From NCBI GenBank assembly GCA_007692755.1, contig REBL01000256.1, positions 1 through 64,000 of the forward strand: a stretch of 64,000 bases of DNA. Direction: 5' to 3'. Source of the stretch: Nodularia sp. (in: cyanobacteria) (GTDB lineage Bacteria > Cyanobacteriota > Cyanobacteriia > Cyanobacteriales > Nostocaceae). The notes under the pieces were generated by a model. The model saw only the letters and a program-made list of their open reading frames with translations. It searched no databases and was not told the DNA's origin. The position numbers and the translations under genes were made by a program. Positions 1 through 64,000 of this stretch are shown here, one piece after another (the stretch's first letter is position 1; each line of letters opens with the position of its first letter).

Positions 1-203
1 GCCGGATGCGTGGTTTTGCTTTTGTTGAAATGGATACAGAAGCAGAAGAAACAGCTGCCATTGAAGCACTAGATGGTGCTGAATGGATGGGTCGCGGACT
101 GAAAGTTAATAAGGCTAAACCCAAGGAAGACAGAGGTTCCTTTGGCGGTGGTAACAGAGGAGGAGGATATGGTGGTGGAGGTGGTGGACGTAACCGCTAC
201 TAA
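1..203 (+). CDS. Glycine-rich RRM RNA-binding protein, 3' end only
   Basis: The reading frame is open from the window edge, so the true start lies outside. The visible part holds the RNP1 core of an RNA recognition motif (RGFAFVEM), the end of the RRM ([16 protein letters not shown]), and a short Gly/Arg-rich tail ending in GGGGGRNRY. This is the layout of cyanobacterial Rbp proteins, small single-RRM proteins that bind RNA and often accumulate at low temperature. An ATG inside RNP1 should not be taken as the start. A good terminator follows. Confidence 0.85.
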
Positions 204-384
204 ACTTCACAACTAAAAATTTCATTTAGGAAATTACCAAACATAAATTAGCTAATATTTGTAGGGTGTGTTACGGCATTGAATCTCAGGGCTTTGCCTG
301 TGTAGTCGCGACTGACCGTCGCCCGGTGCAATATCTGAGCCTACAGATTGGTTATTTTGTTAGTTGGAATTTTCTGAGGGTACA

Positions 385-416
385 AAAAAGTCAGATTTTG
401 AATCTGGCTTTTTTGC
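385..416 (+). terminator. Rho-independent terminator
   Basis: An A-rich stem with arms near AAGTCAGATT and AATCTGGCTT and a three-base loop ends in a run of T. It lies about 180 bases after the rbp stop and before the next promoter region. Confidence 0.75.
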
Positions 417-501
417 GTAACTATAGATGAACTTGTGATCAACATTTGTCAAATGCTACCGTCTACAAATCAATGATAGGAGTTAAGGACTTTCTTTCAC
501 T

Positions 502-2550
502 ATGAAGCGTAGACACAAAGTAGCATACAGCCTGACATCACTCATCAGTGTCAGCTTAATATCTCACTTGATTGCACCGAATTCTGCCATTGTGGCTGCA
601 CCACCGAGAAACCCAGACAAAACTGTAAATTGTGAGATTTTAGTCGTGGGTGGTGGACTCTCTGGTGTCGCGACAGCTTACGAGGGTTTACTAGCTGGGC
701 GCACAGTTTGTCTCACAGAAATAACCGATTGGTTGGGAGGTCAAATTTCTTCTCAGGGAACATCAGCATTAGATGAACGCCCCACCCAGCGTAGTCGCCA
801 ATTTTATTCTCGCGGCTACTTGGAATTGCGAAATCGTATTGAACGCAAATACGGTAAACTTAACCCTGGGGATTGCTGGGTAAGTGACTCTTGCTTTCTG
901 CCTCGTGATGCTCACACCATTATGACTCAGATGCTGAAAGATGCCCAGAGAAAGGGTAGAGGCAAGTTAGAATGGTTACCCAATACGGTAATTAAGGATT
1001 TAGAAATTACACCTTCTACAGTTGAGGGTGGTGGACAATTAATTAGTAGCGCGATCGCAATTCAACATCAACCAGCACCAGGCGCACCACCTCATAACAC
1101 CTTCACTTTATCTCAAACCATAGAAGATGCTTATCGCTACGAAAACTCATCTAGGTTTACCAAAAATATTATTCGCTTAGTTCCCCAAAAGAGCCAAGGG
1201 AATGCCCCAAAATGGTACGTTGTCGATGCCAGTGAAACCGGGGAAATTATCGCCCTTGCTGATGTTCCCTACCGTTTAGGTATTGATCCTCGTTCCCACC
1301 TGGAACCTTCTTCTTCCAGCGCCCAAAACGATCCTTATTGTACCCAAGGCTTTACTTACACTTTTGCAATGGAGGCTACCAAAGAAGCACAACCCCAAGA
1401 AATGCCCCCATTTTATCCCCAATATTCCCCATATTTCAGTTATGAATTAGAGCGACTGGCAAGCTTTGACTTAGTTTTCACCTATCGCCGCATTTGGAGT
1501 CCACAACAGGGAGAGCCTGTAACCTTCCGTGGTGTAAGGTTTTCTGCTCCCACACCAGGGGACATTTCCATGCAAAATTGGACTTGGGGTAACGATTATC
1601 GCCCCGGAACCGCCCAAGATAACCTAGTTTACACGCGCCAACAGTTACAAGGTGCTGGACAGTTGCAACCAGGGGGATGGCTGGGGGGACTGCGGACAGA
1701 AAGCCTCCGCAAAGGTGAGGAAATCTCACTTTCGTACTATTACTGGCTAGTAGCTGGAACTACAGATTCTCAACTGGGTGAGGGAGTAAAACAGCAACAC
1801 CCAAATAATCGCTTTATATCCGGCTTAAATTCCCCAATGGGAACAGCGCATGGCTTATCAAAATATCCCTATATGCGCGAAGGACGGAGGATAATTGGCC
1901 GTCCCAGTTGGGGGCAACCAGAAGGGTTTACGATTTGGGAAACTGATATTTCTCGCCGCGACTACAACGATGAGTATTATCGCAATACACTACCGGCGGC
2001 TATGTACCGGAGATTACAAGCTACACTAGCCGGATTGGAAGCAGTATCTGTACTTACAGGTAGAAAGCCTCCCGAACAAGTTATGCGGCGGACTCGTTCG
2101 ACTATTTTTCCTGATTCTGTAGGTATTGGTCACTATGCCATAGACTTCCATCCTTGCATGGAAAAAAGCCCCCCAGAAGCCCCAGGGAATAGAGAACGTC
2201 CCGGAGAAAGGCGCGGTGCGGGTCAAGCTTATCCCTTCCAAATTGCCCTCAGAGCCATGATTCCCCAGAAAATCGACAATTTGATTGTAGGGGGTAAAAG
2301 TATCGCTACCAGTCACATCGCTGCGGCTGCCTATCGGGTACACTCATTTGAATGGTCTGCTGGTGCTGCGGCGGGAACTACTGCGGCTTTCTCTTTAAAA
2401 AATGAAGTTGCACCTTATCAACTGGTAGAGGATTTACCGAGACCAGCACCACAATTACAAGCTCTCAAACGTCTGTTGCAGCAAAATGGCAACCCGACAG
2501 CTTTTCCTGATACTTCAATTTTTAACGAAAACTGGGATAATTGGCGTTAG
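502..2550 (+). CDS. Secreted FAD-dependent oxidoreductase
   Basis: This 682-residue protein starts with a basic, hydrophobic signal peptide (residues 1-32, cut probably near AAPP). A dinucleotide-binding Rossmann motif follows at about 47-56 (VVGGGLSG), then a WLGG-Q segment typical of the FAD_oxidored family. The C-terminal IVGGKSIATSHIAAAAYRVH closes the FAD site. The family includes tricarballylate- and xanthan-lyase-annotated oxidoreductases, but no substrate can be read from the sequence. It is probably exported with FAD bound or loaded in the periplasm. It stands alone, with a repeat-rich gap on its 3' side. Confidence 0.8.
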   Translation: MKRRHKVAYSLTSLISVSLISHLIAPNSAIVAAPPRNPDKTVNCEILVVGGGLSGVATAYEGLLAGRTVCLTEITDWLGGQISSQGTSALDERPTQRSRQFYSRGYLELRNRIERKYGKLNPGDCWVSDSCFLPRDAHTIMTQMLKDAQRKGRGKLEWLPNTVIKDLEITPSTVEGGGQLISSAIAIQHQPAPGAPPHNTFTLSQTIEDAYRYENSSRFTKNIIRLVPQKSQGNAPKWYVVDASETGEIIALADVPYRLGIDPRSHLEPSSSSAQNDPYCTQGFTYTFAMEATKEAQPQEMPPFYPQYSPYFSYELERLASFDLVFTYRRIWSPQQGEPVTFRGVRFSAPTPGDISMQNWTWGNDYRPGTAQDNLVYTRQQLQGAGQLQPGGWLGGLRTESLRKGEEISLSYYYWLVAGTTDSQLGEGVKQQHPNNRFISGLNSPMGTAHGLSKYPYMREGRRIIGRPSWGQPEGFTIWETDISRRDYNDEYYRNTLPAAMYRRLQATLAGLEAVSVLTGRKPPEQVMRRTRSTIFPDSVGIGHYAIDFHPCMEKSPPEAPGNRERPGERRGAGQAYPFQIALRAMIPQKIDNLIVGGKSIATSHIAAAAYRVHSFEWSAGAAAGTTAAFSLKNEVAPYQLVEDLPRPAPQLQALKRLLQQNGNPTAFPDTSIFNENWDNWR

Positions 2551-2727
2551 GGGCGAACAATTTTAGATTTTAGATTTGGGACTTGGGATTTGGGATTGAC
2601 CCCATAGATAAATCTAGGGGCTAGGGCTGTTCCTAGTCGATACTCCCCATTCCCTACTCCCCAGACAATAGACTAGACTAGTTATTTGTAAGTGTAGTTT
2701 TGCAAAATCCTGTTGGCTAATTGTTTT
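2551..2727. repeat. Short intergenic repeat stretch (AGATTTTAGATTTGGGA type)
   Basis: Degenerate heptamer-like repeats (TTTAGATTTTAGATTTGGGACTTGGGATT) are followed by a CCCCATTCCCTACTCCCC stretch. Similar low-complexity sequence occurs between many Nostocales genes. No gene is seen here. Confidence 0.5.
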
Positions 2728-3054
2728 ATGGTTACAAGACTTTCAGCAGCTGTATATGGAGCGAGTACAGCACCAACGGTAACTCCTGGAAAGACTACTG
2801 AAGTTATCCGCAAGACTTATCCAAATTATAAGGTGATTGTTTTAAACGATGACTTTAATACTTTTCAACACGTGTCTGAGTGTTTGATGAAGTATATTCC
2901 GGGAATGACAGGTGATTTGGCTTGGGACTTAACTAATCAGATACATTATGATGGGCAAGCTGTTGTCTGGGTAGGCCCCCAAGAACCAGCGGAACTGTAT
3001 CATCAACAACTACGTCGAGCTGGTTTAACAATGGCACCTTTAGAAGCGGCTTAA
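2728..3054 (+). CDS. clpS: ATP-dependent Clp protease adaptor ClpS
   Basis: ClpS family protein of 108 residues from the ATG. A longer frame would need an upstream TTG at 2713, which I do not favour. The core YKVIVLNDDFNTFQHVSECLMKYIPGMT contains the N-degron-binding NDD/F motif, and the basic N-terminal extension contacts ClpA/ClpC. It delivers proteins with destabilising N-termini to ClpCP. Cyanobacteria usually carry two clpS paralogues, and I cannot say which this is. The DUF2103 gene follows after five bases, so the two are probably cotranscribed. Confidence 0.88.
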   Translation: MVTRLSAAVYGASTAPTVTPGKTTEVIRKTYPNYKVIVLNDDFNTFQHVSECLMKYIPGMTGDLAWDLTNQIHYDGQAVVWVGPQEPAELYHQQLRRAGLTMAPLEAA

Positions 3055-3059
3055 TTATT

Positions 3060-3380
3060 ATGGGCAAACCCGCGAAAGACGCTTCTGGCAAAGATGGCAG
3101 ATTAGTCTGGAATCATTCAACTCATCTCTCTGGTCTCATCCCAATTTTGGAACGTCTCTGTCAGCAGGATGGGATTCAAACTGTCACTCCAGGCGTTATT
3201 GGGCGGGCTAAAGGCCATTGTCCAAAAATGCAACTGCGTGTATCTGTACCGATTCGAGGTGGTTATAAAGTCATAGCGCGTCAGGGTAAGACTGTACAAG
3301 AGGTTTTTATCCTGACCACTTTAGATCAGGATAAATTTAAAGATTCCATTGCGATCGCCATGAAAATAAAATCAGCCTAA
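3060..3380 (+). CDS. DUF2103 predicted metal-binding protein
   Basis: A protein of 106 residues resembling the cyanobacterial DUF2103 family, annotated as predicted metal-binding. The GRLVWNHSTHLSGLIPILERL segment and the Gly-rich VTPGVIGRAKGHCPKMQLRVSV segment are the conserved parts; His20, His23 and the HC pair are candidate ligands. It begins five bases after clpS, which suggests one transcript, but no functional link is known to me. Confidence 0.7.
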   Translation: MGKPAKDASGKDGRLVWNHSTHLSGLIPILERLCQQDGIQTVTPGVIGRAKGHCPKMQLRVSVPIRGGYKVIARQGKTVQEVFILTTLDQDKFKDSIAIAMKIKSA

Positions 3381-3419
3381 TAATCTATTGTCCATCGTGC
3401 ATCGATTGTTGAAGATTGG

Positions 3420-3740
3420 CTATTCTTCTACTTGGCGGACTGAAAATTTGTGTAATGGCAAACTGAGGACGCAAGAGAAAGTTAAGAAGTATGACAAAGC
3501 TATAGTCATTTTCACAGACATGAGTACAGTTTCCCAGTCTGGTAAAATCAGCTTTTCCAGCCCAAAAGCACAACAGTAAACCAGCCAGTAAGAGAAACTC
3601 ATTCTAAAGAGAATTTTCTCTGTTTCTTCTAGATTATCTTTTGGCTGTTTGCGATCCCAAAGTAATAGCAGACCAGCAACACAAGCAACAAAGGATACAG
3701 CAACTACAAATTCGTGGCACATTAAATTCATTGAATGCAT
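3420..3740 (-). CDS. Hypothetical small membrane protein
   Basis: Not recognised. The frame encodes 106 residues with three likely membrane segments (about 10-28, 47-66 and 74-94) separated by short charged loops. The opposite-strand frames in the same place look non-protein-like, so this is the best candidate. A possible AGGAAAG lies further than usual from the first ATG; a second ATG is three codons in. Confidence 0.45.
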   Translation of the reverse strand: MHSMNLMCHEFVVAVSFVACVAGLLLLWDRKQPKDNLEETEKILFRMSFSYWLVYCCAFGLEKLILPDWETVLMSVKMTIALSYFLTFSCVLSLPLHKFSVRQVEE

Positions 3741-3902
3741 TTGCGTTGATCCAATACTTTCCTGATGAGATTCAGTCTAAAGGAATATTCTCACGATCCC
3801 CAAAATATATTTACAAACTGCAATAGAACACTGCAATTAACTTTAAGTAATGCAACGAAAGTTTGAGTTAAATTAAGTTGAATAATTTAAACAATTTTTA
3901 AT

Positions 3903-4046
3903 TTAAATTAAATACTTTTGTAAAGCAAGTCTAAGCTCTGGCTTAGTTAGTTTATCGATTCTTTTGAGAGTCTTTTATTTTGTCCTTCCTTGCCAGTAGT
4001 GATAATTAGCCCAAGCCTCATCAGTCCATGCCCACATTCTAGTCAT
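3903..4046 (-). pseudogene. Remnant of YoeB-type toxin gene
   Basis: The ATG at 4046 overlaps the antitoxin stop (ATGACTAG), the usual yefM-yoeB arrangement. The frame reads MTRMWAWTDEAWANYHYWQ, matching the YoeB N-terminus (W-x-x-E-A-W-x-D-Y-x-Y-W-Q), and stops at 3975. A shifted frame continues as KKTLKRIDKLTKPELRLALQ and ends at 3903. The piece before KPEL fits the YoeB helix, and KPEL fits a later part, so an internal stretch is also missing. The catalytic C-terminal residues are gone. I infer a frameshift plus deletions; the toxin cannot be active. Confidence 0.7.
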
Positions 4047-4293
4047 CTAGCAAATCTCGCTCTACCACTTTCCCCTGCTTAAATTGAGCAATAGAACGTT
4101 CTAAATGGGCTGAATTTGCCGGAGACTTCAATAAATGCACAGTCTCCATCAGACTATTGAAAAATTCTAGCGACATCACCACCGCATCATCTGCATCTCG
4201 TCTGGTGATAATTGTATAGTCAGCATCTTCCGTCACCTGATCTAAGACTGTTTTTAGATTATTTCTTGCTTCGCTAAAAGAAATAATTTTCAT
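4039..4293 (-). CDS. Phd/YefM-family antitoxin, orphaned
   Basis: An 84-residue antitoxin. The N-terminus MKIISFSEARNNLKTVLDQV is the DNA-binding Phd/YefM fold, followed by D-x-x-I-I-T-R-R and the VVMSLEFFNSLMETVHLL helix. The acidic tail (GKVVERDLLDD) is the part that wraps the toxin. The YoeB partner gene directly downstream is broken, so this antitoxin is orphaned. It could still repress its own promoter or protect against a YoeB encoded elsewhere. Confidence 0.85.
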   Translation of the reverse strand: MKIISFSEARNNLKTVLDQVTEDADYTIITRRDADDAVVMSLEFFNSLMETVHLLKSPANSAHLERSIAQFKQGKVVERDLLDD

Positions 4294-4519
4294 CTGGGGT
4301 AAATTGTACTGTTTATTGTAAAAATTTAGCGTTTTTTTCCAGATTTCACAATAATCACAAGAAAAGAGCGAATCGTGTAGAAACCACTTGACTCAAATAG
4401 TATTAAGGACTGATAAAGTAAACATATTACGTTATCCTTCATACCAATTGCTAATTATTTTTTAAAAGCGCACAAACTACAACTTCACAAAAGCTTGAAG
4501 TGAACAAAATAGGTGAGAT

Positions 4520-4948
4520 TTAGACAAGACTGTAAGGATTCATAATTTTCACTGGTGTCAGTTTAAAATCATCAACATTGCGGGTAACTAAAGTCAATTT
4601 ATGATGATGTGCTGTTGCAGCAATCAGACTATCCATTACAGCTAATTTTTTACCTTTCAATTCGGCATTTGCAGAAAATATAGCCCAATTATCTAAAATA
4701 TCATCGTTTAGCGGTAAAATATGAGAAGAAAATTCAATTTTTACTTTTTGCAGCCATATTTTTAGTTTTTGATATCGTTCAGGTTGTGAGTCTTGGATTT
4801 TATAAATCCCTTTTTTTATTTCAGCGATGGTAATACTACTTAAAAATAGTTGTTCAATTGATTGCTGATTAAACCATTGACTAACTTGGGGGTTGGGAGC
4901 TTTTTTAACAAACTCAGACATTACACAGGTGTCAATTAGATAAGTCAT
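4520..4948 (-). CDS. vapC: PIN-domain toxin (VapC/FitB type)
   Basis: A 142-residue PIN ribonuclease. The acidic Mg-binding residues are visible at Asp6 (LIDTCVMSE), Glu43 (ITIAEIKKG), Asp106 (AVMDSLIAATA) and Asp126 (TRNVDDF), so the site looks complete. VapC enzymes cut tRNA or rRNA; the target here is unknown. It overlaps the antitoxin gene upstream by four bases (ATGA), which gives coupled translation. Confidence 0.88.
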   Translation of the reverse strand: MTYLIDTCVMSEFVKKAPNPQVSQWFNQQSIEQLFLSSITIAEIKKGIYKIQDSQPERYQKLKIWLQKVKIEFSSHILPLNDDILDNWAIFSANAELKGKKLAVMDSLIAATAHHHKLTLVTRNVDDFKLTPVKIMNPYSLV

Positions 4949-5175
4949 AGTTCAACAGTCCTGCCTGTGTCTCTATCACGTTCAAACAATGAGGCGATAT
5001 CATCTTCGGCAGATTCGTCGTCTATAAAACGTAGTCGCTCAAATAAAGGCAGTTCTTTTTTTTGTTGCTGCAAGTAATTGGATAATATTTTAATGACTGC
5101 TTCCTGTGGATTTTCATAGTGACTGACTGCGATAATTTCATTAATTAGTTCATCATCTATTGTGATCATGGTCAT
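4945..5175 (-). CDS. vapB: VapB-type antitoxin
   Basis: A 76-residue protein directly before the PIN toxin. The N-terminus (TMITIDDELINEIIAVSHYENPQEA) looks like the ribbon-helix-helix-like VapB class, and the C-terminus (DIASLFERDRDTGRTVEL) is the charged toxin-binding tail. It likely neutralises the toxin and represses the operon. A second ATG two codons in could be the true start. Confidence 0.8.
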   Translation of the reverse strand: MTMITIDDELINEIIAVSHYENPQEAVIKILSNYLQQQKKELPLFERLRFIDDESAEDDIASLFERDRDTGRTVEL

Positions 5176-5370
5176 GGCTTTGTCCTCGGTTGTGTAAAAT
5201 AAATTTAATGCAATCTGAATAATTTTTTAAGCTGATTGCATACTTGTAGAAATAAATCCTGTTTTTATTTTACGCATGGATGTGGTTTCTCGTTACGAAT
5301 CTGCGTGCGAGTAGCAATGGAACCAAAATGTACGCTGTTAGCTAAGATTAAATTCACCTGATAAATATGA

Positions 5371-5841
5371 CTAATGCTCACAAGCAGCAATACTTACCCA
5401 GGTGCTAGAACCATCAGCCCAATGTTCTTTTTTCCAAATAGGGGCATTATGTTTAAGAGTATCAATAGCATAACGACAAGCTTCAAAGGCTTCACTACGA
5501 TGCGGACACCCAACGGCTACTAAAACGCTGATTTCTCCCACTTGCAAACGCCCGACGCGATGATAAATTACTACCCGCTTCACATCAGACCAAGTGGAAC
5601 GAATATCAGCCGCAATTTGATAAAAAACTCTTAACGCCATTGGTTCATAAGCTTGATATTCTAAGGCAATCACAGGTTGTCCATCGGTTTGATTGCGAAC
5701 CATTCCACTCATTACGACTACCGCACCATTGGCTGCGTCGTTGGCTTTGGTGTAGATTTCTTCTAGGGATAATGGCGCAAAGGTGATGGCAAAACTATCT
5801 TCGGTTTTTGGTTTAATTGCGGAGGTGAGTGTATTGGACAT
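5371..5841 (-). CDS. moaE: Molybdopterin synthase catalytic subunit MoaE
   Basis: 156 residues, the family's usual length. Conserved features are GAVVVMSGMVRNQTDG, LEYQAYEPMA, VVIYHRVGRLQVGE, VGCPHRSEAFEACRYAID, and the catalytic lysine region PIWKKEHWADGSSTWV. With MoaD it transfers sulfur to precursor Z to make molybdopterin, the cofactor of nitrate reductase. No moaD is adjacent. It lies 41 bases after panE on the same strand and may share its transcript. Confidence 0.93.
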   Translation of the reverse strand: MSNTLTSAIKPKTEDSFAITFAPLSLEEIYTKANDAANGAVVVMSGMVRNQTDGQPVIALEYQAYEPMALRVFYQIAADIRSTWSDVKRVVIYHRVGRLQVGEISVLVAVGCPHRSEAFEACRYAIDTLKHNAPIWKKEHWADGSSTWVSIAACEH

Positions 5842-5882
5842 GGTAGTTTCACGCAGAGGCGCACCAGGCGCAGAGAGAGTAA

Positions 5883-6824
5883 TTAAGCAAGGGTGTTTCT
5901 TTGATTCAGGAATTTTAGTTGATGATACATACAGCTAATTTGCGGTAAGTTTACACCTACTGCTTGGGCTTTTTTTAAGGGATTTCCGAAAATTGCTTCT
6001 ACTTCTAAGGGTCGGCGTTCATCATAGTCAATTTTCATGCTGGTACGGTAAGGTTTCATTTTGAGTGTGTAATTCAGCATGGTTTGGATGAATTTGTCAG
6101 GAATGATCCGGCCGGAAGTTTTCGCGCCAGCTGCGACTTCGTTCATCAATTGTTCAACTAATTTCCGGGTGTTAGCATCCGCCATTAATTCGTCTGTTGT
6201 CGCATTGAGGATTACAGATAGCCCGTTATAGGGTATATTCCATACCAGTTTTTGCCAACGCGCCAGCAATAAATCTGCGGCTAATTCAATGGGAATACCA
6301 GCATTTTGAAAGTCATCAGCAATCTGCTGTATTTTGTTTGTAATCGGATGAGGTTGATATTCCGGGGTATATTCACCCAGGGTAATTTTTCCATAATCTA
6401 AGTGATGAATATGCCCTGGTCCCACTTTATTGGAACATAGAAAACATAATCCACCAATAATTTGAACATTGTTGGCAATTTGGGCAATGTCTTCTTCTAC
6501 ACCCAATCCATTCTGCAATACTAATACTACTCCACTATCTTTAACTACAGGTGGTAATAATTTTGGTAGTAAATGGTTTTGAGTCGTCTTTAGTGCCACT
6601 ATGACTACATCACATTTTGGCATCTGGTTGACATCGTTGTAGGCGTTAACTTGGGGAAGGGTGAAATCACCATCTTTTGATTCGACAAATAAACCAGATT
6701 GGCTGACGTGTTCGTAATCACTCTTAAGCAAAAAGTGGACATCTATACCAGCTTGTTGCAATTTAGCGCCATAAAATCCACCTAATGCACCAGTTCCGAG
6801 GATGGCGTACTTGGGTTCATACAT
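5883..6824 (-). CDS. panE: 2-dehydropantoate 2-reductase
   Basis: 313 residues with an N-terminal NADPH-binding Rossmann fold (AILGTGALGGFYGAKLQQAG, residues 7-26) and the C-terminal ApbA/PanE helical domain (LLLARWQKLVWNIPYNGLSVI, then the PYRTSMKIDYDERRPLEVEAIFGNP substrate loop). It reduces ketopantoate to pantoate in vitamin B5 and CoA synthesis. The conserved lysine in ARWQKLVWN is present. moaE follows on the same strand. Confidence 0.9.
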   Translation of the reverse strand: MYEPKYAILGTGALGGFYGAKLQQAGIDVHFLLKSDYEHVSQSGLFVESKDGDFTLPQVNAYNDVNQMPKCDVVIVALKTTQNHLLPKLLPPVVKDSGVVLVLQNGLGVEEDIAQIANNVQIIGGLCFLCSNKVGPGHIHHLDYGKITLGEYTPEYQPHPITNKIQQIADDFQNAGIPIELAADLLLARWQKLVWNIPYNGLSVILNATTDELMADANTRKLVEQLMNEVAAGAKTSGRIIPDKFIQTMLNYTLKMKPYRTSMKIDYDERRPLEVEAIFGNPLKKAQAVGVNLPQISCMYHQLKFLNQRNTLA

Positions 6825-7168
6825 TTCTTATACACATAATTCTCTTTTAGATGATCATAAAGCGATGCCCGACCGCCCCATCGACAGTTAACTTTTTGTA
6901 ACCAAATTTTAATATATTTTACAATAATTTAATGATTGGGAAATAAAAAATGCCTCGGTTTTAGCAGCAGAAATCGGGTAAAAGTTCCCCGGCGTAATTT
7001 AAGATTATCTGATGATTACTATAGATAGGATGAGAATTTTTTTAAAGAGTTTAAATTATGTTACATAAGCGGAGTAATCACTTTAGCCATGTGTTACAGT
7101 GAATTCAAATATCTAAAAATATGTTTATTTCTTATTTTTAAGATATTAACATTAATCCCACTAAATTA
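6825..7168. other. Gene-free gap before a small membrane protein gene
   Basis: 344 AT-rich bases between divergent genes, presumably holding both promoters. I see no RNA gene, no strong hairpin and no tandem repeat. Confidence 0.4.
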
Positions 7169-7504
7169 ATGCTTGATTTCAATGTCTTAGCTGAATTCTC
7201 CCGTACCAATTGCACAGGTATTTGTGCATTTCTTGTCCCAGCCAACATAATTGCTACATCGTTGACAATTATCCTCACAGTAATGCGTCGCCCCATAAAT
7301 CAAGTGTGGAAATCGGTGGGACTTGCCAGCATCTTCGCTTTGGTGATGGTACTGCACGTATTTACTTGGTTTATGATTGGCGTGGTCATGTGGCCTACTT
7401 ATATATTATTGTCTCTAGCAATCAGCTGTTTGCTGACTAATTTTGCAGCCGTTCTATGGCACAAGTACCATCTTCGCAATCAGAGTCAGACTCAAGGCGC
7501 TTAA
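7169..7504 (+). CDS. Hypothetical small membrane protein
   Basis: Not recognised. 111 residues with three probable membrane helices (about 18-40, 47-68 and 70-94) and a basic C-terminal tail. It starts at an ATG after an AT-rich leader. An overlapping frame at 7210-7440 has poor composition and is treated as a shadow. It stands alone between panE and the CHAT gene. Confidence 0.55.
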   Translation: MLDFNVLAEFSRTNCTGICAFLVPANIIATSLTIILTVMRRPINQVWKSVGLASIFALVMVLHVFTWFMIGVVMWPTYILLSLAISCLLTNFAAVLWHKYHLRNQSQTQGA

Positions 7505-7724
7505 AATTGGCGCATAAATACAGCAGTTTGCAAGTGAGTGAAGTCTTATGAAATTTGCTGTATTTATTGTTTGCACTTAGACAATAATTCTCTACTCTTC
7601 AAAATATCCAAAAGCTAGGCGTTGCTGAACTTGAAGATGAAATGCCAAAATTACATTTTTTTAACTCTTGTTCTCTGCGCCTTTGCGTAGCCGGAAAAAG
7701 CTATATCCTCCATTAAGGACATTC

Positions 7725-10700
7725 TTATTCAGAAATTATACCTTTAATTGTGTATGCTGCCCAGTAGTAAGGATGACTGTAAAGTTTCTTATCGGGAACC
7801 ATTTTACTACTTCTATATAAATATGTTGCTAAATAAGCCTTAATTTTCAATTCATCAGGATCTAGATTGCTAAGTAAGTTTTCGTACCATTGTGTGAGTT
7901 CAAGGGCGGTTAGTTCTTTTAGCCATAATGTGGCTTCAGCTAAGGCACTAACTGGTGATTTATTCATCTGTAGTCTTCTATAGAACTCAATCATCACTAA
8001 AGTGCTGGCAGATGACTCTACAGTCCATAGGGTACTGAGGACATGGGGTACTCCCCCACAGATAAAACCACTGGCTAAATCTACATATTCGGTAGTAATA
8101 TTCTGATGTTTAGTTATGGCTGTTTCACTAGCCGAAAGAGTCACCAATTTGTAACTATTGAGATTTATTTTGCTAATTTCTTCTAAGGTTATTTGATCTT
8201 CATCGACTAATACCAAAGCTGATTTTTTCGGCTCGCTGTAGTTGTTGATGACACGCCCGGCAAAATGAAAAATATTATTATGATCTAATAAGGCATTTGC
8301 TACTTCATTTCTCGTAGCATCAGAACCCTGGATGCGTTGGGCATTATTGAACATTTGGCTAATAATTTCAAATTCCGCTTTGGCAAATTTTAGTGAGGAA
8401 GATTTTGTGCTATTGGGGTATTCGACACTAAGCAAGATTTGATGCGGAAATTGCCATATATTTTCAGCTTTTACAGATAAGCCTTTTTGGACACTGGGTA
8501 AATAGCTAATTGTGAAATCACTTGGTAGTTCTGACTGGAAGGGCGAAGAAGTATTAAAAAGAGTATGAAGAGGTAATCTATGTAAGTCGCGGTGGGGAAT
8601 TAAAATTAATTGGCTTATGCCTTCGAGTTCTTGTGCGATTGTGGAAATTTGGAGAATATTTTGGAGTTGCAACAACTTTTCATCCATATCCACTCGCCAA
8701 ACATGATTGCTTTTGCTGTGTTGGTCTTGGGCTTGACTCAGATATTCTTGGTATTGCTGATGCCAATCTTCGAGCCAATCTTCAAATTCAATTAAGCGTC
8801 TCACAGCTTCAGGTAGCGGCAATTCATGAACAAGCTGGGCGTTTTCTTCTAAGTCTATTAAGCCTAAATTTTGTATGGGTGTAAAGACTAAAATGGGCGA
8901 TGGGGCTTGGTCTTTGATAATGAAGGTATGTAAGGCGACTGGGCTAATATGCCAGTAAATAATTGCTGTGTGGGGATTGAGGAGTTGTTGAACTGAACTG
9001 TAGTAGTGTGAGTAAATCTGTTCCTGCCAATCAGATAGTAGCCAAGTTAAACAAGAATTTTTGCCCTGTTCTGCCATTTCCCAGGCTTCTACTAAGTCGC
9101 CGTACTCTACAGCTAAATCTACTTCTAATTGACCAATGCCGGCAAATTTGAGCGCTAGTTGTTTTTTACTGTCATCAGAACGAGTTGATTCGGTGAGTAG
9201 TTGTGCTAATAAATCTGCGGCTTGTTGCTGTAATTTCTGTGCTTGTGCTGTTTGACCTATACCTAAAAGTGCTTTAATCAGAGATTGCAAAACTTCTAAA
9301 TGTAATTCGGTAAAATCGGCTGTTGTCAGGGTTAATAGGGCTTGATTATACTCGGTTATGGCTTGATACCAATAATTACGAGATGTGGGATATTTCTTAC
9401 CTCGGTCGTAGTAAGTATTGCCTTTGGCTATGTGCAGTCTCCCCCAACCTTCTGGATGGGTATCTGGGCGAATGTGTTTCAACCCTTCTTCTAAGCTGGC
9501 TAGTTTACCCTCATAACCGCCCTGCTGCAAGGCAGGATTTTGTGTGGCGATACTAGTTAAGGAATTTAACGGTGTTTGGGTAGTTAAATGACCAGCAGCG
9601 GTTCCTCTACCAATCCAAGCTTCCCAGTAGTCTAGTTTAATTTGTAAGGCGTTGTCGTAAGTAACGATCGCTTCCGCAAATCTTTCTAAATGAAACAATG
9701 CTACGGCTTGATTGTACCAAGCTAAGTGAAAGTCGGGTTTGATCGCTATGGCGTTATGGTAGGAGGCGATCGCTTCTTCCCTTTGTCCTAAGTTTTCTAA
9801 GGCTATACCCCGGTTATACCAAGCTAAGTATAAATCTGGTTGCGTGGCCAGTGCTTGATCCCAGGAGGCGATCGCTTCTAACCAATTTCCTAAATTAAAT
9901 AGGACTACACCCCGGTCAATCCAGACTTCATGGAAATCTGGTTTAATTTCGGTGGCTTGATCGTAAGAGGCGATCGCTTCCGTATATTGCTCACTGACAG
10001 CCAAGGCTATACCTCGGTAATACCAGTTTTCTGGGTCTTGTGGTTCCAGATGTAGGGCTTGGTCATAACTGGAAATGGCCTCACCGATTTGTCCTAACTT
10101 CAACAGCGCTAAAGCTTGGCTAGAAAAAGCTTCTGGTTTATGAGGCTGAATAGCGATTGCTTGATTAAAACAGACGAGCGCTTCTTCAAATCGTCCTAAT
10201 TCACCTAAAGTCCCACCCCGGTTATACCAAGATTTGTAGTGATTGGGTTTCAGTGCTATGGCTTCGTCGTAAGAGGCGATCGCTTCTACAAAATATCCTA
10301 AATGAAATAAAGTTAAACCCCTGTTAAACCAATATTCAAAGACATCGGGATTCATTTCTATAGCTTGGTTATAAGAAGCGATCGCTCCTAGCAAATCACC
10401 TATTTTGGCTTGCTGAAGACCTTGATAAAACCAATCTTGAGCATGAAGTTGAGTAGCAGTAATAGCTGGGGTCTGGTTCGTCGGTAATAAATTAGCAGGT
10501 AACTGTGGGACTAAATTAGCATTCTGTTCCCATCTCACCAATGACTCATCCAAGGTATAGGCTACATTTTGCTCCAAATTCGCCAAAGACTGCTCGCCAT
10601 TTTCAGGAGAAAAAACTATTACTGCTTCAGGTTCTGATTTAATGATCTCAGCTGTTTGTTTTTCCGAATCCCCTAACAGTGGGTTTAAATTGTCGTGTAC

Positions 10701-11393
10701 ATCTTTCTCTAGTGGAGTAAGGTCTAATGGTGCTGCTGCTGTAGTTTCTTGCTCTGAATATTCCCAGATAATTTCTGCGGTATTCTCAGTCAATATTTCT
10801 GAAGGAGAATCAACTTGAGGTGCTGCTGCTGTAATTTCCAATTCTGGGTTTATGGCTACATCAGGTAAGCTATCAGACTCCCACAACAATTCGCCTAAGT
10901 TACGGATCAACTCCTGTCCTGGAGAGTCCAGTGGAATATCGAACGTTTCAGGCGTTGCAGTTTCACTTCCTTCGTCCTGTTCGTCATCCTCAGCCAATTC
11001 TCCTGTCACCAACCGGATACCAATGTCGTAAGAAAGTTCACCAACCTTGCCAATTCCCAGTTCGCCTAGTTGCATCATCTGTGTTGCTAACTGATGATTG
11101 GGCGCTGGTGATAAAAACAATTTTTCGCCAAATATCAGCAACCAATCGATCCATCGCTCAACACTGATGCGATCCTCCATGCGTTGCAGATACTGGATCG
11201 CCCATTGTTGTCCTCGTCCTTGCTGTACGCCTGCCAACAACTGGGTAAATAAAACTTCCAGATCCGCATTAGTTAGCTCAGGTGGTGCTTGTGCCACCTC
11301 CGATTCATTCGCAGCCCTTAAAGAACGACTCTGCTTATTACCCACCGGGTGGTTTGAAAACTTGTTAAGCCACTGCAATAGCTGCGTGAGCAT
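7725..11393 (-). CDS. TPR-CHAT domain protein with Cys-to-Ser active site
   Basis: 1222 residues in four parts. Residues 42-130 form an N-terminal helical domain (TNADLEVLFTQLLAGVQQGRGQQW) shared with the next gene. About 135-315 is an acidic linker. About 318-620 holds at least eight consecutive tetratricopeptide repeats. The C-terminus (about 900-1222) is a caspase-like CHAT domain. The catalytic His is visible (His1043, HFAGR), but the LSACET-type motif reads LSASET: Ser1089 replaces the nucleophilic Cys (codon 8127-8129 is AGT). TPR-CHAT proteins are caspase relatives that cut partner proteins in some defence and cell-death systems. This copy may be a pseudo-protease or scaffold. No signal peptide or membrane helix is seen. 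Confidence 0.85.
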   Translation of the reverse strand: MLTQLLQWLNKFSNHPVGNKQSRSLRAANESEVAQAPPELTNADLEVLFTQLLAGVQQGRGQQWAIQYLQRMEDRISVERWIDWLLIFGEKLFLSPAPNHQLATQMMQLGELGIGKVGELSYDIGIRLVTGELAEDDEQDEGSETATPETFDIPLDSPGQELIRNLGELLWESDSLPDVAINPELEITAAAPQVDSPSEILTENTAEIIWEYSEQETTAAAPLDLTPLEKDVHDNLNPLLGDSEKQTAEIIKSEPEAVIVFSPENGEQSLANLEQNVAYTLDESLVRWEQNANLVPQLPANLLPTNQTPAITATQLHAQDWFYQGLQQAKIGDLLGAIASYNQAIEMNPDVFEYWFNRGLTLFHLGYFVEAIASYDEAIALKPNHYKSWYNRGGTLGELGRFEEALVCFNQAIAIQPHKPEAFSSQALALLKLGQIGEAISSYDQALHLEPQDPENWYYRGIALAVSEQYTEAIASYDQATEIKPDFHEVWIDRGVVLFNLGNWLEAIASWDQALATQPDLYLAWYNRGIALENLGQREEAIASYHNAIAIKPDFHLAWYNQAVALFHLERFAEAIVTYDNALQIKLDYWEAWIGRGTAAGHLTTQTPLNSLTSIATQNPALQQGGYEGKLASLEEGLKHIRPDTHPEGWGRLHIAKGNTYYDRGKKYPTSRNYWYQAITEYNQALLTLTTADFTELHLEVLQSLIKALLGIGQTAQAQKLQQQAADLLAQLLTESTRSDDSKKQLALKFAGIGQLEVDLAVEYGDLVEAWEMAEQGKNSCLTWLLSDWQEQIYSHYYSSVQQLLNPHTAIIYWHISPVALHTFIIKDQAPSPILVFTPIQNLGLIDLEENAQLVHELPLPEAVRRLIEFEDWLEDWHQQYQEYLSQAQDQHSKSNHVWRVDMDEKLLQLQNILQISTIAQELEGISQLILIPHRDLHRLPLHTLFNTSSPFQSELPSDFTISYLPSVQKGLSVKAENIWQFPHQILLSVEYPNSTKSSSLKFAKAEFEIISQMFNNAQRIQGSDATRNEVANALLDHNNIFHFAGRVINNYSEPKKSALVLVDEDQITLEEISKINLNSYKLVTLSASETAITKHQNITTEYVDLASGFICGGVPHVLSTLWTVESSASTLVMIEFYRRLQMNKSPVSALAEATLWLKELTALELTQWYENLLSNLDPDELKIKAYLATYLYRSSKMVPDKKLYSHPYYWAAYTIKGIISE

Positions 11394-11556
11394 CTGCCAT
11401 ACTCTTGGATTTTGTTTCTCCTAGCTTATTGTAGCGATCGTTGTGTTCAAAAATTCATTTATTACGTAAAACCCACTGTAATTAAACCTGCTTTCCACTA
11501 TCTGGTTATAAAAAATATACAAAAGTTACGGCAAGGCTGCCCCCTGCCTTCTTTGC

Positions 11557-12222
11557 TCACGTTTTGGGAGAATGATATTGATTGATTAGTTCCTGGACAA
11601 TCAATTGTGGATCATCTGTCTCAATTGCTAGTTGCTGGGCAATTTGCTGGCGTAAATTCTGATCCTGCTGCAACATCATCAACAGCTCATCGAGAGTCAC
11701 GGTTTGGGTTGCTTCCTCGTTTGATAAATTTTCTGGCTGACCTACTTCCTCTTCGACTGGATAATTATTTTGGGAGGGTAAAGTGGGATTGACTGCATCT
11801 GGCCCGTCATATTCCCAGATTGGTTCGCCTTGATTGCGTGTCAACAACTGCATTCCAACCTCATAGGCAACATCTCCCACTTCACCAATGCCCAAATCAC
11901 CTAGTTGCACTAAGCGAGCTGCTAATTCATTGTTAGGTGTGGGTGATGCGAGCAATCTTTCGCCAAAGCGCCGTAACCATTCTACCCAGCGTTCAGTAGA
12001 GACACGATGTTCAATGTTATGTAGCCAATTTAGCGCCCAATCTTGTCCTCTCGCCTGATGTACGCCTTCTATAAGTTGGTTGAAGAGAAATTCTAAGTCA
12101 GTATCGGTTAGGGGTGGCGCTGGTTTGTCTGGCACATGATCCCCCACTTTTGAGCGAGTGGCTTGTCCTCCAAACAAGCTGTGAAAAAGTCCTTTAAACC
12201 ATTGAATTAGCCGCCTGAGCAT
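11557..12222 (-). CDS. Free-standing copy of the CHAT protein's N-terminal domain
   Basis: 221 residues from the ATG; an upstream GTG at 12231 is possible, but the ATG start (MLRRLIQWFKGL) aligns with the neighbour's MLTQLLQWLNKF. Residues about 40-130 (TDLEFLFNQLIEGVHQARGQDW, ERWVEWLRRFGERLLASPTPNNELAARLVQLGDLGIGEVG) match the N-terminal domain of the CHAT protein 163 bases downstream. A variable linker with an IWEYD motif follows, then a C-terminal helical part (LDELLMMLQQDQNLRQQIAQQL). It probably arose by duplication and may bind the same partner. No known function. Confidence 0.75.
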   Translation of the reverse strand: MLRRLIQWFKGLFHSLFGGQATRSKVGDHVPDKPAPPLTDTDLEFLFNQLIEGVHQARGQDWALNWLHNIEHRVSTERWVEWLRRFGERLLASPTPNNELAARLVQLGDLGIGEVGDVAYEVGMQLLTRNQGEPIWEYDGPDAVNPTLPSQNNYPVEEEVGQPENLSNEEATQTVTLDELLMMLQQDQNLRQQIAQQLAIETDDPQLIVQELINQYHSPKT

Positions 12223-12389
12223 TTTTTGCACCTTGAGTATTGTTGACTAAAATGTGTAGACTAGAAATCTTGTGTTTGTTCTAAGATATGACACATACAT
12301 AACCCATGTACAAAAGTTTAAAATAGTTGCATCCCAAACTCGACTGGGTGCTACTAACCAAAGTTGCAAGGCACTGAAGTCTTCCATCC

Positions 12390-14387
12390 ATGTCTTACGA
12401 ACCCCTCCACCATAAGTATCGCCCCAAGAGTTTTGCTGAACTGGTGGGACAAGAGGCGATCGCTACCACCCTCACCAACGCGATCCGCACTGCTAAAATT
12501 GCCCCTGCCTATTTGTTTACAGGCCCCAGAGGGACAGGAAAGACTTCTAGCGCCCGGATTCTGGCTAAATCCCTAAATTGTCTCAACAGTGACCAGCCCA
12601 CTGCTGAACCCTGTGGAGTATGTGATGTTTGTCAAGGTATCACTAAGGGTTACTCTCTTGATGTCATAGAAATTGATGCTGCCAGTAACACTGGTGTTGA
12701 TAATATCCGCGAACTGATTGAAAAGGCACAATTTGCCCCTGTACAGTGTCGCTACAAGGTTTATGTGGTCGATGAATGCCATATGCTCAGTACCGCAGCA
12801 TTTAACGCGTTACTAAAAACACTAGAAGAACCACCGAAGCATGTAGTTTTTGTTTTAGCCACAACAGACCCGCAGCGAGTCTTACCAACGATTATTTCAC
12901 GCTGCCAAAGATTTGATTTTAGACGTATTCAGTTGGAGGCGATGGTTAATCATTTAAGTGCGATCGCCTCTAAAGAAAATATTAATATTACTTCTGATGC
13001 TGTCACCTTAATCGGTCAAATTGCTCAGGGAGGATTGCGAGATGCGGAAAGTCTACTAGATCAATTAGCTTTGACTGTGGGTGAAGTTACTCCTGATAAA
13101 GTTTGGGATTTGGTCGGTTCGGTGAGTGAACAAGACTTAATTGCCTTATTGAATGCGATCGCTCAAAATAACCCCGAAGGAGTTTTAGATTGTAGCCGTA
13201 AAATCCTCGATAGTGGACGGGAACCGCTAATTATTCTGCAAAATCTCGCCGCCTTATACAGAGATTTACTCGTAGCACAAACAGCATCTAATCGCCAGGA
13301 TTTAGTTACTTGTACTCAGCAAACCTGGACAGCGTTAGTAGAATTGTCCAAACAACTCGACATGAGTACAATTTTGCGGGGACAGCAACACCTACGCACA
13401 GCAGAAGTGCAAATAAAAAATACTACCCAGCCCCGCTTATGGTTGGAAGTAACACTACTAGGACTATTGCCGAGTGCAAATATTCAACCCCAAGCTGCAA
13501 GCACACCTCAGCGAATGAATGCGCCTGCTGTAGCGACCAATTATTCCCCAGTCGCTTCTGCACCACCTCAGCCCACAAATCAAAATCACATCGTTCAGCC
13601 AGTATCCTCCCCTCAGCCCACAAATCACAATCCGACAGTTAACCCAGTATCTTCACCCCAGCCCACAAATCACAATCCGGTTCATCCAGCCCCAACCACA
13701 CCGGAACCTCTCACTCAACCAGAATCTGGAACTAGTGAACCTGCATCTCCACAGGAAGTTATTACACAATCAGAGTATGACTTAACTCAAGTTTGGCAAC
13801 AGGTGCTGGTGAATATTCAAATGCCTTCCCGACAAGCTTTACTTGGTCAAATGTGCCGGATTACAGAGTTGAACGGGAACGTGGCTCGTATTGCTGTTAA
13901 AGGCGCTTGGTTAGACACACTGAAATCTGATCTGCCGATGATTAAGGCGGCTTTTATCAAGATTTTCCAGCGCGAAATCGAGGTTTATCTGGAAAAAGAA
14001 ACTTCTGCCACTCCTAACTCCACCAGAACAAATCCTCAACCTCAAAATTCTCCTCCCGTTCAGCAAGCACCAGCACCCAACTACAATCAGCAAATTCAAC
14101 CTTTAGCACCACAGACAGCTACACAAACACCAGTACCAACACAAACACCAACACCAGCCAGAACAGAGACAACAACAAGGGATGTAAGTCCAGTACAAAC
14201 TTTACCCCCGCGCTCAATGCCAACGCCTCTGGCTGAGTGGGAAACTGATGAAGTGGCGATCGCCGCCAAGCGTCTAGCGGATTTCTTCAATGGTCAAGTT
14301 ATCCGCTTTACAGACGATGGAATTGATGCGCCTGAATCTATGGCTACATCTGAGGGCTTGGATGAACCAGAAATAGATGATGATTAA
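12390..14387 (+). CDS. dnaX: DNA polymerase III subunit gamma/tau
   Basis: 665 residues. The AAA+ clamp-loader module opens with MSYEPLHHKYRPKSFAELVGQ; Walker A is GPRGTGKT (45-52), zinc Cys are at 64, 75, 78 and 81, Walker B is VYVVDECHML, and the SRC finger is in IISRCQRFDFRR. Domain III follows. The tail is a long Pro/Gln/Thr-rich linker with three short repeats of the type SSPQPTNHNP, then a compact tau-like domain (LTQVWQQVLVNIQMPSRQALLGQ). It loads the beta clamp and holds the polymerase. No intein interrupts it, unlike dnaX of some other cyanobacteria. Confidence 0.95.
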   Translation: MSYEPLHHKYRPKSFAELVGQEAIATTLTNAIRTAKIAPAYLFTGPRGTGKTSSARILAKSLNCLNSDQPTAEPCGVCDVCQGITKGYSLDVIEIDAASNTGVDNIRELIEKAQFAPVQCRYKVYVVDECHMLSTAAFNALLKTLEEPPKHVVFVLATTDPQRVLPTIISRCQRFDFRRIQLEAMVNHLSAIASKENINITSDAVTLIGQIAQGGLRDAESLLDQLALTVGEVTPDKVWDLVGSVSEQDLIALLNAIAQNNPEGVLDCSRKILDSGREPLIILQNLAALYRDLLVAQTASNRQDLVTCTQQTWTALVELSKQLDMSTILRGQQHLRTAEVQIKNTTQPRLWLEVTLLGLLPSANIQPQAASTPQRMNAPAVATNYSPVASAPPQPTNQNHIVQPVSSPQPTNHNPTVNPVSSPQPTNHNPVHPAPTTPEPLTQPESGTSEPASPQEVITQSEYDLTQVWQQVLVNIQMPSRQALLGQMCRITELNGNVARIAVKGAWLDTLKSDLPMIKAAFIKIFQREIEVYLEKETSATPNSTRTNPQPQNSPPVQQAPAPNYNQQIQPLAPQTATQTPVPTQTPTPARTETTTRDVSPVQTLPPRSMPTPLAEWETDEVAIAAKRLADFFNGQVIRFTDDGIDAPESMATSEGLDEPEIDDD

Positions 14388-14628
14388 TCATTGAAACTTA
14401 CCCAATATTTCTGCCAAAAAATTCGAGTCGCCATGAGAGGAAAAAGAAGAAAAAAAAGAACAAGTGCAAAGGGCAAAAGAACCAAAGTATAAAGGGCTAT
14501 TATTGTGTAATTCTACGTAAAATGGCAATAAAACCAGTAAAATTCTGAATTAACCGAATTTTTCTCGAAAAAAAAATCCAAAATTGAGAATAAATTCTGA
14601 ACTTTGGATTTTAAGATTTTAAAAAAAC
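14388..14628. other. Gap after dnaX with a candidate hairpin
   Basis: Mostly A-rich sequence. An imperfect stem near 14573-14612 (AAATCCAAA with TTTGGATTTT) could end dnaX transcription. No gene is seen. Confidence 0.35.
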
Positions 14629-14784
14629 TATAGGGCGACTAGAAGTCGCTACTACACAAGCATGACGCGTACCGGCTTTCCGTAGGAAAGTCCACCTGCG
14701 TGGACTAATGAAAAATTCAGGTTTTTAACCCGCGCAGTCGGGTTTTGTTTGTATAGCCGCGAATTATATTCGCCAGGGCTAATT
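14629..14784. repeat. Multi-hairpin dispersed repeat
   Basis: A chain of short palindromes: GCGACT-AGA-AGTCGC (14635-14649), GGCTTTCC-GTA-GGAAAGTCC (14674-14693), a CCACCTGCGTGG stem, and AACCCG-CGCAGT-CGGGTT followed by T's (14727-14746). Such clusters are common intergenic repeats in Nostocales. The last hairpin could act as a terminator for dnaX. Confidence 0.6.
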
Positions 14785-14787
14785 TTA

Positions 14788-16197
14788 TTAATCACCGCTA
14801 CCCGAATGCACGGTTTTAATCCATTTCAAACGCTTTGGTCTGACAGACATCCGAGCAGTGGTAGCACTCATGACTACCAACCAATGCAACATATACAAAG
14901 AGCCACGCAGCGTTTGTAGCAGTAATACAAAAGAGGTAGAAATATTAAATTCCTTATCTTGACGTATACGCTTGAGTCCGGCAAACATCCCCACAACAGA
15001 CATACTGACTGATAGTGTAGTTACAGGGCCTAACATTGGTAGCCGATGTCGAGCCACCGCCATTAATATATCTGGAACGGCTGCTGTGGGGAGGATATAC
15101 ATAGTGAACATAAAGATCAGCATATCCCAGGTTTTTCGCACACCCAAGCGGTTTTTGAGTATGAGATCCCAGTAATCTAAATAGCGCTGATACCCACCTT
15201 CTGCCCACCGACTGCGCTGATGCCAAAGAGCGATCGCATTTGTCACTCCTTCTTCCTGCACAGCTGGGTAAAATGTACATTCAATGTCCCATTTGTCCAA
15301 ATGTAGGCGCAAAGTCATATCCAAATCATCGGTGATGGTTTCTTCATTCCATCCCCCAAAACTTTCTAAGGCTGTACGCCGGACAAATTGACCATTACCG
15401 CGCAATTCGCCAATCCCACCGATGGAGACACGTTGCTGCTGAAACCATGTATCCAAAGCCATTTCTGCCATCTGACCCTGAGTCCAGACATTTTCTTTGG
15501 CGTTGGATATTGCTTTTCGCACCTGCACCGCCCCCACCTTTTGGCGTTGGAATAAAGGTGCTACCTGTAGCAGCAAGTCTGGTACTACTTGAGCATCAGC
15601 ATCAAACACTGCAACAATATCGCCCTTAGTCAATGGCAATACCTGATTCAAGGCTCCTGATTTGCCCCCACTAGCTTGTGGAGAGCGCCTGAGAACCTTG
15701 AGTTGGTCATATTCTTGGGCTAGTTCCGCTAATAACTGCGGTGTATTATCGGTGCTGTTATCGTCAATTATCCAGACCTCATACTGCCCATCTGGATATT
15801 CCAGACTACAAAGATTCTTAACTAATTTACTAATAACTGCTTCTTCATTTTTGGCTGCTACTAACACAGATACATAGGGAAAATCTCCCTGCATTTCTTT
15901 GGAATAGCGCCGGGGTCTAGCAAATACCACAACTAAAGCGTGAAATCCTAAGAGAGTGGTCAGTCCTAGAATGAATATCGAACCCCAAGAAGCTAAATGC
16001 AGAGCAATCGTACCGCTCCAAACTACAGTCAAAACCAGAGCGGCTTTACGTCTACGTCCTTGAAACCGGGATGGTAGAGACATGGGATCTACCTCTACCA
16101 CTGACTCCTCCTCATCTGCCAATTGGTCGGATAATAGGGAGTTAAGTTGGTCAAGCTCTTTGTAATAATCGTCTTCGGGCCAGGAATTCGCTGGCAT
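14788..16197 (-). CDS. GT2 glycosyltransferase, probable monoglucosyldiacylglycerol synthase
   Basis: 469 residues. Membrane helices lie near residues 50-90; a GT-A catalytic domain follows (VSVLVAAKNEE, WIIDDNSTDNT, the DxD-like FDADAQV, ETITDDLDMTLRL) with QRSRW as the QxxRW motif; at least two more helices lie at the C-terminus. This layout matches the family of Synechocystis Sll1377 (MgdA), which puts glucose on diacylglycerol as the first step of galactolipid synthesis for thylakoids. The assignment rests on recalled similarity. Other processive membrane GT2 enzymes are the alternative. Confidence 0.7.
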   Translation of the reverse strand: MPANSWPEDDYYKELDQLNSLLSDQLADEEESVVEVDPMSLPSRFQGRRRKAALVLTVVWSGTIALHLASWGSIFILGLTTLLGFHALVVVFARPRRYSKEMQGDFPYVSVLVAAKNEEAVISKLVKNLCSLEYPDGQYEVWIIDDNSTDNTPQLLAELAQEYDQLKVLRRSPQASGGKSGALNQVLPLTKGDIVAVFDADAQVVPDLLLQVAPLFQRQKVGAVQVRKAISNAKENVWTQGQMAEMALDTWFQQQRVSIGGIGELRGNGQFVRRTALESFGGWNEETITDDLDMTLRLHLDKWDIECTFYPAVQEEGVTNAIALWHQRSRWAEGGYQRYLDYWDLILKNRLGVRKTWDMLIFMFTMYILPTAAVPDILMAVARHRLPMLGPVTTLSVSMSVVGMFAGLKRIRQDKEFNISTSFVLLLQTLRGSLYMLHWLVVMSATTARMSVRPKRLKWIKTVHSGSGD

Positions 16198-16731
16198 AGG
16201 TTACTTGATTCAAAAACCAGTATTGTTATACACGTGAAAAAGGCAGAAAATTCCATATTCAAACACGCAACCTGCACAGACTCTGACAACCGCTGATTGT
16301 GACTCACTATTAAGTTTGTCAAGTCAGCCATTGAGGCAAAATCAGTGCGCGGCAGCAGTTTACTATAGGTAAAAACTGCAATAGCATTATCTCACACCTG
16401 ACAGCGCGGATTTTTGCTTTTATTGCTTTAGCTTCTGAGTTAAAAGCCAATGCAGCCTTATTGTAACGGAAATTTTAATATTTCTTAGCACTAAGTTCCT
16501 ATAATCACGGTCATTTCTGAGTAACGATTGGGTGGGAAAGCCAAAATCCGAAGGGCATCAGCGGCTCAAAGTATGACTTAAATATTTTTACATTTCTACA
16601 TATTTTGCTGACTCCACTCCCTCACCCAGTTGAATCCCAAACCACACTGTGAGCAATAGAGATTTTTTGGGAATAATATTCACATCTATTTAATATCGAT
16701 AATTGTCAACTAAGTTGAGGACTATTCAACG
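16198..16731. other. Long gap between divergent genes
   Basis: 534 bases between the glycosyltransferase and the EbsA-like gene, presumably with both promoters. I see no RNA gene or repeat array. A TTGAGGAC stretch just before 16732 may serve as a ribosome site. Confidence 0.4.
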
Positions 16732-17106
16732 ATGTCTATTGAGCAACTCCAGCCTGCTAATCAACAACAAGCAAACGTTTACTCACCTTATGTTCAGAGT
16801 GCGAAGCGTAATTTTTTACCCTATGCCCTGAGTCTCTATCAAAAAGGCGTTTTGGAGGGACAGCGCAAAATTGAAGGCGGTGACAGTATTCCCTTTGTCG
16901 CCTCTTGGAATGTTGCCACCCTGCCTTCTGATTTAACACGTTGCCGGATACAGTTTGAGGGGAATGCTGACCTGAGCTATGAAGTGATGATGGCAAGTTT
17001 TGAATTTATGAGTTTTTTAATTGAACTTATGGAAAATTATAAGCGCTATCGTTTGACTGATTTTTCACAAGCTTTTTACCGTAAAGTTTTGCGTATAGAC
17101 GAATGA
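16732..17106 (+). CDS. EbsA-like type IV pilus biogenesis protein
   Basis: 124 residues, soluble, without signal peptide. The conserved block (PYALSLYQKGVLEGQRKIEGGDSIPFVASWNV, RCRIQFEGNADLSYEVMMASFEF) resembles the cyanobacteria-only EbsA family, which works with PilB in type IV pilus assembly and biofilm self-suppression. The assignment is from memory of the family; otherwise a conserved cyanobacterial hypothetical. It is monocistronic. Confidence 0.6.
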   Translation: MSIEQLQPANQQQANVYSPYVQSAKRNFLPYALSLYQKGVLEGQRKIEGGDSIPFVASWNVATLPSDLTRCRIQFEGNADLSYEVMMASFEFMSFLIELMENYKRYRLTDFSQAFYRKVLRIDE

Positions 17107-17685
17107 ATTAGTAAAATTACTAAAAAACATCAAATTTAGGACTTTTAATTTAAAAATTCCTAAAACAGTGAAAATTTGAGCTATTAATTCCCGATGAAGT
17201 GGTAAATAATTCCTCTAATTCAACTTAGTAACAATATTGATAGCAAATTGCTGCGTGATTCCTCCCAACGCCAAACCATGAAGCTAACCTTGAGTAAGAT
17301 GTACAAAGTCTATGCTAATTGGTATGGCGCTAACTTGAGGAAATTGAAAACATCATAGACTGTGTATCCAGATGAAAGGATGAAAATTTATATTTAGATA
17401 CCAAGCCATTAGAAATCTTTTATGTATAAATACGATAAAAAAAGATTCAAGATATACCCAAAAAAAGTACATTCCGGGAAACTCCATTTTGTCAGCACTC
17501 CAGCCTGTTGCCGGAACCAACTAAAATTAGGGAACACCTAGTACCGCAAGGCGGAAGTCAAAAGTCAAAAGTCAAAAATCAAAAAGCTTATTCTATAGGT
17601 TTTTCATTGATTTTGAATGGTTTATTTATTTACGCCGACTTGTACTAGCTTGGTTCTACTTCCTTTTGCAATTAGGAGTGCATGT
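17107..17685. other. Long gap with heptamer repeats
   Basis: AT-rich and gene-free. Near the end it holds the start of a dispersed repeat (CTAGTACCGCAAGGCGGAAGTC) leading into tandem GTCAAAA units. Confidence 0.45.
17557..17585. repeat. Tandem GTCAAAA heptamers
   Basis: Four GTCAAAA-type units, the last ones degenerate. It belongs to the short tandemly repeated repetitive class of heterocystous cyanobacteria. Confidence 0.75.
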
Positions 17686-18780
17686 GTGCCAAAATCTGCT
17701 AAATGTTTGCTGATTGGCTCAACCGAAACTTATAGTGGTAAATCTGCAACAGTTTTGGGTTTGTCTTATCAGCTACAGCAAAAAGGACTAGATATTGCCT
17801 ACAGTAAACCGCTAGGCACTTGTTTTAGTGCATCTGGCGGAACTGTAGTTGAGGAAGATGTCCAGTTTATTGCCCATAGTCTGAACTTGCCGATAAACCG
17901 TGTTGGTGCCACAATACTGGCTTTGGATGAGGTTAATGTCCAAAAACGCTGGCGCGGCGAAGATAAAACCGATTATCGGCAGTTATTAAAACAGCAATAT
18001 TTGCAAATTTCCCAAGGAGATTTAGTGTTGCTAGAGGGTCCTGGTGATTTGACACAAGGCAATATGTTTGATTTGTCTTTGTTACAGGTAGCCCAAGCAT
18101 TAGATGCGTCTGTGCTTTTGGTAGCTCGTTATGATTCGCTACATTCGGCTGAAGCGTTATTGTCTGCTAAACAGCGTATAGGCGATCGCTTAGTGGGAGT
18201 TGTGATTAACGATATCCCTACCGAACAATTAGAAATAGTTGACGCTCAATTATCTCCGTTTTTAGAACAGCAAGGCATTCCCGTATTAGCAACATTGCCC
18301 AAAAGTGACTTGCTACGCAGTGTCAGCGTTGGTGAATTGGTAACCCAGTTAAATGCTGAGGTTCTCTGTCGTCGCGATCGCCTAGATTTGATGGTGGAGA
18401 GTTTGGCAATTGGCGCGATGAATGTCAATTCGGCTGTGAAGTATTTCCGCAAACGCCGAAATATGGCAGTAGTTACAGGAGGCGATCGCGTGGAAATTCA
18501 ACAAGCCGCCCTAGAAACGTCTACACAATGCCTGATTTTGACCGGACAACTGCCACCACCCGAATTTATTCTCACCCGTGCTGAAGAGCTAGAAATACCC
18601 ATTTTATCGGTTGATTTAGATACTCTCACTACTGTGGAAATAATTGATCGGACTTTTTGCCAAGTCCGGGTACACGAACCAATCAAGGTTCAGTGTATTC
18701 GCCAGTTGATGACTGAGCATTTTGACATTGCTCGCCTGTTATCTAAACTCGGCTTAACTCCCGCCGGGACATTATCTTAG
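17686..18780 (+). CDS. BioD-like P-loop / DRTGG-domain protein
   Basis: 364 residues from a GTG. I chose this start because AGGAG lies seven bases upstream and the protein then begins directly with the P-loop (AKCLLIGSTETYSGKSATVLGLSYQL); the longer frame adds an unlikely leader. The first half is a dethiobiotin-synthetase/CobB-like ATPase fold (LLEGPGDLTQGNMFDLSLL, VVINDIP). The second half is a DRTGG domain (VESLAIGAMNVNSAVKYFRKRRNMAVVTGGDR). It resembles the N-terminal part of some phosphotransacetylases without the catalytic domain, so a regulatory nucleotide-binding role is likely. Confidence 0.78.
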   Translation: MPKSAKCLLIGSTETYSGKSATVLGLSYQLQQKGLDIAYSKPLGTCFSASGGTVVEEDVQFIAHSLNLPINRVGATILALDEVNVQKRWRGEDKTDYRQLLKQQYLQISQGDLVLLEGPGDLTQGNMFDLSLLQVAQALDASVLLVARYDSLHSAEALLSAKQRIGDRLVGVVINDIPTEQLEIVDAQLSPFLEQQGIPVLATLPKSDLLRSVSVGELVTQLNAEVLCRRDRLDLMVESLAIGAMNVNSAVKYFRKRRNMAVVTGGDRVEIQQAALETSTQCLILTGQLPPPEFILTRAEELEIPILSVDLDTLTTVEIIDRTFCQVRVHEPIKVQCIRQLMTEHFDIARLLSKLGLTPAGTLS

Positions 18781-19060
18781 AAGCACCAGAGCAGGCTTGG
18801 CCGTGAGCGCCAGTTTAGGTAGGGGCTGGTATGTATGGCTGGTATGGCTACCCCACGCAAGCTATCACAGCTATGATTCATCATTAACCGGGATATTGGT
18901 CAACCCGCCCCTACTCCTTCAACCCAGAATCTCCGCGTCTTTAGAGCCAGGAGTATTAATTAAGGCGATCGCTTGTTGTCTATCTTTTTCCTGCAACTGG
19001 GACGTGCTGAGTCGCAGCCGCTAACCCAAAAAACGGCATATTCCCGTAAATTACCTCATA

Positions 19061-19345
19061 TTGTCCAGGTTCAAAGAAGTAAAAATTTTTGCTGGCTCTA
19101 TTGCTCCTACACAGACCATCTTGACAGAGCTAGAGCGTCATCAAACAGCCCACATAGAAAAATTGGCTACATATAAAAATTTAGAACAGGAATATTTTCA
19201 GAATCCCCAAGAACTGCCAGAAACGGCAAAATTCCAATATCTGACCCTCCTAAATGGCATTAGTTGCGAAAGACATTGGATCAATTGGTGCGACCTAGAT
19301 ATTCAGTTCGTGAAGCAAACATCAGGAAAATGTAGCAATATGTAA
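19061..19345 (+). pseudogene. C-terminal fragment of a PadR-family regulator
   Basis: 94 codons from a TTG, with the frame closed by a stop at 19022. The sequence (RFKEVKIFAGSIAPTQTIL, LERHQTAHIEKLATYKNLEQEYF, FQYLTLLNGISCERHWINWC) fits the C-terminal dimerisation domain of PadR regulators. The winged-helix DNA-binding half (about 85 residues) is missing, and I could not find it in the bases before. Probably a decayed gene; a small expressed protein cannot be excluded. Confidence 0.5.
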
Positions 19346-19417
19346 CTCAAGTTGGCTTCTCACTTACACTCTGTTTGGTAAAATAGCTGGGTTGTTTAAT
19401 CTGATTACATCCCCTCT

Positions 19418-19921
19418 TTGAGCCAGTCAACAGACCTTACCAACCTCGATACATTAGCGCAGGAACTGGCGACCATTCAGCAAACGGGTTCTAAGCGAAT
19501 CGCCTTGCTGGGTTCTCGTCATGTGCCAATTACGCATCAGAATCTCATTGAAATGATGACCTATGCCCTGGTTCTATCAGGCAATCGGGTGATCACCTCT
19601 GGGGCTACAGGGACAAATTCAGCTGCCATTAAGGGAGCAATGCGAGCTGACCCTAATTTATTAACGGTCATCTTACCCCAAAGTTTGTCACGCCAGCCCC
19701 ATGAATCGCGCCAGCAACTAGAGCAGGTGATGCATCTGGTAGAAAATTCCAGTAATGATAATCTGTCTTTAGCTGAAGCTAGTTATATTTGTAATAAGGA
19801 GATTGTCTCTCGCTGTCAGCAACTGATTTGTTTTGCATTTCACGACAGTCGCACTCTGCTCCAAACTTGTGGAGATGCAGAAGAACAAAGAAAAGTGGTA
19901 ACGCTTTTCTACTTTGATTAA
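19418..19921 (+). CDS. DprA-like Rossmann-fold protein
   Basis: 167 residues, apparently from a TTG, without a clear ribosome site. The core (RIALLGSRHVPITHQNLIEMMTYALVLSGNRVITSGATGTNSAAIKGAM) has the GSR and SGG-like SGATG elements of the DprA/LOG superfamily. Cyanobacterial members are annotated DNA recombination-mediator protein A, but the protein is much shorter than true DprA, so a nucleotide-related role is only inferred. Confidence 0.7.
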   Translation: MSQSTDLTNLDTLAQELATIQQTGSKRIALLGSRHVPITHQNLIEMMTYALVLSGNRVITSGATGTNSAAIKGAMRADPNLLTVILPQSLSRQPHESRQQLEQVMHLVENSSNDNLSLAEASYICNKEIVSRCQQLICFAFHDSRTLLQTCGDAEEQRKVVTLFYFD

Positions 19922-20054
19922 AGTGCAGTAAGTCCTCGCCCAGGTAATGATAGATATAGGAAACTGCGAATTGGTAATAGGTAGTTGGGTTAGCCAAATT
20001 ACCTGTTACCTGTTAATCACAGTCAACTAACAACTACTATTGATTGGTTTAATC

Positions 20055-20474
20055 ATGCTATCGCAACTGCCTGTGTCTGCTATTTTGTTGTACTCTATTG
20101 CTGCTGCTGCCGTTCTAATCTATCTGCCGTTTTTACTGGTAGCTTATGCTCGTGTGCAGATTGGGTATGAGGCGCTGGCTACTCCTCGCGCCAAGTTTGA
20201 TAAATTACCCCCCTATGCTCAACGAGCTACCTGGGCGCATCAAAACTCCTTTGAAGCATTTATGTTGTTTGCCACCGCAGCATTGATGGCTTATGTTACT
20301 GGTGTTGATTCTTCTACAGCAACAGTAGCAGCGATCGCCTTTGTTGTGGCGCGTTTGCTATACTCAATTTTTTATATTTTGAATATACCTTTATTGCGAT
20401 CGCTAATGTTTGCCATTGGCTCTCTTGGCTCTGCTACTCTCATCGTTTTCAGCATCATTCAAGCCAATAGTTAA
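20055..20474 (+). CDS. MAPEG-family membrane protein
   Basis: 139 residues from the ATG, a better start than the TTG five codons upstream. Four membrane helices are visible. The loop RATWAHQNSFEAFMLF carries the MAPEG signature (R-A-x-x-A-x-x-N-x-x-E). The family covers eicosanoid and glutathione-linked membrane enzymes; the bacterial substrate is unknown. Confidence 0.82.
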   Translation: MLSQLPVSAILLYSIAAAAVLIYLPFLLVAYARVQIGYEALATPRAKFDKLPPYAQRATWAHQNSFEAFMLFATAALMAYVTGVDSSTATVAAIAFVVARLLYSIFYILNIPLLRSLMFAIGSLGSATLIVFSIIQANS

Positions 20475-20561
20475 TTGGGGAGTGGGGGGAACAAGCAGGG
20501 GATCAGAGAAAGTTTTTTTGACTTTTGACTTCCCCCCTGGGGTTCTCCAGCCTAAAATCCA

Positions 20562-20585
20562 AAATCTAAAATCTAAAATCTAAAA
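20562..20585. repeat. Tandem AATCTAA heptamers
   Basis: About three and a half AAATCTA units just before the YajQ start. Confidence 0.7.
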
Positions 20586-20591
20586 TTGTTT

Positions 20592-21083
20592 ATGGCTTCT
20601 ACATATTCCTTTGACATTGTGAGCGACTTTGATCGACAAGAATTAGTAAATACTATCGATCAAGTTGTGCGAGATATTAAAGGTCGTTATGACCTCAAAG
20701 ACACTCAAACCACTCTGGAGTTAAACGAGCAAAGCATTAATGTCAGCACTGACAGCGAATTTACCTTAGATTCAGTTCACAATATTCTGCGGGAAAAAGC
20801 CGCCAAGCGTAACCTCTCTCAGAAAATTTTTGAGTTTGGCAAAGTTGAATCAGCTAGCGGTAACCGTGTACGTCAAGAAATCACTCTCAAAAAAGGTATC
20901 AGTCAGGAAATTGCCAAACAAATTTCCAAATTGATTCGTGACGAATTCAAAAAAGTCCAAGCCTCTATTCAAGGTGATTCGGTCAGGGTTTCGGCTAAAG
21001 TTAAGGATGATTTACAAGATGTGATGCAGCGGGTAAAACAAGAAGATTTTCCTGTGGCTTTGCAATTTAACAATTACCGTTAA
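20592..21083 (+). CDS. YajQ-family nucleotide-binding protein
   Basis: 163 residues from the ATG ([24 protein letters not shown]). It covers both ferredoxin-like halves of YajQ, including [13 protein letters not shown] and the ending [19 protein letters not shown]. Family members bind cyclic di-GMP or nucleic acid. A clean hairpin follows. Confidence 0.92.
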
Positions 21084-21090
21084 ACAATCT

Positions 21091-21115
21091 ATAGGGTAGA
21101 TTTTGTCTACCCTAT
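21091..21115 (+). terminator. Hairpin after the YajQ gene
   Basis: A perfect 10-base stem, ATAGGGTAGA / TCTACCCTAT, with a five-base loop, eight bases after the stop. The T-tract is weak, so it may be a stabilising 3' hairpin. Confidence 0.65.
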
Positions 21116-21187
21116 ATCAATTTGATCAGGTTGCTTTTGTTGTTTCACATTGGTAGTCTAGTCGATGTTTGTGCCATCATCTACCAA

Positions 21188-22222
21188 ATGATCATGAAAC
21201 TTGTCAATTTTTGTCGGTTGGGTCTCCAATTTGCCACCCTTGCTGTTTTTGGGTGTCTAGCACCGCAAGCTGAAGCCGCATTATTGGTTGGTAGTTTTAA
21301 TAACGATTCCATTCTCCGCTATGACGACATAACCGGAGAGTTTGTTGATGTTTTTGTCACTTCTGGTAGTGGTGGGCTAAATGGCCCCACTGGCTTCACC
21401 ATAGGGCCAGATAACAATCTTTATGTTCTGAGTATCTTAAATAATAGCGTTCTGCGTTACGACGGTCAGACAGGAGAATTCATTGATACCTTTGTCATAT
21501 CGGGTAGTGGTGGGTTAGCTTCACCACAGGACTTAGTTTTTGGCCCTGATGGCAATCTCTATGTTACTAGCACTAGTACAGCAGCCAGTAACAGTGTTCT
21601 ACGCTATGACGGACAAACAGGGGAATTTATTGATGCTTTTGTTCCTCCCGGTAGCGGTGGAGTTTTGGCACCATTCGGCTTGAGTTTTGGACCAGAAGAC
21701 GGCAACCTCTACGTCAGTAGTGTTTTTACCGATAATGTTCTGCGTTATGACGGTAGTACCGGAGAATTTATCGACATTTTTGCCACAACTGATACTGGTG
21801 TCTTTCCTGGTGGTTTGAACTTTGGCCCAGACGGTAACCTTTATGTTGCTAACTTTCTTGCTGACAACATTGCTCGTTACAACGGTACTACCGGAGAATT
21901 TATTGATTTCTTCGTAGCTACTGGTAGTGGTGGAATTGATGGCCCTGTGAAGCCCGTGTTCGGCCCCGACAATAACCTCTACATTAGCAGCCTGAATACC
22001 AACCAAGTTTTACGTTATGAAGGTCAGACAGGAGCTTTTATTGACACCTTCATCCCTTCTGGGCGAGGTGGGTTGGACGGTTCTGGTTTCCTGCTTTTCA
22101 CTTCTATGTCTGACCTTCCTAAAAATGTGTCTATTCCTGAACCTTCTTCTGGGGTGGCTCTCTTTACACTGGGCGCTGTTTTAGGTGCTGGTAAATTAAA
22201 AAGTCTCCGGCAGAAAGCATAA
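21188..22222 (+). CDS. PEP-CTERM protein with beta-propeller repeats
   Basis: 344 residues if it starts at the ATG that begins a signal peptide (MIMKLVNFCRLGLQFATLAVFGCLAPQAEA). The body is about seven repeats of roughly 45 residues with the pattern LRYDGxTGEFIDxFVxxGSGGLxxPxxLxFGPDGNLYVxS, an NHL/SMP-30-like propeller. The C-terminus has the PEP-CTERM sorting signal: IPEPSS, a hydrophobic stretch, then basic KLKSLRQKA. PEP-CTERM proteins are handled by exosortase and retained at or released from the cell surface. The ligand is unknown. Confidence 0.82.
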   Translation: MIMKLVNFCRLGLQFATLAVFGCLAPQAEAALLVGSFNNDSILRYDDITGEFVDVFVTSGSGGLNGPTGFTIGPDNNLYVLSILNNSVLRYDGQTGEFIDTFVISGSGGLASPQDLVFGPDGNLYVTSTSTAASNSVLRYDGQTGEFIDAFVPPGSGGVLAPFGLSFGPEDGNLYVSSVFTDNVLRYDGSTGEFIDIFATTDTGVFPGGLNFGPDGNLYVANFLADNIARYNGTTGEFIDFFVATGSGGIDGPVKPVFGPDNNLYISSLNTNQVLRYEGQTGAFIDTFIPSGRGGLDGSGFLLFTSMSDLPKNVSIPEPSSGVALFTLGAVLGAGKLKSLRQKA

Positions 22223-22242
22223 AATTTGAAAATTTATTAATT

Positions 22243-22343
22243 AGCGCTCTTTTATTACTCTCGTCATATAAAAATCATAAACCCTTATTTTTTATGACCC
22301 CAACCTACTCTTTTTACTTTCATCAGAGTAATAAAAGAGCGTT
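22243..22343. repeat. Long-range 19-base inverted repeat
   Basis: Arms 22243-22261 and 22325-22343 are complementary at 18 of 19 positions (AGCGCTCTTTTATTACTCT), 63 bases apart. It follows the PEP-CTERM gene and could fold as a large 3' hairpin or mark a small element. Confidence 0.65.
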
Positions 22344-22741
22344 AGTTGCTGGGCATTGCCCAGCCAATACTTTTCGGTTAAGGTTTTGTTCGCGTAGCGT
22401 GCCATAGGCAATCCCCCCAAACCCCTTGAAAAGCAGGGCTAAAGTCCTCAAAGTCCCCCTTAATAAGGGCAGGGCTGTTTCATTCCCTAAAAGGGTGAAA
22501 ATTGCAAGGGTCAAACAGATAAAAATTGAGGGCAAATCCACAATTAGGACAAAAAATTTTGGTGTCTTCAGCCCGAAATACCTGATTTTTCTTTGCGTCT
22601 TTGCGCCTTTGCGTGAGATTATCCTCTTGACAAATCTCCAACACAAACGAATGAATCAGCCCTGCTTAATAAGGGGGATTTAGGGGGATCTCCAATGTGC
22701 AAATATCGTTAACCGAACAGTATTGATTGCCCAGCAATTAA
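22342..22741. mobile_element. Candidate MITE / insertion sequence fossil
   Basis: The ends at 22342-22381 and 22708-22741 are imperfect inverted repeats sharing TTGCTGGGCA, CAATACT and TTCGGTTAA blocks; the left copy has a nine-base insertion. The 320 bases between hold no credible gene, only repeat scraps (a GGGGGATTTAGGGGGAT run and a TTTGCGTCTTTGCGCC run). The right end abuts the stop codon of the GST gene. Probably a non-autonomous derivative of an insertion sequence. Confidence 0.5.
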
Positions 22742-23299
22742 TTAAGGCTGTCCGCCGATGCTTTTTTGAAACGCTGGACGTTCAGACATCCGCTTGATAT
22801 ACTTCAAAACACCTGGATAGTCGCTCAGGTCTAACTTGAGCATGATGGGGATGTAAGCCAGGATAGACCCCACGGCTATATCAGCAACAGTGAATTGATC
22901 ACCGAGTAAAAAAGATTGTCGCTCAAAAATCTCATTCAAGGGAGTTAACAAGCGGGGCATTTCTTTCTCTCGACTAGCTTCTACAAAAATCCCCGTACCA
23001 AGGGTAGCATTGCTAAATAAGACCCACTGGGAAAATATGCCCCGCTCTTCTGGTGAAAGTGGGGTTTTGCCGTATTTATCAGCAAGATACAGTAAAATTG
23101 CCCCTGATTCCCAAAGCTGGAAGTCCCCATCGACAATTGCGGGAACTTTACCCATGGGGTTAATCTTCAGGTATTCAGGCTGTTGGTGTTCACCCGCCTG
23201 CATATCCAACATCACAAATTCGTAGGGAACTGCTAGTTCTTCGAGATACCACTGGACAATTGAGGCTCGACTACGAGCGCCGCCGTAAAGTTTCAGCAT
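22742..23299 (-). CDS. Glutathione S-transferase
   Basis: 185 residues. The N-terminal thioredoxin-like domain (MLKLYGGARSRASIVQWYLEEL) contains the glutathione-binding NPMGKVPAIVDGDFQLWESGAILLYLADKYG. The C-terminal helical domain has FLLGDQFTVADIAVGSILAYI. The Ser in GARSRAS sits where Ser/Tyr-type GSTs hold glutathione. It shares a strand with the gene upstream, 12 bases away. Confidence 0.9.
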   Translation of the reverse strand: MLKLYGGARSRASIVQWYLEELAVPYEFVMLDMQAGEHQQPEYLKINPMGKVPAIVDGDFQLWESGAILLYLADKYGKTPLSPEERGIFSQWVLFSNATLGTGIFVEASREKEMPRLLTPLNEIFERQSFLLGDQFTVADIAVGSILAYIPIMLKLDLSDYPGVLKYIKRMSERPAFQKSIGGQP

Positions 23300-23311
23300 A
23301 ATTTCTGCAAA

Positions 23312-23776
23312 TTAAAGAACTTTGTGAGTGTGGGAATGCTGTTTCACGTTGTCTTCTTTATTGACAACTCTAGCAGCATTAAGTACCCGCTTACGCTCAG
23401 TTGAATATTTAAAATCAGTGTAGGTTGTACCCAGGGGAATTAGAGACTTGGAAATTTCACGACGCTTGTAGGTGCGAGCCGCCGCAAACGCCCGGAAGGC
23501 GAATTCTTCTCCAAACTGAGTTGAATCTGGAAAGCCATCTGGTAACAAAGGTGTATCACCATCCAGGACAGATCCTAAGGTGGTTGCACAAGCTAGCTTA
23601 TAGGAGGTGGGAATTCCTTTTAACAAGGCTTCTAAAGCCGCCGAGGGAATTGGTTCTACAACTTCAACTTGATAAACTTCCCCGTCTTCTTTAATAAAAC
23701 AGGTAGATAGACCTATAACTATATAATCGTCAGCAGCTAAATCAGGGGCATTTGGATAGGAAATTGCTGTTGTCAT
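23312..23776 (-). CDS. Conserved hypothetical protein next to GST
   Basis: 154 residues, not recognised. A soluble protein with no signal peptide; a compact first half (DDYIVIGLSTCFIKEDGEVYQVEVVEPIPSAALEALL) and a basic second half. It is 12 bases upstream of the GST gene on the same strand, so probably cotranscribed. Confidence 0.65.
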   Translation of the reverse strand: MTTAISYPNAPDLAADDYIVIGLSTCFIKEDGEVYQVEVVEPIPSAALEALLKGIPTSYKLACATTLGSVLDGDTPLLPDGFPDSTQFGEEFAFRAFAAARTYKRREISKSLIPLGTTYTDFKYSTERKRVLNAARVVNKEDNVKQHSHTHKVL

Positions 23777-24197
23777 AAAAATTTTCTCAACACTTAAAAA
23801 TTACGATGTGTGCTTGGGAGCTATCCTTTGCCGTCGCCTACAGCATCAGTTAGCGCAGACCTAGCACTCAGTTGGGGCTTCCCGACAATCTGCTTAATAT
23901 GAAAGGCTTGTTGGCATTCTACCAATTTGTTGCTCTCACCACGTGATTAGTCTTGAAGATTGATATTTATTTTTTCTGGAATTCAACTTACGGGTGACGT
24001 ATTAATTATTAAGTTCGAGCATTAATTGTTTAAGTAAGGTGAAGTCTTCCACTTTTTGATGTCGGAGCTTAAATTCAGTCTTGTTACTTATATTCAAGTA
24101 ATTATAGACACCTGAAAAAGTGACACAGGGGCAAATCTACCATCACGACTAAAACTGTAATTTGATTTTAAAGAGCAAGTAGCTCAGGCAATACAAT
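23777..24197. other. Gap between divergent genes
   Basis: 421 bases that must contain two divergent promoters. I see no RNA gene, repeat array or strong hairpin. Confidence 0.4.
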
Positions 24198-24920
24198 ATG
24201 AATATCCATTCATTTTTAGCTTCTGGTAAACAGCAAAATAATCGATACAAGTTTGTGTCAAATAGCACAGTCTATGCTAATGAGCATGAGAAAAATGGTA
24301 ACGGTGGATCTACTTTAGGAGACGACGACTTACGCTCTTGCGCTTTGAGTTCAGCTCGAAAAGGGGATTATTCTGAGGCGATCGCCTTACTAACCGAATT
24401 AATTGCTCGCCGTCCGCAAAATTTCGTTGATTACAATAACCGGGGATTGATTTATTTTCAGAGTGGCCAAATGCCAAAAGCTTTGGGTGATTACAACACA
24501 GCACTGCAATTGAATCCCAATTTAGCCAGCGCTTATAATAATCGAGCCAATTACCATGCAGCGTGTGAGGAATTCGCCGCAGCACTAGCTGATTACGACC
24601 AGGCGATTGATTTGAATCCTAGTTACGTCCGGGCGCGGATTAACAGAGGGATTACTTTACGTGATTTGGCACAATACGAAGAGGCGATTGAGAATTTTGA
24701 AGTCGCAATGCTTTTCGGTCAACTAGAAGGTCATATTTGGGCAGAACGAGGCAGAACTTATCATCTTTGGGGTGATTGGAATTGTGCGATCGCTGATTAT
24801 CGTCGCGCCATGACTCAACTACCCGGACTAGACAGCAAAAAGGATATGTCGGGCTACCGATTACGTTTACAGATCGAAAATTGGTTAAACGAGCTGTTGT
24901 TTCCGGAAAATCTTGATTAG
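24198..24920 (+). CDS. Tetratricopeptide repeat protein
   Basis: 240 residues. After a low-complexity N-terminus, at least four TPR motifs run from about residue 47 to 215 (for example FVDYNNRGLIYFQSGQMPKA, ASAYNNRANYHAACEEFAAA, VRARINRGITLRDLAQYEEA). A protein-protein adaptor, partner unknown; no membrane segment or signal peptide is seen. Confidence 0.8.
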   Translation: MNIHSFLASGKQQNNRYKFVSNSTVYANEHEKNGNGGSTLGDDDLRSCALSSARKGDYSEAIALLTELIARRPQNFVDYNNRGLIYFQSGQMPKALGDYNTALQLNPNLASAYNNRANYHAACEEFAAALADYDQAIDLNPSYVRARINRGITLRDLAQYEEAIENFEVAMLFGQLEGHIWAERGRTYHLWGDWNCAIADYRRAMTQLPGLDSKKDMSGYRLRLQIENWLNELLFPENLD

Positions 24921-25174
24921 TAGAATTTCGTCAGCCCACCTATGGGCGTTGCAGTGTTTAACTTCAAAGATGGGGAATTTACAATTAAAAATGGCAAAAA
25001 AATATTGTGAATTTTTAATTGTGAATGAGGATATCGTTAATCACTAATAGATGTTGAGCCATTTCCCCGTACATTTATGCAGCGGAAATGGCTAGAAAGG
25101 TAACTTAGCTTTTCGTCCAATAATTTTTATGACGTAGGTGTACTGCTTTGCACATCACATAAGCCATCACAACC

Positions 25175-25440
25175 TTGACATACTCCCCCGCATAAATGAC
25201 GGGGGATTCTGGGTTCAGACAGCAATTGCAGGCGTAGCCCGTCTTATATCGCCTCGCCCAATGGACAACGCCCTGCCCATGAGGTGTTCACCCCGGAATT
25301 TTACTTCGCGCCAGCGAACAATTTTATTGTATCACCACCGAATAAATTCGGTTATTCGCTTATATCCCTCGAATAAAATTCAGGGGGCTTTACGCATCAC
25401 GAATCGTAAAGAAATTCGATTTTTCCAGATAAATTCTTAA
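25175..25440 (-). mobile_element. Candidate palindrome-associated element (IS200/IS605-derived)
   Basis: One end has the hairpin TCCCCCG/CGGGGGA (25184-25206) flanked by CTTGACATAC, like the right end of IS605-type TnpB elements in cyanobacteria. The other end has an imperfect hairpin CCCTCGAAT/ATTCAGGGGG (25366-25387) with GGCTTTACGC beside it. A third palindrome, ACCGAAT-AA-ATTCGGT, lies at 25337-25352. There is no transposase or TnpB frame. It looks like a short non-autonomous element carrying only the ends and perhaps part of an omega-RNA. Confidence 0.5.
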
Positions 25441-25448
25441 TATTGTTC

Positions 25449-25859
25449 TTAAGGTAATAATTCTAATACTTCAACTTCCTTACCATCCCGATTCACGAAG
25501 ACTACTGGAAGTTGATTAGGGTCAAATCTATACGCTTGCTGTTGTCTAATACTATGAGCTTGATGGGGATCAAAATTACGCTTAAATTCCGTCTGCAAAT
25601 TTTCGACACGTTCTTCCATCAGCTTGACTTCAGTACGGACTTCTCGCAATCTATCTTTTTGTGTCCAGTGATGAGGCACAAGTTGTACTAAGGCAGATAC
25701 TGCTGCTGCTGAGATTGCCAAGTTAACCGCTATCTTTGCCGTAGTTTCCAGGGCCATAACCTGGTAGGAACGTTGACGGAGATGCCGTTTTGGTCGAGGA
25801 ACAGCCCGGCGTTTTTGTATAGGTTGTAGCGGTGGTCTAGACGGTTGACTCGCGTTCAT
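25449..25859 (-). CDS. Conserved hypothetical membrane-anchored coiled-coil protein
   Basis: 136 residues. A basic, Pro-rich N-terminus (about 1-35) is followed by one membrane segment (about 42-62, AKIAVNLAISAAAVSALVQLV), a coiled coil (about 68-95, LREVRTEVKLMEERVENLQTEF) and a C-terminal strand-like piece (LPVVFVNRDGKEVEVLELLP). The type is common in cyanobacteria. Function unknown. Confidence 0.68.
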   Translation of the reverse strand: MNASQPSRPPLQPIQKRRAVPRPKRHLRQRSYQVMALETTAKIAVNLAISAAAVSALVQLVPHHWTQKDRLREVRTEVKLMEERVENLQTEFKRNFDPHQAHSIRQQQAYRFDPNQLPVVFVNRDGKEVEVLELLP

Positions 25860-26390
25860 TATGCTAAATAGAACCTTACTGATTAAATGGCAACATCATA
25901 GAAAGCACACTGGCACTGATAACACTTTGATTTAGCTGTCATATTACTTCATTTTTTCCAAATTGCTACACGTATGTTTAAAGTTAAAAAATAACGTAAT
26001 TTACGTAAGTATCTGGTATTTTAAAGCTTCTGGTATCCAGTTACCAGCACCCGGTTTGCCCGATTATTATTCTTTTAAAAGATTATGTCAATTCCGGGTG
26101 GTGGTGATATTTATGAATAGATATCGCAGGTTTTCCTCTGTCTGGGAAATTCAGAGGTGTCCCATTGTACTCAAAAATATTTTTAGTCGCCATGTGGTTT
26201 CTGCCTGCTTTGCGCTTACAGATTACGCAATTATTACAGAAAATAGTCATTATATATACTTGTAATCAGATAAATATAGCGGTGACCAATAGTTCCTTAA
26301 TGGTACAAGCCCCCAGATTTATCTGTGGAATCAATCAATCGAAAATCCCAAATCTAAAATCCTCAAGCCCCTAGATTGGTCTGTGGGGTC
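25860..26390. other. Long gene-free AT-rich stretch
   Basis: Small frames on the plus strand have poor protein character, and I reject them. Near its 3' end it turns into a Nostocales-type repeat (CCCCTAGATTGGTCTGTGGGG). Confidence 0.4.
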
Positions 26391-26421
26391 AATCTAAAAT
26401 CTAAAATCTAAAATCTAAAAT
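26391..26421. repeat. Tandem AATCTAA heptamers
   Basis: Four units of AATCTAA/ATCTAAA, of the same class as at 20562. Confidence 0.75.
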
Positions 26422-26463
26422 TGTTTGACTTGATTTGTTAAATACAACAAGACTATTACCGCC

Positions 26464-26552
26464 TGGCGTAAATGGGTATACCATTTACAAAAGTTCAAAA
26501 TCCTTCAAATAAAAGCCTTTTGACTTTTGACTTCCACGCAGGGTACTAGCCT
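26464..26552. repeat. Dispersed repeat, copy A
   Basis: About 90 bases (GGCGTAAATGGGTATACCAT through CAGGGTACTAG) that are clearly similar to 34930-35022. Both contain a GACTTTTGACTT core related to the heptamer arrays. Confidence 0.65.
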
Positions 26553-26614
26553 AATTGTTGTTTGAGGGTGGGACAGTTTTTAATCTGCCCCACGTACGAT
26601 GTCAGAACGTGGCG

Positions 26615-26710
26615 TTACTTATAAAGTTCTGTTGCTAAACGCCAAGCCAGAATTCCTGGAATCAGGGCTACAGCTAGAGCAATATACACTTGAGTGTCTG
26701 AGATAGGCAT
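26615..26710 (-). CDS. psaM: Photosystem I reaction centre subunit XII (PsaM)
   Basis: A 31-residue protein, [20 protein letters not shown] followed by [11 protein letters not shown]. It is a single membrane helix with the exact length and near-identical sequence of cyanobacterial PsaM, which sits near the trimer interface of photosystem I. It is too short for most gene finders. The gene is monocistronic and divergent from the kinase gene downstream on the other strand. Confidence 0.95.
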
Positions 26711-26858
26711 GGTCGGAACTCTCCTGAGCTTCAAATCAATATTGAACCGTTCGTTTACTACTTTTCACTGTTTTGCCAAGAATGTGGAATATCTTGTAAC
26801 AAGATGCAACAAAAGCCGTGCTGAACCGGTAGCTACTATTAAAAAAAATTATATAACT

Positions 26859-28118
26859 ATGGATTTTTATTTGGGGATCGATTTCGGTACGTCTGGCGCT
26901 AGGGGTGTGGTGATTAATCATCAAGCTGGCACTGAGGCAGAAATCAAGTATCCTTGGGCAGATGAGGCGGTTTCTGATTTAGCAACTGCTTGGGAGACGG
27001 CTTTATTTAGACTACTTACACAAATACCTGAGAATTTGCGCCGAGAAGTTAAGGCGATCGCCATTAATGGGACTTCATCCACAGTCTTGCTAACTGATGC
27101 TGCTGGTAAGCCTGTGGATGCACCTTTACTGTACAACGATGCGCGGGGGTCAGTGGTGCTGGAGCAGTTGAGAAATATTGCCCCACCGCATCATAATGTA
27201 TTAAGCGCTACTTCTAGCCTAGCTAAGTTGTTGTGGATGATGCAACAACCTAGTTTTAGTCAGGCTAAATATTTTCTGCATCAAGCCGATTGGTTAGGAT
27301 TTCTGCTGCATGGCAATTTGGGAATTAGCGATTATCACAACGCCTTAAAGCTGGGCTATGACGTGGAACAGTTAAAATATCCCGCATGGCTGGAGAAACT
27401 GCAATTACCGATTCAGCTACCGAGGGTTTTACCTCCTGGTACTCCCATTGCTAAATTGCGCCCGGAAATAGCGACTCAGTTTAATTTTCCTGCTGATTGC
27501 TTGGTGTGTGCTGGAACAACTGATAGTATTGCGGCTTTTCTGGCTAGTGGGGCTAAATCGCCAGGGGAAGCTGTGACTTCTTTGGGTTCGACGTTGGTAG
27601 TTAAATTATTGAGTCGGACGCGTGTGGAGGATGCACGATACGGTATTTACAGCCATCGTTTGGGTAATTTATGGTTGACTGGGGGGGCTTCTAATACTGG
27701 GGGGGCTGTGCTAAAGCATTTTTTTAGTGCGGCTGAGTTGGAAAGGTTGAGTGCTGAGATTGATGTTACTCAGGCTAGTGGGTTAGATTATTATCCATTG
27801 TTGCGACCAGGCGATCGCTTTCCGATTAATGATCCCGATTTATTACCACGATTAGAACCACGTCCTGATGATCCTGTGGCGTTTTTGCATGGGTTGTTGG
27901 AAGGTATGGCGAGGATTGAGGGGCGTGGGTATGGTTTGTTGCAGGAAATGGGGGCGGATGGGTTGAGTCGTGTTTATACTGCTGGCGGTGGGGCGAGGAA
28001 TTCTACTTGGTGTGCGATTCGGGAGGGTGTTTTGAGGGTGTCTGTGGTTTCTTCGGTGCAGACTGAGGCTGCTTTTGGTTCGGCACTTTTGGCTTTGCGG
28101 GGGGTGGGTTTTTTTTAA
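26859..28118 (+). CDS. FGGY-family kinase, probable D-ribulose kinase
   Basis: 419 residues from the ATG before DFYLGIDFGTSGARGVVI; the longer upstream frame is not protein-like and overlaps psaM. It is shorter than classical xylulokinases and close in sequence to the Synechococcus kinase SePSK, shown to act on D-ribulose. Visible motifs are IDFGTSGAR (phosphate 1), CAGTTDSIAAFLASGA (catalytic Asp), TSLGST and TAGGGARN (adenosine). It probably phosphorylates ribulose or a related pentulose. A compound repeat starts right at its stop. Confidence 0.85.
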   Translation: MDFYLGIDFGTSGARGVVINHQAGTEAEIKYPWADEAVSDLATAWETALFRLLTQIPENLRREVKAIAINGTSSTVLLTDAAGKPVDAPLLYNDARGSVVLEQLRNIAPPHHNVLSATSSLAKLLWMMQQPSFSQAKYFLHQADWLGFLLHGNLGISDYHNALKLGYDVEQLKYPAWLEKLQLPIQLPRVLPPGTPIAKLRPEIATQFNFPADCLVCAGTTDSIAAFLASGAKSPGEAVTSLGSTLVVKLLSRTRVEDARYGIYSHRLGNLWLTGGASNTGGAVLKHFFSAAELERLSAEIDVTQASGLDYYPLLRPGDRFPINDPDLLPRLEPRPDDPVAFLHGLLEGMARIEGRGYGLLQEMGADGLSRVYTAGGGARNSTWCAIREGVLRVSVVSSVQTEAAFGSALLALRGVGFF

Positions 28119-28177
28119 CGTTCGCGTAGCGTGCGCGAAGCGCATACCGCAAAGGACGCAAAGTACACAAAGGAAGA
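28119..28177. repeat. Compound dispersed repeat, left copy
   Basis: It begins at the kinase stop with CGTTCGCGTAGCGTGCGCGA and continues into CCGCAAAGGACGCAAAGTAC (28147-28177). The 31-base end pairs with 28595-28625 in inverted orientation. The whole block is also found inverted at 50157-50214. Confidence 0.8.
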
Positions 28178-28190
28178 TTAGAAAAGAAGA

Positions 28191-28580
28191 TTAAGAGGAG
28201 AGGATAATGCGTTTGATGCCGTCTTTGAGGAGGGGGACGTTAAAGTTGATTAGGAGGGCGAGGGGGTGTTTGGTCATTTTTAGGTAGGAGAGGACTTGGG
28301 CTTCGTGTATTGGGGTTAAATTTTGCACGGCTTTCAATTCGATAATTAGCGAGTTTCCTACTAAAAAATCTAATTTCCCTTCACCGACTGGACGACCTTT
28401 GTAGTGTACTTTGACTGGATGCTCAGACTGGTGAGGTATCTCGCGCATCAGAAATTCTTCTCTCAACGCCCTGTGATATACCTCCTCCAAAAACCCAGAA
28501 CCTAAAATCCTATGTACCTCAATCGCCGCCCCAATCACTTCATAAGCCAGATTTTCTAGCTGACCACTTGGCTGTCTCAT
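28191..28580 (-). CDS. GxxExxY-family protein
   Basis: 129 residues from the ATG at 28580, chosen because AGGAGG lies nine bases upstream; the longer frame runs into valS. The family signature is GSGFLEEVYHRAL, followed by a PD-(D/E)xK-like core (GEGKLDFLVGNSLIIELKA), suggesting a nuclease-related fold. No activity is established. The gene lies between 31-base inverted repeats, and its upstream leader, if translated, reads RAQSTQRKR, a peptide often seen before GxxExxY genes. Confidence 0.85.
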   Translation of the reverse strand: MRQPSGQLENLAYEVIGAAIEVHRILGSGFLEEVYHRALREEFLMREIPHQSEHPVKVHYKGRPVGEGKLDFLVGNSLIIELKAVQNLTPIHEAQVLSYLKMTKHPLALLINFNVPLLKDGIKRIILSS

Positions 28581-28594
28581 CTTTACTTTCCTCC

Positions 28595-28625
28595 TCTTCC
28601 TTTGTGTACTTTGCGCCCTTTGCGG
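28595..28625. repeat. Inverted partner repeat upstream of the GxxExxY gene
   Basis: It matches the inverse of 28147-28177 at 30 of 31 positions. It lies directly before the ribosome site of the GxxExxY gene. Confidence 0.85.
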
Positions 28626-28688
28626 TTCGTTTCCATCAAACCCTATGGCAAAATTTACTAAAGTCCCTCCAGAATTATTATTCCCAGC

Positions 28689-31600
28689 ATGACCGCAAAC
28701 ATTACCAACCTCCCTAGTCTCTACGACCCATTCACCACCGAAGCCAAATGGCAAAAATTTTGGGAAGAAAACCAAGTCTACAAAGCCGACCCCAACCACC
28801 CCGGTGAACCTTACTGCATCGTGATTCCCCCTCCCAACGTCACCGGCAGTTTGCACATGGGTCACGCCTTTGAAAGCGCCTTAATCGATACCCTCATCCG
28901 CTACCACCGCATGAAAGGGCGCAACGCCCTATGGGTTCCCGGAACCGACCACGCCAGCATCGCCGTTCACTCGATGTTGGAAAAACAACTCAAAAAAGAG
29001 GGAAAAACTCGCTACGAACTGGGACGCGAACAATTCTTAGAACGGGCTTGGCAATGGAAAGCCGATTCTGAAGGTACAATTGTTAATCAATTAAAACGCC
29101 TGGGTGTCTCCGTTGACTGGACACGGGAACGGTTTACTTTAGATGCAGGTTTATCCCAAGCTGTTCTGGAAGCTTTTGTCAGTCTCTACGAATCAGGATT
29201 AATTTATCGGGGCGAATATTTGGTAAATTGGTGTCCGGCTTCTCAATCGGCGGTGTCTGATGTGGAAGTGGATAATCAGGAGGTGGATGGAAATCTTTGG
29301 CATTTCCGCTATCCCCTCAGTGATAATTCTGGGTTTGTGGAAGTGGCGACGACTCGACCAGAAACGATGTTGGGTGATACGGGTGTGGCGGTTAATCCCA
29401 ATGATGACAGATATAAACACTTGATTGGCAAAACCTTAACTCTGCCAATTATGAATCGGGAAATTCCGATTATTGGTGATGAGTTTGTTGACCCGAAATT
29501 TGGGACTGGTTGTGTAAAAGTGACTCCAGCCCATGATCCCAATGACTTTGAAATGGGTAAGCGTCACAATCTGCCGTCAATCAATATTATGAATAAGGAC
29601 GGGACTCTCAATGATAATGCTGGGGAGTTCCAAGGACAAGACCGCTTTGTGGCGAGAAAGAATGTGATTTCTCGCTTAGAAGCCGATGGTGTGCTGGTGA
29701 AGGTGGAGGATTATAAGCATACTGTTCCTTATAGCGATCGCGGTAAAGTACCTGTTGAACCATTACTATCTACTCAGTGGTTTGTCAAAATTCGCCCGAT
29801 GGCTGATAAAGCCTTAAAATTTCTCGACAATCAAAATACGCCGGAGTTTGTCCCCCAACGCTGGACGAAGGTTTATCGTGATTGGTTGGTCAAGTTGAAA
29901 GATTGGTGTATCTCTCGTCAATTGTGGTGGGGTCATCAAATTCCGGCTTGGTATGCTGTCAGTGAAACTGGTGGTCAAATTACCGATAATACGCCGTTTA
30001 TAGTTGCCAAATCAGCAGAAGCAGCTTGGGAAAAAGCTAACTCACAATTTGGTGCAGATGTCAAATTAGAACAAGACCCAGATGTCTTAGATACTTGGTT
30101 CTCTTCTGGACTCTGGCCGTTTTCCACTTTAGGCTGGCCTGAAGAAACTCAGGATTTAGCAACTTATTACCCTAACAGTACTTTAGTCACTGGTTTTGAT
30201 ATCATCTTTTTCTGGGTGGCTAGAATGACCATGATGGCCGGACACTTTACTGGGAAAATGCCATTTAATGATGTTTACATCCACGGGTTAGTGCTGGATG
30301 AAAATGGTCAGAAAATGTCGAAGACTAAAGGTAATGGGATTGACCCACTGTTATTAATTGACAAATATGGGACTGATGCGCTGCGCTATACCTTAATTAA
30401 AGAAGTTGCGGGTGCGGGTCAAAATATCCGCTTGGAATATGACCGCAAAAAGGATGAGTCTGCATCGGTGGAAGCTTCGCGTAACTTTGCTAATAAGTTG
30501 TGGAATGCCGCCCGGTTTGTGATGATGAATTTGGATGGACAAACTCCAGCACAACTCGGTCAACCAATTGCTACAGAACTTAGCGACGCTTGGATTATTT
30601 CCCGTTATCATCAAGTTATCAACCAAACGAGTAACTACATTGATAACTACGGTTTAGGTGAAGCTGCAAAAGGTCTATACGAATTTATCTGGGGTGATTT
30701 CTGTGACTGGTATATTGAGTTAGTTAAATCCCGGTTACAAAAAGATGCAGACCCCGCATCGCGAAAAGTCGCACAACAAATTCTAGGCTATGTACTAGAA
30801 GGGATTTTAAAATTACTGCATCCTTTAATGCCTCACATTACTGAGGAAATTTGGCAAACTCTCACCCAACAACCAGCCGATTCCTTACAAACCTTAGCTT
30901 TACAACCCTATCCTGAAGCAGATAGTAACCTGATTAATCCAGAATTAGAAGCACAGTTTGAGTTACTAATTGGCACAATCCGCACAATTCGGAATTTACG
31001 CGCTGAGGCGGATATTAAGCCAGGGGCAAAAATTACTGCTAATTTACAAACTGAGAATCCCCAAGAACAGCAAATTCTCTCTGCTGGGCAGGATTATATT
31101 CAAGATTTGGCCAAGGTGGAGAATTTAACTATTGCTTGTACTGAGCGCAGCCGAAGTGCTGGTGTTCAAAAAACGCCGGAGACAGAGTTTAAAAGCCCTA
31201 CATCTGTTGAGAAAAAACCTCAGAGGGGTTTGAAGATAATTGGCTTAATTATCGCGGTGCTGGTCTTTTTGCGGATCGGTTTAGTTACGGGAAATGCAGT
31301 GTATGAAGTTCCTTTGATAGGCACATTCTTTGAAATAGTTGGTTTGGGTTATGCGTCTTGGTTTGTTGCCCAAATTGTTCTCAAACAGCAGGCTAGACAA
31401 CAGTTCTTGGCTAAGTTTTTCCCCCCAACGCCTCAGAAAGAATTATCACAAACCAAAGTAGAACAACCCCCAGCACCAGAAAATGCCATCTCTGGAGTTG
31501 TGGGTACTGTACAAGTGGTCATTCCTTTAAGCGGTGATGTGGTTGATATTGCTACTTTGCGTGCCAAACTGGAAAAAAGCCTCAACAAAGCCGAAGCAGA

Positions 31601-31745
31601 GGCTAAGTCTTTGAGTGGGAGGTTAAACAATCCTAAGTTTGTGGATAAAGCCCCAGCCGATGTGGTGAAGGGGGCGAGAGAGTCTTTAGCAGAAGCTGAG
31701 AAACAAGCCGAAATTTTGCGCGATCGCTTGCGTAGTTTAGTATAG
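28689..31745 (+). CDS. valS: Valyl-tRNA synthetase with CAAD membrane domain
   Basis: 1018 residues, longer than the usual 880-950. The class I HIGH motif is in [14 protein letters not shown] (near 45-57), the editing domain follows, and [12 protein letters not shown] is the KMSKS loop. A 110-residue insertion (about 840-930) has two membrane helices (about 849-870 and 873-897). This is the cyanobacterial CAAD domain, known to anchor synthetases to thylakoid membranes. The C-terminal tRNA-binding coiled-coil arm follows (about 935-1018). Residues 818-823 (TERSRS) are encoded by an ACTGAGCGCAGCCGAAGTGC repeat that seems to have entered the reading frame in the linker. Confidence 0.95.
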
Positions 31746-32140
31746 CTGCAATGGGTAACAGTTGAATTACAGCACTTTGTCAGTAAATTCACATCTTGCA
31801 CCATTTGAAATCAGCTACAAAGCCCCCTCGGAAATCGATTTCCCAGCTAATAGCTAAAGTCCATTAAAATATACTGAAATCTTTTTCCAGTCGTCTTTAG
31901 ACGACTTTCGCTATCAGACGGGGGTTTGAACCTCCGGCGGGTTATTTCCACAGGTGCAAGATGTCAGTAAATGAAGTACACATCTTAATCTGATAAATCT
32001 TGTGGGGGAGGGCAAATATGCCCGCCCTTGTTTACTTCACTCAGATTAAATGTGATGTATATTCAACCGTTACCTATGAAAAATTGTGCCATATTTAAAC
32101 TTAAAAAATATTTTGGCAATTCAAAACTAAAACTAAAGTC
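31746..32140. other. Gap after valS with a hairpin repeat
   Basis: It contains the perfect hairpin GTCGTCT-TT-AGACGAC (31890-31905), followed by TTTCGCTATCAGACGGGGG, a repeat type common in Nostocales. It resembles a tRNA arm at first sight but has no full cloverleaf. No gene. Confidence 0.5.
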
Positions 32141-32584
32141 ATGTTATATCTAGCTCAAGTAAATAAAAACAAATTTTTAGACAAGTATCAATTACGCTTG
32201 TTAGCACGTCAAGAAACTCAAACCCTTTGGGTACTTATCCGGGATGAGGCTGTTATTTTGTTGGGCAAAGGAACTACCATGAGTGAGAACTTGCTGGTTT
32301 TAGTGCAGTTTTCCCCTACTGGTGACATTGAAAGTGTAGAAGATGCTAGCAACTGGGTACTAAATTTAGTCCAAACTTATCTCAGCATTGGTATGACACC
32401 GGAAGACTTGCAACAAGAAGCAGAACGCGCCGAAAATTGGCGACAATCCCTAACTTTACAAAATCAAGATTTAGCACGTCGTTCTCTAGAATTAGAAGCC
32501 CGTCGAGAACAAATTCAAGCTTTGGAAGAAAGTCTTAAACGTGACAGAAATGGTCAACAGCGAGAATCTCAGGATAACTCGTAG
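32141..32584 (+). CDS. Conserved hypothetical protein with coiled-coil tail
   Basis: 147 residues. The first half is a compact alpha/beta domain (LAQVNKNKFLDKYQLRLLARQETQTLWVL). The second half is one long charged helix (about 90-140, SLELEARREQIQALEESLKR), likely a coiled coil. It resembles uncharacterised cyanobacterial proteins. Function unknown; monocistronic. Confidence 0.65.
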   Translation: MLYLAQVNKNKFLDKYQLRLLARQETQTLWVLIRDEAVILLGKGTTMSENLLVLVQFSPTGDIESVEDASNWVLNLVQTYLSIGMTPEDLQQEAERAENWRQSLTLQNQDLARRSLELEARREQIQALEESLKRDRNGQQRESQDNS

Positions 32585-32676
32585 CTCGATTTGATCCATT
32601 GTGGAATGAATCTGAAAAAAATAAAATATTTGTAGGTTGGGTAGAAAGAAGTGTTAGCGTAGCTTGCCGTAGGCAT

Positions 32677-32709
32677 AACCCAACATGAATTTAGCTCAAA
32701 TGTTGGGTT
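32677..32709. repeat. Hairpin repeat AACCCAACAT / ATGTTGGGTT
   Basis: A perfect 10-base stem with a 13-base loop, within a TAGGTTGGGT...GCATAACCCAAC repeat block found after many cyanobacterial genes. Confidence 0.65.
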
Positions 32710-32784
32710 TCATAAACAAAGGCGGGCAGGTTGCCCACAATATTAATCAAGCAGTATTAATCAAGCTGTTTCATCCAAAAAATC

Positions 32785-34803
32785 CTACATTCTTGCGGGT
32801 AAAGATACTCTTGCCGGTTTTTCTAACGCCCGACCTTGATTGTTGTTGACTTCCTCCGCCGCTAATAACTCCCGAATTAACCGCGCTAAGGCTTTTTGGG
32901 TGAGGCGATTGGTAACTTGCTGACCCAAACGCTGTACACCTGGATTTACTAACAATTGGGCTAGTTGGGGTGCTAGTTGTAGTGGGTCAAAACCACGGGT
33001 TTCTCGGAGAATATTTAAAATATTTTTAATATGCTCTAAGGTTTGTTGTTGTTCAACTGTCGCCCCTGGGGTTTCGTTAACTGCTGTCAAACCTATTCGT
33101 TCTCGCAGTACATAAGTGAAGTTGTGCAGAACATTTTTGCCTACAGCATTGAGTCCATTCACAAATTCATCTACCAGCCTATCTCGAATAAATGAACCAC
33201 GTTCAGAAGAGAGAAATTCCACTCCCTGGTCTAAAACTAGATTGAAGTCGTAATCCTGATTTTTCTTAGCGTTACGTAGCAAGTTTTCTAAACGATTCCA
33301 ACGAAACTTTTTATCCTTAAACAGCAAATTTTGCAGCGATGTTCTTAATTGCGGTGCTTGGTCGGTTAACAGGCGTTTCGCAACATAAGGATATGCTTCA
33401 CTGAGAACTTTGAATTCCGGGTCGATATATATCGCAATACCTTCCAAAGTTACCAGGGAGCGAATAATTAACGCGTAGTAAGGAGGGACGCGGAAAGGAT
33501 ATTCATACATCAAAGCTGAGAGTTCATCAGTGATGCTTTTAATGTTTAAATCAGCAACACTGGCTCCTTGAGCATCAGCGAATACTCTGGCAAATGCGGG
33601 AATAATTGGGGTTAAATCTGTATCTGGGGATAAAAAATCTAGCTTTACGTAGTCGTTGGCTAAACCTTCAAAGTCACGATTCACAACGTGAACGATCGCT
33701 TCTATTAAACCATAGCGCTGAGGCGGTTGCACCTCACTCATCATCCCAAAGTCGAGATAAGCCAGTTTACCATCTGGTGTGGCTAACAAATTACCTGGAT
33801 GGGGGTCAGCATGGAAGAATCCGTGTTCTAGTAGCTGGCGCAGAGAACATTGCACACCCACTTCAATCAAATAACGAGCATCTATACCTTGGGCGTTAAT
33901 CTCGGCTGTTTGGGTTAATTTTGTGCCGGTGATCCACTCCATCGTCAACACGCGACGATTAGTATATTCCCAGTAAATCTTGGGTACGTAAATATCTTCT
34001 ATATGACCATATAACTCAAAAAAGCGCTCGGCATTTTCTCCTTCATGAATATAATCCATCTCTTCAAAGATGCGATCGCCTAATTCATCGAGGATACCAA
34101 CTAAGTCACTGCGGATTCTTTTAACGTTTTTTTGTACCCAAGCGGCCAGTTGGCGCAAAATAAACAAGTCAATGGCAATTCGTTCTCTTAAGTCAGGGCG
34201 TTGGACTTTAATGGCGACTTCTTCACCAGTTTTGAGTTTACCTTTATAGACTTGCCCCAAAGAAGCGGCGGCAATTGGCTGGGGCGAGAGTTCCGCGTAA
34301 ATCTCCGGGGGTGGTGCGCCTAATTCTTCTTCAATAAATTGGTAAGCAATTTCGTTGGCAAAAGGTGGTAATTGGTCTTGTAAACTCGTTAATTCTTCTA
34401 AGTATGCCGGGGGAACCAAATCCGGTCTAGTAGATAAAGCTTGTCCAATTTTGATATAAGCAGGCCCCAGTTTTGTCAGTAGTTCTCGTAGCTGAACGGC
34501 GCGACGGCGGTCTTTTTTCACGACTATTCCCCGTCGGCTGTCCCACCACAACCCAAAAACAAAGGAAAGAGTCGGCCCCAAAACTGCAAAAATCCGCCGC
34601 AAAACTTTCAGGGGTCGGTGGCGATAATATTCTTTTATCTCTTGGGGATCATAAAGTATGGCATCAGTCTCTAAATCTTGGTTGATTATGCGTTTTGGTG
34701 AACGAACAACCAAGGTTGATTTGCCATTTTCTGTTAATACTTCAGTCACTTGTGGTTCGTCCTCGGTTTGTCGGGAAGTCGGGGGAAATGTCTTAACAAT
34801 CAT
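32785..34803 (-). CDS. ABC1/UbiB-family atypical kinase
   Basis: 672 residues from the ATG; a GTG four codons earlier is possible. Family motifs: the KxGQ helix (AYIKIGQALSTRPDLVPP), an Ala-rich loop (AAASLGQVYKGKL), the ATP lysine (VAIKVQRPDL), the catalytic HADPHPGN and metal-binding DFG. One or two C-terminal membrane-associated helices are possible. UbiB/ABC1K proteins support quinone synthesis or storage; cyanobacterial and plastid members act on plastoquinone and tocopherol metabolism. Stands alone. Confidence 0.9.
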   Translation of the reverse strand: MIVKTFPPTSRQTEDEPQVTEVLTENGKSTLVVRSPKRIINQDLETDAILYDPQEIKEYYRHRPLKVLRRIFAVLGPTLSFVFGLWWDSRRGIVVKKDRRRAVQLRELLTKLGPAYIKIGQALSTRPDLVPPAYLEELTSLQDQLPPFANEIAYQFIEEELGAPPPEIYAELSPQPIAAASLGQVYKGKLKTGEEVAIKVQRPDLRERIAIDLFILRQLAAWVQKNVKRIRSDLVGILDELGDRIFEEMDYIHEGENAERFFELYGHIEDIYVPKIYWEYTNRRVLTMEWITGTKLTQTAEINAQGIDARYLIEVGVQCSLRQLLEHGFFHADPHPGNLLATPDGKLAYLDFGMMSEVQPPQRYGLIEAIVHVVNRDFEGLANDYVKLDFLSPDTDLTPIIPAFARVFADAQGASVADLNIKSITDELSALMYEYPFRVPPYYALIIRSLVTLEGIAIYIDPEFKVLSEAYPYVAKRLLTDQAPQLRTSLQNLLFKDKKFRWNRLENLLRNAKKNQDYDFNLVLDQGVEFLSSERGSFIRDRLVDEFVNGLNAVGKNVLHNFTYVLRERIGLTAVNETPGATVEQQQTLEHIKNILNILRETRGFDPLQLAPQLAQLLVNPGVQRLGQQVTNRLTQKALARLIRELLAAEEVNNNQGRALEKPARVSLPARM

Positions 34804-35341
34804 GAAGGAAGCCACCGGTCGGATTTAGTATGTAAAGTATTGTAACAATAAGTTTACATACAAGCATCCCTCAAACAGCGATAAATTGTGCTTTCTTCAA
34901 AACAAAATTTTGACACTAGGTACAACAAGGCGTAAATAGGTGTACCATTCCAAAAAGCTCAAAATCCCAAAATACAAGCCTTTTAGCTGTTGATTTTTGA
35001 CTTTTGGCTGGCGGTACTAGTTCAATAATATCTTGATATTCCTCACCCTTAACGGACTGGTAAGGTGGATAGGATACTTCGGTGATTGAAATTTGGTGAA
35101 AAAAGCTTAGGGAAAATTCATAGAAGATTTTTGGTAAGACATAACCATTTTCCAGTAGATGTCGAGTGAAAACAAGTGTAGGTTTCCCATGTACAAGGGT
35201 TGTATCATCACGATATACACCAAATATACTAAAAACACTTCATGCTGGAAGAAACAGTTATAGTGGTAAGTATGGTTGGTAACGAAAATATCGTGCTTGG
35301 TTAAAAATCTCGGCATCTGCCCTTATGGAGAATTTGGCTTG
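34804..35341. other. Gap between the ABC1 kinase and recN
   Basis: Some 540 bases with divergent promoters, including repeat copy B at 34930-35022. Small frames here look random. Confidence 0.4.
34930..35022. repeat. Dispersed repeat, copy B
   Basis: Similar over most of its length to 26464-26552, running from GGCGTAAATAGGTGTACCAT to GGCGGTACTAG. Confidence 0.65.
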
Positions 35342-37090
35342 ATGTTGCTTTGCCTGCGAATCGAAAATTTTGCCTTAATTGATCAATTAGAACTGGAATT
35401 TGGCGCTGGACTCAATGTACTGACAGGTGAAACCGGCGCGGGGAAATCGATTATCTTGGATGCTATTGATGCAGCTTTGGGTGGTAAAGTCTCTAGTCGA
35501 GTCATCCGTACTGGGACGAATCGCTCAATGGTAGAAGCTACTTTTACATCTAATCCTCCCTTAACGGCTTGGTTGATTGAACAAGAAATAGATTTAATTG
35601 AAGATAACTGTGTAATAATTAGCCGAGAAATTACTGCCACTACTAGTAATATCCGCAGTCGGTCGCGGGTAAATGGGGTGTTGGTAAATCGGCAGATTAT
35701 GGGTGGATTGCGCGATCGCCTGGTGGAAATTACTGCCCAAGGTCAAACTGTACAGGTGGGTCAATCTGCCCAAATTCGGGAATGGTTAGATGTCTACGGT
35801 GGTGACTCACTGCTACAACAGCGTCACATGATCGCCACGGCTTTTAGTGCTTACCAAAAAGCCCATTTGGTCTTAGAAAAACGCCGGACATCAGAACGGG
35901 AACGTCTCCAGCAATTCGACTTGCTTACCTATCAAATCCAGGAATTGGGTACGGCTAACCTCCAAGATCCCCAGGAATGGGAACAACTGGTGCAAGAACG
36001 GGAACGCCTCAATCATGTCGTGGAATTGCAACAGATGAGTTACAAGGTGTATCAATCCTTGTATCAAAATGATAATGAAACCCCAGCCGCGGCAGATTTA
36101 TTGGGGGACAGCGAAGCGACATTAACTGACATGGTAGAGTACGATGTTCAACTCCAACCGCTGTTAGATTTGGTTAGGGATGCTCAAACTGTGATGATTG
36201 AGGTGGGAAGACAAATTAATGCTTACGGAAGTAGTTTAGAAGCTGATCCCCAACGATTGCAGGAAGTAGAAGAACGCATTCAAGAATTAAAACAAATTTG
36301 TCGCAAGTATGGCCCTACTCTTACAGAAGCGATCGCTTATTACCAACGCATTCAAGGGGAATTGGCAGAACTCAATGATAGCGAACAATCTATTGAAAGT
36401 TTAGAACAGCAGGAAGCAACGTGTTCTGTACAACTTACTCAAGCTTGTACAAAGTTAACAAAATTGCGTCGCCAAACCGCAGCACATTTAGAATCTCAAT
36501 TGCTGTGTGAACTGAAGCCTTTAGCGATGGAAAAGGTGAAATTTCAGGTGGAGATAGCGCCGATTTCCCCCACAGCCGCAGGTGCAGACAAAATTACCTT
36601 TATGTTTAGCCCTAACCCTGGGGAACCTCTGCAACCTTTGATCGCGATCGCTTCTGGCGGTGAAATGAGTCGTTTTTTATTAGCGCTGAAAGCTTGTTTT
36701 TCTCAAGTAGATGCCGCCGAAACAATGGTATTTGATGAAATTGATGTGGGCGTTTCTGGTAGAGTAGCTCAAGCGATCGCAGAAAAATTATATCAGCTAA
36801 GTCAAAATAACCAAGTACTATGTGTCACCCATCAGCCTTTAGTTGCAGCAATGGCTGACCGACATTTTCGTGTAGATAAGCAAACTATTACTCAAGGTAA
36901 GGGTAAGAATAACAGTAATGGTCATCCAGAGCAGCGGACTGTAGTGCGAGTCACTAATTTAGAAAATCTCAGCCATCGCCGGGAAGAACTGGCGCAGTTA
37001 GCTGGGGGTAAATCGGCCACGGATGCGATCGCTTTTGCTGAGTCCTTATTATTACAAGCAGCTCATCATCGTCGCCAAGAAATCACTTAG
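35342..37090 (+). CDS. recN: DNA repair protein RecN
   Basis: 582 residues from the ATG before LLCLRIENFALIDQLEL; the upstream extension is not RecN-like. Walker A is GETGAGKS (29-36). A long coiled-coil middle follows, then the ABC signature IASGGEMSRFLLALK, Walker B ETMVFDEIDVGVSG and the CVTHQP switch. This SMC-like ATPase acts in double-strand break repair. The end overlaps the convergent gene by eight bases. Confidence 0.95.
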   Translation: MLLCLRIENFALIDQLELEFGAGLNVLTGETGAGKSIILDAIDAALGGKVSSRVIRTGTNRSMVEATFTSNPPLTAWLIEQEIDLIEDNCVIISREITATTSNIRSRSRVNGVLVNRQIMGGLRDRLVEITAQGQTVQVGQSAQIREWLDVYGGDSLLQQRHMIATAFSAYQKAHLVLEKRRTSERERLQQFDLLTYQIQELGTANLQDPQEWEQLVQERERLNHVVELQQMSYKVYQSLYQNDNETPAAADLLGDSEATLTDMVEYDVQLQPLLDLVRDAQTVMIEVGRQINAYGSSLEADPQRLQEVEERIQELKQICRKYGPTLTEAIAYYQRIQGELAELNDSEQSIESLEQQEATCSVQLTQACTKLTKLRRQTAAHLESQLLCELKPLAMEKVKFQVEIAPISPTAAGADKITFMFSPNPGEPLQPLIAIASGGEMSRFLLALKACFSQVDAAETMVFDEIDVGVSGRVAQAIAEKLYQLSQNNQVLCVTHQPLVAAMADRHFRVDKQTITQGKGKNNSNGHPEQRTVVRVTNLENLSHRREELAQLAGGKSATDAIAFAESLLLQAAHHRRQEIT

Positions 37091-38000
37091 CTTCTTCAAT
37101 GGGGATAGCCACATTTTTGAGAATATTCATTGGCCCCTGTTCTTTGATTACCTGCATTTGTTCCTGATTCCGCACCAGCAACGCACCCGCAAATCCCAAC
37201 GAATTTACAGATATAGAATCAAAATCCTCGTGCGATCGCGGTACAATTAACATCCATTCTCGTGTAGCTAAAAGATTGTACGCCCCAGATTGTTTATTGT
37301 CCTCAACTGCCTCTAAACCCACAGCACTCAATAAGCTCTGATATAGCTCCAGTGTGGCTTCTGCGGCTGTTAACGGTGAATTACTCCAATTAGGGTCTAA
37401 TTTAGCTAAAGCATGAACAAAGGGCAATCCCGGTACAGTTGTCACAGTATCTTGAAATTTGGCTGAATTTATTAGCGGTTCAATAGGTATTTGCTCCCCT
37501 GACGGTGTGAGTGGTAAAGGAACTATTTGCAGATGTTTATGTGGCTGGCTTGCTCCGGCAATTTTACCACCGTTGTAAAAAGCCAAGCCTTCAAACTCAG
37601 CCAAACACGCCCACATAGCAGAAAAATCTTCCAGGGTGAGTAATTTTTCCTGTTCTTCAAAGGCGCGGGTAATAATTAGTAGGTGATAGTCAACAACGTT
37701 AAATTTATTTAATATACAAACATGAGTCGGGGAAATATCCGCAACAAACAAATCTTTCTCATAGGGAAGAAAGGGATTAGTTTTTTTATCTTGCTGCTTG
37801 GCTGTGTCTTTGCGGGTCAAGTTAGATAAGATTCTGATTAAAAATTTGATGCTATTTTGCTCGACAAATTCAAAATCTGTCGGTATGGATAACAGTGCGC
37901 CACATTCCAAGGCATATTGAGTTTGTTCTTTGATACTTTTCCACAAAGTGCCGGGTTTAAGTAATATTCTTTCCTGTGGGATTTCTGGTTTTTGTGGCAT
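37083..38000 (-). CDS. ATP adenylyltransferase (Ap4A phosphorylase)
   Basis: 305 residues. An N-terminal DUF4922-type domain is followed by an ATP_transf domain with the HIT-like motif QPHKHLQIVPLPL; His154 and His156 are the nucleotidyl-transfer pair and Gln158 follows. The enzyme splits diadenosine tetraphosphate with phosphate to ATP and ADP. It is convergent with recN. Confidence 0.87.
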   Translation of the reverse strand: MPQKPEIPQERILLKPGTLWKSIKEQTQYALECGALLSIPTDFEFVEQNSIKFLIRILSNLTRKDTAKQQDKKTNPFLPYEKDLFVADISPTHVCILNKFNVVDYHLLIITRAFEEQEKLLTLEDFSAMWACLAEFEGLAFYNGGKIAGASQPHKHLQIVPLPLTPSGEQIPIEPLINSAKFQDTVTTVPGLPFVHALAKLDPNWSNSPLTAAEATLELYQSLLSAVGLEAVEDNKQSGAYNLLATREWMLIVPRSHEDFDSISVNSLGFAGALLVRNQEQMQVIKEQGPMNILKNVAIPIEEAK

Positions 38001-38153
38001 GGTTTTGAATGAATTATTTGTATATAGCGATTCCCATATTTTTAGGTATTAAAACAGGAATTAATTAACCGCAGGTAAGCTTGTGCTTTATCTCTTTTTA
38101 CCTAAAAGTTTAGGAAACGCTATATATTGTAAATTATATTATTCTAAGTTATG

Positions 38154-38250
38154 GGACTTACGCACAAATTATGGAATAACGAACCACATTCGCGTAGCGT
38201 CTCCCCTTGGGAGAAGTAAAGAGGGTTTGAGATAGTTCTTGCGTAAGTCC
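38154..38250. repeat. 97-base unit with GGACTTACGCA ends
   Basis: Inverted 11-base ends GGACTTACGCA (38154-38164) and TGCGTAAGTCC (38240-38250) enclose a short sequence with TTCGCGTAGCGTCTCC. The same TGCGTAAGTCC word recurs at about 44757. A miniature repeat or element. Confidence 0.6.
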
Positions 38251-38281
38251 TGAGTTATTCAAAACAAATTTAGTTTTGATT

Positions 38282-39352
38282 TTAGAAAAACATAACTTCA
38301 CCCAACTCAACAAACATTTGTTCAAACATATCATCCACAATGTCTTGGTTAGCCTGGCGCAAATTCACGGGGCCACAGAGAAATTCTTTGATAGTAATTT
38401 TCTGTTGTCGGAAGTCTCTGACAAAATCGCGGATAGCAGCAATTGATTTAATTTCAGTTTCCACTTGTTCTGCCATGCTGCCAATAGCATCTATGCCTTC
38501 TTTCGAGGCTTTGCGACAATCAGAAACTATCGCGCCTTCTGGAGTATTTTTAACTAAACGAAGTTCCTGTTTTAATTTTTCATATTGAGTTGAGAGAATT
38601 TCATTTTGCTGTTCTATCCTTTTGCATTGGCGAGTTAAATCATCTTCACTGTTACTATCAATAGCTCGACCTACTTGATGTTGCTGTTCAATTTCCAATA
38701 GTCGAGCCAAATCACCCTCTTGGTAGGCTTTATTAATTTCTTTCATAATTTCGGTGTAACGGATTTGAGTTTCACCGTCTTTTACCTTGTCTGGGTGAAA
38801 TATTTCGGCTAAACTTAGAAATGTCTGGCGAATTTTTCTGGAAGCATCAGATTTTTGTTCAGAGGGGAAGTCTACATCTGGTGACTCTTCTTGATATTGG
38901 CTGTTTTCTTCTGTATGCGTACCTGAAAAATCACCATCTTCTTCCTGATTGTTTTCAAATAGGTCGTCTAATTCGGGGTCTTCCTCTTCTTGAAAATTTT
39001 GAGGTTTAGGACTGATAATTCTCGCTATTTGGAGTTGATAGTAAATCGCTTCAATATCTTTTCGGCTCTGCTTACCCAATTTCCTCAAAGTCAATATTTC
39101 ATGAAACAGAGTATGAATTTCTCGGTCGATATCTACCAGTTTTTGAAACTTGGGATTACAGCGATTAAATATATCTGCGGCTAAGGAACGCATCTGTTCC
39201 ACAAAATTGTTCAGTTCAGTCCGTTTTCGCTTAATTTGTTTTAACAGCCACTGGTGTTCTTTATCTAAAGTTTCTAGCCGGATATGGATAGATGAAAGCG
39301 CCAATGTTGTTGTAGTTGGGGACTGGGATGAAGATGTTGATTTTCGCGGCAT
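38282..39352 (-). CDS. J-domain protein with coiled coils
   Basis: 356 residues. An N-terminal coiled coil (about 25-110), an acidic spacer (about 120-165), then a short, degenerate J domain (FLSLAEIFHPDKVKDGETQIRYTEIMKEINKAYQEGD) with the HPDK motif intact at 186-189, and a C-terminal coiled coil. The HPDK motif suggests it stimulates an Hsp70 ATPase. The client is unknown. Confidence 0.78.
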   Translation of the reverse strand: MPRKSTSSSQSPTTTTLALSSIHIRLETLDKEHQWLLKQIKRKRTELNNFVEQMRSLAADIFNRCNPKFQKLVDIDREIHTLFHEILTLRKLGKQSRKDIEAIYYQLQIARIISPKPQNFQEEEDPELDDLFENNQEEDGDFSGTHTEENSQYQEESPDVDFPSEQKSDASRKIRQTFLSLAEIFHPDKVKDGETQIRYTEIMKEINKAYQEGDLARLLEIEQQHQVGRAIDSNSEDDLTRQCKRIEQQNEILSTQYEKLKQELRLVKNTPEGAIVSDCRKASKEGIDAIGSMAEQVETEIKSIAAIRDFVRDFRQQKITIKEFLCGPVNLRQANQDIVDDMFEQMFVELGEVMFF

Positions 39353-39491
39353 AAAACAGGCCAGTCTGAATAAGTTGACATCTTATACAGATCCTACCGC
39401 CAAAAGATTAAGTTTATTCAATTAATCTAGGCGATCGCATGGGTCATAATTGCGGGAAACTGAAAGCAGATCATCAAGAGAGGAGAACCTA

Positions 39492-39848
39492 ATGAGCTGG
39501 ACTAAAGTTCTTGCAGCCGATGCACTTGCGCCAGAAAGCAGACAAGTGGTAAAAGTTGGCACACGTAAAATTCTACTGGTCAACCACGACAATCAGCTTT
39601 ATGCTGTCGATAATACCTGCCCTCATTTAAAAATGCCCATGAAAAATGGGAAAATTACCGAAAGCGGCGCAATTGTTTGTCCTATACATCGTAGTGCTTT
39701 TGACCTCCGGACTGGGGAAGTACAAGACTGGTGTCCTTGGCCGCCTATAGTGGGTAAAGTACTGGCAAAGGTTTCACAGGAGAAGAAGCTACCAGTATTC
39801 CCTGTGCGTGTGCAAGAAGGTAGTATTTGGATTGATTTAGAGGAATAG
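39492..39848 (+). CDS. Rieske [2Fe-2S] ferredoxin-like protein
   Basis: 118 residues from the ATG after GAGAGGAGAACCTA; a GTG further upstream lacks such a site. The cluster ligands are Cys43/His45 (CPH) and Cys63/His66 (CPIH). Soluble, without a membrane anchor, so it resembles the Rieske ferredoxins of oxygenase-type electron transfer rather than cytochrome b6f PetC. The redox partner is unknown. Confidence 0.88.
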   Translation: MSWTKVLAADALAPESRQVVKVGTRKILLVNHDNQLYAVDNTCPHLKMPMKNGKITESGAIVCPIHRSAFDLRTGEVQDWCPWPPIVGKVLAKVSQEKKLPVFPVRVQEGSIWIDLEE

Positions 39849-39861
39849 TAGCCTTTATATG

Positions 39862-39911
39862 GCAAGCGATCGCTCTCAGTCTGGGTTAAGCTAGCTTAAG
39901 CGATCGCTTGC
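39862..39911 (+). terminator. Hairpin built from two HIP1 octamers
   Basis: A perfect 13-base stem, GCAAGCGATCGCT / AGCGATCGCTTGC, each arm containing HIP1, with the palindrome AAGCTAGCTT in the loop. It lies 13 bases after the Rieske stop. Terminator or structural repeat; no clear T-tract. Confidence 0.55.
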
Positions 39912-40015
39912 TCTTGTGCATATTTTCTACTCCTGTGAGACCACATCAATCAATATTAGGCATCAAATCGGATTGCTATAGTAAAGATAGAAAGTTATCA
40001 GTTAAGAACTAAATT

Positions 40016-40621
40016 ATGCTTGAAAATCGCGACTATACACTAATTATCGATAAAAGCGGCAGCATGGCCACCCCAGACCAAAAAGGTGGTAGAACTAGAT
40101 GGGTATCAGCACAAGAATCTACCTTAGCCTTGGCGAGTAAGTGTGACCAATTTGATCCAGATGGCATCACTGTATATTTATTTTCCGGTAGATTCAAGCG
40201 TTATGATAATGTTACAGCCGGGAAGGTAACACAAATCTTCCAAGAAAATGATCCCTCTGGTTCCACAGACTTAGCATCTGTGTTGAAACACGCCACTGAT
40301 GATTACTTTCAACGGAAAAGCGCGGGTCAAACGAAGCCCAATGGGGAAATCATCTTGGTAATTACTGATGGGGAACCGGATGACCGTAAAGCGGTAATGA
40401 AGGTAATTATTGAAGCTTCTCGCCAGATGGATATCAATGAAGAATTAGGTATTTCCTTCATTCAAGTTGGTACAGATGCACAAGCTACCCGCTTTCTGAA
40501 AGTCTTAGATGATGACCTCCAAGGCGCTGGAGCTAAATTTGATATCTGCGATACCATTACAATGGATGATATGGAAGATTTCAGTCTATCGGAAGTGCTA
40601 CTAAATGCCATTATGGACTAG
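40016..40621 (+). CDS. von Willebrand factor A domain protein
   Basis: 201 residues, one VWA domain. The metal-ion site is intact: DKSGSM (Asp12, Ser14, Ser16), the Thr in GSTDLASVL, and the Asp in ITDGEPDD. No signal peptide, so intracellular. Such stand-alone VWA proteins act in assembly or tellurium/stress-type systems; the partner is not evident here. Confidence 0.85.
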   Translation: MLENRDYTLIIDKSGSMATPDQKGGRTRWVSAQESTLALASKCDQFDPDGITVYLFSGRFKRYDNVTAGKVTQIFQENDPSGSTDLASVLKHATDDYFQRKSAGQTKPNGEIILVITDGEPDDRKAVMKVIIEASRQMDINEELGISFIQVGTDAQATRFLKVLDDDLQGAGAKFDICDTITMDDMEDFSLSEVLLNAIMD

Positions 40622-40637
40622 CAACCGCTGCGCGGAA

Positions 40638-40665
40638 GTCAAAAGTCAAAAGTCAAAAGTCAAAA
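40638..40665. repeat. Tandem GTCAAAA heptamers
   Basis: Four exact GTCAAAA units between two genes, preceded by CGCGGAA as at 17550. Confidence 0.8.
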
Positions 40666-40717
40666 AAACTTTTTGAAATGTATCCCTATTTATGCTGTGA
40701 CTTACTAGCTTAAAAGC

Positions 40718-41113
40718 ATGGATTCTCTTGATAAGCTGCTAGACCAACTCAAAGCTGAATATGATCCAGCTAAACCCGCAGCATCACAGCCACAGACAAA
40801 TGCAGCGAAATCATTTACCCCACAACCACCAAAATCGTTATCTTTAGTGGATAGCCTTTTGGCAGAAGTTGCGGCTGATTTTGCTGCACAAGATGAAGCT
40901 GTGGAGTTAAAAAAACACCAAGAACTAAAACAGGAAGAAAATCGACAAGCCCAAATCAAAGCCCAACAACTAGAAGCTTTGAAACTTGAAGCAGAAACAT
41001 GGTTAAAAAAATTAGATCCGTTTTCCTCTGAAGGCTTTTGGTTTGAAAGGTTTGCTGAAAGTTACCCTTCAAAATTAGAGGCGGCGATGGAATATTTACA
41101 AAGCAACGGATAA
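40718..41113 (+). CDS. Slr1339-like salt-stress family protein
   Basis: 131 residues. N-terminal MDSLDKLLDQLKAEYD, a Pro/Ala/Gln-rich linker, a helical charged segment (about 60-95) and a conserved C-terminus (WLKKLDPFSSEGFWFERFAESYPSKLEAAMEYL). It resembles the cyanobacterial family named after Synechocystis Slr1339. The name is from memory and the mechanism unknown. Confidence 0.65.
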   Translation: MDSLDKLLDQLKAEYDPAKPAASQPQTNAAKSFTPQPPKSLSLVDSLLAEVAADFAAQDEAVELKKHQELKQEENRQAQIKAQQLEALKLEAETWLKKLDPFSSEGFWFERFAESYPSKLEAAMEYLQSNG

Positions 41114-41148
41114 ACTCAAAATTCACTCAATTAAATGTGACTGTTGTG

Positions 41149-41487
41149 CTAGTCTTTGATTTGCAAAAAGTGTTCAACAGCCCATTTGTGCATGGCATAA
41201 AGAATTGGGATCAAACTTTTTCCCAAAGTTGTCAATGAGTATTCTACCTTTGGAGGGATTTGTGCATACACTTCACGATGTATAATCCCATCTTCTTCCA
41301 TTTCTCTGAGTTGCTGAGTTAACATTTTTTGCGTAATTCCAGATAAGCCCCGCTGCAATTCCCCAAAACGTTTGACCCCTGGGATTAATTCTCTAATAAT
41401 TAAAACTTTCCAGCGTCCACCAATTACTTTTAATGTGGTTTCAACTTCGCAAGTTAAGGTTGTATCTGTTTTTGCTTCAGCTTTCAT
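41149..41487 (-). CDS. HxlR-family transcriptional regulator
   Basis: 112 residues, the standard winged-helix HxlR domain (VETTLKVIGGRWKVLIIRELIPG, RFGELQRGLSGITQKMLTQQLREMEEDGIIHR). A Cys just before the domain (LTCEVE, residue 11) is at the position used by thiol-sensing members such as YodB. It is divergent from azoR and likely controls it; a palindrome lies between them. Confidence 0.9.
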   Translation of the reverse strand: MKAEAKTDTTLTCEVETTLKVIGGRWKVLIIRELIPGVKRFGELQRGLSGITQKMLTQQLREMEEDGIIHREVYAQIPPKVEYSLTTLGKSLIPILYAMHKWAVEHFLQIKD

Positions 41488-41501
41488 AGTTACTTTTGAG
41501 T

Positions 41502-41514
41502 AAGTACCGTACTT
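41502..41514. promoter_or_regulatory. Candidate HxlR operator palindrome
   Basis: AAGTAC-C-GTACTT is a perfect inverted repeat, 15 bases before the regulator's start in the divergent intergenic region. Form and place fit a regulator-binding site. Inference from position. Confidence 0.5.
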
Positions 41515-41633
41515 TTAAGTGCCTACTTTTCATATTAACTATACTTGATTTAAAGTTTATTTAGTAAGTTTTTTACACATTGACCTTTAGGTTTTTTAGT
41601 ACCCATCAGCATAGTTTCTGAGGAAAATTTTTT

Positions 41634-42257
41634 ATGGCAAATATCCTTCACATTGATACTAGTCCCCGTGGTGAACGTTCAATTTCGCGGGCGCTTTGCT
41701 ATGAGTTCATCACATCTTGGAAAGACAGTCATTCAGGGGTAACAGTTACTTATCGGGATTTAGGTAGAAATCCTGTTCCCCATGTAGATGAATCATGGAT
41801 TGCTGCTGCTTTTACACCACCTGAAGCGCGCACACCTGAACTGAATGAAGCCATTAAGCTTTCTGACGACTTAGTTGATGAGTTTCTCGCAGCTGATATG
41901 TATGTTTTTGGTGTACCAATGTATAACTTGAGTATACCTTCCACGTTCAAAGCTTATATTGACCAAATTGTCCGGGCTGGTAGGACTTTTGCTATATCTG
42001 AAAAGGGTTATGAAGGTTTAGTCGATAGCAGTAAGAAGGTGTTAATAATTACGTCTCGTGGTGGTACTTTTCCGCCGGGAACCCCTTATGAAGCCTATGA
42101 CCAGCAAGTACCCTATCTTCGAGCTATTTTGGGCTTTATGGGACTCACAGACGTGACCTTTATCCATGCTGATAGTTTGAACTTGGGTGATGAACCTCGA
42201 CAAAAGTCTATAGCCGCAGCGAAGGATGCGATCGCTCAAGTTGTAACTAGTTGGTAA
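41634..42257 (+). CDS. azoR: FMN-dependent NADH-azoreductase
   Basis: 207 residues of the flavodoxin-like fold: HIDTSPRGERSISR binds FMN phosphate, VPMYNLSIPSTFKAYIDQIVRAGRTF is the flavin loop, and TSRGGTFPPG and YLRAILGFMGLTDV follow. It reduces azo compounds and quinones by two electrons, protecting from quinone stress. The divergent HxlR gene supports quinone or electrophile induction. Confidence 0.92.
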   Translation: MANILHIDTSPRGERSISRALCYEFITSWKDSHSGVTVTYRDLGRNPVPHVDESWIAAAFTPPEARTPELNEAIKLSDDLVDEFLAADMYVFGVPMYNLSIPSTFKAYIDQIVRAGRTFAISEKGYEGLVDSSKKVLIITSRGGTFPPGTPYEAYDQQVPYLRAILGFMGLTDVTFIHADSLNLGDEPRQKSIAAAKDAIAQVVTSW

Positions 42258-42357
42258 TTAATATTTGACTGTGCTATTTACGCTGTGCTGTACTAAGTTT
42301 ATCTATTGAGGTTAAGTTTTCAAAGTTAGAGTAAAAATAAGTCAATAACAAATACTG

Positions 42358-42383
42358 CCTCTAGATAATTTCTAGAGGTTTTT
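42358..42383 (+). terminator. Rho-independent terminator after azoR
   Basis: Perfect stem CCTCTAGA / TCTAGAGG with a five-base loop, followed by TTTTT. Between convergent genes. Confidence 0.85.
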
Positions 42384-42406
42384 ACCAAAAAGTTACTCTC
42401 TACTAA

Positions 42407-42910
42407 CTAAATTTGTAACGCTTTAAACCACTTAGTCACAACTGTGTTAATGGTTTGTTTGATTTGATGTTTGCGATACCACTTTTGAAAAGCCATTTCG
42501 TATTCTTCACCTTTGGTTTGAAAGGTATTCCAAATATCCAGCCCTAATGTCAAACCGCAAAATAGTAAAAAATACAATGACCAAGCAAGACCGCCACCAC
42601 CGACGATATCTAGCAGCATCAAAAAACTGTTAATAATGGCATAATTACCAACACGTTTCTTAAATCTGCCGATGCGGTAGGAATTAAAAGCTTGCCTTTG
42701 TTGAATTTCGCTACATTGCGATCGCCAGTCAATTTCTGCTAAATTTAGAGAATCGGGTGATATATCTAACTCTTTAGCAATTTCGAGCAATTGCTCATAA
42801 GTAAATTCCTTATCTTGATCATCAGCTTGACGAGCGATCGCTAACTGAAGAATTCGCTGCACATCCTCTTGGCTATAAGAACGAAGGCTCTGAGGTTCAA
42901 ATGCCGTCAT
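42407..42910 (-). CDS. 2TM-domain protein
   Basis: 167 residues. An N-terminal helical region (SQEDVQRILQLAIARQ, then FTYEQLLEIAKELDISPDSL) resembles SHOCT-like or histidine-kinase-associated helices; a 2TM domain follows (about 85-150, KRVGNYAIINSFLMLLDIVGGGGLAW and LYFLLFCGLTLGLDIW). Function unknown. Confidence 0.75.
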   Translation of the reverse strand: MTAFEPQSLRSYSQEDVQRILQLAIARQADDQDKEFTYEQLLEIAKELDISPDSLNLAEIDWRSQCSEIQQRQAFNSYRIGRFKKRVGNYAIINSFLMLLDIVGGGGLAWSLYFLLFCGLTLGLDIWNTFQTKGEEYEMAFQKWYRKHQIKQTINTVVTKWFKALQI

Positions 42911-43051
42911 AACTATTATCTCTTAGTGTGACCTTTACTAACAATTTCGTCACTCGGTAGCCATTACCCAGCTACACCACCATCAAAATTATTTGTACTA
43001 TATCTACACTAACAAATCTCAATAGGCTATAGGCAGATATTTCAGAAAATA

Positions 43052-43855
43052 TTACCGGGGTTGGGGTAGTTGAAAAGCGTAAATATCTTGAATGGCTTGC
43101 ACCCAACCATTAGAAACAGATTCCAGGATGCGATCGCCTTTTTCTTTGGTTGCGGTAGTTGCATCGCCAATCACGCCGCTTTTACTGACATCCCGCGTCG
43201 CCCAAGACACAGGTAACTTACCTTCTAAACTCAATAAAGTGCTTTGGGTTGGTTCTGGTGGATACTCAGCCACAGCTAAATCCATTTTTACCTGTTCTGG
43301 CAAAATCGCCAACATAATGCTAGTTTCGGCATCTCCGGCGTGCATACCTTGGGTTGCTTCCTTGGGTGTCAATAATTCTTTGGTGATATGAGGCACACGC
43401 CAAGTAAACAAAGGAAACACCAAAAAATCATCATATTTAATATGCAAATCCCGCGCCACCATTTGCATGACTTGGGGTTGTCCACCGTGGGAATTCATCA
43501 ACACCAATTTTCTAAACCCAGCCCGGTAAATGCTTTCACCCATTTCCATAATAATTGCTGTCAGGGTTTCGGTACTCAAAGTTATGGTTCCCGGAAAATG
43601 CCAATGCTCATTTGATTTACCATAATAGAGGGTGGGTAAAGCATAGGCCCGAATGCTAATATCCAACTTTTTCAGAGCTTCTCCCAGAACACCTACACCA
43701 ATGGCAGCATCAACAATCAGCGGTAAATGAGGGCCATGTTGTTCAATCGCCCCTACTGGTTGAATGATCACCACATTTTCCTTATCCGGCATAGCCTGGA
43801 TATCAGTCCAAGTCAGGTAGGGAAAAAATCTTTCTGGGGGAATAAAGCTATGCAT
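43052..43855 (-). CDS. Creatininase-family amidohydrolase
   Basis: 267 residues. Metal-ligand segments are visible: QPVGAIEQHGPHLPLIVDA, MNSHGGQPQVM and GMHAGDAETSIMLA. The family includes creatininase, F420 pathway MftE and riboflavin-pathway ArfB; this context does not identify the substrate. Confidence 0.85.
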   Translation of the reverse strand: MHSFIPPERFFPYLTWTDIQAMPDKENVVIIQPVGAIEQHGPHLPLIVDAAIGVGVLGEALKKLDISIRAYALPTLYYGKSNEHWHFPGTITLSTETLTAIIMEMGESIYRAGFRKLVLMNSHGGQPQVMQMVARDLHIKYDDFLVFPLFTWRVPHITKELLTPKEATQGMHAGDAETSIMLAILPEQVKMDLAVAEYPPEPTQSTLLSLEGKLPVSWATRDVSKSGVIGDATTATKEKGDRILESVSNGWVQAIQDIYAFQLPQPR

Positions 43856-43956
43856 CTTACTACTATCGCGTCATTTTTATGTTAACGAGATTTGACGAAA
43901 TAAAGTATTTTGTCCCAAGTCTCTAGTACACCAAGCAGTAGGAAGGACAAAACTCA

Positions 43957-44664
43957 ATGATTGAAGATAATGCATCTATTCGTACCCTATCAGTGGATAT
44001 TGGCGGTAGTGGTGTTAAAGCACTAGTTTTAGATATTACAGGAAATCCCATAACCAAAAGGATGCGTTTAGAGACACCCCAACCGGCTAAACCAGAGATG
44101 ATCATTGATTCTATAGCAGCATTAGCCGCAGAACAAGGTGAATTTCATCGCGTTGCCGTGGGTTTTCCTGGTGTAGTGCGTCAGGGAGTTACAGAAACAG
44201 CAGTCAACTTATATCGAGATTGGATTGGCTTTGACTTAGAAACAGCATTATCACAACGTCTTAACCAGCCTGTACGAGTAATTAATGACGCTGATATGCA
44301 GGGTTTTGGGGCGATAGCAGGTAAAGGTTTGGAATTAGTAATTACCTTGGGGACAGGTTTTGGTTCGGCTTTATTTATAGATGGCAAACTTGTGCCAAAT
44401 ATGGAAATGGGGCATCATCAGTTTCGCAAAGGCAAAACCTATGAAGAACAACTGGGACGGGCAGAATTAGAAAAAATTGGGGATAAAAGATGGAACAAGC
44501 GTTTATCTAAAGCGATCGCATCTTTACAAAGTCTGTTCAATTATGATTACCTTTACATTGGCGGTGGTGAAGCTGTCAGGGTAAATATCCAACTCCCCTT
44601 AAATGTCAAACTCATCCCGAATATCACTGGTTTATTAGGTGGAATTGCTTTGTGGCGAGATTAG
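43957..44664 (+). CDS. ROK-family sugar kinase, probable polyphosphate glucokinase
   Basis: 235 residues. SVDIGGSGVKALVLD is the phosphate motif; VINDADMQGFGA has the catalytic Asp; ITLGTGFGSALFIDGKLVPNMEMGHHQF resembles strictly polyphosphate-dependent glucokinases. The family phosphorylates glucose with polyphosphate or ATP. Sequence pattern only; a generic ROK kinase is the alternative. Confidence 0.8.
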   Translation: MIEDNASIRTLSVDIGGSGVKALVLDITGNPITKRMRLETPQPAKPEMIIDSIAALAAEQGEFHRVAVGFPGVVRQGVTETAVNLYRDWIGFDLETALSQRLNQPVRVINDADMQGFGAIAGKGLELVITLGTGFGSALFIDGKLVPNMEMGHHQFRKGKTYEEQLGRAELEKIGDKRWNKRLSKAIASLQSLFNYDYLYIGGGEAVRVNIQLPLNVKLIPNITGLLGGIALWRD

Positions 44665-44831
44665 CACTCGTTTACTCAGAAAAAATATTCGTAGGTTAAG
44701 TTAAACCAAGTTCATCGGCGTTCATCGGCGTTTATCCGCGTTCAAATCTACCTGCTGCGTAAGTCCCACGAAAGATGTCCAGATTAATTATCCAGCTTAT
44801 CCATAAAAGGAAAGGATAGGGATAATTAACT

Positions 44832-45851
44832 ATGCAATTGAAGCCAATTAATCAGCAGGTAGTAGCCGTCGTGGGTGCTTCTAGCGGTATCGGTAGAGAA
44901 ACAGCGCTGAAGTTTGCCCAAGGCGGTGCAAAGGTGGTAGTTTCAGCCCGTAGCGAACCAGGACTGAAGTCTTTAGTTGAAGAAATTCGCAGTTGGGGCG
45001 GTGAGGCGATATATACTATTGCCGATGTGAGTGATTTTCAGCAAGTTAAAGCGATCGCAGATAAAACTGTGGCAGAATATGGACGCTTGGATACTTGGGT
45101 TAATGCGGCGGCGACAGGTATCATCGCACCATTTGAGCAAATTACACCAGAAGAATTTGAGCGAGTTGTGGATGTCACCTTGATGGGACAAGTTTATGGT
45201 GCTATGGCTGCACTACCTTATCTCAAACAACAGGGACGCGGATCATTAATTCATATTTCCTCGGTGGAGGGTAGGCGCAGTTTACCGCTACAAAGCCCCT
45301 ATTCTGCCGCTAAACATGGCTTAGAAGGTTTTTTAGAATCCTTGCGTGTGGAATTGCAACATGAAAAATTACCGATTAATGTGACATCAATATTGCCTTC
45401 CACAATCAACACACCGTTTTATAATAAAGTTCGCACCAAGTTAGGGGTAAAACCTACGGGAATACCACCTTATTATCAACCCAAAATTGTCACTGATGCC
45501 ATTCTCTATGTGGCTGAACACCCCATGCGGGATTTGATTGTGGGGGATGCAGGTAAGGTATTAGATTTACTGCAACGGGTTTCACCGGAATTAGTCGATG
45601 CCATTTTACTCGTGATCGCTTTTGCCGGTCAACGTACCGATGAGCCAAAATCAGAGGATGCACCGGATAATGTTTTTACCGCCATTCCCGGCTATGACAG
45701 AATTGAGGGGGATTTTAGAAGTCTGTCAATTCCCAGTTTCTTAGATTGGTGGGATATGAATCCGACTTTGAAATGGGGCGCTGTAGCCCTTGGGGTGGTT
45801 GGTGTTGCCGCTTTTCTGGGTGGGTGGCGTAAGATTTCGGATTTGTCTTAG
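44832..45851 (+). CDS. Short-chain dehydrogenase/reductase with C-terminal membrane helix
   Basis: 339 residues. The cofactor motif is VVGASSGIGRETAL (15-21), with NAAATG; the catalytic Ser is at 143-144 and Tyr157-xxx-Lys161 (YSAAK) completes the triad. The region after 250 is an extension with a hydrophobic C-terminus (WGAVALGVVGVAAFLGGW) that may anchor the enzyme. Substrate unknown. Confidence 0.88.
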   Translation: MQLKPINQQVVAVVGASSGIGRETALKFAQGGAKVVVSARSEPGLKSLVEEIRSWGGEAIYTIADVSDFQQVKAIADKTVAEYGRLDTWVNAAATGIIAPFEQITPEEFERVVDVTLMGQVYGAMAALPYLKQQGRGSLIHISSVEGRRSLPLQSPYSAAKHGLEGFLESLRVELQHEKLPINVTSILPSTINTPFYNKVRTKLGVKPTGIPPYYQPKIVTDAILYVAEHPMRDLIVGDAGKVLDLLQRVSPELVDAILLVIAFAGQRTDEPKSEDAPDNVFTAIPGYDRIEGDFRSLSIPSFLDWWDMNPTLKWGAVALGVVGVAAFLGGWRKISDLS

Positions 45852-45939
45852 CTAGACTTTATCCAAAATTAAGAACTCGGCTTCTTTCTCTAGCAAAAAC
45901 CCTGGCTTTGGGCAAATACTTAAAACTATTAGATAACAC

Positions 45940-45973
45940 ATACCCTTGGTATCACCCTTGACACCAAGGGTAT
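45940..45973. terminator. Hairpin between SDR and mqsR
   Basis: Perfect 11-base stem ATACCCTTGGT / ACCAAGGGTAT with a 12-base loop. The following TATTATAATT is only partly T-rich. Confidence 0.5.
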
Positions 45974-46057
45974 TATAATTACTGACCTAAATAGAGTTGA
46001 AAAATTTCTAGCTTTTACACCTTAATGGTGTATGTTATAAATATATGATGGAAATGT

Positions 46058-46375
46058 ATGACAGATAAGCGCAAGCCAACCTATGACCTTGAAGCATTTA
46101 AAGCTGTTGCAGGTACTTTGAATGGACTCAATGCGACCGGCAGTGCCATTAAGGGAGCTGCAAGCATAGGATTTGGACGAGCAGAAATTGTAGCGACTAT
46201 TCAAACAATGAAAAAGTCACATTTTTACAAGTCAATGACAAGCTATGCCAATCATCGCATCTGGCAGGATGTGTACCATGTTCCATCAGAGATTGGAGTT
46301 CTATATATCAAATTTACAGCAGATGTAATGACAGAGTTTCTGTTGCTATCATTCAAGGAGAAGGATAATGACTGA
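46058..46375 (+). CDS. mqsR: MqsR-family toxin
   Basis: 105 residues, the RelE-fold mRNA interferase family (KPTYDLEAFKAVAG, FGRAEIVATIQTMKKSHFYKSMTSYANHRIWQDVYHV, LYIKFTADVMTEFLLLSFKEK). MqsR cuts mRNA at GC-containing sites in E. coli. The gene comes before its antitoxin, the reverse of most pairs, and overlaps it by eight bases. Confidence 0.88.
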   Translation: MTDKRKPTYDLEAFKAVAGTLNGLNATGSAIKGAASIGFGRAEIVATIQTMKKSHFYKSMTSYANHRIWQDVYHVPSEIGVLYIKFTADVMTEFLLLSFKEKDND

Positions 46376-46793
46376 CATCACACCACTTTGCCCAGTGACT
46401 GGAGCTTCCATGCGCCGCGATGTACGTCCTATGACGTTGACCTATCGCACGCAGACTATTACATTTGATATGCCTGGGTGGTATTGTGATCAGTCGGACG
46501 AGAGTATCCATACAAGTGAAGATATGAAGGTATCTGACCGGATGCTGAACCTTTTGAAAGCGCGGGTTGATGGTTTACTGGAACCGCAGGAAATTCGCCG
46601 TGTCCGTAAAAAGTTGAAACTAACACAGATTCAAGCAGGACAACTGATTGGCGGTGGAAAACGAGCATTTCAAAAATACGAGGCTGGGGACTTATTGCCT
46701 AGTCGCGGCATTACCAGTGCGCTTATACTACTTGATCATGACCCATCTGCCATTGCTATCCTCAAGAACGGGCAGGACAATTCCAAGACGTAA
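46368..46793 (+). CDS. mqsA: MqsA-family antitoxin, zinc ligands partly lost
   Basis: 141 residues. The N-terminal toxin-binding part keeps only two of the four Cys expected for the MqsA zinc site (Cys8 in CPVTG and Cys40 in WYCDQSDES). The C-terminal HTH (EIRRVRKKLKLTQIQAGQLIGGGKRAFQKYEAGDLLPS) is complete and should bind the operator. Overlap with mqsR gives coupled translation. Confidence 0.88.
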   Translation: MTDITPLCPVTGASMRRDVRPMTLTYRTQTITFDMPGWYCDQSDESIHTSEDMKVSDRMLNLLKARVDGLLEPQEIRRVRKKLKLTQIQAGQLIGGGKRAFQKYEAGDLLPSRGITSALILLDHDPSAIAILKNGQDNSKT

Positions 46794-46796
46794 CGC

Positions 46797-46810
46797 AACG
46801 CGCGCGCGTT
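46797..46810. repeat. Palindrome AACGCGCGCGCGTT
   Basis: A perfect 14-base palindrome just after mqsA, unusually GC-alternating for this AT-rich genome. Confidence 0.55.
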
Positions 46811-47013
46811 CTCCCAAAAATCCAGAAGCTAGAATTACCGTAAATACCTTTGCGACTAACGCACTTCGTGCTTCGCTTCGCTGATGTGCCTAACGTAACA
46901 GCCTTTTTTTATTTGTCACTCCCTTAGTTCTGTAATCTGGTCTTGAAGTGAACCCAGCCTTATGTAAAACTGATGATCTTTCGCTTCACAGCCTACATCA
47001 GAGGAACTAAAAC

Positions 47014-48537
47014 ATGGCGCGTCTTGCACTGCTGAGTGTATCTAACAAAACTGGTATAGTTGACCTAGCTCGTCGTTTGGTCGAAGAATTTAATTTTGAT
47101 TTAATCAGCAGTGGGGGAACCGCCCAAACCCTCAAGGATGCGGGGCTACCAGTGACTAAGGTCTCGGATTACACTGGTTCACCTGAAATTTTAGGTGGTC
47201 GAGTTAAAACCTTACATCCTCGCATTCATGGCGGAATTTTGGCGCGGCGAGATATTCCCCAACATTTGACTGATTTAGAAAATAACCAAATTCGCCCGAT
47301 TGATTTAGTAGTAGTGAATCTTTATCCCTTTGAGGAAACTATTGCTAAACCTGGGGTGACGTTATCTGAAGCTGTGGAACAAATTGATATCGGTGGACCG
47401 GCGATGTTACGGGCTGCATCGAAAAATTTTGCCCATCTGACGGTATTATGTGACCCAGCACAGTATGAAGAATATTTGCAGGAATTAGGGCAAAATAACG
47501 GCACTGCATCTTTAGAGTTTCGCCAAAAATGTGCTTTAAAAGGTTTTTCTCATACTGCTAGTTATGATCAAGCGATCGCAGCTTATCTCAGCCAATCATC
47601 TCAAGAATATAGCCTTTCTGGGCAGCAATTGCAATCTCTGCGTTACGGTGAAAACCCCCATCAACCAGCTGCTTGGTATCAAAGCGGAACTACTCCCACG
47701 GGTTGGGCTGCGGCGACGAAATTGCAAGGTAAGGAACTGAGTTATAACAACTTGGTGGATTTAGAAGCCGCCCGGCGCATTATTGCTGAGTTTACTGATA
47801 CTCCCGCCGCTACGGTGATTAAACACACAAACCCCTGTGGTGTGGCTATGGGAACTACCCTAGTGGAAGCATATCAAAAAGCTTTTAATGCTGATTCGGT
47901 TTCGGCTTTTGGGGGAATTGTGGCACTTAATCGCCCCATTGATGCGGCGACAGCGAATGAGTTAAAGAAGACGTTTTTAGAATGTGTGGTTGCGCCGAGT
48001 TGTGAACCTGAAGCCCAAGAAATTCTGGCGGCGAAATCTAAACTGCGGATTTTAACGTTACCAGATTTGAGTAGCGGCCCCCAGGATACCGTGAAAGCGA
48101 TCGCGGGTGGTTTTTTAGTCCAAGCTGCTGATAATGCGGTGGCTGATCCCAGTCAATGGCAAATAGTCACTGAACGTCAACCCACCCCGGACGAGTTAGC
48201 CGAGTTACTGTTTGCTTGGAAGGTTTGTAAACACGTTAAATCTAATGCCATTGTAATTACCAGCGATCGCACTACACTAGGCGTAGGTGCTGGTCAAATG
48301 AATCGCGTTGGTTCCGTTAAAATAGCTTTAGAACAAGCTGGCGACAAAGCCCAAGGTGCAATTCTGGCCAGTGATGGATTTTTCCCCTTCGATGATTCTG
48401 TGAAAACAGCCGCAGCAGCTGGTATTACCGCCATTGTCCAACCAGGCGGAAGTTTGCGTGATCAAGATTCCATCAAGGCTGCTAATGAATTGGGTTTAGT
48501 CATGGTCTTAACTGGTATCCGCCACTTTTTACACTAA
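47014..48537 (+). CDS. purH: Bifunctional AICAR formyltransferase/IMP cyclohydrolase
   Basis: 507 residues. The N-terminal MGS-like IMP cyclohydrolase domain (MARLALLSVSNKTGIVDLAR, KVSDYTGSPEILGGRVKTLHPRIHGGIL) is followed by the AICAR transformylase (LRYGENPHQPAAWYQ, VIKHTNPCGVA, SDGFFPFDDSV). It performs the last two steps of de novo purine synthesis. A strong hairpin follows. Confidence 0.96.
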   Translation: MARLALLSVSNKTGIVDLARRLVEEFNFDLISSGGTAQTLKDAGLPVTKVSDYTGSPEILGGRVKTLHPRIHGGILARRDIPQHLTDLENNQIRPIDLVVVNLYPFEETIAKPGVTLSEAVEQIDIGGPAMLRAASKNFAHLTVLCDPAQYEEYLQELGQNNGTASLEFRQKCALKGFSHTASYDQAIAAYLSQSSQEYSLSGQQLQSLRYGENPHQPAAWYQSGTTPTGWAAATKLQGKELSYNNLVDLEAARRIIAEFTDTPAATVIKHTNPCGVAMGTTLVEAYQKAFNADSVSAFGGIVALNRPIDAATANELKKTFLECVVAPSCEPEAQEILAAKSKLRILTLPDLSSGPQDTVKAIAGGFLVQAADNAVADPSQWQIVTERQPTPDELAELLFAWKVCKHVKSNAIVITSDRTTLGVGAGQMNRVGSVKIALEQAGDKAQGAILASDGFFPFDDSVKTAAAAGITAIVQPGGSLRDQDSIKAANELGLVMVLTGIRHFLH

Positions 48538-48644
48538 ATCTCTGGGCATTAGCTTGTGCCAGTTGAAAAACTGTCCCATATTACACTTGTATTTTGAGCA
48601 AACAGCAATAATATCTACTTGTGTGTGAGGAGCAAGTTAAAAAT

Positions 48645-48691
48645 AAAAAGCGTTTGGGGTGGAAACACGGCAACACTCCCAGGCGCTTTTT
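48645..48691 (+). terminator. Terminator after purH
   Basis: A long stem from AAAAAGCGTTTGGGGTG to CACTCCCAGGCGCTTTTT, with an 11-base loop, ending in T's. Confidence 0.75.
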
Positions 48692-48716
48692 AATTATAAA
48701 ATAATTGCATTTCCAC

Positions 48717-49940
48717 ATGAAGCTACCAAAAACTATCCAACTGCTGACCAGTCTTAGTCTCATGGGGCTTGTGTCTTGTAACGGTACGCCAATCAGTACC
48801 AATGATAGAGAAGAAATCACATTACCAGTTAATGCAACATCTGCGTCTTCGGAAACTCCAGCCTGTAAATTTGTTGCAGACGGTGTTGGTTCTCCAGGTC
48901 AGGTGAAAGTAAGATATGAGGAAGTAGTCACAGGTTTAGAGGTTCCTTGGGGAATTGCCTTTTTACCCAATGACAAAATGCTGGTGACTGAAAGACCAGG
49001 GCGACTGAGACTAGTGGAGAATGGAGAATTAAAGCGATCGCCTGTTGCTAATCTTAATATTACAGCCTCCGGTGAAGGTGGGTTGCTGGGAATTGCGGCA
49101 CACCCAGATTTTGCCAGTAACCGATTTTTCTACTTATACTACACTACAGATAAAAATGGCTCACCAGTCAACCGAGTTGAACGTTGGCAACTATCTTCAG
49201 ATGGACTGAGTGCATCTGAGGACAGAATTATTATTGATGATATTCCCGCCGCTTTATTTCATAATGGCGGTCGTTTGCGCTTTGGCCCCGATGGAATGCT
49301 TTATATTGGGACTGGTGATGCGAGGGAACCGCAAATTTCCCAAGATGTTGAGAGTTTAGCAGGTAAGATTCTGCGCTTAACACCAGACGGAGAAGTTCCC
49401 CCAGATAATCCATTTCCAAATAATCCCGTTTTTATTACCGGGATTCGCAACACCCAAGGTTTTGACTGGTACAATCCCTCTACGCTGTTTGTCACAGACC
49501 ACGGACCCAGTGGAGAATTAGGCAGAAGAGGTGAAGATAAAGTTTCTGTACTTCAAGCAGGTGAGAATATGGGCTGGCCGGCTGTAGAAAACTGTGAAGC
49601 TGAAAGCGAATTTGTGCGTCCCTCACTGGTTTGGCGTGAAGCTGTACCTCCAGGCGGGGCAGCAATTTATACTGGAGATTCTATTCCAGAGTGGAAAGGT
49701 AATTTAATTATTGGCACACTGGGTTCGAGACATCTGCATAGAGTTGTATTTGACTCAGATAACCCTAGACAAGTGCAAGACCATGAAGTGTATTTTCAGG
49801 GAAATTCGCCAGATGGTTTTGGGCGAATTAGAGATGTAATCATGGGTCAAGATGGTGAGTTATACATTACTACCAGTAATTGTGATGGTCGCGGTAACTG
49901 TCCCCAAGGTCAGGATAAAATTATCCGCATCACTCAATGA
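48717..49940 (+). CDS. PQQ-type sugar dehydrogenase, lipoprotein
   Basis: 407 residues from the ATG. The signal peptide (MKLPKTIQLLTSLSLMGLVSC) ends in a lipobox, LVSC. The body is a GSDH six-bladed propeller (LEVPWGIAFLPNDKMLVTERPGR, GEGGLLGIAAHPDF, HNGGRLRFGPDGMLYIGTGD, GPSGELGRRGEDKV). The family oxidises aldoses or sorbosone with PQQ, though many cyanobacterial members lack a proven cofactor. Confidence 0.87.
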   Translation: MKLPKTIQLLTSLSLMGLVSCNGTPISTNDREEITLPVNATSASSETPACKFVADGVGSPGQVKVRYEEVVTGLEVPWGIAFLPNDKMLVTERPGRLRLVENGELKRSPVANLNITASGEGGLLGIAAHPDFASNRFFYLYYTTDKNGSPVNRVERWQLSSDGLSASEDRIIIDDIPAALFHNGGRLRFGPDGMLYIGTGDAREPQISQDVESLAGKILRLTPDGEVPPDNPFPNNPVFITGIRNTQGFDWYNPSTLFVTDHGPSGELGRRGEDKVSVLQAGENMGWPAVENCEAESEFVRPSLVWREAVPPGGAAIYTGDSIPEWKGNLIIGTLGSRHLHRVVFDSDNPRQVQDHEVYFQGNSPDGFGRIRDVIMGQDGELYITTSNCDGRGNCPQGQDKIIRITQ

Positions 49941-49975
49941 CATCATGTCCGTTTAATTAGTTACGATTACTACAA

Positions 49976-50133
49976 TCATGTCACCCCACCCCCAACCCCT
50001 CCCCGCAAGCGAGGAGGGGAGATAAAGCAAAGGTTTGGCAGGTTTTTGCGTTCGTACACGTCTAGCGGGCAAGATGCCCGCACCACAAGAGTTTCATATC
50101 CGCTGTAATACAACTTCTGAGCGAAAAACCGCG
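49976..50133. repeat. Dispersed repeat stretch without gene
   Basis: It contains CACCCCCAACCCCTCCCC and a GCGGGCAAGATGCCCGCACC hairpin, both of widespread cyanobacterial repeat types. Confidence 0.5.
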
Positions 50134-50160
50134 CCTTCCTTCCTTCCTTCCTTCCTTTCT
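50134..50160. repeat. TTCC microsatellite
   Basis: Six TTCC units in a row (CCTTCCTTCCTTCCTTCC...), leading into TTTCTTTG. Confidence 0.8.
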
Positions 50161-50214
50161 TTGTGTACTTAGCGTACTTTGCGGTATGCGCTGCGCGCAC
50201 GCTTCGCTAACGTT
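50157..50214. repeat. Compound dispersed repeat, second copy
   Basis: On the minus strand this reads AACGTTAGCGAAGCGTGCGC, then GCATACCGCAAAGTACGCTA, matching 28117-28177 with a few changes. Like that copy it lies just after a stop codon. Confidence 0.75.
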
Positions 50215-50218
50215 TCTC

Positions 50219-50815
50219 TTATACAGAATTGGGATAAGACTCAGAACTTACCTGTAGTTGGCTAGTACTATTTAGTTTAATAAAACTATCAAAAGCATAC
50301 CAAGCCAACACATACCAAGGAATAATTTCCAGTTGCAAACCCTTAACCATAACTTGTCTCACAGCCAAGATACTCAATCCTAGAGGAAAAAGAAAGCGCA
50401 AATCAACTTCACCACTTGTCGCCTGCTCAAATCGTTTATTTAAGTTGACGATTGTGCTTTTCATATCTTCTGCTGCTTCCGAGTTACCCTCAGTAATGTC
50501 AGCAAAAGTCACCCCTAAATCTAGTAATGTAGTCAGCACATTTTCCAAGGTGGTATCTTGACCATCATGGTTGATGATTATACTACCGTGACTAATATTG
50601 GTTCGTACCTGATTTATATAAGATTGCGCCTTGAGGACATTAGCAATGCGTTGTATTTCTTTAGGATGACGATGAGCTTGAGAAATTCTCAACCTTAGTC
50701 TTCCGGGAGTATCACTAATGATTTTAGTCGATATAGGTTTAGGTGTGGTTTTGAAGCTGGCTTGATCAATAACTTTGGCTATCTTTGTCAGATTGCCATG
50801 ACTATTTGTTAACAC
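50219..50815 (-). CDS. HMA_2-type domain protein with membrane segment
   Basis: 198 residues from a GTG, chosen because GGGAGG lies eight bases upstream. The central domain (TKIISDTPGRLRLRISQAHRHPKEIQRIANVLKAQSYINQVRTN) has the fold pattern of heavy-metal-associated domains, but an arginine-rich PGRLRLR replaces the CxxC loop. A helical part (NLNKRFEQATSGEVDLRFL) and one or two membrane segments (FLFPLGLSILAVRQVMVKGL, IIPWYVLAWYAFDSFI) follow. Last gene of the HMA_2/P-type ATPase cluster. Confidence 0.75.
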   Translation of the reverse strand: MLTNSHGNLTKIAKVIDQASFKTTPKPISTKIISDTPGRLRLRISQAHRHPKEIQRIANVLKAQSYINQVRTNISHGSIIINHDGQDTTLENVLTTLLDLGVTFADITEGNSEAAEDMKSTIVNLNKRFEQATSGEVDLRFLFPLGLSILAVRQVMVKGLQLEIIPWYVLAWYAFDSFIKLNSTSQLQVSSESYPNSV

Positions 50816-51039
50816 ACAGTAGCCCTCCCTAATTATATTTTTGCTCGTAGTCAGGACTTTAGTCCTCTCATGACTTACGCTAGATGAGCAAATAATCAAC
50901 CACAAATGAGGGCGTTTCTGAAACCAAGTATGAATGTCTCTACAGGGGTTTTGACATCATCAACAATCCTGTTCATACTGCAAATCAGCAACGCCCAAAT
51001 GAGAATTTCACAAAATTCCAGCGTTAGTCTTGTTTAATT

Positions 51040-51057
51040 TGAGGACTAAAGTCCTCA
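51040..51057. repeat. Hairpin TGAGGACT-AA-AGTCCTCA
   Basis: A perfect palindrome with a two-base loop after the DUF5132 gene. A related AGGACT-TT-AGTCCT palindrome lies near 50851-50864, flanking the same gap. Confidence 0.65.
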
Positions 51058-51067
51058 CTACAAACTG

Positions 51068-51367
51068 CTAAACACCATGTTCAACTGTGTTGTCAGCAGA
51101 TGCTTCAAATTCTGGTGTTTCTCTATCTTCAGCAATTTCAGCTTTGGCTTCGGCAATAATGTCTTCCCAGGTTTCGCCCATTTCTGCAAATGCACCTCGG
51201 CTTTTTTCGTAGGCGACCATTCCACCTTTGACTAGTGACTTGGCTATGGGTTTACCAATTCCCGCGACTACAGGAATGAGAACTGGTGCTAATAGTACAG
51301 CCCCTATGCCGGCGATGATTCCAGGAGCGCCAGCATCTTCAACAAAATCAGTAATTTTAGGTGCCAT
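51068..51367 (-). CDS. DUF5132 glycine-rich membrane protein
   Basis: 99 residues. A glycine/proline-rich hydrophobic stretch (GAPGIIAGIGAVLLAPVLIPVVAGIGKPIAK, about 13-44) is followed by LVKGGMVAYEKSRGAFAEMGETWEDIIAEAKAEIAED, a charged amphipathic helix. The pattern matches the DUF5132 family, often encoded with HMA_2 proteins. Glycine-zipper helices suggest packing in or remodelling of membranes. It sits between the ATPase gene (83 bases) and the HMA_2 gene. Confidence 0.8.
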   Translation of the reverse strand: MAPKITDFVEDAGAPGIIAGIGAVLLAPVLIPVVAGIGKPIAKSLVKGGMVAYEKSRGAFAEMGETWEDIIAEAKAEIAEDRETPEFEASADNTVEHGV

Positions 51368-51450
51368 AATTAATTAACTCTATTAGATGTAAGTAAGCTT
51401 TTTAGCGTAATCTATTTCAGATTATGATCTCATCTTTCTGATGGTAGAAT

Positions 51451-53724
51451 TTAATTTGACGCAGGTTTCAACATAGGGCGTAAACCGTTTACTCCGGCAA
51501 TGATGGTAGAACCATTGTTGATTACAGTCGCTGCTAAAGGGTTAAGACCAAATAAAACCGCGATCGCCATTGCTGCTAAGTTAGGAATAACCACAATGTT
51601 GGTGTTTTGCTGTATTAGTTGCTTTGTGTGACGCGCGATCGCGATCGCCTGTAGTAAACTATGTAAATCATTCTGCATTAACACCACGTCTGCTGTCTCA
51701 CGGGCAATTTCGGAACCATCACCAAAGGACACTGACACATCAGCGTAGGCTAAAGCTGGCGAATCATTAATCCCATCACCGACAAATGCCACTGTCTTAC
51801 CTTGTTCATGCAGTTGACTGACAATTGCGGCTTTTTCTGCGGGAAAAGCTTCGGCGTGAGTATGAGTTGGGGGAATACCTAAATCAGCAGCTACAGCATC
51901 AGCTGTGCGCCTGTTATCTCCGGTGAGCAGATGCACTTCCACGCCTTCAACTGTCAACAAGCTGTTAATTACTTCTCGACTTTCTGGGCGCAAAACATCG
52001 CTATATTTAATAATACCTTGGAGTTGACCGTTGCTCGCGACATAAATCACCGAACTTGTTGATTTTTGTGTTCCATTCAGCGATTCCAGATTAATGCCTT
52101 GCTGACGCAAAAAGCGATCGCTACCTACATAAACAATCTCGCCCTCAATCTCGGCTTGAACCCCTAAACCAAGTTCATAGTTCCACTGACTGCGGCTAGG
52201 AATTTCCACTTCCTGGGCTTGGGCGTAGCGAATTATCGCCTCGGCGACTGGGTGTGTCAAACGCTGTTCCGCCGCCGCCGCTAGTGCTAAAACTCGCAAG
52301 TTGGAAAGGTGGGGATTCCGACTTTCTACATCAATTACAGTGACTTCGCCCTTTGTGAGCGTGCCTGTTTTATCAAAAACAATGGTATCAACTGCTGCTA
52401 GTTGTTCTAAAGCTCTACCACTACGAATGAGAATACCTTGGCGGGCGGCGTAAGAAAGTGCAGCTAAAACTGATGTGGGAATAGATACGCGAATCCCTGT
52501 ACATAAATCCAGGGCGAGAATGCTGGCTACTCTGGCTGGGTTGCGTGTTACGGCAAATACTGCCCCACCCATTAACAATGTTGGCATTACCGCTTGTTCC
52601 GCAATTTTAATCGCCTGGTTTTCCATGCGGGTATCATGGACTGGGGCGGCTTGGATTAACTGAATACTCTGTCCAGCACGAGTGTTATTACCTACCCGCT
52701 CTGCTAAAATATAAACTCGTCCTTCCCGGACTAAAGTGGAAGCAAAAACAGCTTGTCCTTGATTTTTTAAGACTGGTATAGACTCGCCTGTGAGTTTCTG
52801 TTCATCAAATAAGGCTTTACCCCGGAGGATTTTGCCATCAATGGGGACTTGTTCACCAGGATAGACAATGACTATATCGCCTCTTTGCACATCTTGGATG
52901 GGAATTTGCAGCTTTTCCCCATTGCGTTCTACCCAGGCAAATTGTCCCAGAGAATTGAGTAAATCCAGGGTTTGCATTTGCGAAGATCGGGCAGTGCGAT
53001 CGCGGATATTTTCCCCAATTTCAATTAAACTCAACATCAGGGCTGGTGTGAGAAATCGACCTTGGAATGTGGTGATGGCGATCGCGACCAAATCCAAAAA
53101 ATCAATATTCAGTTTTCGCTGTGTGACAATCCCTGACAGCGCTCTTTGAAACACGGGAAATGTCGCTATGGCAATGCTTCCCACTACCATCATTGGCGGT
53201 ATGGGTAATCCTAAACCCCCTTGTAGGACAGCTAAACCGGTAGCCACCACAGAAAACTGCATCCCCGGCCAAGAATCACTTTTTGCTAGTGCAGACGATG
53301 GCTTTTGAGCATCTGTGATCACTATTCCGGCTTGACTCGCCGCAAATATTAAACAGCTTAAACGCGATCGCATTTTGGTATCGGTAACTGCACCCGATTG
53401 ATAATTAACCAGCAGTGAAGCCGCCGCAGACTTGATCCTCACATCTGTAACTAAAGGATCTGATCTCAGTAAAGTTTGCAGACGCTCGGCATAATCTGCA
53501 TCATAGCGTAACCGAGGCACGCGTAACCGCACTCTTCCCCGAATTGCATGTATAACACTGAAGGAAACTTTGGGAATCTGCCTGTGGAAGTGTCTATTAG
53601 TTTTCACTACCTCTACAGTCTTTTCATACTGTGGCGCTAAAGGAACTTCTCCATTTTTTTCCTCTACAGTCTCTTGAAATGTTTCCACTGAAGGCGAAGC
53701 TATTTGAACGGTAACTTGTGTCAT
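51451..53724 (-). CDS. P1B-like metal-transporting ATPase with HMA_2 domain
   Basis: 757 residues. An HMA_2 domain (about 53-118; HAIRGRVRLRVPRL at 59-72, no CxxC) comes first. The ATPase core has TGES (312-315), DKTGT with phospho-Asp451, HP (491-492), TGDN (601-604) and GDGIND (649-654), so all catalytic motifs are intact. The membrane metal motif is not CPC, SPC or TPC but DLCTGIRVSIPTS (406-418). This and the Arg-rich N-terminus resemble the P1B-6 ATPases such as FezB, tied to iron storage in ferrosomes. The metal is not proven by sequence. Confidence 0.88.
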   Translation of the reverse strand: MTQVTVQIASPSVETFQETVEEKNGEVPLAPQYEKTVEVVKTNRHFHRQIPKVSFSVIHAIRGRVRLRVPRLRYDADYAERLQTLLRSDPLVTDVRIKSAAASLLVNYQSGAVTDTKMRSRLSCLIFAASQAGIVITDAQKPSSALAKSDSWPGMQFSVVATGLAVLQGGLGLPIPPMMVVGSIAIATFPVFQRALSGIVTQRKLNIDFLDLVAIAITTFQGRFLTPALMLSLIEIGENIRDRTARSSQMQTLDLLNSLGQFAWVERNGEKLQIPIQDVQRGDIVIVYPGEQVPIDGKILRGKALFDEQKLTGESIPVLKNQGQAVFASTLVREGRVYILAERVGNNTRAGQSIQLIQAAPVHDTRMENQAIKIAEQAVMPTLLMGGAVFAVTRNPARVASILALDLCTGIRVSIPTSVLAALSYAARQGILIRSGRALEQLAAVDTIVFDKTGTLTKGEVTVIDVESRNPHLSNLRVLALAAAAEQRLTHPVAEAIIRYAQAQEVEIPSRSQWNYELGLGVQAEIEGEIVYVGSDRFLRQQGINLESLNGTQKSTSSVIYVASNGQLQGIIKYSDVLRPESREVINSLLTVEGVEVHLLTGDNRRTADAVAADLGIPPTHTHAEAFPAEKAAIVSQLHEQGKTVAFVGDGINDSPALAYADVSVSFGDGSEIARETADVVLMQNDLHSLLQAIAIARHTKQLIQQNTNIVVIPNLAAMAIAVLFGLNPLAATVINNGSTIIAGVNGLRPMLKPASN

Positions 53725-53916
53725 TCCTTCTCACTTAAGGTTGATCAACTTATTAGACATCTGGGAAAAATTAAATGTGCTTTTTCTAGAACCCTTGTAG
53801 AGACGTTCCATGAAATGTCTCTACTTTTTCACCAGATGTCTATTGATTAACGGTGAAATTAGGTAGCTGATTGCAGATTCGCGCTGATGTGATATTTTTA
53901 GGTTTTTTATTGGCAT

Positions 53917-54873
53917 CTATAACGATAATTTCGCCATATAATCCAGAGAAAAAGACATCCCTGGACATTTCATATCAGCCCATAAGCGGGATACATTTTG
54001 GTGAATAACTTCAGTTGATTGACTAGAAACTTGGACATGAGTTTCCCCAGCCAATTCCATCAGACTCACCCAATGAGTTACAGCTACTGTAACAGGTTGA
54101 TAGGCGATCGCAATTGATGCAGCATCATAATTTACCCGCACGTTCACCACTTGGGGATCTGCCTTCAATAACCTTTCCAGTCGCCGCCCATAGGCGCTAT
54201 CTTGAGCGAGTCGAGGTAAATGAAACCTGATTCTTCCAGGTATGGCATGAACCACAGTATATGCAAAGTTAGAATCATCAGATAACGGCGTTGCCAGAGA
54301 TGGGGCAGCTTTTACTACATCTGAGCGCGGAAATTTGGGTTCCAGATAGTCAATTACCCTACGAGTGGCATCTGCGGTAATCATATACACTGGAATCGCT
54401 GCCAAACCACTGATGCCCAATCCTCCCGTCACCGCCAACCCTGTCATCAAGGGAATAAACGAAATAGATTGCTCTTGCCAAAAATCAGCAGATTTCCAGG
54501 CTGCGAAGGCATCTACATTGCTAACTGGGATTTGTTCAATGTCGAACTCTTGAAGTATGCCCAACATTTGCGGTATTGACAGTAAATTGTCATCAAATGT
54601 GACTACCAGACTACCTGTTTGCTGATTGACACAAACTGCTCTCACTCCTTTGTACTGCCGTAAATCTTGGGATATAATCTCTAGTCTTGGGTGAAAACTA
54701 GCGTCAGTAGCGCGGATGCGGATGCGCCCGTTCATTGCATGAACAATTTGTAATCCGCCAGAGGAAACTTCCACTTGTGGCTGTGCAACTTCTGGGCTGG
54801 TATTTTGATTCACATTGACTTCATCAGTGTGAAGTTGCGGTTTCCACCCGCGACTACTGTTATTTCTGTCCAT
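53917..54873 (-). CDS. Protein with two HMA_2-type domains
   Basis: 318 residues. Domain one (about 41-110; IVHAMNGRIRIRATDASFHPRL) and domain two (about 207-275; TVVHAIPGRIRFHLPRLAQDSAYGRRLERLLKADPQVVNVRVN) both have the Arg-rich loop and lack CxxC. Between them lies a Gly-rich hydrophobic segment (about 135-170, FIPLMTGLAVTGGLGISGLAAIPVYMI). The second domain is close in sequence to that of the ATPase downstream (192 bases), suggesting duplication. First gene of the cluster. Confidence 0.8.
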   Translation of the reverse strand: MDRNNSSRGWKPQLHTDEVNVNQNTSPEVAQPQVEVSSGGLQIVHAMNGRIRIRATDASFHPRLEIISQDLRQYKGVRAVCVNQQTGSLVVTFDDNLLSIPQMLGILQEFDIEQIPVSNVDAFAAWKSADFWQEQSISFIPLMTGLAVTGGLGISGLAAIPVYMITADATRRVIDYLEPKFPRSDVVKAAPSLATPLSDDSNFAYTVVHAIPGRIRFHLPRLAQDSAYGRRLERLLKADPQVVNVRVNYDAASIAIAYQPVTVAVTHWVSLMELAGETHVQVSSQSTEVIHQNVSRLWADMKCPGMSFSLDYMAKLSL

Positions 54874-54968
54874 CTAATCAATAAGATACACCAAGGCTAA
54901 GGTTAACAATAGGTTAAATATAACCATAGACTTCAGTGTCCAGTCTCTTCCTTGAGAGATATCTTAAT

Positions 54969-55502
54969 TTATGTATGATTAATTACAGTTTTCTGGTATT
55001 CATCCTCACTCATCATGTCAAAAGAGTTCTCAACACGGTCTACAAACAGCACACCATCGAGATGATCATACTCGTGTTGAAAGATCCGAGCCACAAAATC
55101 AGTTAATTTTTGCTTTTGTAACTGGCCGTGGCGGTCAGTATACGCAACCTCAACGGCTTGATATCTTGGCACTAAACCTCTAATACCAGGAACACTTAGA
55201 CAACCTTCCCAACCTTGAACAATTTCAGTAGAATGAGCAATTATTCTGGGATTGATCATGGCAGTAGGCTCCATCACCGGAGCGTGAGGATACCTCAGAT
55301 TAGGACGGGAAGCGACAATAAATAAACGACAGGATGCGGCTACTTGAGGTGCAGCAATGCCCACACCATTAGCCTGGGCAACTGTTACAATTAAGTCGTC
55401 AATTAGCTTTTGAATGTATTCATCTTGAGTATTATCAACCCAAGTTGCTTTTTGGCGCAGTATAGGAGCGCCCAATTGCATGATTGCCATTAATTCCGGC
55501 AT
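54969..55502 (-). CDS. def: Peptide deformylase
   Basis: 177 residues. The three motifs are GVGIAAPQ (46-53), EGCLSVPG with metal ligand Cys101, and HEYDHLDG with His143, Glu144 and His147. It removes the formyl group from nascent proteins. It starts 10 bases after the protease gene on the same strand. Confidence 0.96.
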   Translation of the reverse strand: MPELMAIMQLGAPILRQKATWVDNTQDEYIQKLIDDLIVTVAQANGVGIAAPQVAASCRLFIVASRPNLRYPHAPVMEPTAMINPRIIAHSTEIVQGWEGCLSVPGIRGLVPRYQAVEVAYTDRHGQLQKQKLTDFVARIFQHEYDHLDGVLFVDRVENSFDMMSEDEYQKTVINHT

Positions 55503-55512
55503 GATCAGGAAC

Positions 55513-56787
55513 TTAACCTTGTGTTCGTGCGGGTAAAGGTGCAGGACTAACTGCTACTGATATAACTTGCCCATTGCGTTCCACTTGTATTTGTAAAGGG
55601 ATACCAATTTGGCTTTTTTCTACCAGTTTTTGTACTTCTTCAATTTTAGTCACCGGTTGGTTATTAATCCTTTGAATCAAATCACCAGATTTTAGTCCAG
55701 CCACAGATGCGGGAGAGCGAGGTACAATATCAACCAATAAAACACCCTCATCAGCTGTGAAATTCAGGCGATTGCGTGAATCTTTATTGATTGTTGCTTT
55801 CACTTCTGGGGTCAAGGTGATCATTTGAATACCTAAGTAAGGATGATCGACCCTACCTTTAGTAATTAATTCCTGAGAAATTCTTTGTACAGTGTTAATG
55901 GGAATGGCAAACCCTAACCCTTGAGCGCCTTGAATAATTGCTGTGTTCATCCCAATTACCTGACCACGGGAATTGAGTAATGGCCCGCCAGAGTTACCAG
56001 GGTTAATAGCTGCATCCGTTTGAATATAATCGACGCGCTTGTCACTCACCCCAATTTCACTACTAGAACGCCCCGTAGCGCTGAGTATCCCAGAGGTAAC
56101 GGTATTATTCAACCCTAATGGATTACCAATGGCAATTACCGCTTCTCCTGGTTGCAAGGTATCAGAGTCACCGATGGATAAAATTGGCAGATTATTCGCT
56201 TCGATTTCAATTAAAGCTACATCTGTCACCGGGTCTTCACCCAACACTATACCATCAAAAGTCCTGCCATCCTTGAGGGTAACAGTTACAGAATCAGCAC
56301 CGTCTACAACATGGGAATTAGTCAAAATTTGACCAGAGGAATTAATAATAAATCCAGAGCCGCTACCCCGCTCTATTCGCTCTGTAGGCTGTGATAGTCC
56401 TGAATTACCACCAAACCGCCGCAGAAATGGACTGGTTGGGACGTTGCGAGATTGTACTGTTCTGGACGCATCAATCCGAACTACGGCATCTCCGACTTTT
56501 TGTACAACTGCGACGACAAAGTTAGGATCTGTACTAGATGAGGCGGTAATTGCTGGGGGAGTCAGAGCCGGACTGTTATTATTTGTATTTTGAGTCGCAA
56601 CCTGAGACTGAGGATCATTTCCTTGATTCTCAAAGGTTCTGGCTGATAGAAACGAGCAGCCGCCAAGGGACACCACGGCTACCCCACTCAGTAGCATCAA
56701 CTTGATTATACGGTTTGATTCTCTCCAGTGGGGCAAACCCCAGGCATCAATTTTTGGGACTTTCAAGTTATGCTCTGTTTTTTTCAT
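55513..56787 (-). CDS. HtrA/Deg-family serine protease with PDZ domain
   Basis: 424 residues. The N-terminal hydrophobic segment (about 27-44) ends in LGGC, a possible lipobox. The trypsin-like domain carries His159 (TNSHV), Asp189 (VTDVAL) and Ser266 (GNSGGP). One PDZ domain (about 320-415) ends the protein. Cyanobacteria have HtrA, HhoA and HhoB in periplasmic protein quality control; which this is cannot be decided. Same strand as def. Confidence 0.93.
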   Translation of the reverse strand: MKKTEHNLKVPKIDAWGLPHWRESNRIIKLMLLSGVAVVSLGGCSFLSARTFENQGNDPQSQVATQNTNNNSPALTPPAITASSSTDPNFVVAVVQKVGDAVVRIDASRTVQSRNVPTSPFLRRFGGNSGLSQPTERIERGSGSGFIINSSGQILTNSHVVDGADSVTVTLKDGRTFDGIVLGEDPVTDVALIEIEANNLPILSIGDSDTLQPGEAVIAIGNPLGLNNTVTSGILSATGRSSSEIGVSDKRVDYIQTDAAINPGNSGGPLLNSRGQVIGMNTAIIQGAQGLGFAIPINTVQRISQELITKGRVDHPYLGIQMITLTPEVKATINKDSRNRLNFTADEGVLLVDIVPRSPASVAGLKSGDLIQRINNQPVTKIEEVQKLVEKSQIGIPLQIQVERNGQVISVAVSPAPLPARTQG

Positions 56788-56957
56788 GTGTCTTTGCTTC
56801 TCCGTGCTAGTCAGTGGGTGATAGGATATTGCCTACCGGGTCTGTCCTGTGAATGATGACAATTCCAAAGCTTGTTTCAGGTCTAGAACTTATAAATACT
56901 AAATTAGTGCCTTCTGACATCTTCTATTGTGACGATTAGTAGCAAAGGTGGTAAATA

Positions 56958-58337
56958 ATGGAAATGCCCATTGACAATCTGTGGAATCAGGTGCTAGAGC
57001 GCTTACAGTTAGAATTATCCCGTCCCACCTTTGAAACTTGGATAAAAACTGCTAAGGCTGAACGATTAGAAAATAATTGCTTGGTCATCATTACTCCTAA
57101 TCCTTTTGCTCGTAATTGGTTACAAAAATATTACATCAACAGCATTGCTAATGTAGTCCAAGATATTTTGGGTCATCCCGTGGAAATTTACATTACAGTG
57201 GCTCAGGGTGCTGAAGTGACTGATTTGGGGGAACAGGAAGTTACTTGGAAATTACCTAGCCAAAGTATAACTGCTGAAACTTTTCCTCAAACAAAGAAAA
57301 CCACTACAAGCTTAAATTCTAAATATGTATTTTCGCGATTTGTCGTTGGTGCTAACAATCGGATGGCTCACGCCGCTTCTTTAGCTGTTGCAGAATCGCC
57401 GGGGAGAGAGTTTAATCCCTTATTTTTATGCGGTGGTGTCGGCTTGGGAAAAACTCATCTTATGCAAGCGATTGGTCATTATCGCTCTCAGATTTGCCCT
57501 GATTCTAAAATATTTTATGTCTCCACAGAACAATTTACTAACGACTTAATTACAGCTATTCGCAATGATAGTATGCAAAGTTTCCGGGAGCATTACCGGG
57601 CGGCTGATGTGTTGTTAGTCGATGATATTCAGTTTATTGAGGGTAAGGAATATACCCAAGAAGAATTTTTTCATACTTTTAATACGTTACATGAAGCTGG
57701 CAGGCAAGTTGTGATAGCTTCAGACCGTCCGCCTAACCACATTCCTCAGCTGCAAGAACGTCTGTGTTCTAGATTTTCTATGGGACTAATTGCTGATGTG
57801 CAAACTCCAAATTTAGAAACTAGAATGGCAATTCTCCAGAAAAAGGCTGAATACGAAAATATTCGCCTCCCCAGGGATGTAATTGAGTATATTGCTTCTA
57901 ATTATACGAATAATATTCGCGAGTTGGAAGGAGCTTTAATTCGGGCGCTAGCTTATATTTCTATTTGGGGTTTACCGATGACGGTGGAGAACATTACACC
58001 AGTTTTGGAAAGAGAAAGTCAGAAAGTAGCTGCTACCCCAGGTGTGATTTTATCAGTTATTAGTGATAATTTTGCCATATCAATTGAAGACCTAAAAAGT
58101 AACTCCCGGCGAAGAGAGATTAGTTGGGCGCGTCAAATAGGAATGTATCTCATGCGCCAGCACACTGGTCTGAGTTTGCCGAGAATTGGTGATGAGTTCG
58201 GTGGTAAAGACCATACAACGGTGATTTATAGTTGTGATAAGATTGCCCAACTTCGAGAAAGCGATCGCGGTTTAGCACAAACCCTTCGTGAATTGAGCGA
58301 TCGCATCAATATGAATAGCAGACAACAGCGCCAGTAA
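56958..58337 (+). CDS. dnaA: Chromosomal replication initiator DnaA
   Basis: 459 residues. Domain I opens with [20 protein letters not shown]; domain III has Walker [11 protein letters not shown], Walker [14 protein letters not shown] and sensor [10 protein letters not shown]; domain IV has [23 protein letters not shown], the DnaA-box-binding helix. It is followed by the box-rich gap and dnaN, marking the origin. Confidence 0.97.
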
Positions 58338-58397
58338 ATTACTTCCGGTTTGTGGAGCTAGCTTTTGTGTAAAAATCCTCTGTCAAGCAAAAAATTG

Positions 58398-58628
58398 TTT
58401 TCCACAGCTATCACTGCCATAATTGTTGAGCAGTTCATACAGAATATTAAGGAAAGTATAAAAACTGATTAAATTTAAATTCATCTGTGGAAAAATAATC
58501 ATTTTCTGGGGAAAACTTCGTGAAATAGCATCAGACTGTGGAAAACTCTCCTAGTTTTTCCACAAGTTTTCCACAGATTCTAACTTGCTCAACCATCCTT
58601 TGAACTGACCTTTGGGGAGTTTTCCACA
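58398..58628. other. Replication origin oriC with DnaA boxes
   Basis: Six exact TTTTCCACA boxes lie between dnaA and dnaN: 58398-58406, 58556-58564, 58567-58575 and 58620-58628 on the plus strand, and 58486-58494 and 58537-58545 on the minus strand. AT-rich stretches (about 58440-58485) could melt. Cyanobacterial origins usually lie next to dnaN. Confidence 0.85.
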
Positions 58629-58707
58629 ATTCATATCAATATTTATGATTTGATAGAACAAGAAACAACCCACAGACACAATTGATTGTGTCTCTACCTA
58701 CTGTCTT

Positions 58708-59871
58708 ATGAAATTAGTTTGCACCCAAAGCGATCTTAGTACAAACCTCTCACTTGTCAGCCGTGCAGTCCCATCACGCCCAACTCATCCAGTACTGGCT
58801 AATGTGTTACTACAAGCAGATGCTCAAACTAACCAAGTTAGCTTAACTGCCTTTGATTTGAGTTTGGGTATTCGTACCAGCTTTAATGCTGAGGTATTAG
58901 AAGGCGGCGCGATCGCTCTCCCAGCTAAACTACTTGTAGACATCACCTCACGTCTTCAAGAAGGAGAAGTAACTCTAGACGATGAATCAGCCCTAGAATC
59001 CGAAACAGCCACAGGGGAAGGTTTAATTGTCACCCTGACACCGAAGAGTGGACATTATCAAGTCCGCGCCATGAGCGCTGAAGAATTTCCCGAACTCCCC
59101 ATAATTGAAAATGCTGCACCAATTCAATTAACTACAGCCGCATTAATTGAAGGATTACGCGGTTCATTATTTGCAACCAGTGGCGATGAAACCAAGCAAG
59201 TTCTGACGGGAGTGCATTTAACAGTGAAGCAAGACACCCTAGAATTTGCCGCTACCGATGGACACCGCCTAGCAGTAGTGGAAACAACTAACGAGCGTCC
59301 TCTGAGCGATAGTAACCAACTAGAGGTGACAGTCCCAGCCAGAGCCTTACGGGAACTACAACGGATGTTAGCTCATAATGCTGCCTCCGATGAAGCGATC
59401 GCCTTATACTTAGATCAAGGTCAAGTTGTATTTGCATGGCAAAATCAACGCTTAACCAGTCGTACCTTAGATGGTCAATATCCTGCTTATCGCCAACTAA
59501 TTCCCCGCCAATTTGAGCGCCAATTGACAATCGAGCGCAAACAATTGATCAGCACTTTGGAGCGCATTGCTGTCCTAGCCGACCAAAAGAATAATATTGT
59601 CAAAGTTAGCATTAACAGCGCCGCCCAGGAAATTACCTTGTCCTGTGAAGCTCAAGATGTGGGTAGCGGTAGAGAGTCCATCCCGGCACAAATATCTGGG
59701 GAAGATATAGAAATTGCTTTTAACATTAAATATTTAATGGAAGGGTTGAAAGAGTTACCATCTTCAGAAATTCAAATCCACCTCAATCAAGCCCTGACTC
59801 CAGTAATTTTTACGCCCTTGGGCGGTTTGAAAATGACCTATTTAGCTATGCCTGTACAACTTAGAAACTAG
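58708..59871 (+). CDS. dnaN: DNA polymerase III beta clamp
   Basis: 387 residues covering the three clamp domains (MKLVCTQSDLSTNLSLVSRAVPSRP, then TTAALIEGLRGSLFATSGDETKQVLTGV, and the C-terminal PVIFTPLGGLKMTYLAMPVQLRN). It forms the sliding ring for replication. The 3' end overlaps the convergent kinase gene by 11 bases. Confidence 0.97.
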   Translation: MKLVCTQSDLSTNLSLVSRAVPSRPTHPVLANVLLQADAQTNQVSLTAFDLSLGIRTSFNAEVLEGGAIALPAKLLVDITSRLQEGEVTLDDESALESETATGEGLIVTLTPKSGHYQVRAMSAEEFPELPIIENAAPIQLTTAALIEGLRGSLFATSGDETKQVLTGVHLTVKQDTLEFAATDGHRLAVVETTNERPLSDSNQLEVTVPARALRELQRMLAHNAASDEAIALYLDQGQVVFAWQNQRLTSRTLDGQYPAYRQLIPRQFERQLTIERKQLISTLERIAVLADQKNNIVKVSINSAAQEITLSCEAQDVGSGRESIPAQISGEDIEIAFNIKYLMEGLKELPSSEIQIHLNQALTPVIFTPLGGLKMTYLAMPVQLRN

Positions 59872-62620
59872 CATTAATGTGACAAAGAGGAATTTCAATC
59901 CAAAATTCTGTACCTATATTTGGTTGAGAATTACATTTAAAAATACCGTGGTGCTTATCCACCACAATTTGGTAACTAATTGATAACCCCAAACCAGTAC
60001 CTTTTCCTACAGGCTTAGTGGTAAAGAATGGGTCAAATACTCTTTGTTGCACAGATGCGGGGATTCCTTCGCCATTATCGGTAATGCGAATCACCACAGT
60101 TTTAACTTGGTGAGCAAATTCGCTCACAGCAGTATGGATGGTAATTTGACCGATATGAGGCGTTGATTGAGACTTTTTGGGATGTTCTAAAGCATCAATG
60201 GCATTGCTTAAAACATTCATAAATACTTGATTAATTTGTCCGGCGTAGCACTCTACCAGTGGCAAATCGCCGTATTCTTTGATGATCTGAATATTGGGAA
60301 CTTCCGGTAATGCTTTCAACCGATGCTGTAAAATTAGTAGAGTGCTATCAATGCCCTCGTGAATATTCACAGCTTTCTTTTCTGCCTCATCCAGGCGAGA
60401 GAAATTTCGTAAAGACAAGACAATCTGACGGATGCGATCAACCCCGATTTTCATCGAAGATAAAGTTTTGGGTAAATCCTCGGTGACAAATTCCAAGTCT
60501 ATCTCTTGGGCCCGATTAATAATTTCCTGACTGGGGTGAGTGCAGTGCTGCTGATAGAGTTCTAATACACTAGCTAATTCCCCAGCATATTTACTGATAT
60601 GAGCTAAATTACCATAGATAAAATTCACTGGGTTGTTGATTTCGTGAGCAACACCAGCAACCAATTGACCCAAACTAGACATTTTTTCAGTCTGAATCAG
60701 TTGGGTTTGAGTTTGTTGTAAATTTCGCATCGCTTGCACGAGCTGATCTGCCTGTTCTTGGCTCTGCTTAAGCAATTCAGCTTGTTGGAGTGCTACCCCA
60801 AGTTGCAACGCAATTTGAGCCAGAAACTGAATTTCGGAAGACTCCCAGTGGCGGGGTGCAGAATTTTGATAAGCTGCTAGTAAGCCCCAAAGTTTTTGCC
60901 CAATAAAAATTGGCGCGATCGCATAAGCTTTAGCCTGAAGTTGTTCCAAAAATGCAATATGACATTCAGCGTGGCCGGCTTGATAAATATCATCCACGGA
61001 CAAGGTTTCATTGTGGCGATATCGCCCACCCTCAGTTTCTTGCAAAAAGGAATCTTGCCAAACTGTATTGACATCAATAGTTACCAGCTTCATCCAGCCC
61101 TCACCGACAAACTCAGCGATAAACTCACCACTCCAATCTGGGTGAAAGCGGTAGACAGCCACGCGATCTGCTTGCAAGGATTTGCAAATTTCCTGAGTCG
61201 TAGTCTGAAAAATGGCTGTAAGATCCAGAGATTCCCGGATTTTGGCGACAACTTCAAACAATACCCGTTGTTGTTCAGATGTCCGTTGCAGTTCCAGAGT
61301 CCGCTTTTGCACTTGATGTTCTAAGTTGGCATTGAAGGCTTGTACCTGTTGGTATAGTTCATGCTGTTGAATTGGCGATGCAAAAACATTACCAATGTCT
61401 CCAGCTAGTTCAATCTCTGCCAGCGTCCATGTCTGAGCTTGTGCCTTTTTATATTCTCGCCAAACGTCAAAAGACATACGGGGATATACTTGTCTTTTAT
61501 CGAAGTCAAATTGGCCAGCCCACAGGGTCTCTGTATCTATTTCGTTGCGGAAAATACTTAAATACCCTACTAACTGCTGACGATATAACAGTGGAATCAT
61601 CAAGACGCTGCGAATTTGAGTTGGTTGAAAAGCCGCTTGCAAACTTCGTAATTGGGGAACTTTATATATGTCTGAAATTGCCCAAACATCGTATTTACCA
61701 GACTTATAATGTTCCTGCCAGACACTGTACTGCTCCATATGTGGATATATACTGTGTGCTGGGATCAGAGGTTGTTGTCCATAAGTATAAACTTGGATAC
61801 GATCGCTGACAGGCATTAAGCATTCTGTGAAACTGGCAACTTGGTCATTTTGGAAATTAAAAGCTTGATCCTTCATACAAAGTCTACCACCACAGCCATT
61901 AAAAGCCGCCACAGCTGCTTCTAAAGCTGGCTGTAATACAATTGTGGGTAGTGAATGCAGGAGAGTAGAAATACGGTTAATAATCGTTTCCCGTTCGGCT
62001 TTTTCACGAGCTTGAGTTAAAAGGTTACTTTGAGCGATCGCGATTGATAGCTGATCTACTACCATCTGTACGGCTGTCAATTCATCTTCTGAAATAGCCC
62101 GTGACTCAGAATTATGAGAAGCCAATAGCCCCCAAAGTTTCTCTTGATAGAAAATAGGTGCTACTAAAGAAGACTTGACTCCCATTGCCGTTAAGTATTC
62201 CACATGGCAGGGGTCTACAGGGCGATAACGGATATCCTCTGCTAAACTTTCACCATTGTCCAACTCTTGTAGGGGACTTTGACCAATCTCTTGGGTTTCC
62301 ACATTCACAACAGAACGCACCTTTGATTGAATAAATAACTCACGGGCATGGAGTGGAATGTCATCAGCTGGAAAATTTAGCCCCAACAATGACGGTAATC
62401 GGTTCTCATGAATCGACTCAGCGATCACTTTACCACTGCCATCGGCATGAAATTTATATATCATTACTCGGTCAGTTTCTAGTAATGAACAGACCTCCGC
62501 CGTTGTCGCTGTAATAATTTCTTCTAGTTCTAAGGTTTGGCGGATACGATTTGTAATGCGGCGTAGCAGACTTTCTTGATCAATATTTCCCCGCAAATTT
62601 GGTTTAGTGATATCTGACAT
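59861..62620 (-). CDS. Knotless phytochrome / cyanobacteriochrome hybrid histidine kinase
   Basis: 919 residues. GAF1 (about 15-200) has the phytochrome motif DDIPLHARELF and bilin Cys138 in DPCHVEYL; there is no PAS domain before it. A second GAF/PHY-like domain (about 205-420) has tongue motifs LWAGQ and PRMSFDVWRE. GAF3 (about 450-615) is a cyanobacteriochrome with Cys553 in ECHIAFL and LQETEGGRY, as in red/green types. A coiled coil, His659 (VAHEINNP), N-box and HATPase (DNGEGIP, GKGTGLGLS) follow. It resembles Nostoc All2699. Two bilins are expected; the response regulator is not adjacent. Confidence 0.9.
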   Translation of the reverse strand: MSDITKPNLRGNIDQESLLRRITNRIRQTLELEEIITATTAEVCSLLETDRVMIYKFHADGSGKVIAESIHENRLPSLLGLNFPADDIPLHARELFIQSKVRSVVNVETQEIGQSPLQELDNGESLAEDIRYRPVDPCHVEYLTAMGVKSSLVAPIFYQEKLWGLLASHNSESRAISEDELTAVQMVVDQLSIAIAQSNLLTQAREKAERETIINRISTLLHSLPTIVLQPALEAAVAAFNGCGGRLCMKDQAFNFQNDQVASFTECLMPVSDRIQVYTYGQQPLIPAHSIYPHMEQYSVWQEHYKSGKYDVWAISDIYKVPQLRSLQAAFQPTQIRSVLMIPLLYRQQLVGYLSIFRNEIDTETLWAGQFDFDKRQVYPRMSFDVWREYKKAQAQTWTLAEIELAGDIGNVFASPIQQHELYQQVQAFNANLEHQVQKRTLELQRTSEQQRVLFEVVAKIRESLDLTAIFQTTTQEICKSLQADRVAVYRFHPDWSGEFIAEFVGEGWMKLVTIDVNTVWQDSFLQETEGGRYRHNETLSVDDIYQAGHAECHIAFLEQLQAKAYAIAPIFIGQKLWGLLAAYQNSAPRHWESSEIQFLAQIALQLGVALQQAELLKQSQEQADQLVQAMRNLQQTQTQLIQTEKMSSLGQLVAGVAHEINNPVNFIYGNLAHISKYAGELASVLELYQQHCTHPSQEIINRAQEIDLEFVTEDLPKTLSSMKIGVDRIRQIVLSLRNFSRLDEAEKKAVNIHEGIDSTLLILQHRLKALPEVPNIQIIKEYGDLPLVECYAGQINQVFMNVLSNAIDALEHPKKSQSTPHIGQITIHTAVSEFAHQVKTVVIRITDNGEGIPASVQQRVFDPFFTTKPVGKGTGLGLSISYQIVVDKHHGIFKCNSQPNIGTEFWIEIPLCHINASF

Positions 62621-63137
62621 TACTTTTAATTAAAACAAAATTACAAAAATTAATAATGAGGCAAGCATAAGGATAAAAATATTCTGTAATTTATTTAATA
62701 GTTTTGTCCACAGTATAAGTACGGGCAGAATATTTCTCAAGATAATTTAGATATTGAATAAATAGTTACAATTTATTGGTAAAACAAATTTATTGCTAAT
62801 AAAAACTATAGGACTCATATTTGATTTATGAAACACAAGTAGGGTGTGTTATCGAGGAGAGTACGGCACCAAGACCTGTAAGACGGTGCGTGAGGCTAAA
62901 GCCATAACACACCCTACATATACTTAGATTTTTTCAATAATCAAATCGGATTCCTATATTTGATTTTTGTTGGCGTAGCCTGCACTTTGCGCTTACAGAT
63001 ACTTAGGGTGTGTAAACGCAGCGTAACGCACCCTGACAATAGATTTTTTTCATAAATCAAACCCAATTTCTCTAGTTTATGATAAAACTTTGCCTAAAAC
63101 AACAATATCACATTCACAGCATCAGTAGATAATTAAG
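62621..63137. other. Long repeat-rich gap
   Basis: Gene-free; it contains the GTAGGGTGTGTTAT inverted repeat and a shorter TTAGGGTGTGTAAACGCAGC copy near 63005. Confidence 0.5.
62839..62917. repeat. 79-base unit with GTAGGGTGTGTTAT ends
   Basis: Inverted 14-base ends, GTAGGGTGTGTTAT (62839-62852) and ATAACACACCCTAC (62904-62917), perfectly complementary. Related partial copies lie at about 261 (GTAGGGTGTGTTACGGCATT) and 63005. Confidence 0.75.
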
Positions 63138-63181
63138 GTCAAAAGTAGAGATTTTCGGCTTACTTAGTCTCTACTTTTGAC
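63138..63181 (-). terminator. Terminator hairpin of the ArsA-like gene
   Basis: Perfect 14-base stem GTCAAAAGTAGAGA / TCTCTACTTTTGAC with a 16-base loop, just after the minus-strand stop at 63213. Confidence 0.7.
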
Positions 63182-63212
63182 TATTTATCTGTGCATTAAC
63201 CTATCAGCAAAA

Positions 63213-64000
63213 TTAAACTTTTACAATGTCAGTAAAGCGAATTTTCAGATAGTCTTCTTCCATCTTGGCTCCCCCTGGTTGTAGTGCTGCCAAAGCTTGA
63301 GGCAATACTAAATTACGGCGGTGGTTGCCAATAGTAATATTTAATTCATCCCCATTTTTACTCAGTTGAATTTGGTTTTTGGGAATCCCCGGCAAGTAAA
63401 TTTCCAAGCTATATTGCTTATCTACTTGCACAACTCTCATAGTTGTTTCTTTGTAATATATCTGCGTCGGGTCTTCGTCTTTGTAGAGAGTTTCTTTCAG
63501 ACGTTCTAAGGCGGCTAAACCGCACATTTCTTCAGAAAAAAGCGGCACTTCTTTTACAGGTAGAGGCAGAAAGTTATCATGTATTTCCTGGCGATATTGC
63601 TCCTGGGTTTCCTTCCAACGTTGGAAAAATGGGTCTTGAACTTCTTGGGGAATAATGCGATTGGCAATTACTAAGTCTGTGGCTACATTATATAAACTCA
63701 GATAAGCATGGGCGCGGAGAGATTCTTTCAGCACCATTTTTTCGGGATTAGTGACCAGACGCACTGAAGTTTGAGTATTATCAGTTAATACTTTTTCCAG
63801 AGCTTCAATTTGCTCATAAAACTCATAAGGTGCATCCATCACCTCTCTATCTGGGAGAGAAAAACCAGCAATTGGTTTAAAGAAAGGTTCCACCAAAGGT
63901 CTCAGCGCCACGGAGATATTTTGAAATGGCTTGTAAAAACGGCGCATATACCAGCCACCGACTTCAGGTAAACTCAGCAGGCGTAATGCTGTACCAGTAG
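63213..64000 (-). CDS. ArsA/Get3-family ATPase, 5' part outside the window
   Basis: The frame stays open past the ATG at 63947 to the window end, so that ATG is internal. The upstream residues [21 protein letters not shown] match the Get3/ArsA segment after the DTAPTG switch. The visible 260 residues hold the helical subdomain, [22 protein letters not shown] with the family's nucleotide-contact region, and a C-terminal alpha-crystallin-like ArsA domain ([26 protein letters not shown]). Cyanobacterial members are of unknown client; tail-anchored protein handling or metalloid export are the alternatives. Confidence 0.85.

Follow-up and report, generated by a model that had tools for sequence, protein, structure and literature searches.

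Does a cyanobacterium encode a relative of the ferrosome (Fez) systems? The question is raised by four minus-strand genes in a 64,000-nucleotide stretch of a Nodularia contig (hereafter the window, meaning that whole stretch), which a preliminary description had read as a candidate ferrosome-like locus, composed in the same manner as the clusters that build membrane-bound iron stores. The open reading frame list and Pfam uphold its account of the genes, their order and their families. The first gene encodes a double HMA_2 protein (53917-54873, 318 aa; HMA_2 in two stretches, 60.5 bits), the second a P1B-6-like P-type ATPase (51451-53724, 757 aa; E1-E2_ATPase and Hydrolase domains with an N-terminal HMA_2 at 31.7 bits, against a cut-off of 30), the third a DUF5132 protein (51068-51367, 99 aa, 64.9 bits), and the fourth an HMA_2 protein with a membrane part (50219-50905, 228 aa from a TTG codon; 52.1 bits over nearly the whole model), so that the HMA_2 model (PF19991) exceeds the Pfam cut-off in three of the four proteins. 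The TTG start of the last is probably too early and the true start later, because 12 of 13 HMA_2 membrane proteins of relatives are 178-202 aa as called, the remaining one (L054) being 292 aa. The four genes follow, on the same strand, a peptide deformylase gene (def) and a gene for an HtrA-like protease (54969-56787, minus strand, identified by Pfam), a conserved flank that lies outside the system and adjoins the same genes in relatives; the double HMA_2 gene lies 95 bp downstream of def. Between this gene and that of the ATPase is a 28-bp near-perfect palindrome (53797-53824), with one match within the window at up to three mismatches.

To assess conservation, we sampled the stretches around 40 chosen DUF5132 and 20 chosen HMA_2 matches, together with three contigs of the window genome, and laid out 44 loci with mechanically called open reading frames. 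The window-type pair of DUF5132 and HMA_2 membrane-protein genes is found in 14 of these 44 loci; the complete four-part order is present in 10 of the 14 (three of them with an extra HMA_2 gene inside), and the ATPase is kept in the cluster in 11. At one locus (L061) the pump is present and the double HMA_2 gene is absent at that place, and the same genome (G040) has a two-repeat HMA_2 gene by def elsewhere (L097). Three pump-less window-type loci (L057, L059 and L064) retain the DUF5132 and HMA_2 genes at the def/HtrA site, and their genomes have no HMA_2 P1B pump elsewhere among the matches listed. Neighbour clustering grouped def in 11 of the loci examined, all 11 with genes of this system. 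Of 244 cyanobacterial genomes, 42 have HMA_2 and 38 have DUF5132, the latter without exception being genomes that also have HMA_2; among 128 Nostocaceae genomes each family occurs in 93, with both in 91 and only one in four, counting HMA_2 among the matches listed. The arrangement is not a product of chance, because the pair recurs in 14 loci, 10 of them with the complete order, and the DUF5132 genomes of the cyanobacterial sample all carry HMA_2, and the conserved neighbourhood on which the preliminary description had made its proposal depend is indeed present in relatives. No match at E <= 0.01 came from plasmids when the HMA_2 membrane protein and the DUF5132 protein were used as queries. 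A plasmid of Gloeothece verrucosa (L111, 10590-12677) carries a DUF5132 gene near that of a 522-aa P1B-pump-like HMA_2 protein, which is without the DKTGT phosphorylation motif.

The window genome contains three further HMA_2 loci. One (L012) has an ATPase gene behind a porin-like gene, and in another (L014) a small DUF5132-like protein precedes an ATPase that has two HMA_2-like repeats. In the third (L013, 1187-4862 of contig C247), a P2-type (Ca/Mg-like) ATPase, with a weak, sub-threshold N-terminal HMA_2 match, is adjacent to a DUF5132-HMA_2 fusion protein; the same pair is found at L079, and at L088 such an ATPase stands beside a separate DUF5132. These pairings imply that the helper kit extends beyond P1B pumps.

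What kind of pump, then, does the window encode? Its ATPase has an N-terminal HMA_2 domain with GRVRLR, a fourth transmembrane segment (TM4) reading LDLCTGIRVSIPT in place of CPC or SPC, and a sixth (TM6) reading INNGST...NGLRP. We surveyed 35 P1B-type ATPases with HMA_2 from cyanobacteria. CPC, SPC and CPH are absent from TM4 in every one of them, and the segment reads LD[FLV], one variable residue and [TS]G, with threonine or serine at the position of the FezB-type cysteine. TM6 is readable in 33 of them, with HN in 16, NN in 15 (including the window) and another form in 2, two more being cut before TM6; the window subclade has NN, not HN. A genome-wide scan, from which the best 80 of at least 588 matches were retained, gave diverse P-type pumps, 19 of which we call FezB-type; they combine D[FY]xC in TM4 with HN in TM6, and the TM4 cysteine is present in 19 of 19. 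This group was identified by motif, partner genes and neighbours, no characterised FezB sequence being among the rows. The name was given in part because a Mailhella locus (L179) has a small protein, a pump and an HMA_2 membrane protein in a row, Mailhella being one of the Desulfovibrionaceae, the family that includes Desulfovibrio magneticus. It was given also because TM6 HN and DUF6110 partners are traits of P1B6-ATPases in passages of PMC9374683.

In a first tree, drawn with midpoint rooting, the relation among the cyanobacterial, FezB-type and other groups stayed a three-way split, and KdpB was therefore added as an outgroup. In the resulting rooted tree, built from 58 of the 108 earlier rows and 4 KdpB sequences, the window clade comprises 14 cyanobacterial, Deinococcus and Chloroflexi rows (support 100/100) and is sister to 14 FezB-type P1B-6 rows (99/97), the sister relation itself being supported at 100/99.5. 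The next branch consists of four CtpC-like pumps with CPC (96/83), and 26 other P1B rows lie outside. The pump of G072 (locus L054) groups with that of the window at 100/99. The window ATPase thus lies outside the FezB-type clade itself, and both the TM4 cysteine and the TM6 histidine are absent from it. A copper or zinc pump is ruled out by the tree position together with the lack of CPC, SPC or CPH in TM4; a firm place in such a clade, which the preliminary description had named as refuting its proposal, is thus not seen. The Cd-type label that NCBIfam gives to the window ATPase is nonspecific, because its cut-off is also passed by each of the three FezB-type pumps to which the model was applied. 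The absence of the TM4 cysteine is the most interesting departure from the Fez-like kit, as it implies a different transport site in a kit otherwise of that type.

The small DUF5132 protein of the window has a Gly-rich hydrophobic stretch followed by a charged helix with ETWEDIIAEAKAE. By eye, a small protein that likewise combines a Gly-rich hydrophobic stretch with an acidic helix adjoins 17 of the 19 FezB-type pumps; none was seen among the open reading frames read at the other two loci (L124 and L127). In Pfam, the small protein of L116 is a DUF6110 member (1e-37), that of L179 matches DUF6110 (4e-7) and, weakly, DUF5132 (0.035) over overlapping residues, and that of L119 matches DUF5132 (0.077) and not DUF6110. 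The two families are tied in Pfam only through L179 and, weakly, L119; neither the window protein nor ten proteins scanned gave a direct link of DUF5132 to DUF6110 or DUF1490, and the window protein matches neither of the latter. In HHalign, a profile of 38 DUF5132 proteins reached 95.9% against two delta-type sequences, 93.7% against a Deinococcus/Chloroflexi pair, 54.1% against three proteobacterial-type proteins and just 12.4% against the Firmicutes and archaeal set. We also scored candidates against decoys, of which 4 of 85 were set aside as belonging to such systems (L122, two in L114, and L123). The proteins of L131, L115, L179, L112 and L119 have scores of 28-41; the highest value is 17.4 among the 81 true decoys and 21.7 among block shuffles. 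Of 20 candidates, 16 exceed the best true decoy, and those of L148, L140, L138 and L141 do not. Across 24 members the signature retains E65 and D69 without exception and A72, E73 and A74 in at least 90%. The profile comparison, decoy scores and shared signature lead us to conclude that DUF5132 and the FezA-like, DUF6110-type proteins are related, the identity of the DUF6110-type protein with FezA being inferred from gene order. The window protein resembles the DUF6110 proteins found with P1B6 ATPases in its ExxxDxxAEA helix after a Gly-rich hydrophobic stretch, but it has no DUF6110 match, and the relation runs through intermediates and profiles only.

The HMA_2 proteins carry GRxRxR at the place where metal-binding HMA domains have CxxC. 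In the double HMA_2 protein, each half has a GRIR motif (GRIRIR and GRIRFH) and the HMA_2 parts are without CxxC; the HMA_2 membrane protein carries PGRLRLR in its HMA-like domain, after which come hydrophobic helices with IPWYVLAWYAFDSFIKL at their end. The predicted structure of the latter (mean pLDDT 66.6, a moderate value) places the HMA-like domain at about residues 58-134, ahead of helices of lower confidence. Its PDB matches are weak, none at E <= 0.001; RNA polymerase L-type subunits come first, and below them are metallochaperone domains, including CsoZ and Menkes-type domains. Among 17 aligned HMA_2 membrane proteins, no histidine of the membrane part is conserved: the best such column, just after the last helix, has histidine in 7 of 17 and asparagine in the window, and two commoner columns (11 of 17) lie inside the HMA_2 domain. 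Hence we see no haem site like that of FezC, which passages of PMC11334425 describe as a haem cytochrome.

Set beside Fez, the window locus shares a pump that is sister to the FezB-type P1B-6 pumps, both with an N-terminal GRxR HMA_2-like domain, a small DUF6110-like membrane protein, a further HMA_2 membrane protein, and FeoA/FeoB neighbours in loci related to it. It differs in that the TM4 cysteine is replaced by threonine and TM6 reads NN, FezC-like haem histidines are lacking, the double HMA_2 protein is extra, and the pump is missing in some relatives. Judged on the TM4 replacement, the TM6 motif and the lack of haem histidines, the locus is not Fez itself. The composition claimed in the preliminary description is supported by the sister relation of the pump, by its small partner and by the HMA_2 proteins common to both kinds of locus; identity with Fez fails at the TM4 cysteine and the haem histidines. 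The titles and abstract openings of the literature covered, which did not extend to the two founding ferrosome papers, hold no description of this locus or of a cyanobacterial ferrosome.

Evidence on the metal comes mainly from neighbours. Neighbour clustering placed FeoA in nine loci, and in G072 (L054) the genes for FeoA, FeoB (both confirmed by Pfam), the double HMA_2 protein, ATPase, DUF5132 and HMA_2 membrane protein follow one another on one strand, with no other open reading frame of at least 60 aa called between these genes. FezB-type loci of Firmicutes likewise have iron neighbours: FeoA and FeoB (L116), FeoA and Fur (L121), and FeoA (L138). We compared FeoA with ZnuA, the single control family, in 40 cyanobacterial genomes of 27 genera, leaving out G144 and G222 because their HMA_2 matches lie in CPC-type pumps; distances here and below were measured start to start, and genome sizes were rounded. 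FeoA was picked after it had already been seen among the neighbours; 14 of the 40 genomes, from 10 of the 27 genera, have it no more than 5 kb from an HMA_2 or DUF5132 match (0.35 genomes expected), a count reached in none of 20000 random-placement simulations. ZnuA lies as close in 3 of 40 genomes, all of one genus of the 27 (expected 0.57; as high in 337 of 20000 simulations), so the control is itself somewhat above chance. At 10 kb the counts are 14 for FeoA (expected 0.66) and 4 for ZnuA (expected 1.07) in the same 40 genomes. In genus g49, HMA_2 matches lie 4-5 kb from ZnuA in all three genomes; the one read (L102, 7761-9614) belongs to a pump-like protein of 617 aa, which has an E1-E2_ATPase domain and no Hydrolase match. 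Tree position and FeoA linkage, as against the ZnuA control, make iron the best-supported candidate substrate of the wider family.

This linkage is carried mostly by the HN-type sister loci, and the window-type gene order is seldom beside FeoA. Indeed, FeoA is within 10 kb of DUF5132 in just 2 of the 93 Nostocaceae genomes with DUF5132, 72 of which have FeoA; a FeoA match is present in 101 of the 128 genomes of the family sample and in none of the five sampled genomes of the window's genus g1 (G000, G193, G244, G245 and G246). In Clostridioides difficile, FezA and FezB are required for ferrosomes and are Fur-repressed, according to passages of the review PMC12574912. Our scan of 102 upstream stretches for Fur boxes, at up to three mismatches, gave 5 against about 3.8 expected from a crude shuffle of two-letter blocks, with no clear excess. 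The iron link proposed in the preliminary description thus finds support in other members of the family, which stand beside FeoA and FeoB, and seldom in the window's syntenic type, which is rarely near FeoA; the Fur-box scan adds no clear excess. Overall, the ferrosome-like interpretation is partly supported.

To account for these observations, we propose, with middling confidence, that the locus encodes a Fez-like platform for the sequestration of ferrous iron and represents a branch in cyanobacteria that is sister to the Fez and P1B-6 systems. Its ATPase would most likely carry Fe(II) from the cytosol by way of a site whose ligands are hard or polar (the TM4 Asp/Thr and the TM6 Asn-Asn) and do not include cysteine. 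The DUF5132 protein, being FezA-like, would pack through its Gly-rich helix, its ExxxDxxAEA helix holding the pump in a membrane patch, and the HMA_2 proteins, with their Arg-rich GRxRxR motifs and no metal-binding CxxC, would serve as adaptors on the cytosolic face. Computation establishes the order of the genes, their family ties, the place in the tree, the altered motifs and the linkage of the wider family to FeoA/FeoB; iron as the substrate of this particular pump, the direction of transport and the assembly of a patch are what we infer. A further step, in which the patch would bud into a closed iron-storing vesicle, is plausible, though we hold it only tentatively.

A Fez-like build also describes the PacL/CtpC efflux platforms of actinobacteria (DUF1490), and sequence alone does not decide between a vesicle and an efflux platform. 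In such a platform, which we consider rather unlikely here, DUF5132 would cluster and stabilise a plasma-membrane pump by which surplus Zn, Cd, Mn or Fe leaves the cell, and there would be no storage compartment. Passages of PMC9374683 and PMC13043812 describe PacL1 as a small protein that spans the membrane, has Glu/Ala repeats and conserved glycines, stabilises CtpC, an HN-type P1B pump, and forms membrane foci; CtpC-like HN pumps form the next branch of our tree, and one of them (L144) is next to a DUF1490 protein. The likeness has limits, as the systems of those passages have CPC in TM4, which none of the 35 cyanobacterial pumps has, a metal-binding motif on the PacL tail, and zinc or cadmium as substrates, and HMA_2 adaptor genes do not appear in those passages. 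DUF5132 lacks a His-rich metal-binding tail (at least 2 His in the last 25 residues in 1 of 38 proteins), and the match of DUF5132 to one PacL-like protein is weak in HHalign (2.6%), though its score of 18.6 is just above that of the best true decoy (17.4); a relation between DUF5132 and PacL is suggestive at most. The clearest metal linkage found, moreover, is to Feo.

Alternatively, the pump may serve a hard divalent ion other than iron (Mn, Mg or Ca), the HMA_2 and DUF5132 proteins being general helpers of P-type ATPases; this would also fit a TM4 that lacks a CPC-type cysteine motif. The window genome's own pairing of a DUF5132-HMA_2 fusion with a P2-type ATPase (L013) points the same way, as do the proximity of ZnuA to the pump-like HMA_2 protein in genus g49 and a Deinococcus pump about 6 kb from genes for a metal-dependent regulator and a metal ABC transporter. 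We nevertheless judge this explanation unlikely, as Feo linkage within 5 kb extends over 10 of 27 genera against one of 27 for ZnuA, and the sister FezB-type pumps are in some cases beside iron genes. That HMA_2 and DUF5132 form a membrane scaffold with a main role independent of the pump appears very improbable: the three loci that retain both without an ATPase, in genomes with no other HMA_2 P1B pump among the matches listed, and the Gloeothece DUF5132 near a pump-like protein without DKTGT are in its favour, but the pump is kept in 11 of 14 window-type loci.

In cyanobacteria, iron storage is discussed with reference to ferritin-type proteins. If the iron-sequestration reading is true, cyanobacteria would have a second, membrane-based route of iron storage, which would bear on nitrogen fixation and on growth under iron limitation. 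In its widest and distinctly speculative form, the proposal is that many Nostocaceae maintain a lipid-bounded iron store, separate from ferritins and built with HMA_2 adaptors, DUF5132 as the scaffold and a P1B-6 pump whose TM4 lacks the cysteine motif, and that FezA (DUF6110), PacL (DUF1490) and DUF5132 belong to one superfamily of pump-clustering proteins. The locus also links DUF5132 with DUF6110, and perhaps with DUF1490, in one role beside metal pumps, offers a sharp test of the need for the TM4 cysteine in P1B-6-like pumps, and makes testable the idea that membrane-bound iron stores occur in photosynthetic bacteria too.

Two other features were observed in the window: an MqsR/MqsA toxin-antitoxin pair at 46058-46793 (Pfam, 102 and 79 bits), and a Cyano-1 RNA (RF01701, 56.5 bits) at 48619-48694, upstream of a glucose/sorbosone dehydrogenase-like gene.
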